Assembly (NCBI GenBank): GCA_022393335.1
Contig: JAJEKB010021564.1
Span: 949,643 to 1,013,642 of the forward strand
Origin: Macrotrachela quadricornifera
Taxonomy: Eukaryota > Rotifera > Eurotatoria > Philodinida > Philodinidae
DNA: 64,000 bases
Reading direction: 5' to 3'
The translations under genes and the position numbers were made by a program. Positions 1-64,000 of the stretch are shown here, piece by piece (the stretch's first letter is position 1; each line of letters begins with the position of its first letter). Below the pieces are notes generated by a model. It worked only from the letters and a program-made list of their open reading frames with translations, searched no databases and was not told the DNA's origin.

Positions 1-258
1 GAATTTCGACTTGTAACTTTCTATAGAGAAAGATCTCATTGAGAGTGAGTTATTGTGAAAGTTTCAGATCTGTTCCTTGTTCCTATCCTAAGATAATCTA
101 TTTTCATTTGTAGAAGCAAGTTTTGCTGTTCTTATTTGTCATTAGAAGTATTCAGAAAAGCCGGAACTCTTACAATAAACCACTCTCATTGATACCTCTC
201 TCTATACAAAGTTTCAAGTCCAAATTCTAAAATGAGTTTTTCTGATGTCCCTAAGAAG

Positions 259-1198
259 TAGTGTCCGGCGGGCCTGTCCCGATCCTGAATCGGTCGGGAA
301 CGGGATCAAAATCTCGACTTTTCTCCCGACGGGACGGGATCGGGACTACGAATCTCGAGTAGAGGTGTAAGTCGACACTTCAATAGGCGGCGGCGGCTTA
401 AAAATTAAAATTTTTTTGGATTATCAGCGGCGGCGGGTCGAAGTTTTTAGGAGCTTTTTACAAAAATCCCCGTAGTTTTGAGAAATTTTTTAAAACAAAA
501 AGGGAAAATGATACTATAGAACGTTCTTATTAGGAATTAGATGAGGAGAATCATAAAAACTTATTCCGAATAGCGAAAATATTCAAAAATTCAGCATTTT
601 GTTTATATGATGGCGGCCGCAGCGCGATTTTTTCCTAAAAGTTGGCGGCGACGGTAGCTCAGTCGGTCGGCTTACATCTTTAATCCCGAGGAAATACTTT
701 GATGGGTTTTAAGTATGGGTGAGTCGTATTCACAGAAAATGGTAACAGCATTGTTAGAGGGAGGGTCGATTTAATTAATCGACACCAGAACGTCTGCTTT
801 ATTTTCCAAAAAGGTCCAACATATATACTGAACAAGTCAGGCAAATCCCAACCCCTGATAAGGGAAAAATACTTGAATACTATCAGATGAAAACACTTGG
901 AAAATAGAAGCAGATGAAAGAACGAAAGAAAAAATCCTATATATGTATGACATCTGAACGATAAGAAGGAAAGGATAAATCCCATACATATATATCGTAT
1001 ATGTCATCTATACGAGAAGAGAAAGAGAAAAAAAGAAGAAGAGAAAAAAAAAAAAAAAGAGATCTATGTCAATCACACTATAACAAGCATCGAAAATCCC
1101 GAAAAAATATTTTGTCAGGACGAGGATGGAGACGGGTTTCTGTCAAATGAGAAGCGATCGGGTTCGGGACAGAAAAATCCGTTCCCGCCGCACCCCTA
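259..1198. mobile_element. Non-autonomous hAT-like element
   Basis: A 940-bp element. Its ends read TAGTGTCCGGCGGG on the left and, reverse-complemented, TAGGGGTGCGGCGGG on the right. It is flanked by imperfect 8-bp direct repeats, ctaagaag (251-258) and ctgaggag (1199-1206), 6 of 8 identical. An 8-bp duplication and TAG-type ends are what hAT elements leave. No transposase is readable inside. The interior holds a nested smaller element (360-682) and a purine-rich run at about 1016-1062. The assignment rests on ends plus duplication only. Confidence 0.6.
360..682. mobile_element. Nested hAT-like MITE
   Basis: A 323-bp element inside the larger hAT-like element. Ends are TAGAGGTGTAAGTCGAC on the left and, reverse-complemented, TAAAGATGTAAGCCGAC on the right. 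The 8-bp target duplication is atctcgag (352-359) and atcccgag (683-690), 7 of 8 identical. The interior is rich in GGCGGC. No coding capacity. Confidence 0.65.
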
Positions 1199-1434
1199 CT
1201 GAGGAGACTATGGTAGTGAGTTATCCCCATACCTTAAAAACGCAACATCTCAACAACAACATGCTTTGGGCACGAACTCTTTTAGCGCTCTTATCTACGC
1301 TATGAGTCCTACCTATAGACAAAATATGAGCCCAAATGGAGAGTGTCACTTTGGGAGGTTTCCTCGTAAGAATTAACGAAGTAAACATTTGATAGATTAT
1401 TATGAATTAGACGGTACAGCTCACGCTCATGAGC

Positions 1435-1800
1435 ATGCTCTGTACACCCTTGGATCCTCAAGTACTATACTATAGGGGTACCTTTGGATCCCCAATGAGT
1501 ATCCCAGGAGATTCATGAGTGATCAGATCCTGTCAGATCTATATAATTTCTATCGAATCCGACATGGTTTTTGTCGGATTCTCATCAGCCGGATTCCGGT
1601 CTAGATTTCGCCGGGATGCGTCGGAAACAGGATGAAATCCGACCAGATTTTATTATGTTTCCGTTACATTCCGATGAAATCCAACGCGAATCTGACTAAA
1701 AATGATCGGATCTACAGGTCGGATTGAATCTCCTGGGGTACTATTGGAGTACCCTTGAATCCTGAACTGCTATACCATAGGGATACCCTTGGGTTTTCAT
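1435..1800. repeat. Dispersed minisatellite (about 34-bp unit), interrupted
   Basis: Imperfect units of the form 'ggtaccctt-gg-tcctcaa-ctactatacta' lie at about 1435-1500 and 1738-1800. They are separated by a MITE. The same unit forms arrays at 26940-27670, 52260-53360 and 55760-56260, so it belongs to a repeat family abundant in this window. It does not look coding. Confidence 0.6.
1503..1737. mobile_element. MITE inside the minisatellite
   Basis: A 235-bp element with perfect 13-bp terminal inverted repeats, CCCAGGAGATTCA (1503-1515) and TGAATCTCCTGGG (1725-1737). The interior repeats the word 'tcggat' and its complement. It separates two parts of the minisatellite. No clear target duplication beyond gtat/gtac, so the superfamily is not assigned. 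Confidence 0.6.
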
Positions 1801-3590
1801 CTACTATGCAAGATAGAGATTAGAGTCCTACATATTATTGGCGTAAATAGTACATCAATACTCTCGCTACTTATCAACTATCATAACTTCGCATAATACA
1901 GTGTTTATTATAAAGTATTCCGCGAATAAGTAGCTAAAAAATTGACAATTCTTTATGCTACAGATATTTTTTAAGCAACTGATCAATTTATTATGAATTT
2001 GCCGGAACAATAGATGAAGGTGAGCATACGAATATCAACAAGGAACTGATTTTTGTGACCTTTTACCAGCAAAAAATAATGATACAGACGACAGAAGAAA
2101 TCCAAAACCACAACAAACTAATCAGTTGATTTTGCCTTGAGCCTAAAAAAATTCAAAAAGATTCGCTTTCACCAAGTTTTTTGTTTTACCTGCGAAAGAT
2201 CTAAATTTCTTAGCTAAACGAACATTCCAACCAACCTTATAAAAATATGTTTCTTATAATGAAAAAGAGAGAATATAAATTGTATTTGATTGATCATTAC
2301 AAAGGAGGCTGTTCCATATGCAAATCATACGATCAAACCAACTAATAGAAAGATCTGTTTGAGCTGATCGCAACTAATCTGCTCAACTATCGCAACAGTT
2401 ATGCTAATGACATCTGATTCTAAAGAGTACTGTAAAAAGAAGACATCATGCCGAACCATTAAGTGTTTAAGGATAAGTCTAGGACTTTTTATGGCTCTAG
2501 GTTTGGCTACTTTTTTTTAACCGCTTTTTAGGTTCAAGAAAAACTCTATAAAACCTTTTTTAGTTCCGTACTTTCAGCTAAAACCATCTTCAATTTTCGA
2601 TTTTTAGCTGGGACTTACCAAAGGATTATCAAATAGTATGGAGAAACGGTTCCCTATGACATCTTTTTTAGTTTTAAGAGATCAGATTCGTTTCAAAACC
2701 TAATCATAAAATAAGAATAAATTGTTGTCGGTTTTCTGAAAAACACGAGAAACCAAATTCGTCCCACTCCTATGATAAGAGAAGCACATGTGGAAAAATC
2801 AACTCGATTTTGTACTTTCTAACTTTCTCTTCGAATTATTCATCTTCCAACTGGAAACTTTGCCAACCCTTCAACCTATTTATTCAATTACTAGCAATTC
2901 TATTCCGAAGTTTTCCACAGATATCACAGCCATTTCTCCACTGGCCACATTTGCTTCACTATCATCATCTCGACTTTTATTCCATTTCTTCAACCTTACT
3001 CTTTCATTTTAAAGCTAATTTATCAACTTAAATATCCTGCCGCAATCGGTTCGCTATCGCTTTCTCCACAAATTCATACCATTCATACTCAAATCTCTGA
3101 CTCTTACGATTAGATTTTCATCTCCACTCATCTTACATGACAACTCTCATGATTATCTTGGGCCCTCCCACAACCATACTCTTCTAACTTAAATCTATCC
3201 ATTATCATCTCTTCCTTCATATCTACCGATTTAACTTTGATTCTTCACTATCACTCTTATAGTGTACATTCCTTTCTCTGCTTCACATGCACTATACTGA
3301 TCCCAACATTAACTTTCTCCTGCTTTATTCTTCCGCTAGCTATACCCCGTATAAATTGCACGGTTTTTCGGTTGTGGACGAAGTATGATTATAGTATGTT
3401 ATGCAATTCGAGATAAGTATGCAGAGACCCGTTAGTATTATCCAGAAAACAGTACGAAGAGGTGAAACTGACTTGCCGCCCGAAGATATCCATGTTTCAT
3501 TCGAATAGTAGCACAAAGATTCATTGCTCAATTCTTCTACATATCATGGGCTAATATTGGAGGCCGAATATCATCCATATGTCACATAGG
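1801..3590. other. Intergenic, no gene seen
   Basis: AT-rich DNA. The part from about 2790 to 3340 is pyrimidine-rich on the plus strand and gives short open frames of low-complexity sequence. No domain, splice-supported exon or terminal repeat was found. Confidence 0.5.
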
Positions 3591-3591
3591 A

Positions 3592-3900
3592 TTTCAGCAA
3601 GCGTTTTTTCTGCTACTAATCGGATGAAGCATGGACATGTGCAGGCCATTTAGGGTTTATCAAGAGATGTCTTTAAAATGGGGTGAACAACCCTATGTCT
3701 CATTCGGGTAGTGGCAGAGAGGTTCCTTGCTGATATCTTGTATATACCATGGGGTCCATATTAGACTTCGACTATCATGCATATGGAACATAGAGGTGTG
3801 TCGGACCATACACCGACATCTGTTGATAACCCCTAAATGGTTCGAGAATGTCTATGCTTCATCCGAATAATAGCAGAAAAAAACGCTTGCTGAAATCTGA
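3592..3900. repeat. Imperfect fold-back repeat
   Basis: The motif 'atttcagcaagcgtttttt-ctgctac-aatcggatgaagcat' near 3592 recurs inverted near 3858-3900. Related motifs around 3490-3550 and 3690-3760 share '-catgtctcattcg-gtagt-gcaga-' and '-atatcatggg'. The result is a palindromic, partly tandem structure with no coding capacity. Confidence 0.5.
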
Positions 3901-4188
3901 TTGGTCGAAAAAATTGACCAATAGGAGAGGAGCCAGACGTGACACTCGAGATTATATATATATATATTGTTCATTTTGAAATGATTGTAAAGTTTTAGGA
4001 AAGGCTTTGAAAAAGTTTTTTTAAATTTTTTAACAAATTTTCTTTTATCAAGATTTTCTCGACAATGATAACAATTTTCTATTGATGATACCTGCTCAGT
4101 TATAGAGGCATTGAAATATTGGTGAAAATCATTACTACTAACAAGTCCTATATCTAATAAAATTAAACAAAATTAGGGCAGAGTTTAG

Positions 4189-5061
4189 TGGATAAATATA
4201 CTTATTGATCACCCTGTCATCTATTGATCTAATTCGACTAATTAGCCTCTGGAGAGTACATTAAAAGTATTCCCAAAGGTTGCAAATGTTCCCAGTCCAG
4301 TAGTTTAAGAGATAACTTGTATTTATCCTAGTGTCCTGCACTGGTATGACTTTTCGCACCCGACCCGACCATCTTACGCCCGAACCCGAACCGGACCCGA
4401 ATAACGGTACCCGACACCCGACCCGACCCGGAAGTAATTGATATTCAGGAGGGTTTTTCAAAGCCATACTTTGCTTTTAAAACTTTTATTTCATATGACA
4501 AAATATATTATTATTTTAATTACATCATCAATAAATAAAATAAACAACAAAAAAATATCATTTAAAATTTCACAAAAAAACAAGTGAGTCAAGTGATTCA
4601 GAACTAAGTTGTTGTCTTCGTGCTTCTAAAATTCGACCAGTTTTGCTAAGTACTAATCATCAATTCTCGGGTCAGGTCGGGTATAACTTCATACCCGGAC
4701 CCGAAACCCGGCCCGACCCGACAGGTTTGTACCCGACCCGGTTGCAGGACACTAATTTATCCTGCTTGTTACACGTCTCACAAACCATCGCAATAGATGA
4801 GGGCGAAGGCACAATCTTGATCCATATTTAACCAATATCTCCACAGTAGATACCTTTTGATGATTGTATGAAGATTTTCCCTTCACCCTCAGATATTGAG
4901 ATGGTTTGTGAGACTTGTATCAAGCAGGATAAATACAAGTTATCTATTAAATTACTCGTCTGAGAACACTTAGAAACCTTTGGGAATACTTTTAATGAAC
5001 TCCCCAGAGTCGAATTAGATCTATAGATGACGAGGGAGGGTGAGATTGATAAGTGTATTTT
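4189..5061. repeat. Long imperfect palindrome with an insertion in its left arm
   Basis: Left arm about 4189-4845 (including the 426-bp insertion), right arm about 4850-5061. The arms share the blocks 'gtcgaattagatc', 'ttcccaaaggttt', 'gataacttgtatttatcc' and 'cacaaaccatc' in opposite orientation. The right arm is uninterrupted where the left arm holds the hAT-like element. Probably a non-autonomous transposon; its own target duplication is not clear. Confidence 0.6.
4329..4754. mobile_element. hAT-like MITE with CCCGAC-rich interior
   Basis: A 426-bp element with perfect 12-bp inverted ends, TAGTGTCCTGCA (4329-4340) and TGCAGGACACTA (4743-4754). It has a perfect 8-bp target duplication, ATTTATCC (4321-4328 and 4755-4762). 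The subterminal parts are inverted arrays of cccgac/gtcggg. The empty target is preserved in the other arm of the host palindrome near 4926-4945. Confidence 0.8.
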
Positions 5062-5238
5062 CCAGGTCTATCGATATGGTCCGTCATAGGCCGTAATAAT
5101 GGGCACATAAATCCTGCTCGTCACTTCATTAAAGTAGTTCCATACACGGAACTATTTTAATGGGGTGATGGGCAGGATTTCTATGCCCATTTTTACGATC
5201 TATGACGGACCGTATATGGATCGTATCGATAGACCTGG
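5062..5238. mobile_element. Small palindromic MITE
   Basis: A 177-bp element with long inverted ends: 'ccaggtctatcgat' at the left and 'atcgatagacctgg' at the right, continuing into 'ggtccgtcata' and 'tatgacggacc'. A second internal inversion ('ttccatacacggaac') lies near the centre. It abuts the preceding palindrome. No target duplication was settled. Confidence 0.6.
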
Positions 5239-6278
5239 ATGTCCCAATAAGTAATGTATGCCGTATAGAAGTATCTATTTTTCTATTTAGGTTCATTTGA
5301 AATTTCTGATTGAATACAAGTAAAATCATTTAAAAGATGTTAGGTATTAATTTCCATACTGGAGGGCTATACTAACCTCTGTCTATAACATGTTTAATTT
5401 TTTAGATTTATATCAAGTCAATATTATAAATTCACTTAAGATAGAAAATATCAATCAATATATGTGCTTTATTATTCTCACTTTTATATTAAAGAAAAGA
5501 CATCATTTTAGATATCTACAACTAATTAATTTAGGAAAAACCGATTCTTATTGAAATGAAAGAAAAATTAATCGCATAAAATAAAAATCATTAAAAAAGA
5601 AAATCTATTCTCTTGAAATAAAATAATTGAAAACAATCATTGAAAAAATATCAATTGTAAAATGAGTTGAAGTCGTATTGATCATGTGAAGAGTGTTGGT
5701 AGAAAAGATATTCAAAGATAAATATACAAATTAGATGGTGTATTTACGAAAATATTTCGAAAAATAATTATCGGAATGTTGAATATGAAATGTTTTTGTA
5801 GAATAGGCAATATATTGATCGGGTCGAATAAGAAAGGCGCCATCCCCTGAATTTTGACTCATGCCAAGAACGCGAAATATTTCTTTTGTGTCTTCTGAAT
5901 ATTGAAATTGATGTATTTTAATCAAATGTGAATAATAATCTTGAATAAATTTAATAAATAGAAACAATTTGTTGGAATTTATTTTTTGTGAATTAACCCA
6001 TTCAACCCGATTCAGTTTTCTCGAAAATTTTTTTCAAAAGGTTTTTTCGTGGACATTTACCTTTTAATAAATACACTTAATGACCTTTTCGTTGTCTTCT
6101 ATCGATTATTTATCGTTCTTTTCTTTATATCACTACACAATGAGTCATTTTATTCTGCCGAGCTGAATAATCGCTCGGATTACTTTTTCGTTCTTTCCCA
6201 TATTACGCAAAATATGTACTTGAAAAAGGAGGAAGTTTCCAGCTTTTTCTCTCTTATTCTTGTCTGTGTATGGCTTTG

Positions 6279-6288
6279 TATATAAATA
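6279..6288 (+). promoter_or_regulatory. Probable TATA box of the piggyBac transposase
   Basis: TATATAAATA lies 26 bp upstream of the chosen ATG (6314), inside the element and after its left end. A normal 25-30 bp spacing would leave almost no 5' leader. Confidence 0.45.
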
Positions 6289-6313
6289 CGACCGGAGTTT
6301 TGGAATAATTCAC

Positions 6314-7990
6314 ATGTCGTTCGAAGAAATGGACACAGAAGATAGCGCTAGCTCACTCGATGAAGTGGATTCTCTGGATGACGATTTTGATGCAATGTGC
6401 CTTGAATCTGACGATTCTAATGAAGAAGATACTGGTGATGACATGGATTCACATGCTTGGAATGAAATAGAACCCGAATCCGATGCAGAATTCATGGAGG
6501 ATTATGGATTAATCGACGAAGTAACTTCTGTTTCAGGCGATAATACAATCAATCCTATTGATTGCTATCGACATTTCGTAACGGACGAAATTACTGACCT
6601 CATAGTTCGTGAAACTAATCGATACGCACAGCAATACTTGCAAAATCATGGGATTAGTAAACGGTCAATACTTCATCAATGGAAACCAACCACTAATGAA
6701 GAGATACTGAAGTTCTTTGGAATCATTATCGAAATAGGGTTGGTACAAATGCCAAAACTGAAATACTACTGGAGCAGTAGTCAACTGTACGGTTCAGACA
6801 TCATTCGGAATGCTATGCCGAGGGAGAGATTCGAATTACTACTCAAATTTTGGCATTTTTCGAACAATGATAATGCAAATGCGAATCAAGATAGGCTTTC
6901 CAAGTTGAAACCACTCTTGAATTTATTGAGAGCAAGGTGTTTGTCGGTATATGTACCTGGTTCGATTGTGACTGTTGACGAAACTATGATACCGTGGCAA
7001 GGTAGGCTTTTATTCAAACAATATATTCCTGGAAAAGCCCATAAGTACGGAGTAAAAATGTACAAGTTAGCGGCTATCAATGGATACACCTGGAATTTTT
7101 TGATTTATACTGGTCAACAAGATCCTATGGCAGGTCTTGGACATGCCCAAACAGTCGTGATGAATCTATTGGATGGTCTTGAAGGATGCTATCGAACTGT
7201 GGTAGCTGACAACTTCTTCACTAGTATTCCTCTTGCCAAACGTTTGCTAGAAGATGATACATACCTTATTGGAACATTCAGAAGTAATCGTGTGGGATCA
7301 GGCAGCGAAGTTGTTCAAAGAAATCTCAGACGTGGGGAAATTTACGGTTTGGAGAATAAAGACGGCGTAAAGCTGATCAGGTGGAAGGACAAAAAAGATG
7401 TCTTGATGATATCTACACGACCGTCGCATTCAGCAACTGTGGTGAACACTGAAAGTACTACCAGCAAAAATGAACGTATCATGAAGCCATAAGTTGTGCT
7501 CGATTACAACAAAGGAAAATTAGGTAGTGATTTATCTGATCAGCTATCCTCATATTACACCTGTCTCAGGCGGTCAATAAAATGGTACCGGAAGGTAGCA
7601 TTTGAATTGCTTTTCGGGACGGTGTTGGTCAATAGCTATTTGATATACAAAGAAAACTACGTTGCAAGCAAAGTACCTATTCTGCATTTTCGTGAAAGCC
7701 TTGTTCGATCTTCACTACTTGGCGTGTCGTTCGAGAACCTGAAGCCAGGCGTGAAACAGAAACCAGCTGCTCAAGCAAAACGTAAGCTTGCTGACCATAA
7801 ACTCGAAGAAAAAGAAGGATTTGCTCGCGATGTTCGACGACGCTGTGCTGGATGCTACGAGAAAATTAGACAACAACAATCAAGAGAATCAAGCCTGGCA
7901 ACAGCGAAAAAAATAAAAACCTTTTGCTCTGATTGTGACAAGTTTTTTTGTCTTGATTGTTTTAACGAGAAACATTTCTCTATAAAATAA
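6314..7990 (+). pseudogene. piggyBac transposase with one in-frame stop
   Basis: DDE_Tnp_1_7 family transposase of about 558 codons, near full family length. The first ATG in frame (6314) follows a TATA box and opens an acidic N-terminus typical of the family. The catalytic triad is visible: VDETMIPWQG (Asp about 222), VVADNFF (Asp about 299) and IRWKDKKDV (Asp about 359). The C-terminus has the family's Cys-rich zinc-binding domain (CAGCYEK and CSDCDKFFCLDCF). A single TAA at 7490-7492 (codon 393) falls in the conserved stretch just before VVLDYNKG. The frame is the same on both sides with no shift. The upstream piece keeps the triad but loses the DNA-binding tail, so the copy is probably non-autonomous unless read through or wrongly assembled. 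Confidence 0.92.
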
Positions 7991-8099
7991 ATGACGCAGA
8001 AATAGCTACGACAAAGCAGAAAGCTCATATTGTGTAGGGCACGGTCTAAGAACAAGGAGAGAAAGTCCTTTTCTGTTAGATATTTTGAAAACACAAAGT

Positions 8100-8119
8100 G
8101 AGACCCACCGGTGGGTCTC
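8100..8119. repeat. Perfect 20-bp palindrome near piggyBac right end
   Basis: GAGACCCACCGGTGGGTCTC is its own reverse complement and ends directly at the 15-bp terminal repeat. There is no counterpart at the left end. It may be a transposase-binding or hairpin feature of the right subterminal region. Confidence 0.7.
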
Positions 8120-9544
8120 ATCGGGTTGAATGGGTTAACTAAAACGAGTAGATGAAAGTAAATTTCTTGATCATTATTATTTGTCGATAATGAAGTGAAA
8201 AAATTCTCCGAATGAGTGTAGATATACGGCATTCGATCGCCGGCCTGAACTTTATCTTTTTTCGAACATTGATCTCCTATAGAAAATTCACTGTGACGAT
8301 AATGAATTGCAATCATTGAAATACGTCTGAAGAAAGTATCTCGAAGAAACGATATATGATTAAGTAAAGGAGCAATAATATATTGATAAATATATGGTAA
8401 AATGTAGATTCTAATAAATTGATGAATATAATGTGAACTTGTCATAAATGAAAATATTCGATCAGTTGTATGAACAAGATTTTTTGCAACATGAATTCTT
8501 TCATCATTATAAGTATTTAATAATAGATTATTATTGATAGTTTTTTGTTGAATAGTAAGAGCAAATTTCCAAGCTAAATTAAAAGCATCTTGAAGTCCTG
8601 TATTCATTCCTTGTCCACCAGCAGGTGAATGAATATGTGCTGCATCACCCAATAAAAAATATTTATTATCATATGAAAATGATTCAACATGACGATGATG
8701 TGTTCGATAAATTGACATCCATAATGGATCATATAAATTTATTTTTCTTTCAAGATGTTGACTTATACATGATTGAATATCTTCTAATTGTAAATCTTTT
8801 GAACATTTCAAAAGTAATTCATGAGGAACAGTACTAATAACACGATATCTATTATCATATTCAGGATTCTTCAATGGAAATAGAATACCCATACCGGATT
8901 TTGTTATATTAAATTGTAAATCACCTAAATCTGTTCCACTTCTTACTACATCGAAAAATTTCACATGACAATCAATGACAAAAAGAGTTTCTTCATGTGT
9001 ATTACCGGGAAATGATAAATGAAGATTTTGTCTTACTTTTGAATGAGCACCATCACAACCACATAAATATTTTGTGCGAATTTTAAACAAATTTCCTTCA
9101 ATACTCTCACGAGAATCTTTGATTGTACATTCAATCAGTTCATTATTCATATTATTTAATTGATCAAAATCTATTAATTCACATTGTCGATCGATTTGAA
9201 TATTTTGCTTACGAAGAAATTCTTCTAATAATTCTTTCGTTTTTGATTGCTCCAAGGTGAGTAAATATCAACTTTAAGTCGCTTTTTTCCATTAAAAAAT
9301 CCAGTAAGACCCTTGATAATTTCACCACGACAAACAGCTTCATCTCCAAATCCTAATTGATCAAAGATTTCAAGAGAACGAGCATGGACAACAAGTGCAC
9401 GTGATTGAGTTGTATGATTAATGGATTTGTCAAATATGCGAAATTTAATACCATAGACTGAGAATAAACAAGCTAAGAGTAAACCAGTTGGACCTGCACC
9501 AACAATAATAACATCAATTATTTCTGGTATTAACGAGGACATTA

Positions 9545-10313
9545 ATTAAGTCTTTTTAGATGTAAAAGATAATAATATTCAACTGGAGTATAAAATAAAA
9601 AAATGTCAAACTCAACCTATTGTATTTGAATTACCTGTGACATAATAGGAGTAGAGATAAAAGAACGTTCTCAAACGAACGAACGAAAGAACGAATTTAT
9701 TTTAATCGTGTAATGTAACTAGTTTTTCTTGTTCTTAACTATGAGTCACACACATACATTAATCAATAATAGAAATACATCAGTTATAATATAACTACAC
9801 TTCAACTAGAGTTCGCCAATAGACCGTTGAAGAAAATCAACTTTTCTAGATTATTTTCTTAAGTAATTGATTGAGTCAAAGCGCAGATAAATTTAAAATC
9901 TTAACTCACTTAATTTTGCCGTGACACATGTAGGTTGAATCAAATTTCATAAATTCTTTTCAATGTTAAAGCTTGCTATCTTCACCATATGCCCAGAATT
10001 TTGAATTTTTCGCACCATTTAAGTGAAAATGACAATTCTGTCTGTTTACATCTCTCACGTTTTCATTTTGATTAATCTAGAAAAATCAAACAAAGTGTAC
10101 ATTTTATTTTCGTACGACTCAATATATAAGAATTTCATTTTACCGAGTTGAATCCATTATGTGTTGAAGTGTACTGAACTGCATTAGTTTTTAGGTTAAT
10201 ATTTGGACTATATACTTAGGGTTATCCAAAAGTAGTGGCGGAAGCCTTTTTTCCCTTATTTACAGGAAAAAAAATTTCTTTTTTACCAATAGATACAGCG
10301 AAAGATGCTCTAT
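9545..10313. other. Intergenic, no gene seen
   Basis: AT-rich region upstream of the monooxygenase. It contains a short (GAAC)n microsatellite at about 9663-9697 and no recognisable exon. It should contain the promoter of the minus-strand monooxygenase, but no motif is convincing. Confidence 0.5.
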
Positions 10314-11480
10314 TTTTTTATACTAATCGATCTATATTTAACTACGGACATTATAATAAAATCTGGGCAAAAACTTTTTTCGTTGAATTCTAGCTGGTTA
10401 TAACGAGTGTACCAGATTAAATGTCCCTCTGCGTATTTTTGAAATTTTTCCTCTATTATCCGCTTAATCTAAACACTTCTTTTTGACAAGAGATAGCGCT
10501 TGAAATTCTCTACAAAACTATATATGACTAGGCCCAAAAACTGTTTTAGATGTATTGAAAATAAGATGAATAGTAAAGACATAGAAAAAACTGCAAAATC
10601 AAACAAGTTCGACGTAATAAATGGCAGCGCTTTGCATCGCATTTTTTCATCACTTACTTCATCTTATCAGAAAAACAAAATATACCAAAATATGCAGCGT
10701 GAAAAGCCCTACAATTTGCATAAGATTGCTTATTTTATAGTTCCACTTTTTGTTTTCAAAAGTGACAAAATTTTGAGCGATCAAATTTCGACTGTGCGAA
10801 AATGATAGTTTTTTGATACAAGATGAATTCGTTTTTTCCTTATTTCATCTTTTTATTATTTTTTCTTTGTAAATTGTAGAGCTTTTCAAGCTGCATCTTG
10901 TGGTGTATTTTGTTTTTTCTAATAAAGCAGTTTAGGTAATAAAAGGTGAGATAAGAAAAAAAGAATTCGTCTGTTACGAAAAACCATCTCATTTTCGCAC
11001 AGTCGAAATTTGATCGCTCAAAATTTTGTCACTTTTGAAAACAAAAAGTGGAACTATAAAATAAGCAATCTTATGCAAATTGTAGGGCTTTTCACGCTGC
11101 ATATTTTGGTATATTTTGTTTTTCTGATAAGATGAAGTAAGTGATGAAAAAATGCGATGCAAAGCGCTGCCATTTATTACGTCGAACTTGTTTGATTTTG
11201 CAGTTTTTTCTATGTCTTTACTATTCATCTTATTTTCAATACATCTAAAACAGTTTTTGGGCCTAGTCATATATAGTTTTGTAGAGAATTTCAAGCGCTA
11301 TCTCTTGTCAAAAAGAAGTGTTTAGATTAAGCGGATAATAGAGGAAAAATTTCAAAAATACGCAGAGGGACATTTAATCTGGTACACTCGTTATAACCAG
11401 CTAGAATTCAACGAAAAAAGTTTTTGCCCAGATTTTATTATAATGTCCGTAGTTAAATATAGATCGATTAGTGTAAAAAA
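10314..11480. mobile_element. Long palindrome (fold-back element)
   Basis: Arms of about 490 bp (10314-10800 and 10990-11480) are nearly identical in inverted orientation. A 306-bp stretch in each arm encodes the same 101-residue frame letter for letter. Nearer the centre (about 10800-10990) the arms continue with mismatches. The central loop carries another diverged copy of the arm motif 'attgtag-gcttttca-gctgcat'. The same motif recurs near 26690, 28210, 28405 and 30295. The 101-residue frame has no recognised domain and is probably not a gene. Confidence 0.75.
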
Positions 11481-11830
11481 GATTTAAGCGCAATCCCTGT
11501 GGGATTAAAAATGTGAAACACGATGAAACTGCGTACATTGTAAACCAGACATCTAGAGTTTATCCAAATAAGTGTCTATCTTGATCTGTAATCCTTTATA
11601 GATTACAGTCTATGCTAGAATAGTAAGAGTTACTACAGTGTCGGCCACTGTCTGTAATGGCGACGCCAATTTTGCCCATCAGTCACAGTCTGTGACGAAG
11701 GCTACCGAGTGTGACGGTCACGGTCTGTGATGCTATTCTTAGCCGTCGGCCACGGTCTGTGATGCTACACTTAGCTGTCGGTCGCGGTTTGTGACAAAGG
11801 TCATCGAGTCTGTCGGTCGCGGTCTGTGAT
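11481..11830. repeat. Dispersed repeat with imperfect 40-50 bp tandem units
   Basis: From about 11640 to 11830 the word 'cggtc-cggtctgtgat' recurs five to six times with spacing of about 40-50 bp. The stretch before it ('gtgggattaaaaatgtgaaacac') resembles 22045-22065, and the tandem word returns at 22255-22275. The two loci are diverged copies of one repeat. Confidence 0.5.
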
Positions 11831-13058
11831 AACTGTTATGAACGTCAGAATAAATCTGCTACGATCTTCAGACATTATGTCAGACATAGTGGTGAGCATT
11901 CCGTTCCGAACTTCCGGCTACACCTTCCCGATCTCCCTGTTTTTTCATTACGATGTCTCGTCCAAAATTGATTACGAACTCCTGTCAAATTTTTTTAGAA
12001 CAGAAATTCATTTCCGAACACCCGGCGACATGTCAGGAGTTCGGAGTGAGGGGATGCGAAATGACTGCCACCCGGTTACAAAAACTGAGTTAACTCGAAA
12101 ATTCAATATCTCGAATGGGGAACATTCTTTTTGGCTGAAACTTTTAGGATATTCTAGAGGCCGTTGGAGCTATAATGGACAAAATTTCAGCTCGAGATTT
12201 CAGAGTTTAATTTGTTCGGTAAATACCAAGAAATTGGTCAAAAATTCAGTAAAGCGGTCATAGCTTTTGAAGGGAGAGAATTGTGGACAAATTCCTTTAG
12301 TGTTTTTACTATCTCAATATACTCGATTGAATGAGATATAAATGAATCAAAACGGAGGATGGGACCTCGTGTGGTTCTCTCGTTAGAAGTATATGTACAG
12401 TCGAAAACCAAAAATGAAAAAATTAAAAATTTTGGGTCGAGAAAGGGGTTCCCCTTAAAGTTGGAGAAAACAACTACTCATATCCAATGAGGTGCACCGT
12501 TTTCCTTTTGATTATAATTTATTTCTGCACAAATGAACCCGACTACTCAAGTACATGTCTTGCAAATAAATAAACATCCTTTACCAACAGAAAACTTGTA
12601 TCTGACTCAATACACTACATTATACTTCTTGAATTACTTCTTCCCTTTCTTCAACCTTTTCATCGAAACAAAACCAGTAGCTATTGAGACTATTCAATCA
12701 TTCGAACGATAAGTATGTCTACTTATCAAAACAACAACAATCTGTCATTGTCTGCTCGAAAAAACTTTTTGAAAGGATCTAAGAGTATTATTCAGCATCG
12801 ATTATTTTCATTTTTAATACTTCTAGTCTATCATTGAAACGAGCATCAACAACATTACTGTGTAAGACTGAAGTCTAACGTGGTCGTGTAACTTTCAAAT
12901 AATGTAGCTGATGGCCATAAATGTGTGCAAACAAACATAATGGAAGCTTGTTTCATTGTATATCTCGAATCATTTCATGCGAGAAATTGTTGAAAATTGT
13001 GTTATTTATAAAAGGCATAAGTCTTTCGGTGAAATGGCATTTTTTTCGAATCAATACG
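11831..13058. other. Intergenic, no gene supported
   Basis: An open frame at 11826-12263 lacks any recognised domain and begins inside the repeat, so it is not called a gene. The rest, up to the Kelch gene start, is AT-rich and should hold that gene's promoter. Confidence 0.45.
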
Positions 13059-16000
13059 ATGAAACAAATCTTGAAGACGATCCTATTATCAATGTAATTA
13101 ACTTTGCTCTAATCAGTCAATATTTTATTATACATTCTTTTCTAGATTTGTTGTCGGTCTTGCTACAGGTAAGAGAATATTAAATGAAAGTCTTCGTGTC
13201 AAATGACAAGAATCTTTGATTTTGTTTAAACTTTTTGTTATCCAAAATTCATTGTAGGACAAGACATTGGAGGTTCTGTATTTCCTAGTTGTGGATGTTG
13301 TCCATCACCAGATTGTCAGGCGAAATCAGTGCCATGTTCAATAAATGCTGACTGTGAATGTTTGTTTATGACAATTAGTGCAGGAGGAATGTGTGCTGAT
13401 ACTGTTGTATCATGTAATGAATTGATCCCATGTGAAAATGACAATAAGACATGTTCAATACCTAACACAATATGTGTAAATAACACTCGATGCAAAGTTC
13501 CTGTTTGTTATCCAATTCAACGTGCCTCTTCTCAACGATGCCCACCATTGAATTCAAGAATGGCTAATAATACTACAAGTAAATGTATCTAGTTATGAAA
13601 GACGAATGATAAACTCGTTTAAGAGAAAGTTCATTGTTCAGTTGAGCAGATGCAGCTTTGATATTTGTTTTCATTAGTCACAAGTAGCATGGATCGAAGC
13701 AATCCATTATGTCCCTTGACTGTACAAGTCTTCTACCATTTAGATGCCTGTTTCTCAACACAGAAAGGAAATTGAGTCAGTTTACCCTTCTGTGTGCCCT
13801 AATATGCTCTGTTATGACATTCCAATTGATTTTCATAACATAGCACTAGAGGACTTAAAGGTATCCTCATGGTATAGAACTTGAGAGCCTAAGAATACCA
13901 CTGGCGGATTTTGTTTTTTTTGGTGACATGAAGTCGAACTGATATTTTGCGGACTAACACATAATCATGCAGTCGATTTCGGGATTAAGATTCTGACTAC
14001 AATCAAAGAAACAAAGTAAATATGAGACTTTTTTAACATAAAGGTTTATCAACCACACCAGCAACATCATGGACAACAGTTGCAACATCGATCACATCAA
14101 GAACTACTACGTCATCGACGACCTCAGAATCAACCGTAAAATCAACCACATCAAGAACAAATGCAACATCGACTAATACTACAATTTCTTTGTCGAACAG
14201 TAAGCGACAAGACTCTTGAATACTGCTCCATTTTGATACTTCATAGACAACCGAATTTGTAGAGTAGAAGTCGAACGATAAGATCACAAGTTGACTCATG
14301 TCTACTTTTTCTAGTAAACTCAGAATTACAAGTGAAGCATGGGGCGGACAGTTGTTTCATAAAAAACGTCCAGACCTTTACTAGATGTTTGAATTGCAGT
14401 GGCAGATCAGGAGGTAATTTTCAATGAATATCATAACTGTATGGCTTTCACTGATGTGTAACTCTTGGTTCTGTAGATATGGGTGATTAATAAGATGTTT
14501 CTTAATGAAGCGTGAGTATGGAAGAAGAAACAACAAGAAGAAATGAAAGCAGAACAAGAAGAACGAGAACGAACAAACGGAGAAACACATACATATACCC
14601 TAGAAGACTAAGGGGAAACAGCAGAGACTTCGCTCATGAAGTCCAATGAAGTCTAGAAGTTTTTCGAAGTCTTCAGAAGTCTTTTGAAGCCTCATGAATA
14701 ATATGAAGTCTTTCGAAGTCTAATGAAATTTTGTGAAGTCTTGAAATCGTGTGAAGTCTCTGAAGCCCCAGGAAGTCTTTGAAATCTCAAGAAGTCCCAT
14801 GAAGTCTCTTAAAGTCACTTGAAGTTTTATGAAGTCTTTAGAAGTCTCGTGAAGTCTTATTAAGTCTTTTGAAATCTTTTGAAAATCTGAAGTCTCGTGA
14901 AGTCTTTGAAGTCTGAAGTCTTGCTGTTTCCCCCTAGCATATATCTATATATATATATATATATAGGTATATATATATATGTATGTGTGGAAAAGAACCC
15001 ATAACATAGGAAAAAGTCTAGTGTATCACGGACGCGGATGTATGGGACAAAAAGTAACCTATCCATCCTACTATTGACACCAACAGGCCAGAACATCAAA
15101 TTAAGGTCGAGTGATGCAGGCTATCAGTCAGACTAAATTTTCTCGTGTGATAAAAAGTTGATCGCTCAAAAAAGCGACGAATACTTGAGTCTAGTATATC
15201 GACGCTGCGCCAGTTTCTAAATCATTGTTGCTCATATAGTTCTACAATCCATAAACATTGTTTGACATTGACTAAAAACTTTTACAAAAATTGAAAAACA
15301 CAGTTAATCAACATGTAGGATGTAAGCCAATTCATATAACGTAGTCTGTGCCGCAAAAATATGCTATTCTTTGCAATCATGCTAGTATTACTTTACATCA
15401 CTTATGAAGGTCTTCGACGGCAACGCATCAAATCATCATTTGAATACGTAGCAGAGTCAGAAGTTTCGTTATACGATCTGATTAGGTTCTTGATAGTCTT
15501 AGATACAAAACAGTGTTTAAAACAGAATAGCATCTAAGTGAAGAATAGTGGCTTTCAAAATTCGAGTTGAATAAGTCTAAATAAATTCGCTGGCGATTGC
15601 CAGCTCCATGACTAGATGAAGAAAATTTTTTTTGAATCACTTTTGAGAGAAATGATCAAGCAACCTGTGGTTTTTTGTCATTTGAAAGAGCAGGTTGAAG
15701 GCTTCAAAATCACGGTGAAACCCCATTGATCAGCTACTGACCAATTATAAACGTGTCAAAAAGCTATTTTGTAATCCAACTCTGGAAATTTAGCTTTAAA
15801 TAGTGCTATCATTTGTTCTCATGTTAATGCATTTCAGAAAATTGAAGCTATAAGGAGAGACAAATAACACAAAAAAATAATGTCAAAGGACCCGATTCAG
15901 GGTTTTTACGAGAACAACTGATTTTTATTATCTGAAGAATCTTATCTCCACTAACATTTTAAGTAATTTGATTGTATCATTGAAAGGTAACAATATTGAC

Positions 16001-19000
16001 GTCGCCAATATAACATGAGCTTTTGGAATGGACACTCTCAAAAAAAGACAATTTGTTAGAATAAATCATCTTATATTATGTTATTGAGGTTTTTTTTATC
16101 GTATCTCCATAGAAGGATCTGTTTGTGAAATCTCCACAAACGGACGATGTGAAGAACTACAATATTAGGATATGGTCTTTTATAGTTAGAAGGGAGAAGT
16201 AGGGGTGCAAAAAACCCAAAATCCAAAGAGTTTGGTCCCAAATCCACATTTACTCAGGATTTGTTACATCCCTAGGGAGAAGTAGACTTTTAAATGAACT
16301 TGGTTGCGTTCAGACTCTTTTTGTTTCCGTGAAGGACTCTTATGGCCGACCACTTTGGCCTATGGGTGTCAATAGAAAACAAAGTTTCCTCGTAAGTGTA
16401 ATGTACAAAGGTCGCCTTACATTTATTTTCTTAAAAGCAGAATTTACTTCTCTCCTGAGTAACTAGTGGCGCAATCTGGAATTTTTTCTGGGAGGATCTA
16501 AGCCCCGTTTTCAAGCTGAGTTATATATTCTGTATAATTTCAAGACGTAGGTTCTGGAATAAATTTATTTTCAAAAATATTGAGTTATTATACATGGCGC
16601 AGCATAAAAAGAAATGAACCAGATTAGAAATCGAGAAGCTTCTTGTCCGTTGTTTTAGATAATCAACAAAGAGAAGAATTGAAGCGATAATTCTTCTCAT
16701 TCACAAAAGATATAGGTTAAAAGAAGTAGTTCAATAGAACATGTTCACAACAACTGAATAGAAAAGAGAAGAAGAGAAAAGTAGTGCATACCTGTCGAGG
16801 GCCCTATATAACAAGCTGAAAATCAGCATATTTGACTATTTTAATGTTAGATCGCCTCGATTCTGGGGGACTTAGTCTTCTGGCACTGCCACTATGGGTA
16901 ACCCTCAATAAGAGTTTCTGTTGAATTCATATATGTAATACGTGAAACTTGAATTCAAGTATGCAACTATTGAGTAAGAGCGAGGAGCTGCCTCTGGGGG
17001 GAGGGGAGACCGCTGACGGTGGAGCGAAAGTGGGAGTAAAGCGGACACACCTCTGATTGTATCAAAACGAGGGTGAAGGCGTGGAAGCCAAAATGTTGGT
17101 GGCGGGTAATCTCTAAGAGGAGGGAGCAAAGTGACAGTTAAATACTTGAAGTGATAGTTGAATAGTTGAATTCAACTTTCAATTTTACACTATTGACAAT
17201 TGTAGAAAGCTATGTTAAGTAATTAGAAAGAGCAATCTGAAACATGTCCGGTTTTGATTCATTCTGATTTTTCACAATATATTCGTATCTTAATTGGGTT
17301 GAATATTTTATCATCGTGTAGTCTCAATCAGTTGAATTACTGCTGTGTGGACACATTCAGCATTTAGATAACTGATGGCATAATTCCGATCGATCTAGAT
17401 GATGAAGATTAAAGTCATGGTGCAGGACAAGAACTCAGTAGTCAATCCTACTTTTATCTGACACTAGAAGTGGACTGATTTCATTCGACTTATTGGTCTT
17501 TCCCGTTCTGATATTAATGTTATGCATAGTTTAAAATCCCTGCAACAGTTTTATCGAGCTCATAACTTTATCAAAACATATACAATGCTAACGTATGGCA
17601 TAAAACAGAAAAAGATGCATGTTTTCACCTACAAGAAATAATAAGAAATGAAACAAAATATGTCCTTTTACAACAGACACGTTCCAGTAGAAAATTTATT
17701 GCTCTCAGAAACTTTTCTTTAATGCAGCATATATATATTTACGGTATCAATACGAGATTATTGTGGAGACTCTTATTTGCTTCATAAGGATGTTATCGTA
17801 AAACAAGTTTACGAAGAAAATCATTTCCAAAGAGATAGTTACCGTCGACTCCATTTCTGTTATGACTAGATCGATTTGAGAACCACAAAAAAATGATTAA
17901 TTATCGGCTTTGCCAGAATAATGATACATTTTTGTCGTTGGACGGATCAACTATTCTCATCACTCCCTCACTCCTACATTTTACGAGCGCATTGATCTTC
18001 CATATTCCCTAGACTGTAGTGAGGGTCCTATAAAAAAATAGTTTGGCTTTGTGTTAGGATCAAAGGCCAAAAATACACATGCTTATCGAAAGTTCATAGT
18101 AAAACTATAAATGACGATAACTCATATTGAGCAATGTTTTTAATCAATCAAATATTAGGAGCCTTTTTCTCCGCTATTAGTCGGAAGAAAGATTATGATT
18201 CCTTATAAAAATAGTGGGTAACTCACTGGGCTCTTTCATTTTGTCTAATGAATCATCAAGTTTCTCCCTCGTAATTACGAGCTTATAATAAAAGATATGT
18301 TTTATCCCAAACAATTCTACAAAAAAAGACCTAGTATTTTTTATTTGTATGTGACGATTTAAGCAAAGAGATTTGAATTGCTTAATCGTATAAAGTTGCT
18401 AGGTCAATTCTTCCCAGGTTGGCACAGAAAAAATACTTCTCCTCTCCACAGTCGAGGGTGAAGTGAGTCAAAACGACGAACGTTACTTGTAGGTTAGTGA
18501 ATATTTGTATATCTTCAGTATAGAAGATGTTTATTGTTTCGACTAGCTTGTGAGATGCACTTGATGATATAAGTGAATAAATATTTCTATATCTTAAATG
18601 GAATGAAAAGATCTTGGCAGAGAACTAGTTTTGTTGTAAAAATGCGAAAAGATGCAGACAATTCGTACTATAGGATCTTGTCTGATCATATATCGTCAAT
18701 GCTGTTGGATGTCGTACGTAACTTATAGTCATTCTTGACGTAAGATTATAGGAACTGCGTTTTTCTGTACAGTTTTTCCTATGATCTTACTATGATATTT
18801 AATCTGATCGTACAAGAACCTGTATGGGCCTTGGTGTCTGATTTATTGACCTGAGATAATTCAAGACGCCTCCCCCACGTCGAACAATCAGACGATAAGA
18901 TCTTATAAGATCCATTCAAGATCTTGCTGTCCGGTACGATTTTATTATAATATTTTAAGAAATCGTATGTAACAGTAAGATCTTGGATGAATTTTATAGT

Positions 19001-20445
19001 ACGACTTAGTATTAGATTGCATAAACGACGACTCTTTGTATGATTTTCGCAAGATTTCGTATGATCAACAAGATTTTATGTCCAATTTGTTGATCCGGAT
19101 CCTTTTAATGATAAACGCGAAGCTTGAATGTCGAAACTTTCATGATTCTACACTTTTTCCATTCAAAAGATACAACGGCTACGCAGTTCACCCATATATA
19201 GTCGTATTTAAGTACTAATAATATTTATGTTCAACTGAGTCATATATCGTGTAGCGAGTCAAGCGTTTTCGTCGTGGAGGCCCTCTCTCGGACGAAAACT
19301 CTATAATACTAAGGTGAATATAGATCCATATATGTTTGTTGTTCTTGCAAAATTTATATTATAATCTCTGACGAGAACTGTTTTACGAAAGATTCACGTG
19401 AGAGCCGCATATATAAACCAGATAATTACTACATACATTTGAATGTCCCTGTCTAGGATGGTCAACTACAGGCGGCATGAATATTGTACGAAATCAGCAC
19501 ACAGCATCCAAATTGGCAAATGGACAAATCTTAGTTGCTGGTGGGTACAATGCAGGTATTTTGAATAGTGCAGAAGTGTACGATCCATCAACAAGACTGT
19601 GGGGAAGTACGAACAGCTTGAGCACTGCACGATATCTGCACACAGCAGCCACATTGACGAATGGACAAATCTTAGTTTCTGGTGGATACAGTGGTCGTTA
19701 TCCTTCGAGAAGTGCAGAAGTGTACGATCCATCAACAGGACTTTGGACAGCCACGAGCGGCATGAACGCTGAACGAGTCGCGCACAGAGCATCCGTGTTG
19801 TTAAATGGAAGCGTTTTAGTTTCTGGTGGATCCAATGGTCAGTATCTTTTGAGTAGTGCAGATTTATACAATCCATCAACAGGACTCTGGACACTCACGA
19901 GCAACATGAACACTCCAAGAAATCAGCACACAGCAACCCTATTGGCAAATGGAAAAATCTTAGTTGCTGGTGGGTACAACGGCGTTCACTTGAGTAGTGC
20001 AGAATTATACGATCCATCAACAGGACTCTGGACACCCACGAGCAACATGAATAATGCACGATACCAGCACACAGCAACTCTATTAGCAAATGGAAACGTT
20101 TTAGTTGCTGGTGGAATGGGTGGTAATTATTTGAGTAGTGCAGAATTATACGATCCATCATCAAGGTTCTGGACAACTACGGGTAGCATGAATACTATAC
20201 GAAGTCAGCACACAGCAACTCTATTAGCAAATGGAAACGTCTTAGTTGCTGGTGGAGCCGATGGCAATTATTTGAGTAGTGCAGAACTGTACGATTCTTC
20301 AACAGGACTCTGGACAAATGTGAGCAACATGACCACTGCACGATTCCAGCACACGGCATCCACAATGGCAAATGGAAAAGTCTTAGTTGCTGGGGGACTT
20401 GATAACAGTTATACTTATTTGAGTAGTGCAGAAATATATGGATAA
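13059..20445 (+). CDS. Secreted Cys-rich, Thr-rich, Kelch-repeat protein (5 exons)
   Basis: Reconstructed exons: 13059-13093, 13146-13168, 13258-13580, 14044-14199, 19457-20445. The first two encode MKQILKTILLSIFVVGLATG, a clear signal peptide split by a 52-bp intron. Exon 3 is Cys-rich (SCGCCPSPDC and further Cys pairs). Exon 4 is a mucin-like Thr/Ser linker (STTPATSWTTVATS). Exon 5 has seven Kelch repeats of about 48 residues (pattern QHTATLLANGNVLVAGG...SSAELYDPSTGLWT), which probably form a beta-propeller. The last three introns are phase 1 and every junction restores an intact codon. All introns start GT and end AG. Repeats 4-7 are the most alike in DNA, suggesting recent internal duplication. 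Intron 4 is 5.26 kb, very long beside the other introns. Further exons within it, or two separate genes, cannot be excluded. Role unknown; extracellular adhesion or carbohydrate binding is an inference. Confidence 0.78.
14640..14935. repeat. Degenerate (TGAAGTCT)n minisatellite
   Basis: About 25 spaced copies of 'gaagtct' with short variable spacers, ending in 'ccccctagcatatat' and then a (TA)n run to about 14985. It lies inside intron 4 of the Kelch gene. Confidence 0.8.
14936..19456. other. Rest of Kelch intron 4: repeats, no exon seen
   Basis: Contains the TA microsatellite, a 75-bp hAT-like MITE (16200-16274), and a GC-richer block at about 16980-17130 bounded by inverted words 'ttgaattcaa'. 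A copy of a dispersed repeat lies at 18448-18490. Many 'aagatctt' and 'tacgatttt' words fill 18640-19080. I saw no Thr-rich or Kelch exon here, but short exons could be missed. Confidence 0.45.
16200..16274. mobile_element. Miniature (75-bp) hAT-like MITE
   Basis: Ends are TAGGGGTG on the left and TAGGGATG when the right end is reverse-complemented. The 8-bp target duplication GGGAGAAG is perfect (16192-16199 and 16275-16282). At 75 bp it is hardly more than two ends. The left end equals the right end of the 259-1198 element. Confidence 0.8.
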
Positions 20446-21100
20446 TCATTAATCGAGTGAAATGTTTTGCATTAAGCTAAAGCTAAACATATATTTTTTA
20501 TTCCTAAACTATTTATCCTCCAATGCTTTGATTCATTTTTCGATTAAAATATGTTTACAGAATCTTACGTGCTGTACCTAATGTGTAGTTAGTTTGGGTT
20601 AATATGATCATAATAAAAGCAAAAAGTATTGAGAAAAAATATCATAGCGTATAGACGAATATAAAAAAAAGAGAGGTCGACATTAAGAAAAGGAAGAGTA
20701 TTTTGAACAATCCAATATTCTCGTATTAGTCGCATTTATGGAAAAATAAAATAGGAAACAGAGACCGAAAATGAACCGAACCTGAACTGACTTTTAAAAA
20801 ATAAACTCAAACGGAACTCATCTGGAGCGAATTTTCTAAAAGATAGTTCAGTATCGTCTAACCTTAACTGAAAAATGATGGGTTGAACTATCATCGATGT
20901 TAATGTATGATGAATCGGGGAAGATAAAACGAACTTTGATTCATTGTTTCACAAGATTAATTTAATCGCTCGGTATAACATTCTGTATTTTTTCATACGA
21001 GTTATATAACTTTTTTAAAAGTTCGAAGATAAGCCGATTCATGTTTTTTTTATAAAGAGCTTTATTTGAGTGAATTCACCATTTAACCTCTGATCACTTT
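20446..21100. other. 3' flank of the Kelch gene, no gene seen
   Basis: AT-rich sequence. AATAAA-like words at about 20610 could serve polyadenylation. No domain or terminal repeat found. Confidence 0.45.
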
Positions 21101-21247
21101 GAGCAGTCCTTCTATTCCGTATTGTTGAACATTACGGAATGAGTTTCGTCTGAGAAATTAGTTCCACCAATTCCGGGATCGGTGGAATTGATTCCTGAGG
21201 CGGAACTGATTCCGCAATGTTTAACATCGCGGAATAGGATTTATTCT
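21101..21247. mobile_element. MITE of the ATTCCG family, copy 1
   Basis: Left end GAGCAGTCCTTCTATTCCG, right end '...cgcggaataggatttattct'. Next to each end lies an internal palindrome, attccg...ttgaacat..cggaat. A related copy sits at 36436-36689. No clear target duplication at this locus. Confidence 0.6.
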
Positions 21248-23134
21248 AATGTCGGTACAAAGAATATTGGAAGACAAATTTCAGTTAGAAAGGTTGAAAA
21301 CGAAATGTGTTTTAATAATCAATTACTGCTCTTCAGTTATTGAAAAACATTTGTTATGGGTCCCTAGGTTTGTTGTAAAAGGACCACGTCGAATTTCTCA
21401 ACTTTTTTCATCTTGGGAAGCAAAATACAGGGATTTGTAGAGCTTGAAAAGTTACATCTAATAATGTATAAATCAAATTAATTTCTATTCAATTTCAAGA
21501 TTTTTCCTATGTGGACTATAAATTAACAGTATCAAATATTTAGGTTCAGAGCATTTGACTATCGTATCAAAATGATCCTTATCAGAATACGATAACAATT
21601 ATTGTTTTACTTAGTTTTGTAGAGCTTTTTTCGCTCTACAATTTTGCTTATTTCATTATCTCGTTTTAAAGAATGAATTTTTTTAACTGAAAATATCAAA
21701 ATTTTAGTCAAAAATCCAGAATTTCAATTTTTTGATATTTTTCATGGTCTTTCGTTATTCTAGAAGGCCAACTGGTACCAACGTGATTTTTTCTCAGAAA
21801 TTGTATCTACTAGTTGACTAAAATAAAAAATAATATATCGAGCTCTAACCGTTATATTAAGTGACAAAGTTCAAGTATAAATATGTTCGATCGAGAACAT
21901 AAGATATGAATTTACCTTGTTTAACTAATGGGAATGTATCAACTATATTGATTGTGAAAATATTTTTAAGTTCTAACTTTTGATCCAATCATTTCAAAAA
22001 TTAAACAAGATTGACAAAAAAAGTTGTGTCGCGCAATTCCTACGAGATTAAAATGTGAAACACAATATAACTATTTATCCTAGTTTCAACATAGATGTCA
22101 ATTGTATGTGTTATAGAAAAAGATTTCCTTTCAGTCTCTGTCATTAATTTATGACAGTATAGAAAAGAGTTACTCCATATAGTATAAAACAGTACGTACA
22201 CATTTTAATGGTTCTTATAGAGCTTAACGAAAAGTTGCTTAAAACCTCATTGAGTCTGTCGATCACGGTCTATGGGGAGAAGGGGAAGTGGGTGCAAATT
22301 TCTACCCTTAAACACTTCAACACTCTCTTTCAGGCCGCGTTTCACAAAATGAACAGTAGATCTCTTAAATCTTACTAAAATTCTCACAGGTTACGAAGAT
22401 TTCGAATCCGTTTTCAATAACTGTCCGACAAAACCATTGAACTCCTGTTAGATCCAGACAGACATTCATAATCTAAACGTTTTTTTTCTGATTCTAAATC
22501 GATTTGAAATCTCACATCCGCAAACACTTTAAACCAACCAATTCTAATAGCTATCCTATCTTAAGTGACTCTGTAACACTATTTAAAATATATTCTCTGT
22601 CTTCGACACTCAACTTATTACAAGATGATTATTACACATTAGACATTCATTGATCATTTCAAATCACTGACAAATTTTCATAAATTCATACTTCACATCC
22701 TATTTCAACTACATTGATTTCCCAACGTATCCTTTCAAAAAACCTAATAAATAGATTTTAAATACAATCAATCGTTATGCACTAAGGTTTAAATGTCTCG
22801 AAAACTTTTCATCCTATCCAAGGAAAACGATCCGCAATCATTTCAAACATGATGTTTGAAGCAGACTTCCCATTAATTCTTCATCCATTTTCAAAATCAT
22901 CGCGCATGTAGATGCACACGATCATCATCTAAAAACTACTTATTTTCCATTCCTACAACACGTTTAAAAAACTAATTATAAATTATCCATTGTACGCCAC
23001 ATGCCAAATCATATTCTCATAGAGTTGAAATCAACAACTATTTCCACGAAAGTGAAACAAAAGTTTTTCATTATGCATACTTTTCAATCCACTAATGTAG
23101 ACTTGACATTCTCAAATAAAATCCTACTTTGAAA
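21248..23134. other. Intergenic with diverged repeats, no gene seen
   Basis: Holds a hairpin at about 21617-21641 (ttgtagagc / gctctacaa) and a diverged copy of the 11.5 kb repeat at about 22020-22280. The pyrimidine-rich stretch 22320-23130 has no coding signal. Confidence 0.5.
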
Positions 23135-23510
23135 AAATTAAAAAATCGAACTTTTCTTTTTACCGATGAATTTTCATCATTAAAAATTGATTTTACCCGT
23201 CACATCAGATTCTATTGTCAAGATGTTAAAAGACAAAGTTTTTTTTTCTTTTGAATTTCTTATCATTAAAAATTTATTTTACATCTCGCAAATGGAATTT
23301 ATTGCCAAGTAGTTAAAAGATAATTTTTTTTCTTTTCTTTTAGATTTCTCATCATTAAAAATTGATTTGACGTCTTACATGAGATTCTATTATCAAGTAG
23401 TTAGAAGATAAATTTTTTTTCCTTTTAGGCTGTTCATCATTAAAAATTGGCTTTAGTTCTCACATTCAATTCTATTGTCAAGGAGTTAAAAGGTAAAATT
23501 TTTTTTTTGG
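23135..23510. repeat. Imperfect tandem repeat, unit about 80-90 bp
   Basis: About four units share 'tcatcattaaaaattgattt', then 'cacat-agattctattgtcaag', then 'agttaaaagataa' and a T-rich tract. Unit length varies with the T tract. Confidence 0.7.
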
Positions 23511-26500
23511 TTTCGCATTGATTAAAAACTTAGTTTAATTCGTTCGAGAGGAAAAAGAGTTTTTGAAAAGTGTCGATAAAAACTGATTTGAAATTGAATT
23601 GAAGGAATGAGAAATATTTTTCGCAAGTCGGTCGGATGAGTTGACATGTTCCAGAGGTAGATACGAAATTCATTGAAGATGATAACTTTGGCGATTTTGG
23701 TGAACTGCGAAAGTAATTCATTTCATTTACTCACAATCTGAATGTTAGAGTTTCTTTGTTTGTGAGCTTTCTTCGTATTCCTTAGCGGGAATGAGTGTGA
23801 CGGATATGGAAGCATTCTGTAGAAAGGAATCAGTTAAAATTTTATGGAAGGTTTTGGTAAGAACCAAACTGGAATAGAGTGAAAAAAGATCTATTGAAAG
23901 CCATTTGTTATCCAATCGTTTTCGTTGTAGTTCTTTGGATGTAGATTTGAAAGGAATGTATTGGAGCTTTTACCGAATATTTTCCTTCCGTTTCCGATGG
24001 GATATTATGCGAAGGATCGCAAAAAAATTCGAAGAAATCTGGCGCAGAATACTAGTTCCATGAAAATACCAGAATGTCCTGGAACCAGCTAGTTCCAGTC
24101 CATATTCTTCGACCTAGATATTAGCCGACCTAAGCACTCGACGAACAATGACTCAATAATGATCATTGTTCATATGATTCTTTTTCAAATCGAAATTAAT
24201 TTTCGAAAATCAAATTGAATCTTTGTAAATTAGAAAATGAAGCATTTTCGAGCCGCTGAAAATTTGTCAAATGAACCGTGAAATCTCAAAAATGCTTTAG
24301 CGTATTTGAGATAGACTTTTAAAAAAGTAAAATTTAAAAGAAATTACAATGTGTGTGTATTTGTGGGTGGCTGACAGAGTTAAAGGCCAAAAAAACATGA
24401 GATTAGAAAATTTGATTCCTTCCATATCAATGAGCAATTAATTAAGGATTTTCGAAATCGGCCTTTCTACCATTCAGATTCTTATACACTAGAAGTCCCA
24501 GCAATCAAGGGTTTTTGATATTGGGGTTTCGATGAATGAGATGAACGAGTTCCAAAATTGACTAATCGGGATGAAACACCAAAAATTTCAACGAATTAGA
24601 GGAAATAAAGATTGAGTAAAGGTAACCTAGATCGGGGAATCACAACCTACGGATGAATGTGAGAATTACCGATCAGAAAAATTTTATCGAATAGAAAAGA
24701 TAATATTCTGCTATTTAGAAGCTGCTGGAATCTTATTGATCAAATAAAATAAACGATATACTTATATTGAATGAGATGTAAAACTACTAAAAGTATTTCA
24801 TACATGCTTTGCTTAAAACAAGCTTTACTGAATCTAATTACATTTTGAATATGAGAGGAAATGATAGCTAGATAGGATTTGTTGAATTGACTTATGACAG
24901 TGATATAGTACAATTAAAGTGACAGAATAATCTGATATAAGGAGAATGTTTAATTTTTTGTGTTGTGGAATTGGCAATCAGCAAGGCGGCATTTATCGTA
25001 TTTAGCGTTACAAGCGATTTTCGTAGTATGTTGACTTTCTCGAACACTTGTAAAAATCTGGCATTTATCTCACTATATTATTTCACATTCAGCATTTCTT
25101 ATTTATTCATTATGAAGATAAATGTTGCTCATCACTATTCTAACTTTATCAAGAGTTATTCCAATAATGGATCTAAGAATGTGGAAGGGAAGGACGATAT
25201 CCCCATCGATTCCCCTTCCCCGAATCCATCAGTGAGTTATTTGCTGAGGTGAATCGTTTGAGCCATTTTTTTCAAATCTAAATTCAATTCACGGCATACA
25301 CTTTTTCTCCATTTATGTTTCCATGCCAATCCGCGAGAAGAAGAACTAGTACACAACAGGAAGTGATTTTGTCTACACAGCGAATCTCATATATGAAATC
25401 GTTAGAATAAAACTGTTTTGCTGAAGACTCTTATGACTGTTGCGTGTACATGTATTAACGTCCGATTATACTATGATATTTATTGTGACTGAAGAGTTTA
25501 CTAAGTAAAGTAGACTCCTCTTACAACTTTCGGTTGTAAGGTGATATTTACTTTAAATTATTGGACAAAAAAGTATAATTGTTTCTTACCCTCAAAATTT
25601 CAAAGAAACTCCCGTCGCTATCCATGGATAGGATTTATATTTCGATTCTCTTACTATTGATATTCCTAGAAATAATTCTATTTTATACAGTCGAGGGTTA
25701 AGTGAGCCGAAACAATGAACGTTATTTGTAGTTTAAATATGAATAGGAAATAAATGACGAGAACGATGATTTTCTTCTCCTAGTCTTTCGTAAATAATAA
25801 ATTGTGTGTATGAAATAAAACTTATATTTTATTTTACTATCGAGTCTGATTTTAATTAAAAAATTTTTATGAAACTATGTTTACAATTCATATTGTTGTT
25901 GTCGAGACCACCCTAAAAATAGTATTCGTATGGATAAAAGTTTCAACTCGTTTTGATGTTCTAATTGATTGAACTAAAAGACAACTATTTTGGTAAAACA
26001 ATGTTTCTCAACAAATCATTGATATTTTAGATTAGCATAATAAATAGACAAAACTGAGGCAGTTTTAAATAGATGAGAAATTATCGTAACTAGCTAAAAC
26101 AGTTACAGAATATCGAGCAACAGAAACGGGTATAACTTGATCATTAAACAGATGTCTTTAAAATATAACTATATCTCATATACTTTAATCATAAAGTTTT
26201 TAGATCAAGGAACCTGAATTGACTGATCGTTTTTCGATATTTATAAACTTCAGACAATAAAGAAAAGCTATACTGTTTGTAAATACAGATTATTTCTTTT
26301 AGTAAATAATTGAACTTCTTATATTTCGACAGATCATTAATAAAATTAGATTTTGTTCAAACTTCATATAGCATCAATATATTTAAACAACGTCTTTTTT
26401 CTTAGCACATGTACATATTTCATGTTATTCGGTAAATGATAATTTATCCATGACAGATGAAAATCATTGTTTATTCTTTGGATTGTAGATATAAAGAATT

Positions 26501-26640
26501 TTCATTATCAATACTTCATACGATAAATATAAAGATATTTATCCAAGTCGAACTTTCAGTGAAGAAAAGTTCACATCTGATAATTTTTAGAATTTCTTTG
26601 ATTCATCTAATGCCACAAAATATCTGAATTTGAGTATGTG
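23511..26640. other. Gene-poor AT-rich region
   Basis: No supported gene. Noted items are a short perfect hairpin at about 25519-25539 (cttacaac / gttgtaag) and a second copy of the dispersed repeat 'acagtcgagggt-aagtgag' at about 25687-25730. An open frame at 24965-25252 lacks domains and is not called. Confidence 0.45.
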
Positions 26641-26800
26641 CGACACATTTTTTTTTGAGAATTGTTTCAATGAGCTATACCACAAGATGTAGCGTGAGAC
26701 GCTCTACAATTTACATAAGATCGTTTATTTTATAGCTTCAGTTTTTGTTTTGAAAATAGACAAAATTTCGAGTGACTAGATTTCAATCGTTTAAAACTAC
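26641..26800. repeat. Copy of the 'gctgcat' dispersed repeat
   Basis: 'Taccacaagatgtagcgtgag-cgctctacaatttacataagat' matches the arms of the 10.3 kb palindrome in inverted orientation. Related copies lie at about 28200-28260, 28370-28430 and 30285-30345. Confidence 0.55.
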
Positions 26801-26939
26801 TATTTTTTTTAATATACGATCAATTCACTTTTTGGTGTTTTATTCTTTCATTATTCCCTTGACTGTAGGTCAGGGTCTAAATCCCGAAATTGTCGGTGTG
26901 TTTGTGTGTTTGTCCGCAGGGTCAAAGGTCAAAAAAACA

Positions 26940-27670
26940 TCCTCAACTGCTATACTATGGGGGTACTCTTAGGTCCTCAGGCACTATACCTTGATGGAGA
27001 AAAACCGCCTCGAAATCTGATTGGCTGAAATTTTTTTGGAACAGCCAATCAGATTTCGAGGCGATTTTTCTCCATTAAGATAAAGATGGAACACATGGTT
27101 ACTCGGGCCAANNNNNNNNNNTCCATGAAATAAGCGAGTTACATTTTCAGCCAATCAGATTTCGAGGCGGTTTTTCTCCATCAAGGTAAAGATGGAACAT
27201 ATGGTTACTCGGACCAATTTGAGGTTATTGAGGGTGCTCTACAAAAGTCCTCATAGAGTCTCCGACGATTGTCCATGAAATAAGCGAGTTACATTTTGCG
27301 GCCATCTGATTGGGTCATTTCTCGACTAATACAAAAGCGGATGCAGCGACCAGCACCTTACGATACGTACTTAGCTACTAGTAGAATAAATATATGGTGT
27401 GATCCCTAAGTTTAGGACCCAAGAGTACTCCTACAGTATAGCAGTTGAGAATCCAAGGGTACCCCTACAGTATAGTAGATGAGGACCTAAGGGTACTCCT
27501 ACAGTATAGCAGTTGAGAATTCAAGGGTACCCCTACAGTATAGTAGATGAGGACCTAAGGGTACCCTCAGAGTATAGCAGATGAGGACCCAAGAGTACCT
27601 CTATAGTATAGCACTTGCGGACTCAAGGGTACCCCTATAGTATAGTAGATGAGGACCCACGGTTACCGCT
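26940..27670. repeat. Composite palindromic repeat with inverted minisatellite arrays, small copy
   Basis: A short plus-oriented piece of the 34-bp minisatellite (26940-26990) is followed by a palindromic core (about 26985-27420, words 'ccgcctcgaaatctgattggc' and complement). A longer minus-oriented array of the same minisatellite follows (27420-27670). The core contains a 10-N gap at about 27112-27121. The same order is found at 52.26-56.27 kb. Confidence 0.65.
27112..27121. other. Assembly gap (10 N)
   Basis: Run of N inside the palindromic core; sequence near it is repeated on both sides, so the join may be unreliable. Confidence 0.95.
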
Positions 27671-27689
27671 TGATAGTTACCGTCCTGCA

Positions 27690-27985
27690 GTGACTATATA
27701 AATAAAGTAGTTACGTAGTTACAAGTAACTATGTAAATACAGTAGTTACTTAGTTACAAGTAACTACGTAACTAAGTAGTTACTATTTACAAGTAACTAC
27801 GTAGCTAAGTAGTTACTATTTACAAGTAACTACGTAACTAAGTAGTTACTATTTACAAGTAACTACCTAAATAAGTAGTTACTATTTACAAGTAATTACG
27901 TAAATATGTTGTTACTATTTACAAGTAACGAAGTAACTATTGTAGTTACTTTACTTTAGTTACGTAACTACAAAGTAAAGTAAAT
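27690..27985. repeat. Tandem repeat, 'gtaactacgtaac-aagtagttac' type
   Basis: Self-complementary units of about 30-33 bp ('taagtagttactatttacaag' plus 'taactacgtaac') are repeated about eight times. The unit itself can form hairpins. Confidence 0.8.
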
Positions 27986-28648
27986 CTCCCACCCCTATAC
28001 TATAGTAGTACCCTTATGTCATCAACTGCTACATTCAGTGGAAGCTTGTAGGCACATACGAAGCCTGTTTGGAGGGTTCAGTGGTCATTTTTTATTTTCT
28101 TAGAGTGCATTTAAATGGCACAAGACTTGATACAGTCAAGGGATATAGTGGATCACTTTGATCCACGCTACTTGTTTGATACCTTTCAAAAACAAAATAG
28201 ACCACAAGATACAGTGTGAAAAGCTCTATAATCTACATAAAACAGCTTCTTATACAAGCGCACTTTGTACTTTCAAAATCGACAAAATATGAAAAAATGA
28301 ACTGAAAAAAGTACTTTTTTTACAACATTGAAGTTTAGTTGTTTCTAGTTTCTTTGCTTTTGAAAACAAAAAGCACAATCGTATGAAAAATCGCCTTATG
28401 CAGATTATAGAGCTTTTCACGCTGCTGTTAGCTCTTGAATTCGTGCAGGGATAGTATAGTAGAGCTTTGAGATATAATATATAAGAAATCATAAGCTTAC
28501 ATAAATAGTTTGTTATGAAGCTGTTGATATATATGTGAAAATAAGATGAAGGAGATATAACAAAGAATATATTTATGTAATAACAATAATGAATATAATA
28601 ATGATGTTATGATAAACAACAAAGATGAAGACAGGACAAAGCAATATA

Positions 28649-30094
28649 TATAAAGTGGTGGACATAAATTTAAGACACTTTTGGTTTTTGCTATAATTCA
28701 GCCGCAGTTATAGCTAGAGACCTGATTCTTTCATATTTAGAAAGACTTTGTTAAGAACTATGTGAGCTGAAAAAATTGTCAAAATCAGGTGTGTTTTGGA
28801 TGAGTTATGACGAAAACAATTTTATCTCCAGCGGACATAAATTTAAGACACTGGCAGTGTTTTGCAGTATTTTGCATTTCTTCGCGTAATGAATCTGTTT
28901 AAAAAAACCGAAACACATACCAATCGATGCAGAATTGAACGGGCTATCTTTTGACAAAAAGCATTTTTAAAAATATTATTAGTTTAATTAATTAATAATA
29001 ACCACATTTAATTAATACTAATTAAGGAGTATCGAAAATTTTTTTTTTAAATTTTTAACTTTTAAGCACATCATTAGAAAGAGCATTAAAAACTGAACAA
29101 AATGGTATATTTCTTTTGTCAAAATAATTTGTTTTAACAAAATTCTAATAGGAAATAAAATAGTTTAGTCAATTTTACTAGTATATGGCACTGCTATTTT
29201 AGTATGATTGGACTATATAATGCGACTTCAAAACTTGAGATATAGTGCATTTTGTAGAGCAGGCTTTATACTTTCGAATGAGATCCGGCCGCCTTGTTTA
29301 TAATGCGTTGTTAAAGTCGTACAACAATTTTAGTTTGTATAGGCGATTTCGCTGGTTTTTTTCAATAATTTCCAGCACTTTTGCCTTAGAAAAATACATC
29401 ATTAAATTGAAATTGTTGTACCACTTTAACAACGCATGATAAACAAGGCGGCCGGATCTCATTCGAAAGTATAAAGTCTGCTCTACAAAATGCACTATAT
29501 CTCAAGTTTTGAAGTCGCATTATATAGTCCAATCATACTAAAATAGCAGTGCCATATACTAGTAAAATTGACTGAACTATTTTATTTCCTATTAGAATTT
29601 TGTTAAAACAAATTATTTTGACAAAAGAAATATACCATTTTGTTCAGTTTTTAATGCTCTTTCTAATGATGTGCTTAAAAGTTAAAAATTTAAAAAAAAA
29701 ATTTTCGATACTCCTTAATTAGTATTAATTAAATGTGGTTATTATTAATTAATTAAACTAATAATATTTTTAAAAATGCTTTTTGTCAAAAGATAGCCCG
29801 TTCAATTCTGCATCGATTGGTATGTGTTTCGGTTTTTTTAAACAGATTCATTACGCGAAGAAATGCAAAATACTGCAAAACACTGCCAGTGTCTTAAATT
29901 TATGTCCGCCTGGAGATAAAATTGTTTTCGTCATAACTCATCTAAAACACACCTGATTTTGACAATTTTTTCAGCTCACATAGTTCTTAACAAAGTCTTT
30001 CTAAATATGAAAGAATCAGGTCTCTAGCTATAACTGCGGCTGAATTATAGCAAAAACCAAAAGTGTCTTAAATTTATGTCCACCACTTTATATA
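28649..30094. mobile_element. 1.45-kb near-perfect palindrome (fold-back element)
   Basis: Two arms of about 680 bp, nearly identical in inverted orientation, are separated by a loop of about 75 bp near 29371. The outer ends read AAGTGGTGGACATAAATTTA on both sides and are flanked by TATA. The phrase 'gacataaatttaagacac' occurs twice in each arm. TA flanks suggest a Tc1/mariner-type origin. Short frames in the arms show no domain. Confidence 0.75.
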
Positions 30095-30866
30095 TTGAGA
30101 GAAAAAATCAAAAGGGAAATATCAAATACGTAATAACAAAGAAAAAAAAAGAAAAACGTAATAAAGAATACTAGGTCATCGTGATCAACGAGAAGATATA
30201 TCTATTCAACAGGAAAGAAAGAAAAGATGTATATGTGTATAGATACTAAACATAAGTGAGCGTCATAAAATAACATTTGTTGACGCTAACAGCTGCATCT
30301 TGTAGTATAGCTCATTGAAACAATTCTCAAAAACAAAAATTTCTTTTATATCAATACCAAAAGTTCCGAGGACTTTTTTCCATACCTTATTTGATAGAAA
30401 TAGAATGGAAGAAAATTGAGCATTAATGTACATTAGATTTTATTTTGTAGTGTTAGTTCGAGAGTTATATTGTCGTTTTCCTGATTACTAACCCGAAGAA
30501 TAAGAAGTTTTTCAATGACATCTACAATAAGAGAAGTTTAAACATCCTTTTTACCTTTTCAATAAACATTAACACAATTGTTGAGTGTTTGTAGCTCTTA
30601 TGCTCACTCATTAAAATGAAATCAAATTGATAGAATAAAAATCATACTCAATGTTTTATACTGATACTATTCACTTGTAGTTTTGACCCAGTACTTTGAA
30701 AAGATTGATTTGACAGAAATTGAACCGAATCTTCGACAACTATTTCTCACATCAATGAACAACCTAAGAAGCTTCTTTCCATTATACTTAGTTTGCTATG
30801 ATATGTATATTAATATATTTTTAGATAAAATATCTTCTTTTGTTTGCTTTTTAATTTATAATATTC
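30095..30866. other. Intergenic upstream of the 30.9 kb gene
   Basis: Holds a copy of the 'gctgcat' repeat at about 30285-30345 and otherwise AT-rich sequence. An open frame at 30683-30913 fits the splice phase poorly and is not used. Confidence 0.45.
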
Positions 30867-33010
30867 ATGTCAAAACTAAGTATGTAATCAAACATGATGG
30901 TGTATTATTCTAAAATATAAAAACTTTGATCTGTCTTCTAGTGATATATATAGTACTTGTTCTAGTACTTTGCAGCTGTTTTATTATCAGCACTTGCACT
31001 GCTAATACATTAAATAAAATGATGGGTAGTATATACAATCATATGGGTTACAATACATCTGGTTATTCACTCGCTCAATTAAATATAACGAAAAAACTTC
31101 TTTGTGCTGCTCAATGTGCCAATCATTTTCCTACTTGTAATATCGCTGTGTTTAATGAATCAGCTATTTCTCCATGTTCACTCTTCAGTGAACTATTGAT
31201 GCTTGAGAAACTCGTTGTTACCTCCAATACAATTGTCTACGACTTTCAGCAGAGCAAGTTTCAAGGTATGAAACATACTAAGGATTGATATTCAAGTCTT
31301 TACAGTTTTCATCTGACTATTGTTTTCATACGAATCAATTACTTCGATATAGCCAGTTTTTCACAATTTTATTGACTTTGTATAACGTACCCATATTAGT
31401 ATGTTTACTGAACAAGTACTTGTATGGGTACTCACACGTGTAAATTTACTGAGAAAATTTCTACAGAGTATCTTAAATTTGTCTCGTTCTGTGTAGCAAA
31501 TTGTTCATTCACTCTTTTCTTTTGCACACACGACTTAATATAAACAACTAGACAAAACGTAAGAAATTAATTTTTTTATACTATTTTTTTCGTCGATTAT
31601 TCCTTGAATATTTACTAATCGAGAACATGCCAATTTCGATAGAAAATTGAGAGAGGACTATTTTGAAGTGGTCTGATGGATATCCGACCAAATCAGGTCC
31701 GGAGGTCATATCTCAGAATTGACCTGCTTGAATTTTTAGAATTGGAAAAATTAAATTAAATTAAATTGAAAAAATGCCATAAAATGCCTTAAAAGAAAAA
31801 AATGAAAAAAGAGTCAGGGCGAGGTTCGACCATCGACATACTGCAATTTTTGCGTCAGAGTACCCGCCTCAGTACCTTATAGGTATCTAAAAGTACTTTA
31901 AGGTATTCAGTACCCTAAGGTTTCTGTGACATACTGGTAGCCAGGGTACTTTTTCGGGTACCCTAACCCTCAGTACATTCACTAGGGTAGCATTATATTT
32001 CTACACTATTATGAAATTTATTTTTATCACAAATTCTAATAGCATTTAAATCAATATCTGATTAAAATAGTTTTTACCGTAGAATTTAGTTTGTTCACAC
32101 AGCAGACACTTCTGTTAGACTTTGATAAGAAAAAGATAACTTCTAGGATGTCTTGATATTTCGAATGATCATATCTATCTTTTATTTGATGTTCGATATT
32201 TCCAAAATCGTTTATACACTTGGTTATAATAATAGTTAAACTCAATTTTTGGAAAACTAACATCTTATAGAGAAAGAGACTGTTTTTATAAGTATTATCA
32301 AATATGAAAATAAATCTTTAAGATCTACTATCCTCTCATTGTAAGCGAATATCTTCCAATGCTATTAATAAAGAGAACTATATTAGCTTCTATAAAATGT
32401 GGTTGTTCAATAACTTTGTCTAATTAGTAAATATTTGTTACTTATTCTAGCAACAACAACTACTACCATGCGTACGCCACAATTTATGAGAATCACTTGT
32501 TCAAATGACACTATTTTTGGTATTTTTAACACATCGGTTGGTTTGTCGAGTGGTGCTAATGTAGGCAATTGGATTTCATCTGAAAATCCTCCAAACGCTT
32601 TTGACAATAATACAAATACAAAATATTTAAATTTTGCTGTTGGTGATACTTCGATTATGGGTGGTCTTAACAGTGGTTTCTATGTTACTCCTCGTATTGG
32701 ACGATCAGTTGCAGTAGGAATTCAGTTTGCTACAGGCAATGACAATCCTGAAAGGGATCCCATAACAATAACACTTGAAGGTAGTAATAATGCAAGTGCA
32801 CAACTAACTCTAGGAGCAAGCTGGACACTCATATATTCAGGTGTCACTGGTATTAATGCGTCTGTCGATCCGGGCAGACGAACTTATGTAACAATGCAAA
32901 ATTTCAGTAATGCAATTGCTTATACTAGTTATCGATTATTGGTTACATCAAAACGAGCAAGTTCCTATGGTGTTCAATATAGTGAAGCCAATATCTATGG
33001 TTTCGTTTAA
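30867..33010 (+). CDS. Secreted or membrane-anchored PAN-like / discoidin-like protein (3 exons)
   Basis: Exons 30867-30879, 30942-31265 and 32451-33010. Introns are 62 bp and 1185 bp, both GT-AG and phase 1, restoring intact codons at each junction. The N-terminus MSKLMIYIVLVLVLCSCFII is a signal peptide or signal anchor. Residues about 25-110 carry spaced Cys (LLCAAQCANHFPTCNIAVFN...SPCSLF), like a PAN/apple module. A short Thr run (ATTTTT) leads to a C-terminal domain of about 175 residues. That domain (SSENPPNAFDNNTNTKYLNF...SYRLLVTS) has the look of a galactose-binding or F5/8C jelly-roll fold. Family names are inferred from pattern only. Likely extracellular and carbohydrate- or surface-binding. 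The 1.2-kb intron contains repeat-like DNA. Similar modular secreted proteins are common in bdelloids. Confidence 0.75.
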
Positions 33011-33378
33011 TGATTCATGGAAAACTTTGCTTATTTATCCATTTATTTATCATGAATGCTTACATTCTTTTATGATATTAAAAATAGCAAGATCACAAAA
33101 TAAATATTATTTGAATTACAAAATTATTATTTGTATAAATGGCTCTGTCTTATTAAGAAAGATATTCGATCTGACTTTTTTGAAAACGCACTTCAAAGAT
33201 GTTGTAAAGAATATTCTGCTTATCCTGTCGAATGAACGACAGGAGATACGAAAAAAATAAGAATACTAGGTCTGACCAAAAGTTCTGGCAACACCATTGG
33301 TAATTTCATAAGCCAATTAATATTGAGGAAGTTGTTGCATGAATAAATACTACAATGTCTGGTCAAAAAAAATTTTAA

Positions 33379-33930
33379 CCCTTGAACTACCAGTCGGAGT
33401 CATTTGTGACCCCAACCTGAAACTTTCAAAATTCGTTGAAAATATTTTTTTCTCATATTTTAGAGGCAACTAATATCATTTAAGAGTAGATTTATATAGT
33501 TTCATATAAAAGCGAACATATTTACATTTCATACCAATTCAACTCCTCGATACAAGACCGTGTTTTCAAATATATTCTAATGATTCATTCACTTATCCGA
33601 GTGGATATATATTTTGTTCGTTTTTTTTAAAACACATTTTTTAAATGGTTTAGAACTATCTAATCATCACGGAAAATATTTATATCGTTTTGTTGCAGAT
33701 CAAAGCCTTTTCTCAAATAATTCCTTATTCAACTGTGTACACTATCGCAATTACGATTATGAACAGTTCGATTGAAGAAGAAAACGATTCTGATTATCTT
33801 GACGATTATCATAGTGATTCGGAAACACAAAACAGTGAAAGTGAAACATCTGATGATGATGACGAAATCGATTTAGAAAATCATAAATTGAATGATAATT
33901 GCACATGCCAATGTTTGAATATTTTATAAT
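33379..33930 (+). pseudogene. 5' fragment of a second piggyBac element
   Basis: TTAA at 33375-33378 is followed by CCCTTGAACTACCAGTC, a terminal sequence of the form seen at piggyBac ends. About 380 bp inside, an ATG at 33759 opens an acidic frame (IEEENDSDYLDDYHSD...DDDDEIDLEN), the usual start of piggyBac transposases. The frame stops at 33929 and no catalytic region or right end follows. It differs in sequence from the 6 kb element. Confidence 0.55.
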
Positions 33931-34820
33931 CAAAATGATCAGCGTAGATAGCTCCACAAAGTCTGATAGACAAAGACAGTTTCTGAGAACTTTTTATTTT
34001 TATGATTGACTATCTATAGAAGTACACTAATTACACTCGTAAAATATTAAAAACTTTCCGTAATTCTATAGCCTAGTATCATCCTATGAATTATCATTTA
34101 TACTCTTGAATCCCGTTATTAGCAGGTTTTCATTTGATATAAAAACCACTTCTCTATTCGTTTACATTTGAACTGTACTCCCTGGAGAGAATTTTTTCGG
34201 AAACCTATAGAATCATATCGTCTCGAAACGATTAATTCTTGCATTGTCTTATCAACATCCTGACTGAAGTTTTGCAGGATTGATTAGTTTCGTATATGGA
34301 CTGCGCTTGTTATTTTCTTCATCATTTTATATGAGCATCATTCCTGGCAAGGTCCTGAAAGAAACCTCTCTCATAATCTTGAGAGGATTTTTGGTAGGGC
34401 CTTGTTTGACCTTAAAAAATTCGAAAAAAGGATACTGAATAAAATTTGACAAGATCCCTTCAGGTTTTCTTATGAAATGAACAGGATTGAGACTTGAGTT
34501 ATGCATAGTGGTGTGTCAATATATATACAATTATATGCTAGCTATTCAATTATGTTCGAGAAAAATAAACGATATGCCTATTTCTAAGACGTTCCTTTCA
34601 TTAAGAGGTGGTTGTAAAAAAAATTTCCCCATTAGAGAATATATATACAAGGTTCAAATTTTTGTGATATAGTGGTTACAAATATCTTTTCTTTCTATAT
34701 TAAGTTTAGTTTTAGTACGTAAAAAAGTCTTTTACGTAGAATAATTGAGTCATTTGAATCAAATGAATAGGATATGTTCGTTGTCATTAGTATTCTTATC
34801 AATAAATTGCTGACATATTG
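33931..34820. other. Intergenic, no gene seen
   Basis: AT-rich sequence without domains or terminal repeats. It includes the 3' flank of the four-TM gene on the minus strand. Confidence 0.45.
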
Positions 34821-35678
34821 TTATATTATTCTTACATCTTGATCATTGAGATCTTTAGCATTATCAGAATTTTGATGAACATGATATTGAATATTTCTTT
34901 CAAGGCAATGGAAAATCTGTAAATTATTCCGTACAAAACAGCAAACTAACCCAATACCCACAATGTACTGCACTGGAAACATTATTATAGTGAATATGCG
35001 TAACGATACGTTACAAGGAGAGTGAAACGACCAGCTAAAAGCAGTAAATTCTTGGATAAACCAAAGGTGACCAATCAAAAACCAGAGGAAACAAAATATT
35101 GTAATGAGATGAGTAAAAGCAACAAGATACCAAATAGCCCATCGTTCTTCTGGATAAAAAGTGATCATGTTGGAGGGCGTCCAACTAAAAACAAATAAAA
35201 AAACACTTTCTTTTCAATAAACTTAATGTTATTATAATTACTGCAAAATCTCACATAGTAAGCCTTATATCGATAGATTGAATAGATGTTCAAAAATATT
35301 ATGAAAATCTACTTACTTGAATATACTTTTGCATTGGTAAACTAAAACAATCAATAAACCACATACACCTTGCACAATAAAATATATCGGTAACATTGGA
35401 TTCTCATGACAATCGTTTGCACCAATGCAGCCGTATGTGATGCAAAGGATGCAGATGAAAGACAAAAATAATCGAAAGCCACATGAATATTCAAACTGGT
35501 TATTGATTTCTGCGTTCGGTTGAAAATATATATAGCAACTCTTAATTACATTAATTAAAGGCCATGGAAAACTGAGGTCAGTCAGATTTTCATCTGTAAA
35601 TTCACCATTTGATGCATCATGCTTTGCATCAACGAACGGTTTTTGATCGTGTTCAGACTCTTCAAGTGTCGTACTCAT
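34821..35678 (-). CDS. Four-transmembrane protein, TMEM272-like (2 exons)
   Basis: Exon 1 is 35678-35317 and exon 2 is 35184-34821, with a 132-bp GT-AG intron in phase 2 (codon restored as Asn). About 241 residues. A polar acidic N-terminus of about 70 residues precedes four hydrophobic segments. They are near RLFLSFICILCITYGCIG, LPIYFIVQGVCGLLIVLVY, TIFCFLWFLIGHLWFI and IFTIIMFPVQYIVGIGLVCC. The LPIYFIVQGVCGLL and FLWFLIGHLWF motifs and the Cys before helix 4 resemble the TMEM272 family, whose function is not known. A short charged C-terminal tail follows. No damage seen. Confidence 0.78.
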
Positions 35679-36310
35679 TTATTTCAGTAAATATTCTCTG
35701 TAACTCAGCAGCAATATATATATATACGCATATGATTACTTCCTCGATTTTAAGCAAACACAGTATACATAAATAATCACTATCGAGTTACCTGTATGAA
35801 AAAGAGGAAGAATTTGGAAGAAAAAAATACGAAAAATATTTGTACTAGTGCGTCATTATGCATGAATAGTTATGTATTAACTATGAATGGTATAAAAGAG
35901 ACCAAAAACAAAATTTCGAAAGAAAAAGTGCTGAGAAGAACATATCGAAAGCCTTATAAATGCAGCTTCTACACATTCTAAAATCTTCACCCTCCTATCA
36001 GCAGCATTTATACCTTGCACTTATATATGAATAGTGTGTGCAGAAGTCGCATTAATACTGCTTTCAATGTTTTTTCTTTCGGCATTTTATTTTCGACAGT
36101 ATTTCAGAAAAACATCATTAACACCCCAAGATCTGAAACAAGTCCAACATGCTTATATCCCAAGCACCGCGAATACCGCTTATATTACTAGAATTTTCAT
36201 AGTTTATCTGTCATATTTTTAAGTGTGTTTTTCTATTTGTCCGAGAAATGTTTCAGTTCATTTGAATTTTCAACAAAGTCAATTCCTCTATTAATTCGAC
36301 TTTGACTTAA
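35679..36310. other. Intergenic, no gene supported
   Basis: Upstream flank of the four-TM gene, with a short (TA)n at about 35717-35730. Two small open frames (35796-35981 and 36034-36222) lack domains and splice support. Confidence 0.4.
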
Positions 36311-37210
36311 TTGACTGATCACAAATATCGTGGATTGTGGCGATCCAAAATTCGTTTGTTAGTAGGCTTAACTGCTACACAAATTCGTGATAAATTAATT
36401 ACTGCTTATGGACAAAGTGTTGCTTCATACCGTACGAGAATATATCCCATTCCGCGATGTTGCACATTGCGGAACTGGTTCCACCTCAGGAATCGATTCC
36501 ACCGATTCTGGAATTAGATTAAACCTAAACACAGTCTGATTCCGGAATCAATCGGAATTGCACGGAATTCCTTCTGATTCCAGAATCGAAGTCTCTATGT
36601 ATTTCATGCAATTTCGGAATCGGTGGAATTAGTTCCCTAGGCGAAACTGATTCCCTAATGTTCAACATCGCGGAATAGGGTCACTGCTCTATCGTACAGT
36701 TGTTTAATGGATTCAACGATTTTCCAATGAACAACATTCATTAGCAGATAATCCTCGAAGTGATCATCCGTTAATCGTCGCTACTCATCAAAATATTGAT
36801 GCTGTTCAGGACCTAGTGAATGATGATCCACATATTAATATTGATTATACTACTACCATCTTGGACATATCTCAGTCAACATCTTGGCTTGAGAAAGATC
36901 TCGGCAATATGGGTACCTCATAAATTCACTCAACAACAACGACAACGACGTGTTGATAATGCACGATCTCATATAAATGATATTGTTGTTAATTATCTTC
37001 AAGAAAAAAAAATCAAAATTATGGCTCATTCAACATACTTATCTGATCTTACTCTTTCAGATTTTTGAGTGTTCAATTATCTGAAACGTCGTCTTAGTAC
37101 ATATTCAGATGCCACAAGTTTAGCTAAAGCATTATCCAAGGAGTTCACTTCAGTATCTATTGACAAATACCGAAAGACATTTCAGAAGTGGATTAAAAGG
37201 ATGACACTTT
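36311..37210 (+). pseudogene. Mariner transposase relic
   Basis: Pieces of a mariner transposase of the SETMAR-like group. The N-terminal HTH (RLLVGLTATQIRDKLITAYG) is followed by HPLIVATHQNIDAVQDLV and AIWVPHKFTQQQRQRRV. After that the reading jumps to DNARSHI and ends with LKRRLSTYSDATSLAKAL. About 130-150 codons of the catalytic core are missing between QRQRRV and DNARSHI. A 254-bp MITE interrupts the N-terminal half, and stops occur near 37066. The sequence GACAGAACTTTTTGCATACA near 37275-37295 may be part of the right terminal repeat. Confidence 0.8.
36436..36689. mobile_element. MITE of the ATTCCG family, copy 2, inside the mariner relic
   Basis: A 254-bp insertion flanked by TACCGTAC (36428-36435) and TATCGTAC (36690-36697), an 8-bp duplication with one mismatch. 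The ends share ATTCCGCGATGTTG in inverted orientation. Removing it with one repeat joins the mariner frame (ASYRT to VVQWIQRF). An 8-bp duplication suggests a hAT-type element. Confidence 0.7.
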
Positions 37211-37366
37211 GTATCGAACATTTACTGTAAACAGATTAACAAAATGTTTTCTATGAATAAATAGTTGACAATGACAGAACTTTTTGCATACACTATGTGT
37301 TTATTAAATAGAATCAATTTATTGTAGAATACAACATGTGCTTGTTCTACTACGACGAGATTTCTT

Positions 37367-39748
37367 TCACACTAATTTTTGATTGTTTTCTTGTACTGTG
37401 AGAGGACCAAACATATCATGAGAATATTGACTGTTATTATTAATATTAATATCTGAGGTCACATTTGAAGAATATTTTAGATTGCTTTGTTGTATGATTT
37501 TTTGTACTTGATCTATATTATTCTGAACCTTTTTAATGCCATCATTTGATTGCGAATAGTTTGCTTGTAAAATTTTAAGACATTTGGTTAGAAATTGCAT
37601 AGCTTCTAAATAATTTTTCATCTGAAAATGAACTTCACCAATTTGTTATAAAGTCCATCCTATATCAGGATGATTTTCTGAAAATATTTGTTCTTGAATA
37701 GAAAGTATTTTTATAAAATCTTGCAATGTTTCCTCATATAATCTCCTCTCTAAATTTATAGTAGCAATTACTTGAAGACAACTAATCATAGCTGAATAAT
37801 TAGGAGGATTACATTCTTCGAAAATAGTCAATGCTTGCTTATAACAATCGAGTCTTTCATCATAGATACCTATTATATCACCAATTTTCATGATAGTGTG
37901 AGCAATTCTAAGAAAATTATTTTGAGTAGTCTGCTGCTCATCAGAATAATTTAAATCATGCATATAATCCCTCATTTTAGTATATAATAGCATCATTCGA
38001 TTTAAATTCTTCTTATAATCTGGATGATCATTAGGTAAAATATTTTCATCCATATCTAATGCAGAACAATAATATTCAATTGCACAATTATATTGAAATT
38101 TATTTTCGTATACAGAACCAATATTCCATAAAGTCGATGAAATATATGGATGTTGACTTGGTAAAAGTCTTTGATACATTTCATATGCTTTCATCATATA
38201 ATTTAATGCAAGATCATATTCTTTATTAATTTGATGAACCAAACCAATACATATCATAGTATGAGCTTTATTTGTATGATCATTAGGATAATTTATTTCA
38301 TCAATAGTTAAAACTTGTTTATAATAATTCATTGCTTTTTCATATTCACCTTTCTCTTTATAAATAAAACCAAGATTATGTAATGAATTTGCTATATGAA
38401 TATCATTATTAGGAAAACAAGATATTCGTATATCATATGCATATATATAATTTTCTAATGCGTGATTTAATTCTCCTTTTTTAGTATATATATTAGCAAT
38501 TTGATCATAAATATCAGGAATATCTTGATGATCTTTTGGTAATGTTTTTAATAACATATGAAAATATTTTTCTGCTTTATCAATTTGTCCCATTTCATTG
38601 AAAAGAAGAGCTCCAAATAAAATTGTTGAACTAATTCCTTCTATTTCTTGTCTAATTGATTTAATATATTCTTGAACATTTTTTGAATCATCATCAGTTG
38701 CTGTCATTTCAATTATCCATAAGTGTAAATTTGAATCAAATTGAATATAATCAATCTTAAATACAGATCCAAGATTGAATAAAACTTCTTGTTCACCTTT
38801 TATTTGACTATATTCATCAATATCAGCAAAAATTATTTTATTAAGATTAGAATGAATTTTAATCTCAAATAAAACAGTTTTCATTTCATCTGTATCGATA
38901 GTACCAGCAATAAATCCTTGAGCTATATTTATATTACGACTCGTTGAAAAAAATCCATTTATTGATATAAGAACACCGATATTGTTTTGTAATTTATCGA
39001 ATTCTTCTTTTGACATTTGTTGACCACGATAAAGTGTGAATACTTCAGTATTAATTTCCTTTTTTTTACTTTGTTTTTCCAATTGTGAACATAAATCAAT
39101 AATATAAAATCTAAATCAATACAATAAATCAATATCTTCTGTTCTTAAAGCTTTGTTAAGTAGTCTATAAACAAACGAATCACGTGTATACCATTCAATT
39201 GCTTTATCCGATGTATAACTATTTCGAAATAATTCGATTCTTTTTAATTCAATTTGATTTGTTCGATAATAATCTGAACATTTATTGAGCATATCATTTT
39301 TCGCATCATTTGTGTGTGGCATTTGTTTAAGAGTATCGATTAATAATTGATTCCATAAGAATGATGCTGATTCTTTTGATAAATCTCGTATTGATTTTTG
39401 GTTTTGTTGATTAAATAAACGAAATGCTATTAAATGTTTTGATAATAAATTAATAGAATTTTCAACTGATTCAATTAGAGAAATTTCTTCGGTAAACATT
39501 CCAACAATTTTCGAATAATTCTTAACTAATTGTGTATGTTTATTCATATCATTCAAACGAAATATAAATATTGAATTAATTGTTAATAATGGATGTATCT
39601 CAGGTATAACTTCATATGATAATATTTCACTAATAATAAGAAATATTTTTTCATTTTTAATTTTTCGAATATAATCTATACATAATTGTGGTTTTGTGTA
39701 AAATTGAACAAAATTATTTAATCCAATTAATAATGTTTGTGTATGTAC
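37367..39748 (-). pseudogene. Arginine mono-ADP-ribosyltransferase with TPR repeats, broken
   Basis: An intronless minus-strand reading of about 790 codons. The upstream part resembles the non-catalytic N-terminal region of bdelloid ART-TPR proteins. Next is an ART domain with the R-S-ExE signature: TLYRGQQMSK (Arg), GFFSTSRN (STS) and KGEQEVLF (EQE). These are the NAD-binding and catalytic residues that transfer ADP-ribose to arginine. Then come at least six tandem TPRs of the 42-residue kinesin-light-chain type (ANSLHNLGFIYKEKGEYEKA and similar). Two in-frame stops break it: TGA at about 39116-39118, before the ART domain, and TAA at about 37646-37648, in the C-terminal TPR region. The frame is unchanged across both. 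The 5' side ends abruptly at the Mutator-like element at 39749. The ART domain itself is uninterrupted. Confidence 0.85.
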
Positions 39749-40804
39749 CCAGGCGAGCAAAAAAGTCAATAGGACGGGCGACATGTCTAGTCCGAAACGT
39801 CCATGCCAGTAGTCATGACTAGTCTGAAACGTCTAAGTCAGCCGTCATGACCAGTCGGAAACATCAATGTTGGTCGTCATGTTTAGTCCATTTTATAATA
39901 CGCGTCATATTGCCATATCAGGACTAGTCACAAAATTTATGACACTACGTCACGACTAGTCTGAAATACTTCGAGCAATAGTCAAGACTAGTATGGTTGA
40001 TGAAGAATAACATGTCTTCTCGTCTGGACTAGTCCGAACATTATAAAAGCTGCTACATCAAGTCGAAAACGTCTTTTACACTATTCAAGGCTAGTCTAAC
40101 TACACAAGTCGACACTAATATACATCTTGACTAGTCTGATCTTTATAAAAAAATCGAAATATCCAAAGTGAGCAAGACAAATACTGGGAACGGGCGACAT
40201 GACTAGTCAAAAGTATCCTTAATATCGGTCATGACCAGTCTGAAACGAGTGACTACAATTTTGTCGGATACAAAAATGTCGATCGCAAATTTGTCGATAA
40301 AATTTGTCGAAAAAAAATTTGTCGATTCGACAAAATTTAATTCCAAATTTGTCGAATTCGACAAATTTTATTAAAAAATGTCGATTGTTGTATTATCAAG
40401 CATCATTTTGATGAATTTCAATTTCAATTATAATCAAGTTGGAATCATGTTGGAATCAACTTGGAATCAACATGGAATCAACTTGGAATCAACTTAGAAT
40501 CGTGTTGGAATCAATGGAGATTTGGTCAAATCATGTAAATGAAAGGTTAGATTTCTAACACTTTATTAAACAAGAAGAAAAAGAATAGAACATGAAATAA
40601 TGCTGAAGTTTTCACAGGAATACTGAAGAAAAACAATAAACAAAGTAGTTTTTTCGTATAATTAAATCATAAATAACAAGAAATAACAAATTAATCTTTC
40701 ACAAAATCAAACACTACAAATGAAAGACACAAAGAAATGTCTATTTACATATCTCAAATATGCCTCACGCCATGTCATTAGACACATCTGACATTGATGA
40801 TCGT

Positions 40805-41571
40805 TTATGTACGACCGTTCCTCTTTGATGGCAGTTCTTGGGATAATACTCCTAATTGTTGTAATTCCCTAGGAATCTTTGGATTCTGTTGTTGTGGTAG
40901 AGATTTTAACGATGTACTTTCTCCCTTGTTTGTATCATTTATCAGTTTTGGTGTTGCTAATTTCGGGTCTACAGAGACACTACGAATTATATGTTGATGT
41001 ACAGCATAAATCCTATTTCTACTAATGTCGTATCGAGCCATACGAGCATAGATCGACTTTGCATCAATGCAATGACCACGCCGTTTCAAGGAACGGATAA
41101 ATGTTGATGCTAACAATTGAACTTCCTGTTCTCTTGTCAAAATCATATATGTACCTAAAATATAGTTTAGAAGCACTGTAATGTAACAGAAAAACTAGTT
41201 TTATTCTGAAACTTTACCATTTTTTTTTGTATTTTTCGAAATAACAATCAGTTCATGATCGGTTGAGTCCAACGAATCACGTCGTATGTAATAGCAACGA
41301 TTTTGATCATTACTTGATGAAAAAGACAAGAGCACCGAATTAGGATTGCTTTCAAATCCTTTTGTAATGAAGTCATCAATGTTGAGTTGAATTTTTCGAT
41401 TCACTGCAGGATATATTTGTTCATATTCTTTAAGATTCAAGATATCGTAACACAATCCATCTATGTGTATGTACAAGGTATCTAAAACCTGTAAATTAAT
41501 GTAAATAGAAATAGTGACTCACTGAAACTTCCATGAACGTCGTAGGAGACAAGGAATCGTTTTGTCATCAT
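40805..41571 (-). CDS. Accessory protein gene of the MULE (3 exons), unknown function
   Basis: Exons 41571-41523, 41481-41218 and 41154-40805 on the minus strand. Introns are short (41 and 63 bp), GT-AG and both phase 1. The reading is about 220 residues, begins MMTKRFLVSYDVHGSFN and ends SQELPSKRNGRT. No family is recognised. The first half is mixed alpha/beta (YDILNLKEYEQIYPAVNRK). The middle is basic (FIRSLKRRGHCIDAKS) and might bind nucleic acid. The tail is Pro/Gln-rich (LPQQQNPKIPRELQQL). It is divergent to the transposase gene with about 445 bp between starts, so the two may share a promoter region. Mutator elements of plants also carry a second gene of unclear role; equivalence here is only a suggestion. 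Confidence 0.55.
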
Positions 41572-42015
41572 TAACAATCGACCAATTTGATGAAAGATAA
41601 GTGATAAATCAGAAAATAAACTAAATCTGTAAATCTATAATAAGTAATAAATAAAACAAACTATCACTTGGTTGTTGTATAATAGTTTCTTCCTTTGTCT
41701 ACTTAACTATTGTTTTTCCTTTCGATTTCATTCGTTGTCCCGTGAAGCTATCGGATTATTTTATTTTCTTTTTCATTTTTTGCCTCCTCGGAATCAATAG
41801 CATAATTATTGGTCATTTATTATCTAGAAGATCAATTGGACTGGATGACACGTAAAAAGCAACATATATTTATACTTCTATGTACATATAATAAACATGT
41901 CGGTCACAACGGTCTGATCATACATTTAAACATTTTAGTTGTTATTAGCAGTACAGAACATACAGTTCGAGGTTGAACAGTTGGCGGTGAAACAGCATTA
42001 ACCGTAACAACAATA
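41572..42015. promoter_or_regulatory. Divergent intergenic region of the MULE
   Basis: AT-rich spacer between the starts of the accessory gene (minus) and the transposase gene (plus). TATA-like words occur near 41867-41875. No element-specific motif is proven. Confidence 0.35.
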
Positions 42016-43716
42016 ATGTCATTTACAGATGCTGTCATCCCAGTAGGTTCAATGGAATTTTCGAAGAAAACACGTTTACATATGTGTGGTTATACATATC
42101 ATCGAAATAAGATCATTAAGTCACAGAATAAGGTGTATTGGCGGTGTGAGGATAGAGACTGTGGGGCATATATTCATACGACATTATCTAATATTTATCT
42201 TGGTACTAATGAAACATCTCACACTCACGAACCAAATATGGATAATATATTGATCCAACAATTTAAAGCACAAGTTATCAAACGTGTTCGTTCCGAATTA
42301 GTAACACCAGGTGTGATTCATTCAGAAGAATTAGCAAAATCAAACATGCCACCATCTGCTATGGCAAATTTACCAACTGCTCAATCTATGCGTAAGTCTA
42401 GGCTTTGGTCAATATAAAGTTTGAAAATTTTTTCCAGAATCATTACTTTATTACCATCGAAAAGTTGGAGTTCCAGCATTACCTACTAGAATTGATTTTA
42501 TTATTCCATCACAATTCACAGTCACTGTAGATAAAAAACCATTTCTCATATGTGATTTTACAAAAAATGGAACAAGAAAATTTATTTTGTTTTCAAGTGA
42601 AAGACAATTGAACATATTATTCAATTCTGAATTATTATTCATGGATGGGACTTTCGACGTCAGTCCCGCACAGTTTCAGCAGCTTTACACTTTGCATGCG
42701 ATTAAACAGGATCAAGGTACGAACATTTCGATATTGCATTAAAGTTTCAGTTTTCTCAACTAAAATTTTTGATTTTTAGTTTATGCATGCGTATTCGGAT
42801 TTATGGCAAATAAAAGATCAAGTACATACAAAAGTTTGTTTCAAGAGTTAAAAGCAATAGCTGCCCGCAAGAATTTACAGTTTCATGTTAAGAGAATAAT
42901 GAGTGATTTCGAGAGTGGCCTTATATCTGCATTGAAAGTGGAAGTAACTTACAGTCCTTTTTCAATCTAGTACCATTGCTACATCTGCACTTTTTTGTTC
43001 TTTCCATCGTATCTAGTTTCCACAAGTCGAACATCGTGGTTGTGCATTTCATCATGTGCAAGCGATGCATCGGCAAGCTCAACAGATCGGGTTGGCTACT
43101 GTTTATAAAGAATCTGGAATTCCCCGCGATATTCTTCGTCAAGTTTTTCCACTTTATTTAATGCCTAAAGACCGAATTGAAAGTCATTATCAACGTTTGT
43201 TCAGCACCATTAGAAAATATCATCCCAAATCTATTCGAAAACAATTAATCGAATTTTTTGACTACTATCACAATCAATGGTTACTAAAAGTTGGCGTTGA
43301 TATGTATGCTGTTGGCGACTTGAGCATTAGAACAAATAATGAATGTGAAAGTGAGTGGTAAGCGACTGATTTTATTGCTCAGCTTTGAAGTCTATCTTTA
43401 GCGTTTCATCATGCCTTAGCAAAAAAAAGTCAACCAACATCATCCATCAGTTTGGCGCCTTATTACCTGTTTAGCACAGCAAGAATTTTCTCAATATCAT
43501 CGTATGCTTGCAGCTGCTGGTGGTCTACCACAGAAACGACGTCAAGCGAAATCATCGATAAAAATGCAAAAACGTATTGACATGTTAAACGCACTTTGCA
43601 AAAATGGCTCTATTGCAGAAGAAGAAATGTTAATTGGTCTTAAATTTGTTGTTGCAAAAAAAAAAAAATTCTATTTCTCACAGTTTGATTACTATATATA
43701 TGTGTTTTGTATTTAA
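42016..43716 (+). pseudogene. FLYWCH / MULE transposase, one homopolymer frameshift
   Basis: Exons 42016-42391, 42438-42716, 42780-42943, 43017-43350 and 43402-43716, with introns of 46-73 bp, all GT-AG and phase-consistent. The N-terminus holds a FLYWCH-type zinc finger (LHMCGYTYHRN...YWRCEDRDCGAYIHTT...SHTHEP). The catalytic core follows: MDGTFDVSP (first Asp), MSDFESGLISAL (second Asp), the CxH motif GCAFHH, and NNECE (Glu). This is the usual MULE order. In exon 5 a run of eight A at 43421-43428 shifts the frame. With seven A the reading continues VNQHHPSVWRLITCLAQQEF and on to the C-terminus. The damage may be real or a sequencing error. Confidence 0.8.
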
Positions 43717-43974
43717 TCTTAATGTTATAATAATGAAACTCGTTGCGTTTTACTCTATTCTAAACAAAATTCAACTATGTTTGTGTCATTTCCATTTGCC
43801 TATAAGTTAAACTTAACTTTTTTTTCTCAAGAGTGAATTTTGAATTAAATTTAACTTGGTACTTGCTTCTGGTTTCGATGAGCTTAACTCCAAGTTGATT
43901 CCAACTTGATTCCATGTTGATTTCAAGTTGATTCCAACATGATTCCATGTTGATTCCAACTTGATTCCAACATG

Positions 43975-43984
43975 NNNNNNNNNN
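43975..43984. other. Assembly gap (10 N)
   Basis: N run inside the inverted 'ttggaatcaac' / 'gtcgatcg' block of the MULE right arm. Confidence 0.95.
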
Positions 43985-44419
43985 ATTTGCGATCGACATT
44001 TTTTGTATTCGACAAAATTGATGTTTCCCGTCTGAAACGTCTTGTTTATCCGTTCAGATTAGTTATGTTTACGAGAAGTGTCCTACAATCACCTCTGGAC
44101 TAGTCTAAAACGTCCGAGAACTCCGTCACGTCTAGTCTGTTAATCACGTCCAGACCAGTCAGAAGAGTAGAAGAAAAAGCGGAAAGATGGATTCGAACAT
44201 TCGATCCAGCAATCATCAATATCTAACGGGGTATCCTGACGATATGCTATGGCGCTTCAATAGACTAACGTCAATTTAGCTAGTCTAAATATCAAAGTAA
44301 CACTCGTTCATTGACTAGACGATTAAAAACTAACTATGGACAAGTGACTTTTACTGATCTGAAACATCTTAATGAGTGGTCAAGACTAATCTGAACCGTC
44401 ATACGAGCAAGTTATAATT

Positions 44420-45540
44420 ATTCTTTTTCTGAAAATGTATTATCAATCTCGATCCATAATAATCCCAAACTTTTGAACAATTAGTTTCATTCAATAAAAT
44501 TTTCAAGCTGATTCCGTTAAGCTTGGTTATTGACGAAACGAAAAAAGAACAGAATAAAACGAGGATATTTTTCAGTATTTGTGTAACTTGTTAATAACAA
44601 CCACCGAATAATGAAATGCTTTTATAACATAGATCAGATAGTAGAATAACGATCAATTCATTATTTATCTTTCACTTAGCATAAACTAGTGTTATCATGA
44701 AAGTTTGCTAAAGAGTTGCTTTCACATTGTTACTAAGTTTTACAGTTGGAATATTTTAATTTCATTATTTACACATTATTTTACAAAAAAATTTCAATTA
44801 TCCTTTTAATTGATTCAATCAAACAGAGAAATTTTAAAAGTAAAATTCTAAATATTTACAGTGTACGTCGACAATAGTGGTAATAAAATGTGTATTTTTG
44901 TCTTCTACCTAGAGTAATAGAAATAGACATTATAAACTTATCATACATTCTTGTGTGAAGATGCAACTTTCTGTCTATGATCAATTGTCAAATATAATCG
45001 ACTACATTACGACTGTAAATATTATCCATAGTTATTAAATTAATATTATTACAGAATCTCATCACGGTTGATTTTTCTCTTATAAAAAACAACAAAAAAA
45101 AAATAAGAAAAGTGTCTCAACATTAATGGTTTTTAGAAGGTCATTTTATTATGTTCAATGATGAGTTTCTATTTATTTAAATTTAAATTTAAAAACAAGT
45201 TTTTATTGAATAATTTTATAATTTATTCTCAAATTTAAATTATAGAAATCGAGGTACAAAATAAATTTAAATTATAACAAGAAAAAAAATTAATTTTTAA
45301 AATTTCAATTTTTTTTATCTTATTTTTGTATTTAATTTTTTTAAATCTTTTTTACGACACCTGAGCAGTCAAAAGAAATTTTCTTAGAAAAAAATAAAAG
45401 TTCGAAAATTAATATTAAAAAATCATATCCCACTAACTTCGTTATGTATAATAAATTTCTTCTATTAATACTAAAACTTGAAGAAAAGCAAAGCAAAATT
45501 GTATCCAAGAGCATCTTAGAATGGCTATGAATATATACAA
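44420..45540. other. AT-rich DNA inside the MULE right flank, no gene seen
   Basis: Very AT-rich, with poly-A/T tracts and 'aatttaaattt' words. It has no counterpart in the left arm, so it may be a separate insertion or captured DNA. No coding frame or terminal repeat was recognised. Confidence 0.4.
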
Positions 45541-45764
45541 GTTCATCCCTTAACGGTGTGGCTCAATAGGCCAAGCGATGGGTAAGTGATATATTGTGTG
45601 CATCGGAGAATCTTATCTTCTGAATTATATATTTATATTTCGACTAATCCAGACTCGTCCAACACACAATACAACATCATAACCCGTCCGATGTACTATC
45701 GCAGATGTCCTTACTTTTTCCATTCCAAATACGTTTTGGATGGACGTCAGGACGGGATAACATT

Positions 45765-45972
45765 TCTAGTCTTTTTCTCAAAAAGTCCTAGTTCATGACT
45801 AGTCAATCTTTCATCGACTAAGGACTAGTCCGAAACTAGTCCGATTTGCGAAAATGACTAGACATGACAAAAACACTGACGCTAAACTACTAGATAGTCA
45901 GGATGCGTATTGAAGACGACAGAGAATTCCAGACTAGTCATGTACTAGGACTTTTTGAGAAAAAGACTAGGA
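45765..45972. repeat. Palindrome within the MULE right end
   Basis: 'Ctagtctttttctcaaaaag' near 45768 is inverted as 'ctttttgagaaaaagactag' near 45951, with 'tcatgactagtc' and 'gactagtcatg' next to them. It makes a stem inside the terminal region. Confidence 0.65.
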
Positions 45973-46033
45973 CTATCATCCCGTCATGACTAGAAATACG
46001 ACTAGTCTTTTTACCCGTCCTTTGCTCGCCTGG

Positions 46034-46210
46034 ATTCAGTTCGACAGAAGGTACTTTACCATAAAAAGTATATAAAATAGGTTTAGTTTTTAAACTTTGC
46101 GTCTGAAGTTCTATTCTAAACTTCATAATCGTTCGTACACAGTCAGGCATGATTTTCTTGTATTGTGAAGGAAATCGAACTATTAGTTGCTGAATGAATG
46201 AGACATTCAA
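46034..46210 (-). other. Possible 5' coding remnant of the ART-TPR gene
   Basis: A minus-strand frame of about 59 codons (MNVSFIQQLIVRF to GKVPSVELN) runs directly into the right end of the MULE. If the element is removed exactly (39749-46033), its frame continues into the ART-TPR reading on the other side (VHTQTLLIGLNNF). The chance of frame agreement alone is one in three, and the peptide itself is not recognised, so the link is weak. Confidence 0.3.
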
Positions 46211-46747
46211 AGGAAAGAAGATGTTTTAGCAAATTTACAACGTTTGCATGATGTATAGAATCTGATAATGTGCCTAATTCTTTCGAATTGGGAGCCAAAT
46301 TTGGTTTAATCATAACACAGCTAGAAGATTAGTTTGAAAATAAGATAGAATGAGGCTACTCACTAGTCGTAAGTGACACTTTGCAGAGACGCTGACAAGC
46401 AATCCTTCATTCATTTAAAAGATTAAATGATCTCCTCTTGCGTACAACTTTCAATCAAGTCTAGAATATTTTTAGAAAGAAGTATGCCAGTAGATGGTTG
46501 ATATTATTCGAATTTGAAATTGGTAGTCTTGCTTTTGGAAATGTTACTTGTTGTTTAATGAAATATAAAATTTTAAAGTATAAGGAAATAAAATAAATTA
46601 GACAAAATCGAACTAAATAAAAAGCGAACATGATCACAATTGTCAAGCTTAACAAATTATAAGATTCTATACAATTACATTGGTTTTTCACGATTAGAGA
46701 AAAAAGTTCAATTAGTGAATTTAGTTCATATCAGCTACAATAAATTT
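46211..46747. other. Intergenic, no gene seen
   Basis: AT-rich spacer and 3' flank of the trimodular enzyme gene. Confidence 0.4.
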
Positions 46748-49700
46748 TCAATAATCTAATATTTCTTTCCATAATCGATGAGCCATTGCAAATTCTTCAC
46801 TTTCAGCAGCAAAGGTACGAAGATCATTTTTAGGTAATGATTGAATTTTTTCTTTAATTTGTTTTAATTGCATGAGATTGACATTATGTTGAACACCTCT
46901 GCCTGCCTTGATATCATGTGAAGGCATACGCGTAATGATTTGTAATTTACGATTTATTATGTCAGGCCAAGGAGTAAATTGATATTTGGCAATGAAACCA
47001 ATTGGAGACCATTTCCAGACGGCACCTTCTATCGAATGTCGACCTATACTATAATTGACAAATGGATAAGAATGTATGAAACGAGAATAAAATGTAACAC
47101 CGAACTTTTCCTCTCCAACAGCTGGATTATAAACATATTTAGAACGTTGTTTTAATAATGATGTGAAACGTTTTAATGGAATCGAATCATCACCTGACAT
47201 TGTAAGTGAACGAAAACGAAATGCTGTTGTGTTATTATAATGGTCTTGTTTAGCTAACATTTTACGAAGATTAGAATGAACAAGAAATTCGGGTGTATTC
47301 AATACAATTTTCCATGCGTTTGGATATATTTTTTCGTATTCCATAATTTCTTCATCAACTAAATGAGCATCGAAATATGCATTTCGTGTTGATACTACTT
47401 TCCAAGTATTTGGAGCTTCACGACGAATAATCTGTAATGACTGATCAGTACTATTATAATCAATTAAAATAGCCATATCAAACATAGGTACATGATGACG
47501 AATCCAAAATGGTAATAATACTTCTTCATTGAAAAAATGAGAAATTAATATTACAGGTCTACGTATTGACGGAAATACTAATGGCCAAGATAATGGTTTA
47601 TTAGAGTTTTGTATAAGTATTTTATTTGTATTTTGATTCATTTTTAAAAGTTGTTGATGCGGAAATGGACGTATTAGGAAAATATTCTTCATACCTTTTT
47701 CAATAGTTTCATTGCGAATTTTTTTGACAATTTCATCCCAAAAATTCCATGCAAAAATTATAATTGTCAATGGATTAGTTGAATTATATTTACTTAATTC
47801 AGAAGTTGAACGTACTGGTATAGATGTACCAGGACAATAAGTATTTTGTTTCAAAGGTGCATCATCAACTACATAAGAAATATTCCACGATCGATTTGAA
47901 ATACCTAATAAGAAATGTAAAAGAACCATGCCTTTAGCAGCAGCACCATATGCAATAATAGTGTGATTTTTAGCATGAAGAGATTCTAATTGTCGTATAA
48001 TCCATTGACGCATGATTTTAGCTTGAGCTTCATATTTAATGTAGAACCATGAATCGTTCATACCAAGATAAAGTTCTTTCTGTAAAGCTAATGATAAAGA
48101 TGGTGATAGTTCATGTCTATTAGAAATAGAAAAAGAAATGTTTGATAAATTTGCTCGTTGAAATGTCACTAAACATGAACGTCCATGGATTGGTGTAATT
48201 TCAATTTGTACTATAGTAAGTCCTACTATATGAGCAAGTTTTGCAAATGAATGCGCTGTAAAAAAAGATATATGCTCATGATAAATAGTATCAAATTGTC
48301 CAGTTTCATACATTTCACATTGAGATGTTTGAATATACAATTTTGTTGTTATACCCATAATAGCAACACAAGCACGAAGAAATTGTATTGGATTATCCAC
48401 ATGAGCAAGTACATTCTGTGCAATAATTACATTTAAAGATTCCATTGAAGGTATATTTGGAAATGTATCAATACCCCAAAAGCCAGTATAAATAGTATGA
48501 CCTGATGCTCTTGCAATATTAGCTAAATTCTTGGCTGGATCAATACCTATAGTTTTCCATCCACGTTTAAGAAATTCATTTAATTGACTTCCATCGTTAC
48601 ATGCTATTTCCAGTACAGTTCCATTTTTAATTTTACTTTCATTAATTACTTTTTCAGCTAACCATGAAAAATATTTTTTTAAACTATTACTTGTACCACT
48701 TTGATATAAATAATGACTGAAAAGATATTTTCGATCAACAATATGTGATAGTTGTGTATGATGACATATTGGACATCGTACCAAATGTAATGTAAATCGT
48801 TTTAATTTTAATGAAACGTCTACATCAGTTTTGAAATCATTAGCAAGAGGTTGATTATCTAAATCTAATATTGTATACATTCGACGTGAACCACACACAA
48901 CACATGGAATTGAATCATTGGTTAAACGTGATTGTCGACCAATACACATTTGAGGTACATGATTGATTAAATTTTTTATAGTCTCGGATAAATTGCCTTC
49001 AAATACAAAATTAAATTTAGTACGAAATTTAGTATTATTTAAAGAGAATCCATGACTGTCATCCTTTACAAGATGATCTGATGTGTCAATATGAGCTCCT
49101 GTTTGAAATGCAATAGTATTGGCAACATTAGAAATATGAGTTGAAAAAGATTGTAAATGAAATATATCGAATCGTTTAGCTTTTTTAGAATGTTTTATTA
49201 ATGTAGTAACAGCTCGCATAAGATCTTCCATACATAGATATGCACGATTCGATTCAGGATGAGTAACATGTAATCTTCCATTAAGAAAAGCTTGACAAAT
49301 TAATGCCATAGGAGAAAGATCAATACGTTGACTTGGAGAAAGGCCAATAACAGTACCAAATCGTAAACCAATTATTTGAGGAGTAGAAATGGTATTAAGT
49401 GTTAAATGTTCTAATATTTTTTCACGACGAAGAAGAGAAGAAGAATATAAATCTAATAGATCAATTTGAATAGGAGAATCTTCATTGAATAGTACTGATC
49501 CTGAACCTTCCGCAATAGCAGATGTTGATGCAAATATCAAAATTTGAGAAGGTAACATACGTTTAGCTAAATTATATATATCATTTACATTTTCATATTC
49601 AACTTCATTTGGACGATTTTGACACGTTGCACGACCTGTTAGACCTCCTAAATATATCACTACATGATATTTTTGAAGTACTTCACTTGATATTTCATAA

Positions 49701-49999
49701 CTTGCTTGTTTCGGATAAATACGATCATAACCAGTAACTTTCCAGTTTTTGTCTTTTTGAAAATGATTCAATAATCGTGAGCCGATATATCCAGAAGAAC
49801 CAATTATAGCGATATAGCACAAAGAAGATGGAAACGGTGCGGTACACGACAGGTCTTTCCTTGTAGCTTCCATATTAAATATAAATCCATTCAAAAAATT
49901 ATCTTTATAACGAATTTCTACTACATAAATGGATAAAATGACGATCAAAACACAAGCAGCAATGAATCTTATATTTGTAGTTAATAATCTACGACGCAT
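46748..49999 (-). CDS. Trimodular epimerase / sugar C-methyltransferase / glycosyltransferase
   Basis: A single 1083-codon frame without introns. Residues about 11-27 are a signal anchor, suggesting a type II Golgi or ER protein. Residues about 60-345 are an NAD-dependent epimerase/dehydratase (extended SDR) with GSSGYIGS and a STSAIAEG strand. The usual YxxxK is changed to YSSSL (about 185-189). Residues about 364-780 are a deoxysugar C-methyltransferase like those of antibiotic sugar pathways. Its zinc-binding start has CVVC (366-369) and CPIC (409-412), the SAM loop is EIACNDGSQL (about 464-473), and the catalytic-type motif is YHEHISFF (573-580). The family's C-terminal Rossmann part YGAAAKGM follows. 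Residues about 813-1060 are a GT2-like glycosyltransferase (ISHFFNEE, LIDYNSTDQS). Proposed job: making and transferring a methyl-branched sugar in the secretory pathway. The catalytic modules look bacterial; several NxS/T sites are present. No damage seen. Confidence 0.85.
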   Translation of the reverse strand: MRRRLLTTNIRFIAACVLIVILSIYVVEIRYKDNFLNGFIFNMEATRKDLSCTAPFPSSLCYIAIIGSSGYIGSRLLNHFQKDKNWKVTGYDRIYPKQASYEISSEVLQKYHVVIYLGGLTGRATCQNRPNEVEYENVNDIYNLAKRMLPSQILIFASTSAIAEGSGSVLFNEDSPIQIDLLDLYSSSLLRREKILEHLTLNTISTPQIIGLRFGTVIGLSPSQRIDLSPMALICQAFLNGRLHVTHPESNRAYLCMEDLMRAVTTLIKHSKKAKRFDIFHLQSFSTHISNVANTIAFQTGAHIDTSDHLVKDDSHGFSLNNTKFRTKFNFVFEGNLSETIKNLINHVPQMCIGRQSRLTNDSIPCVVCGSRRMYTILDLDNQPLANDFKTDVDVSLKLKRFTLHLVRCPICHHTQLSHIVDRKYLFSHYLYQSGTSNSLKKYFSWLAEKVINESKIKNGTVLEIACNDGSQLNEFLKRGWKTIGIDPAKNLANIARASGHTIYTGFWGIDTFPNIPSMESLNVIIAQNVLAHVDNPIQFLRACVAIMGITTKLYIQTSQCEMYETGQFDTIYHEHISFFTAHSFAKLAHIVGLTIVQIEITPIHGRSCLVTFQRANLSNISFSISNRHELSPSLSLALQKELYLGMNDSWFYIKYEAQAKIMRQWIIRQLESLHAKNHTIIAYGAAAKGMVLLHFLLGISNRSWNISYVVDDAPLKQNTYCPGTSIPVRSTSELSKYNSTNPLTIIIFAWNFWDEIVKKIRNETIEKGMKNIFLIRPFPHQQLLKMNQNTNKILIQNSNKPLSWPLVFPSIRRPVILISHFFNEEVLLPFWIRHHVPMFDMAILIDYNSTDQSLQIIRREAPNTWKVVSTRNAYFDAHLVDEEIMEYEKIYPNAWKIVLNTPEFLVHSNLRKMLAKQDHYNNTTAFRFRSLTMSGDDSIPLKRFTSLLKQRSKYVYNPAVGEEKFGVTFYSRFIHSYPFVNYSIGRHSIEGAVWKWSPIGFIAKYQFTPWPDIINRKLQIITRMPSHDIKAGRGVQHNVNLMQLKQIKEKIQSLPKNDLRTFAAESEEFAMAHRLWKEILDY

Positions 50000-51756
50000 T
50001 TGTTTAATTTCTTTTATTCTGAAACAATAGCAAAGTGCTTTGATTCATTATCTTACAAGGATAAATTTTCAAAATCGAAATTATTAATAAGCTTGTTCAT
50101 AACTCTATTAATCAGCAAGTCAGTCAATCAAAATATTTAACATTTAGATATAAATCAATTAGATTTGTGGTTATTTTTTTTAATGATAAAATTCCTTTGT
50201 TTTTTTAATAAAGTTTGATTAATGCAGAAAAATACAGAAAAACCTGGTTAACTGAACAAATCGGCAGACAAATGGCTACGAATAAAAAGCACCAAACAAT
50301 TTAATTAACCCAGAATAAGACAAGAGAGAAATGCGATTATTTACAGTAAAGGTAAAAAAGTTTCTTACAAAATTTAAAAAGATATCTTTTCGTGTATTCA
50401 CCATTGAAACTTTTTTCGGGTCTGCAGAACGAAGACATAGCGCCCATCCGTTGGATTCGCTGGCTCTTTTATGGAAGAATATACTGTGCTGCTACTGCTA
50501 GAAATGCCCAGATTAAGATCATGTGATAATATCCAACCTTTATTAGCCCATACAATGATCAGAATTAGACATGCACCGGACCCGAACGTTCGGGCTCGGT
50601 CTCCAGAGCTCAAATTCGGCCCAGACTCGGGGATCAAAGTTATGCAAATTACCCAGTTTGTCACTTTGACCACATGATAAAATGTTATCCATAACATTTT
50701 TTGTATCACACATAATTACAATATTGATCATAAGCTTCGACCATTGTCCATGAAATTTTTATCAGAAATTCAGCTTAAAGGAACTGTGATTGCAAGCATG
50801 AATCTGATGACGGAAGATATCTAGCTATCAGCTACCGGTTAACTTCATATCTTGGATATGAGTAAGATTCAGTGAAACTAAGAAAACTCTAAAATGGTTC
50901 AGGCTCAGAGTGTGCCTTGGCAAACCACTGATTGCCATATAGGAATAAAAAAAAATAAGATATTTTATTTTTCTTAGATTTTTGTTCATTATATTGAAGA
51001 ATTAACAATGAAGTTGTCAACATAAAATTGTCATTTAATACACGAGATTTTTTCATATGTAATCAAGAAAGCTTTTATCAATCTCTGAATATGACTAATC
51101 CAAGCCTGTCATGAGATGAAATAATGAACGTAAAACTTTTCTTTTTCGCATTATACTTAGTGAAGCAGCAAGCAAAACATAAGCTAATAGAGATAATATT
51201 TTGTGGAGAAGTTGTTAAAATAAGGAATGCACCGATAGCAAGAACTCAAGACAAAAATAAGGCAAATATAATTAGAGATTTGCCAATAAGAAGAAATAAA
51301 TGTGAAAAAAAGCATTCTTGACAGATAGAAAACGTCCTAAATCTCTCATTGAATAATCACAAGCATACGAAGTATATTTAATTGATCTGTAAAAACTTTG
51401 AACGTTTATTTCATATAGGTTCTTAAGTGAATTTAAAACCAGTCTCCCCAGAAATTGGCACGGCCAAGAAAAATACAATAGAGGTGGATATAATCATTGT
51501 TACAACGAAATATGAGAAAGTGATCAAGGAAGGGATCTTCCCTCAAAAACGGACTTTGTTATTTTTCGTCCGATTTCACCGAAATTTTGGTGAATATTAG
51601 TCTAGGATAGGATAGATCATAGGTGAGAAATCTCCAATAAACTAATGAGTTATAGTCAATTTGTTGGTTAAAAGCAGCATGTATGCGGGCAAGGATTTCG
51701 CAATAAGGATACGAACTAATGAGCTCGGATGGTTTTTAAGTTGTGAAGTACCCTTA
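50000..51756. other. Intergenic, no gene supported
   Basis: Upstream flank of the trimodular enzyme. The stretch 50400-50730 is less AT-rich and contains the palindrome cccgaacgttcggg at about 50581-50594. Open frames there overlap on both strands and show no domain. The part 51520-51750 is unremarkable. Confidence 0.45.
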
Positions 51757-51934
51757 AGGCTAGATCCTCACAGGACCCGAGTTTTGAATTTACCTTTGTT
51801 TGTTTTCTAAAAATCCTTTTTCAAAAAAATCATGAACTCATGTCCAAAAATTACTAATAAAAATGAAACATCTAAGTTTTTTATTTCAGCAGAAGAGAAA
51901 TGCAAAACTCGGACTCTGTGAGGATCTAGTCCTA
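51757..51934. mobile_element. MITE with CTAGATCCTCACAG ends
   Basis: 'Aaggctagatcctcacagg' at the left is inverted as 'ctgtgaggatctagtcct' at the right, and 'ccgagttttga' is mirrored by 'caaaactcgg'. About 178 bp, no coding capacity, target duplication not resolved. Confidence 0.65.
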
Positions 51935-52013
51935 CCTGCATACTATGTAATAAAAAGAAAAAATAGCACATCTATACTGAGTCGTTGTTAATAGGCATGC
52001 AACAATACCAATA

Positions 52014-52250
52014 CGGTATTGAGGTATTGGTATGGGTCGGTATTGATAACATTGGTATTGGTATGGATCGATATTGATAACATTGGTATTGGTATGGATC
52101 GGTATTGATAACATTGGTATTGGTATGGATCGGTATTGATAACATTGGTATTGGTATGGATCGGTATTGATAACATTGGTATTGGTATGGATCGGTATTG
52201 ATAACATTGGTATTGGTGTGGATCGGTATTGATAACATTGGTATTGGTAT
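52014..52250. repeat. 31-bp tandem repeat (GGTATTGGTATGG type)
   Basis: About 7.5 copies of a 31-bp unit containing 'gataacattggtattggta' and 'tggatcggtatt', nearly identical to each other. Since 31 is not a multiple of 3, all frames show the same shifted peptide; this is not a gene. Confidence 0.9.
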
Positions 52251-52633
52251 TGCTAAATACTGGGGGTACTCAATAGTCATCAACTGCTATATATTGAGGG
52301 TATCCTTCGATCCTCAATTACAATATACTGGTGGTATCCATAGGTCTTCAACCACTATATATTAGGAGTACCTTTGGATCCACAACTACAATATACTGTG
52401 GTACCCATAGGTCCTCAACTACCAAATATTGGGGGTACCCTTGAGCCTTCAACTACTATATATTGGGAGTACCAATAGGTCCTCAAGTCCTATATACTGG
52501 GAGTACCCTTGGGTCCTTAAGTACTATACTATCGAGGTACCTTTGGGTATTCAACTACTATACTATGGGGGTGCTCATAGGTCCTCAAAGCCTATATATT
52601 GGGGGTACCCTTAGGTCTTCAGCTACTGTACTA

Positions 52634-53183
52634 CAAGGTGGGCCATAAGTAACACCCCGATAAGAAATTTTAATATCTCCATTGCAGCTAGAGCAAACGA
52701 GCTGATTTTTTTATCAATGATACAGGCATGTTCAAGCTTCATTTTTATAAAAATACGTCTAGAGAGATCATTGAATAAGTATATTGTTTTCTTTCCATAT
52801 CTGTAAAAAAGTAAACATTTTTTGTTGAGTTCATTAGTGATACTTAACAAAGGCTTTCTCTAACCTTGTCTCTATGTATTGAAAGTGCAAACATACCTTT
52901 ATTATTGGTAAATAAATCAACCCGTTTGCTTGATCTATAGCAGAGATATTCAATTTTTTCTCCGTTGCGTGACTTTTGGGCCACTCTGTTCCTAGTTGTG
53001 AAAAAGTAAAATTTTTCAGTTGAAATCACTAGTGGTACTTAGCAAAGGGTTTCTCTAGACATGTCTTTAGGGATAGAAAATTTGAACATGTCTCTATCAT
53101 TGATAAAAAAATCAGCTTGTTTGCTCTAGCTGCCATGAAGATGTTAAAATTTCTTATCGGAGTGTTACTTATGGCTCACCCTG
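52634..53183. mobile_element. Mariner-type MITE, palindromic
   Basis: A 550-bp element with ends CAAGGTGGGCCATAAGTAAC and, reverse-complemented, CAGGGTGAGCCATAAGTAAC. TA dinucleotides flank it at 52632-52633 and 53184-53185. The arms continue to share 'gataagaaattttaa' and 'gctgatttttttatcaatgat'. End sequence and TA target fit the mariner group. It lies inside the minisatellite array. Confidence 0.8.
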
Positions 53184-53362
53184 TATAGGAGTCTCCTTGG
53201 GTCATCAACTACTATACTATGAGAGTACCCTTGGATCTTCAACTGCTTTACTACAGGAGTACCCTTGAGGCCTCAACTGCTATACTATAGGGGTGCCCTT
53301 GGGTCCTCATCTACTATGCTATGAGAGTACCTTTAGGTCCTCAACTTAGGGATAGCACCATA

Positions 53363-55054
53363 CAGGTTGATTACGTTATTTTTGCTAGTTTTGTGTCGTT
53401 TGCTGTACTTATGCAATACATCGATTTTTTTTATTTGGACACAATTGGATAGAGCATCAGCTCTTTTATCAAATCACATAATTTGTTTGTTAATTTCCCT
53501 GGCTCTAGCCCAAAATTTTGATGAATCTCAAACAAGTTTGAAAAAAATTTTTTTAGGATTGTTGTCATGATTATTAATAGTTTTATTTTTCATATATATA
53601 AACAAAAACAAAGGACAATTATAAACGATGTTCGATATGAGAGCCTCGAGCTTTATATATCATTAAAACTCTCTTTGGCCAGGAAGCTAATACTTTATCG
53701 ATATAAGTCTGACTCATCTTTCGCCACTCACTCAAAAGCTTTTTTTTAAGTTCATCAAGAGAATGAATATGAATTTGATTCAGTTGTTGTTTCAAATACC
53801 CCCATATTGAATAATCCATTGATGCAGCATCAGGACTAACAGGTATTCATTCTTGTGGTGTTATATAATGAATTTTGTTTTGTTCGAAAAATCTAATTGT
53901 TTGTTCGGCAGTATGAGTTGGTGCCGAATCTTGATGAAGAAACCACTTCATTTTTCGTTATTTTGGAGATAAACGTGAAATATCTTGTGCTAAAAATGGC
54001 TTTAAAACCTTGTTAACGTAATAATTTGAATTAATTTTTGTACCAGGTGCAACAAAACGAAGTGCAGTTTTTCCTTGACTTGATACACCTCCCCATACCA
54101 TAAAACCTTTTGGTCGTGAAGTGTTTTGTTGAATAACCATTCAATCATAATCGGGATTAGTTTTTTTTATATAACATACTTTTTTTTTTCCACCAGTTCC
54201 ATCTAAATAAAACCAAGCCTCATCTGTTGTGATGAAGTTCTTATATCGACCACGTGCTAATCGAAGATAAAGTTGAAATGATCGCTGTCTACGTTTCGTA
54301 ATATTCGACGATGTCAACTTTTGAACTTTCTGTTTTTTTCGAAGAACAAATCCAGAATTTTTGATAATGTTCGAGACAGTCGATTGGCTGATGTGAAGAT
54401 CGTTAGCAATAGCACGTTGAGTTGGTGGATCTTCGACGTCAATTTTCTTAATGACCTTCTTAATAATATATGGTGTTTGTGATGGTTTTTTTCGAAAAAT
54501 TTTAATTGTAGATTCAGAATTTCTTTGACGGCCGACCTTTCGCTTGATATTTGACACAGTACGTTGAGATAAATGTATACCATCAAGTTTCAAAATGTTC
54601 AGAATTCGAGGCTGAGAATATCCTTGACGTAATAGTTGCAGAATACGTCCTTCGACAATATCGGAAATTTTCTTCCGTGGCATTTACTTGAAATTAATTT
54701 AAACGAATTGAACTAAAGAGGAAGGCTATAACTGTCATCAAGAGGAAAGAAAAAAACCGTTCAATATTTGATGCGCACGTGTTATCGCGAATACTGTTAA
54801 ACATGATGTAAGCAGTCTGTATATGAAAAATGAAACTATTAATAATCATGACAACAATCCTAAAAAATTTTTTTTCAAACTCGTTTGAGATTCATCAAAA
54901 TTTTGGACTAGAGCCAGAGAAACTAACAAACAAATTATGTGATTTGATAGAAGAGCTGATGCTCTATCCAACTGTCTCCAAATAAAAAAAAATCGATGTA
55001 TTGCATAAGTACAGCAAACGACACAAAACTAGCAAAAATAACGTAATCAACCTG
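53363..55054 (-). mobile_element. Full-length mariner-family transposon
   Basis: A 1692-bp element with ends CAGGTTGATTACGTTATTTT in inverted orientation and TA at 53361-53362 and 55055-55056. Terminal inverted repeats are long, about 210 bp. The transposase gene is on the minus strand. Two copies of the empty target are present elsewhere in the window (near 55725-55750 and 27390-27420). Confidence 0.9.
53619..54683 (-). pseudogene. Mariner transposase (DD37D spacing), three in-frame stops
   Basis: Starts MPRKKISDIVEGRILQLL, a paired-type HTH, with a second HTH (RAIANDLHISQSTVSNI). The catalytic residues are in TTDEAWFYLD, LHQDSAPTH and AASMDYSIWGYLK. Thirty-seven residues (counting one stop) separate the second and third Asp, the DD37D pattern. 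One frame runs through the whole length but is broken by TGA (54141), TAA (53958) and TGA (about 53845). About 354 codons, near full length for the group. No frameshifts are needed, so decay is by point mutation only. Confidence 0.88.
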
Positions 55055-56261
55055 TATATTTACTTTACTAGGCACTAAGTACCTATCATAAATTACTGAT
55101 CGCTGCGTCCGCTTTTCTGTTAGTCGAAAAACGGCTCAATCAGATGGCAGCAAAATGTAACTAGCTTATTTCATGGATAACCGTGGAAGGTTCTATGAGG
55201 ACTTTTGTAGAGCACCTTTGGTAACTTCAAATTGGCCCAAACAACCCTGTGGTCCGTCCTTGTCTTGATGGAAAAAACCGCTTCGAAATCTGATTGGCCG
55301 AAATACTTTTGCAACAGCCAACCACATAGCAGGTAATTGTAACTTGCTTATTTCACGAGCAACCGTCGAAGATTCTATGGGGACTTTTATAGAGCACCCA
55401 TGATAACCTCAAATTGACCCGAACAACCCTATATTTCGTCTTTATCTTTATAGAGAAAAATCGTCTCGAAATCTGATTAGATGCTATAAAAAAGTTACAA
55501 CCAATCAGATTTCGAGACGATTTTTCTCTATAAAGATAAAGACGAAATATAAGGTTGTTCGGGTCAATTTGAGGTTATCATGGGCGCTCTACAAAAGTGC
55601 TCATAGAATCTCCGACGGCTGTCCGTGAAATAAGCGAGTTACATTTTGCTGCCATCTGATTGGACTGTTTTTCGACTTATAGAAAAGCAGACGCAGTCAG
55701 TAGCAGTGTACAATAGGTACTTAGTGCCTAGTAAAGTAAATATATGGTGCTATCTCTAAGTTGTGGATCTAAGGGTACTCTCATAATATAGTGGATGAGG
55801 ACCCAAGAACACCTCCATAATTTAGAAGATGAGGATCCAAGAGTACCTCCCATAGTATAGCAGTTGAAAACCCAAGGGTACTCCTATATATAGCAGTTGA
55901 AGACCGAAGGGTACTCCTATAGTAGAGTACTTACGGTCACAAAGGTAGTTCTATAGTATTGCAGTTGTGGACCCATGGGTACCCCCATAATGTAGTACTT
56001 AAGGACTCAAGGGTAATCTCATAGTATAGCAGTTGAGGACTCAACGGTATTCCCAATATATAGGACTTGAGGACCTATGAATATCCTCGTAGTGTAGTAG
56101 TTGAGAGCCCAAGGATAAGACATATATATAGTACTTGAGGACGTCAGGGTACCCCGGTATATAGTAGATGAGGGCTCAAGGTGCCCTCAATATATAGTAG
56201 TCAAGGATCCAAAAGTGCCCCGAATATATAGTAGTTGAGTATTTATGGGTACCCCAGTATA

Positions 56262-56470
56262 TAGCAATAGCAATACTAACAGCATCAATAGCAAAAGCAA
56301 TACTAACAGCATCAATAGCAATAGCAATACTAACAGCATCAANNNNNNNNNNCCAATACTAATACCAATACGAATACGAATACGAATACCAATACCAATT
56401 CCAATACCAACACCAATACCAATACCATCAATACCATCAATACCAATACCAATTGGTATTGGTATTGTTA
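56262..56470. repeat. Microsatellite-like tandem repeats with gap
   Basis: Three copies of a 27-bp unit 'caatactaacagcatcaata...' are followed by a 10-N gap (56343-56352). Then comes a (CCAATA)n-like tract ending in the hairpin 'accaattggt'. The CAATAC motif is the complement of the 31-bp tandem at 52014-52250, so it mirrors that repeat. Confidence 0.8.
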
Positions 56471-56844
56471 TGTCCTTAGTTGTTTAGAAAACCTTGCCCG
56501 CGTCAATGATATGCTCGAAGAAATTGATTTTAAGGAAAACGAAAAATAAAATTTTTTGATGTATTTCAATTCGATCGATGTGTTTTACCCTTAGTCATAG
56601 CTAGAGAGCTGAAAATTTTAGAACTAAAAGATCTTGATTAGTTCTATATGTCATAAAAATTTCAGTTCTATCGGTCATACAAAACTATGAAAACTATCAT
56701 TAACACTGTTTTCTCAGTGGCCCTCAATAGCGCATTCTCAGAAAAAAAAATCGTTAGAAAAAAGACCAACATACACGTTTTGGCAAAACAAGTTATACCA
56801 GGTTGTAGTTCATCACAAGGGCTATCAATATATGTATAAATCTA
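56471..56844. other. Intergenic, no gene seen
   Basis: AT-rich spacer before the tRNA-like sequence; no feature recognised. Confidence 0.4.
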
Positions 56845-56919
56845 GCCGAGGATGGTATAGTGGTTCTATGCATCTGACTACTAGTCAGAGATCAGAAGGT
56901 TCGATTCCTTCCCTTGGCA
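56845..56919 (+). tRNA. tRNA-like gene, anticodon ACT, possibly a pseudogene
   Basis: Acceptor arms GCCGAGG and CCTTGGC pair over 7 bp with one G-T. The anticodon stem TCTGA/TCAGA encloses CTACTAG, giving anticodon ACT after T33. The T arm GAAGG/CCTTC with loop TTCGATT is perfect. A box (TGGTATAGTGG) and B box (GGTTCGATTCC) match the RNA polymerase III consensus. The D stem is poorly paired, and no T-run terminator follows. ACT would read serine AGU, but the short variable loop does not fit a serine tRNA. A pseudogene or misassigned identity is likely. Confidence 0.5.
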
Positions 56920-57386
56920 CGACGACGATGATGGTGATGGAAGAATAGAAGAAAGGAGAAGAATATATTCCGTATGAAGAAAAAACCAACAATACACATG
57001 GACATGGTTATCAAAGCCTCGCCAGTTTGTTTGTTTTCTGTTCTTTGTAACTCTGTTCTCGTTATATTATCATCATTCTGTCTTTCTCTTTCGTAAGCGT
57101 CCTGTAAAATTGTACTAAAAATCTCAAAAAAAATGTTGGACGGAACGAATAAAATTTGGCATAATTAAAAAAAATGTATAAATCTCGAAATTGAGTTTTT
57201 TTTTGATAAATTGACTTATCTGAGGGAAGGCTTGACGTCAATTAATAGATATGCAACACAATTGACGCTGACATAATCTTTACACAAAGAGAAAAATACA
57301 TTTTTTTAATTTTCCTCCCTAATATAGCCAGCTTCGAATGGAGATCGTGTCAAGATTAATTGAATTCACTCGGGTAATATGACTTA
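56920..57386. other. Intergenic, no gene seen
   Basis: A short (GAC/GAT)n run after the tRNA-like sequence, otherwise AT-rich. Confidence 0.4.
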
Positions 57387-60039
57387 CGAGGGAACCCAAC
57401 CAACTGATTAAAAGCTTTAAGGCTCATATTTATAGCATGGGTAGTATCTAGTCAGACTAGATGAATCCTAGAAGGATTTCCTTGAATGGACCTATTTGGC
57501 TAAGATATGAACATTTCAAGTTTATGATCAAAAGTGTGGATAGATTGTCTGTTGTGCATGAATTACCATAATGATGTGTTAAAAGAAAAATCTATTTTTT
57601 TCAAAATACTTATTGATTTAAGTATTTTACGCATCTTCCATAAGTCATCGTGAGAATGGTGTAGACATGCCTAAAACCCTTTTATTCGCTGATGTAATAA
57701 ATGGAAAAGCTAAAGCTAATACTGAAATCGTTAGAACAGCTGCAACATCATTTGTTAGTTTTTTTACGCAATAGTTTAGTGGATGTGATAACTAACGAAA
57801 AAATGCTCGAAACACAGGTCTTTTCGACACCAACTGCACGTGATGAAAGGCGATCGATCGCATGACTCTTCGCTGCAATTGTTTTGATCAAAAGAAAAAC
57901 AAGCCTCCGTGACATTTTGAAATGGACCAGGATTCTGTTTGGAGTAACCGCTAGCGTACCACGCAAGTTTTATCATAGGAACATATATAGAACTGCTTAT
58001 TTGATTATGAATTAGTGGCTGCAGACGTATAATATTGTTTCGTTCACTCATATTGATGTTGAGTTCATCTAATCGTATTCGATCATAGGTTTTACTAGCG
58101 ATAGCCTTCCATTGTCTATTAAAATAGACATCCAATGGTTGTATGAACGATGTATTTTTTGGAGGAATTGTCAGACGTTTGAGATTTTAAAAATTTTCAT
58201 AAAGACTTGTAGCTCCCTGTGTTGTCCACGAGTCGAAAAGTAACAGATATTTAGAATTTTTGGACAAAGATGGTGCGAGCACGTGGTTCCTCCAATATTC
58301 CACTAATGAAGCGGTTAATTTTCCAGAAGCACTACATGTGCAGACAACATTGTCTGGTTTAAACAAATGCGCCTTGATATTATCAGACATTCGGCCTTTG
58401 ATTTCTTTCAAACAGACAAAAACTGGTCCAATTAAATGTCCACCGAGACTGATTGTTTGCTGAACGGTATACGAGTATGTTGTTGCATTTATTGAACGTA
58501 CAGAAGCGACAGTCAGCTTCTCGCCTTGATATGATAATGTACGATTAGAATGGAGTTCCAGCTCTATTCCCATCTGATCGGTGTTAAGAATATTTTCATC
58601 ATCATATTTTTCAAAAATCATACGAGCTTCAGCTACAAAACTATCAGCTGATTGATTAATTAAATCTTGACTTTCAACTTGTCGTCTGGTAGCAAATTTT
58701 GTTATTTTTCTTGAGCATATGTTGTGTTGATGTTTGAAATTATCAATCCAACTGTGCGAAGCAGTGAAATTGTTCAAAGAATGCTCTTTAGCACTCATTA
58801 ACGCCCATCGTCTCAAGTCAAGGTCGTGTACTGGTAGTTGTTGCTCTCGCGCCTTTTCAAATTTATCAAAAACATATTCTTCGATCTTTTCGATTTTTTG
58901 TTTCTTGGTTTCTTGCGCTTCAAGATAATGACGAAATCGTGACATATATTGTTGATAGCGGACACGGGGAATACGAGCTTGAACAGTTGACCAACTACGT
59001 TTTCGTTTGCCTGTTTTCGAATCTTTTTCATCATAGTAATTCACTACTTTTTCCATATATTCAAGGCTATAGTGCCGTAGCAGATTCTCGCTCTCATGCT
59101 CATAATTATCATCATATGATTTGTCATCTTCATCATTGTCGCTGTATTCGTTATTGAACTCCTCCATCATTCTATCGAGTTCAAGAGTGGTGTTATTTTC
59201 AATTGAATATGAGGAACAGTTGTTGATCGATTCGATAGTATTAGACAAGTATTGCGCTAGTTCTTCTTCTCGCAGTCGGAACAGTGAAGAGAGCGTATTT
59301 ACCGATGTTGAGCTTTTTGAAACAAGAGTAGATAGTAGATGAACGACATTGTTAGTGTTAATCATGTTGACGTTTTTTTATTATTTTATCGCGGAGCAAA
59401 CTTGTCAATATATTTACTAATGATCTACGAAGCTTCTGAAGAATCAAAGAATATAAAACGAAACAATGTAGAAAAATATCATAGACAAATACAGAACATT
59501 TCAGTACAAAATAAAGTTTGTAATATTTCTATAGAAGGATTTCTTTATTCTCTCTTCTTTAATCTTTCTGACTATGAATGAAAAACAAAGAAACATCAAT
59601 CAAATGCAAATGAAAGATAAAGCATGAATCCCAAGGCATGCAAACGAAATAGCATATATAGATAAACAAGGAATGTATATGATTATACGTGAAATATATC
59701 TGGAACAGTCTTATTATTATAAGATATTAACACTTGGGGCCTCTTTTATTTTGCAGCTAGATCATCAAATGGGCATCACAAGATAGTTCTTTCAATAGTT
59801 CAACGAGTTATCGATAAGCGTTTCAACAATAAATTCTGTCTTGATATATGTTACCATTGTAATTCATGCACAACAGACAATCTATCCACACTTTTGATCA
59901 TAAACTTGAAATGTTCATATCTTAGCCAAATAGGTCCATTCAAGGAAATTCTTCTAGGATTCATCTAGTCTGACTAGATACTACCCATGCTATAAATATG
60001 AGCCTTAAAGCTTTTAATCAGTTGGTGGGATTCCCTCGT
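57387..60039 (-). mobile_element. Tc5/pogo-type transposon with long inverted repeats
   Basis: About 2.65 kb with inverted repeats of about 185 bp (57387-57575 and 59850-60039). They run CGAGGGAA-AACCAACTGATTAAAAGC through 'agcatgggtagtatctagtc' to 'tcatgcacaacagacaatc' in opposite orientation. TA lies at the left boundary (57385-57386) and TTA at the right, as expected for a TA target. One transposase gene on the minus strand. Confidence 0.85.
57776..59365 (-). pseudogene. Tc5/pogo-type transposase with one in-frame stop
   Basis: About 530 codons. The acidic N-terminal region (YSDNDEDDKSYDDNYEHES) is followed by a CENP-B/Tc5-type HTH (RRWALMSAKEHSLNNFTASHSWIDNFKHQH region). The DDE_1 core follows: LNTDQMGIELELH (first Asp), LLLFDSWTTQ (second Asp) and IPPKNTSFIQPLDVYFNRQW (third Asp). 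The C-terminus has Cys clusters (CSEESCDRSPFITCSWCRKDLCF), probably zinc-binding. A TAA at about 58187-58189 falls between the second and third Asp without changing frame, so the upstream piece lacks the full triad. Confidence 0.88.
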
Positions 60040-60057
60040 TAGCTCATTTCAAAGCCA

Positions 60058-60776
60058 AATTGAGCTAACAAAGACACCGGTCGAACAAGCTGGCCTGATG
60101 CTAAATATAAATAAAACCAAAACCATGGTTTTTGGAGACAGGAATATAGAAAGTAAAATCGATGTACCAGGTGGAACCATCGAAAATGTAGAAAAATTTG
60201 AATATCTAGGAAGTCTGCTGACATGGGATAACAACTGCTCAGAGGAAATCAAAAGGAGAATAGGAAAAGCGACAGTTGCATTAGTCTCATTGAAACATAT
60301 TTGGAACAGTAAAAAACTGAAGATTGAAAACAAACTCAGAATTTTAACAACATGCGTCTTCAGTGTCCTACTATACGCGTCAGAGACATGGACTTTAAAA
60401 GAGGCAGACAGGAAAAAACTATTGGCTTTTGAAATGAAATGTTACCGACGGATTCTAAAAATTAATTCGTAGGACATGATACGAAACGAGGATATTAGGA
60501 AAAGGATATCAAAAGAAGAAAGTTAAGGTTATTTGGTCACATCTGCAGAATGGACGACACTAGATTAATTAAACACGTTGTTTTTGCTAAAATGGATGGA
60601 AAATCTAGACCGGGGTGTCTATGCAGAGAATGGCTGGATGATATAACCGAATGGTGTCAATGCAGTGGACAAGATCTGTTTCATCTTGCGCAAGACCGAC
60701 AGGCGTGGAAAAATCTGATCTCGTAAATGGTTAGCCCCAGCGGGCGCTAAGCCTATGGGACATGATGATGATGATG
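60058..60776 (+). pseudogene. 3' fragment of a non-LTR retrotransposon
   Basis: The frame INKTKTMVFGDRN...FEYLGSLLTWDNN...LLYASETWTLKEADRKKLLAFE, then LRLFGHICRMDD and REWLDDITEWC, is the typical C-terminal end of an endonuclease-reverse transcriptase ORF. TAG at about 60470 and a frameshift near 60525 break it. The end is a (GAT)n-type tail 'catgatgatgatgatg', and the 5' part (reverse transcriptase core, endonuclease) is missing. 5' truncation with a short-repeat tail is the usual form of dead LINE copies. Confidence 0.8.
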
Positions 60777-60949
60777 TATGTAAAACATTGAGGAAAATAC
60801 GTTTAACATTTTTTTTGGTCTTTCTTCTTTCATGGCATCGCACCTTTTGCGTTCTACTCTTCGTCAACCACAACACAATGACAGAAAAATATATAAGGCC
60901 AAAAGGAAAAGGAACAAACTTGAACACATAGTTAACAGATGACTTACAG

Positions 60950-62122
60950 GTAATTATTAGATTATCCGCCTGAAATAGGCTTTGTCCGATAGTTTCACTC
61001 ATATCTCTATTCGGTTCTTTAAGGTATACAAACAATTTACCGACCAAAGTACCATCCAATGACACAATCGGCTGCACCGTATATCTATGAGCTGTATTAT
61101 GTATTGATCGAACTTTGGCAAATGTCAGCTTCTCACCTTCAAACGAAAGTGTCCAATTGCAATACATTTCCAGTTCCAAACCAGATTGATCCCTGTTTCA
61201 TACGTAACAAGAATCGTAATCTGGAAGCATCTTTTGTACGTCAGAGGCAAAATCATCAGCTGATCTATTGATCTCATTCACGCTTTCGACCTATCTCTTT
61301 TTAACTAGCTTTGTCACATGTCGACTGCAAATTTCGTGACGGTGTTTAAACAGACGAATCCAGTGTTCACTGAAACACACAGAAAAAAGCGTTAAAATCG
61401 ATGTTTTTCATCTTCTTCGTTACATCTCTACACATTTTGTTCTATTATGTCATACAACATGAAGAGGAGAAATTGTGTAGGAGACTGCAAGAGAGAAGGC
61501 TACAAATAGAAAGTCTCGAACAATACTGTTAGTATAATCTTACCTTGTACAAAAGCTTTCATCATTTACTTCATGTGCCTTTTGCAACCCCCATCTTTTC
61601 AAATCTATGTCGTGTACAAGCAGTAGTTTTTCGCCCGCTTTCTCAAATGATTCAGAAACGAACGAATCAATTTCTTCAAGTTTTTGTTTCTTTGTATCTC
61701 GATTTTCAATGTATTTTCGAAATCATCGGATTTAGCCTGTATTCTTGACTTTTTTTGAAACAATTCCGCAGACTCGACCAAGAAGGTTTTGTTTTACCAG
61801 TGTTAAAATTGGTTTTATCGAAAAAATCAGCAACTTTCTCCATATACTGGAGCGAAATTTCGTGTAGTAAATTGTTTTCTTCATCATCCTTTTTATCATC
61901 TCATTCAACTCCTGCTTCTCCGGCAAAACCATTAATAAAATCTAACGTTTATTCTTTTTCAAAACTATACTGGATACAATTGAAGATCGATTCAATATCT
62001 TCAAAAATGTTTCGTGTCAGATCCTCATCGTGTGCTGTGCACGCATGAGTTAAATCAATGGATGGTAGTAATTTGGTAATATAATTGGAGACAAATCGCA
62101 AGACATTGTAAGGATTTATCAT
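60950..62122 (-). pseudogene. Second, decayed Tc5/pogo-type transposase
   Basis: The minus strand shows a diverged relative of the 57.8-59.4 kb gene from a Met at 62122 (MINPYNVLRFV). Matching blocks include NLLHEISLQYMEKVADFF, GLELEMYCNWTLSFEGEKL and RSIHNTAHRYTVQPIVSLDG. Several stops and shifts occur. A 176-bp intron with GT-AG borders appears at about 61373-61548, between the ESFCTR and EHWIRLFKHRHEICSRH blocks. The first copy is uninterrupted at that position. The part after LIITCK, including the second and third catalytic Asp, is gone, and the LINE tail lies in that direction. Confidence 0.75.
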
Positions 62123-62129
62123 TTTTCTT

Positions 62130-63430
62130 GCCTGTCAGTTCCGTGTAAAACAAGAATAAGCAATAGTAGTCTTAAAACTAGTCATACCTCTCTTAATCTG
62201 TTTTTTGTTAACTTGATCTTCGCAAACACCGTCTTGTTTGTGTTAGGCAATACCAAAAGACAATTGTAACCGATCTATACACATATTTCATTGTAAAAAA
62301 TCAACAACTATCAGGAAAGGATAGGAGAATACCTGACGTTATGAAAAAATGTTTATGATGTCATAGAAAAATAGAATGGTATAAATGATAGAAAAGTGTA
62401 TATCACATGTTGGAAGAATGCATGACGTAATGAAAGTAGAAGAACCATAACATATAGTGGAATGTATAAATGTGATGAATTATATCAGCTGACTATAATA
62501 CTCCTCGATACCATTCATCATAATCAATGTACTTACTCTAAAGATTTATTGTTCATTTGTAAACAAAGTCAGTTAAATAGTACCATGTACTCTCTATTAC
62601 GAAATTTTAATAACCATTTAACAAAGGATGAGAATGAAAACAGGGCACATAGGATTATATAAAATTGCAAAAAGACAGCACTTTAGTCAAGTACAAGAGT
62701 ATATATTTTCATGGCAAACGAAAATCCTGTAAATCTAAAATAAAACAATTAAATAATTTAAAATTTTCAGATCAATCGGCAATGCGTGTGACCAAGTAGT
62801 GCTAAAAATTTCAAATGTATACGGTCTCTTTTTGACTGAATTACAAAATTTTCAATTTTCAGCCATTTTGGCTGAGGAAAACATAAAATTGACCATAACT
62901 TTTCAAGGAAGATCTGTCAGACCAAATCCTTTTTGAGCTTTTTTCTATCTCGATGTCCTTTATCAAGCAACGTGTGAATAAAGGAAATCAGCATTGGCTA
63001 CCTCGGGACGTTTCCTCGAAAGCATAACCACTATTGAAAACTCTAAATATATTGACAAATTCTATTAACTCAAATCAGATAGACAAAGGATACCAACATG
63101 CAGAGAATATCGAAATTCCTAAATTACTATTTGTATAGTATCTTCAAATTCTACCTGACGACATCCTGGTAAGATAGAAACAACTGTTGTCATGCAATGT
63201 CACTATTCCTACTCATCCTCACCACACCCAAGATTGTCGTATGATTGCTTGAATTAAATTTCATTTGAAAACTTAACGTCTGACAAAATTATTTACCAGA
63301 CCGAAACACAATGTAGCAGCTTCAATTGATATTTCTTGTCTCTATGTAAAATTTATTGATTCTCGACACATACTCACACTAAAAAAGGAGTTAGAAGTAG
63401 TAAATCAATGAAAAAAAACTTAAGATAGCA
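62130..63430. other. Intergenic, no gene seen
   Basis: AT-rich sequence. No domain, splice-supported exon or terminal repeat recognised. It should contain the 3' flank of the FG-GAP gene. Confidence 0.45.
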
Positions 63431-63439
63431 GTTCAAATA

Positions 63440-64000
63440 TTAACAAGTCTGTAAGAAAGTTTTTAAATTGTCAGTTCCTTTGTTGGCGACAGCAAAATCC
63501 AGCTTCCCATCATTGTTCAAATCACCGACGGAAACTGAGAATGGAAAAGATCCATAGCCGATCGAAAAAATCTTTACATCTGCAAAGGAGCCATTCCCAT
63601 AGCCAAGCAACACTCCAATGTTACTTGTACCATAATTAACGACAATAATATCTAGCAAAGTGTCGTTGTTAAAATCATCAACGGCAACAGTGATTGGTTC
63701 AGATTTGAAACCAGTCGTAAACTTTTTTTGGCTTGAAAAAGAACCATTGCCCCATCCAAGAAATATACCAATAGTGTCATTGTCATAATTCGTGACAACA
63801 ATATCAAGTATGGTATCGTTGTTGAAATCACCAACAGCTACAGACCACGGAAGAGAATCAGTTGGATATGTCATTTGATTTCCGAAAGAACCATTTTCAT
63901 ATCTCAGAAAAATACCAATGTTATTAGTACCTGAATTTGCCACTACAATATCTATGTAACCATCATTATTAAAGTCTCCATTGGCGAACGATCGAGGTCG
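63440..64000 (-). CDS. FG-GAP/VCBS repeat protein, 3' part only
   Basis: The open frame runs past the window edge, so the start lies outside. It holds four tandem repeats of about 48 residues of the form VAVGDFNNDTILDIVVTNYDND..GIFLGWGNGSF. The DFNND-xxLDI calcium-binding motif is visible in each, as in FG-GAP and VCBS beta-propeller proteins. It stops after TDNLKTFLQTC. Such proteins are usually secreted or surface-attached; bdelloids carry many copies. No introns or damage in the visible part. Asn-Gly-Ser and similar sites may be glycosylated. Confidence 0.88.
   Translation of the reverse strand, partial: RPRSFANGDFNNDGYIDIVVANSGTNNIGIFLRYENGSFGNQMTYPTDSLPWSVAVGDFNNDTILDIVVTNYDNDTIGIFLGWGNGSFSSQKKFTTGFKSEPITVAVDDFNNDTLLDIIVVNYGTSNIGVLLGYGNGSFADVKIFSIGYGSFPFSVSVGDLNNDGKLDFAVANKGTDNLKTFLQTC

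Follow-up and report, generated by a model that had tools for sequence, protein, structure and literature searches.

A predicted membrane-anchored sugar C-methyltransferase fusion of bdelloid rotifers and algae and its probable origin in a three-gene phage/bacterial-type cassette

What does a gene that joins three sugar-modifying modules behind an anchor do in an animal, and where did it come from? This question is raised by a long frame in the window, i.e., the whole stretch of 64,000 nucleotides from Macrotrachela quadricornifera that was analyzed. C-methyl-branched sugars are known in bacterial antibiotics and surface polysaccharides. The single 1083-codon frame claimed in a sequence-only reading is indeed present (Table 1); from stop to stop it comprises 1098 codons, and no frame exceeded 136 codons when the mononucleotides of the window were shuffled 20 times. 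The M. quadricornifera genome holds three further open copies with 95, 64, and 58% identity (1083, 1072, and 1041 aa, respectively), and dN/dS was 0.18–0.24 across the four copy pairs compared (NG86, no significance test). Judging from the unbroken frame and the open paralogues, the gene is probably intronless. A division into separate genes, named earlier as an outcome that would refute the fusion, is unlikely. Transposase genes lie close to it.

Table 1. Features of the fusion gene, with positions in the window and the basis of each assignment.
Feature	Position	Strand	Basis or remark
Single uninterrupted frame	46748..49999	-	1083 aa, ATG start; order anchor, SDR, C-methyltransferase, GT
Hydrophobic anchor, residues ~9-28	49916..49975	-	Hydrophobicity; model helix 10-45; type II orientation predicted
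SDR/epimerase-fold domain, residues 61-355	48935..49819	-	Pfam; GSSGYIG nucleotide motif; nearest solved fold Cj1427
Remodelled SDR active site YSSSLLRRE, residues 185-193	49421..49447	-	Leu189 replaces the YxxxK lysine
Zinc-binding domain Methyltransf_13, residues 366-427	48719..48904	-	Pfam; Cys366/369/409/412
SAM-binding methyltransferase domain, residues 456-598	48206..48634	-	Pfam Methyltransf_23
YHEH, residues 573-576	48272..48283	-	Matches TcaB9 Tyr222/Glu224/His225
C-methyltransferase C-terminal domain Methyltransf_14, residues 626-775	47675..48124	-	Pfam
GT-A-like glycosyltransferase domain, residues 815-1083	46751..47557	-	Pfam below cut-off; fold matches
NTPEFL, residues 901-906	47282..47299	-	Site of DxD-E-F in GT2_4-type enzymes

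Conservation was assessed in an alignment of 107 rows, consisting of the query and the 106 matches of at least 950 aa among 120 listed of 293. All three Pfam domains of the central module score over their cut-offs, the SAM domain with 56 bits (cut-off 27) and the PF08484 C-terminal domain with 98.4 bits (cut-off 23.5), and the motifs CVVC, CPIC, and YHEH are found where the sequence-only reading had placed them. Each of the four cysteines in the two CxxC motifs of the zinc domain is present in 106 of 106 fused proteins. The active-site residues Y76, H181, Y222, E224, and H225 of TcaB9, taken from its solved mutants (structure titles), align at hand-counted positions with Y430, H533, Y573, E575, and H576, and each of the five is retained in at least 103 of the 106 proteins. 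With domains, zinc cysteines, and active-site residues all in place, the claimed identity as a C-methyltransferase holds, and judging by these residues the module would methylate a 4-keto nucleotide sugar at carbon.

Profile scans with alignment A1 provided the best 80 of 311 confirmed viral stretches and the best 80 of at least 581 confirmed GTDB stretches; since only the best-scoring loci were taken, the cassette counts are not frequencies. Relatives in prokaryotes and phages, as anticipated, were found for all three modules. In 12 of the 160 fetched viral/phage and bacterial loci (L007, L009, L016, L020, L042, L066, L072, L081-L084, and L117), separate genes for an SDR, a C-methyltransferase, and a GT are adjacent in the same order as in the fusion, while no frame matching two domains was found in the 160 loci, 80 of them viral (E 1e-6). 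A C-methyltransferase tree was built from 37 of the 107 fused rows and 58 of the 160 loci, hand-picked; like the other trees it was a quick one with SH-aLRT support only, without bootstrap. A set of 70 rows with a support of 99 unites the fused clade with the 12 cassette enzymes, a further 19 viral rows, and two further GTDB rows; the remaining 25 GTDB rows stand apart. A GTDB scan with the query alone returned no relative, and INPHARED phage records gave eight matches, all to the C-methyltransferase region only, and no trio. Scanned singly against IMG/VR, P0107 and P0110, two anchorless, early-branching fused members, likewise returned no relative; a giant-virus origin of the fused form is possible but gained no supporting match there. 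Neither this fusion nor the cassette was described in the titles and abstract openings that made up our partial literature coverage.

The first domain has a Rossmann fold with GxxGxxG by Pfam (Epimerase, residues 63-276, E 1.7e-10, over cut-off), alignment, and structure; GxxGxxG is kept in 103 of 107 rows and the SDR tyrosine in 103 of 106 fused proteins (104/107 with the query). None of the 106 fused proteins has the lysine of YxxxK, in whose place stands Met, Leu, Ile, or Phe. As the catalytic YxxxK is missing, we class the domain as an SDR fold and not as a conventional SDR enzyme, and it is doubtful whether it could oxidise a substrate in the way usual for SDRs. Neither this loss nor the missing DxD of the GT domain had been noticed in the earlier reading. 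Arg192, three positions after the lysine site, and Glu193 are invariant in the 106 aligned fused proteins (Arg192 in 107/107 with the query). All 120 stand-alone SDR relatives listed among 893 carry YDxxK, a motif count independent of the choice of MAFFT alignment, and so do the 11 cassette SDRs examined. A MAFFT alignment that placed the stand-alone lysine opposite R192 by means of a gap was rejected, because Cj1427 and local-pair alignments match tyrosine to tyrosine and the acid at Y+8 to E193 gap-free.

It is possible, on balance rather unlikely, that the SDR domain merely binds the nucleotide sugar or serves assembly, without redox chemistry, while a separate 4,6-dehydratase makes the 4-keto sugar and the C-methyltransferase alone does the chemistry. 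The uniform loss of the lysine, set against its presence in the stand-alone matches, fits this reading, as do R123 (102/107), E164 (104/107), and R192 at positions where 41 stand-alone SDRs (11 cassette and 30 of the 120) mostly have V (38), G (35), and L (30); in addition, a dehydratase gene lies upstream in cassettes L020 and L042. Against it, residues common to the stand-alone SDRs, among them R213, G215, T216, V217, and G219, are conserved in the fused rows together with GxxGxxG and the tyrosine, a degree of conservation that an idle domain would not usually show. Moreover, if the enzyme is lumenal, a 4-keto sugar made in the cytosol would need import. In the viral loci an SDR lies beside the C-methyltransferase in seven trios and five pairs, and a 4,6-dehydratase-like gene accompanies 2 of these 12 loci compared with 57 of 68 without SDR (p 1e-5), or 2 of 11 compared with 43 of 50 after 90% dereplication (p 3e-5), in a comparison of related loci with flanks of at most 6 kb, some shortened, and a single dehydratase probe. 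It is present in two of the seven viral trios; in the bacterial loci the difference was not significant (1/9 vs. 25/71, p 0.26). Presence of the SDR and absence of the dehydratase in the viral loci is what would be expected if the cassette SDR supplies the 4-keto group. It counts against our proposal that this argument partly rests on cassette SDRs, which keep the lysine lost in the fused domain.

The assignment of the C-terminal domain as a GT2-like glycosyltransferase stood in part: the fold lends it modest support, and by sequence it is weak. Glyco_tranf_2_4 (PF13704) matches residues 824-911 with 20.2 bits, under the cut-off of 27.5, and the best E-value in a PDB profile search was 0.16. 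Fold matches to the GT-A proteins SunS/ThuS, PcManGT, and GalNAc-T1 reach E 5e-7, but with a TM of 0.43 and a model pLDDT of 73. GT2_4-type enzymes usually carry DxD-E-F at the site of NTPEFL. No DxD motif is present in the alignment of the 106 fused proteins, where 94 have T or N at position 901 and 100 have E at position 904; among the GT matches, 80 of 90 have [NT]xxEF and none has DxDEF. These features, the low Pfam score, and a visibly lower conservation than in the C-methyltransferase would also suit a domain that binds acceptor or product while other enzymes transfer the modified sugar. We consider this improbable in view of the GT-A fold matches, the retention of H836, D841, E904, and F905 in 106, 104, 101, and 100 of the 107 rows, and the stand-alone cassette relatives, which carry the same motif and of which the one in L020 reaches the PF13704 cut-off (27.9 vs. 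27.5). The absent DxD and the score under the cut-off nonetheless weigh against our proposal.

The claimed N-terminal anchor was borne out by a strongly hydrophobic segment from residue 9, with a net charge of +3 before and 0 after it, and by a helix at residues 10-45 (35-45 at low confidence) in the predicted structure (mean pLDDT 87.4, pTM 0.86). A hydrophobic segment precedes the SDR domain in 67 of 107 proteins, with more positive charge on its N-terminal side in 39, on its C-terminal side in 12, and equal charge in 16. The other 40 lack such a segment, some possibly because of mispredicted N-termini, and this counts against the proposal. So does the four-cysteine zinc site, which would be unusual in an oxidising lumen. 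A test for lumenal sequons was weak (z 0.1 to 3.0 in 11 bdelloid-group rows, -1.4 to 2.9 in 8 others); the excess is clear in part of the members only, and this patchiness is a further point against.

Other rotifers have the fusion as well, with close relatives in the bdelloids Rotaria and Adineta, and bdelloids are the only animals among the organism-named matches, which make up a minority of the 120 listed of 293. Full-length fused relatives with 40–42% identity occur in the chlorarachniophytes Lotharella globosa and Amorphochlora and the dinoflagellate Effrenium, and a partial one in the green alga Tetradesmus. In the phylogeny of each domain the fused rows fall in one clade with an SH-aLRT of 100: 37 of 37 rows for the C-methyltransferase, 25 of 25 for the SDR, and 25 plus 2 other rows for the GT. 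The latter two trees used 25 of the 107 fused rows and 11 of the 12 cassettes (the near-duplicate L083 omitted), with 20 of 120 stand-alone rows for the SDR and 28 of 90 for the GT. Inside the fused clade of the C-methyltransferase tree, 11 rows (the query, six named bdelloids, and four more) form a bdelloid clade (support 99), outside which the named rows are Lotharella, Amorphochlora, and Effrenium; its sister differs from domain tree to domain tree. A rotifer-specific fusion was rejected on the basis of the named protists and the single fused clade. That a rotifer ancestor acquired separate bacterial modules and fused them itself, as the sequence-only reading had it, fits the preponderance of bdelloids among the organism-named full-length matches listed, but is contradicted by the protist fusions, the single clade with its one shallow bdelloid subclade, and the cassettes of bacteria and viral contigs with their matching gene order, and is very improbable; given their divergence, it is very unlikely that the protist records are rotifer-derived. 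Bacterial contamination, raised earlier, or an assembly artefact, either of which would be in keeping with prokaryote-like domains and a gene without introns, is excluded for practical purposes by the setting in a 450-Mb assembly with four open copies on four contigs and low dN/dS, by the relatives in Rotaria and Adineta, and by the nearby transposase genes, whose families we take to have a eukaryotic range including animals.

Taken together, our results suggest, with a probability of about 0.6, that the gene encodes a membrane-anchored multifunctional enzyme, derived from an SDR/C-methyltransferase/GT cassette, that adds a C-methyl group to a 4-keto nucleotide sugar and transfers the product; building and attaching a methyl-branched sugar, the role first proposed, is supported as the likely one. 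The three-gene cassette of phage/bacterial type would have been fused once, before reaching bdelloids, probably in a microbial eukaryote. An imported nucleotide sugar would be held by the SDR domain, which may provide or stabilise the 4-keto form, as in Cj1427. The C-methyltransferase, whose catalytic residues are present, would methylate the carbon beside the keto group, C3 by analogy with TcaB9/KijD1/MtmC. Reduction of the keto group would follow, carried out either by the SDR or in the methyltransferase itself, and the GT-A domain, as fold, anchor, and charge bias suggest, would pass the branched product on to a glycan of the secretory lumen. More tentatively, and with less likelihood than its failure, one secretory polypeptide of bdelloids and several algae could oxidise, C-methylate, reduce, and transfer the sugar, with Arg192 substituting in a lysine-less SDR and a DxD-less GT-A domain. 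If this is true, the glycans of eukaryotes, animals among them, contain C-methyl-branched sugars as a genuine, overlooked component. A conserved eukaryotic protein with the full C-methyltransferase catalytic set predicts C-methyl sugars in rotifers and algae, which can be checked by glycomics. The apparent conversion of a phage/bacterial cassette into one eukaryotic protein matters likewise, as does the clear question that a rebuilt, lysine-less SDR active site poses for enzymology.

Among known systems, TylC3, TcaB9, KijD1, and MtmC (PF08421, PF13489, and PF08484) share with the central module the domain order, zinc cysteines, SAM domain, and Y/H/Y/E/H residues (Foldseek TM 0.86–0.90 to target, 24–26% identity in structural alignments), but are stand-alone bacterial enzymes. 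MtmC of mithramycin, the best PDB match, has no SDR or GT domain; as a bifunctional C-methyltransferase/ketoreductase it offers an earlier example of both steps in a single polypeptide. The GT domain shares with Glyco_tranf_2_4 the N-terminal half with its NEE and D-x-STD motifs and differs in its lack of DxD and its low score. The nearest solved SDR, Cj1427 (PDB 6vo6/6vo8; sequence E 7.7e-7, fold TM 0.78–0.80 to target), which passages of PMC10680097 describe as a GDP-heptose C4-dehydrogenase, has the R-x-x-T-V-x-G-x-S segment in common with the fused SDR but retains Y-x-x-x-K (YGIDK), and by analogy the fused SDR might oxidise a nucleotide sugar at C4. The cassettes combine the same three modules in the same order with a related GT bearing [NT]xxEF, but as three separate genes, and in the 11 examined their SDR keeps the YDxxK that the fused SDR has lost.

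The fused protein joins several domains from known enzyme families, and among these the epimerase-fold domain (SDR) and the glycosyltransferase (GT) domain are unusual. The sequence-only reading had proposed one intronless-looking frame encoding an epimerase and a sugar C-methyltransferase behind a hydrophobic N-terminal anchor, and this is borne out by the single 1083-aa frame, its Pfam domains and its Foldseek matches. Pfam assigns an NAD-epimerase domain and all three sugar C-methyltransferase domains, and the AlphaFold2 model (25-sequence alignment; mean pLDDT 87.4, pTM 0.86) displays a long N-terminal helix in agreement with the anchor. The top Foldseek matches were the sugar C-3-methyltransferases MtmC, KijD1 and TcaB9 (TM 0.86-0.90 by target length), followed by the GDP-heptose C4-dehydrogenase Cj1427 (TM 0.78-0.80 by target length); sequence matches of the MtmC/KijD1/TcaB9 type cover residues 359-762 and those to Cj1427 residues 107-355. 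The proposed GT module held up in part: modelled separately (pLDDT 73), this domain matches SunS/ThuS and other GT-A enzymes, but the TM scores are low and the Pfam match to Glyco_tranf_2_4 is sub-threshold. C-methyltransferase function is well predicted, while the predicted GT function of the C-terminal domain is moderately supported. No earlier description of this fusion was found among the titles and opening abstract lines listed by the literature searches.

Features of the window, with the evidence for each
Feature	Position	Strand	Evidence
Fused gene, 1083 aa from ATG, uninterrupted	46748-49999	-	open reading frame
Transposase frame, DDE_Tnp_1_7 type	6260-7492	+	domain search
Transposase frame, Tc3-like, below cut-off	54141-54683	-	domain search
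Transposase frame, Tc5-like	58187-59365	-	domain search
FAD-binding monooxygenase-like open frame	7855-9255	-	PF01494, E 1.9e-40
Kelch-repeat protein, 322 aa, single frame	19477-20445	+	
TPR-repeat protein	37646-39082	-	weak N-terminal ADP-ribosyltransferase-family match, 23.3 vs cut-off 23.4 bits

The fused gene is a genuine rotifer gene. Bacterial contamination is contradicted by the 450-Mb assembly, whose contig C4781 contains the window, by three further open copies, each on another contig (95, 64 and 58% identical), by low dN/dS (0.24, 0.22, 0.24 and 0.18 for the four copy pairs compared) and by relatives in Rotaria and Adineta, the closest named proteins among the matches listed. Decayed C-terminal gene pieces with stops, 81-85% identical, lie about 24 kb past the window end (C4781:1037627-1039511; L165, L166). 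The three transposase frames mark the surroundings as transposon-rich, and the monooxygenase-like gene is possibly another acquired gene.

The fusion is not confined to rotifers but is patchy across several eukaryotic lineages. Among 120 listed of 293 matches, full-length relatives (40-42% identical) were found in Lotharella globosa (assigned by the taxid in the sequence record), Amorphochlora amoebiformis and Effrenium voratum. The relative from Tetradesmus obliquus is shorter and covers 65% of the query, and the partial protein Chrzof1, presumably from the green alga Chromochloris, comprises the C-methyltransferase end and the GT. The fused rows form one clade in the C-methyltransferase tree (37 of 95 rows, support 100) and in the SDR tree (25 rows, 100), and in the GT tree the 25 rows do so (100) together with the shorter proteins P0201 and P0204, which are perhaps fragments. 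Within the fused C-methyltransferase clade, the query falls in an 11-row clade (99) with six named bdelloid proteins and four other rows. The two subclades (96 and 95) of this clade each contain Rotaria and Adineta, suggesting that the gene was duplicated before these genera split. The sister of the bdelloid clade is not the same across the three domain trees. The simplest reading is that the bdelloid gene was transferred from a microbial eukaryote; alternatively, it may have been anciently inherited and lost many times.

From 311 viral and 581 bacterial/archaeal stretches found by profile scans, the best 80 of each kind were retained, giving 160 loci. Twelve of these loci carry an SDR, a C-methyltransferase and a GT as separate adjacent genes, in this order and on the same strand: seven viral contigs, Methylobacterium sp. 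J-070, two Hyphomicrobium MAGs, a proteobacterial MAG and an Aeromicrobium MAG. At E 1e-6, none of the frames in the 160 loci had matches to two or more of the domains. A looser threshold added a thirteenth cassette (L088) and eight loci with the SDR-C-methyltransferase pair only. At least two loci look like phage, as L007 carries RecA and exonuclease genes and L020 an endolysin gene. L020 and L042 also have a GDP-mannose 4,6-dehydratase-like gene upstream of the phage-like cassette and an additional related GT gene after it. A set of 70 C-methyltransferase rows (support 99) unites the fused clade with all 12 cassette enzymes, the remaining 19 viral rows and two of the GTDB rows, whereas 25 further GTDB rows fall outside. 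Taken together, the fusion most likely descended from a collinear SDR/C-methyltransferase/GT cassette; the proposed origin, read as bacterial modules acquired separately and fused in an animal, is contradicted by the fused proteins of protists, by this same-order cassette and by the single fused clade in each domain tree.

A hydrophobic segment precedes the SDR in 67 of 107 fused proteins, and the flanking charges favour a lumenal C-terminus in 39 of these, the opposite orientation in 12 and neither in 16. N-terminally anchored lumenal SDRs have precedents, such as UDP-xylose synthase. Three fused proteins without the anchor (P0107, P0110 and P0095) are the earliest branches of the fused C-methyltransferase clade (support 99) and could represent a fusion stage preceding membrane anchoring.

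The C-methyltransferase active site of the fused protein is complete. The fused SDR retains the nucleotide motif and Tyr185, and the lysine position of YxxxK (Tyr185 +4) is occupied by Met (69), Leu (34), Ile (2) or Phe (1; n = 106). Since YDxxK is found in stand-alone SDR relatives (120/120 listed of 893) and in all 11 cassette SDRs examined, its loss indicates that the active site was rebuilt at fusion or later. Arg192 and Glu193 occur in 106/106 fused proteins, Arg123 in 102/107 and Glu164 in 104/107 rows. A Lys-to-Met change is one classical way of disabling SDRs, so either Arg192, one helix turn further, substitutes for the lysine or the domain is no longer redox-active. At the place of the usual GT motif DxDEF, the fused proteins mostly have [TN]xxEF; because [NT]xxEF already occurs in 80/90 GT matches (DxDEF in 0/90), this change is probably older than the fusion.

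C-3 methylation requires a keto group at C4. A 4,6-dehydratase gene like that of L020 was found in 57/68 viral loci without and 2/12 with an SDR beside the C-methyltransferase (p 1e-5; dereplicated, 43/50 vs 2/11, p 3e-5), and bacterial loci showed the same, non-significant trend (25/71 vs 1/9, p 0.26), all counts coming from related loci with short flanks and one dehydratase probe. That SDR-adjacent viral loci mostly lack the dehydratase suggests that the SDR provides the keto sugar. This argument is limited for the fused SDR, which has lost the lysine that the locus SDRs keep. Among known enzymes, Cj1427 is described as a C4-dehydrogenase that provides a keto sugar from GDP-heptose (PMC10680097).
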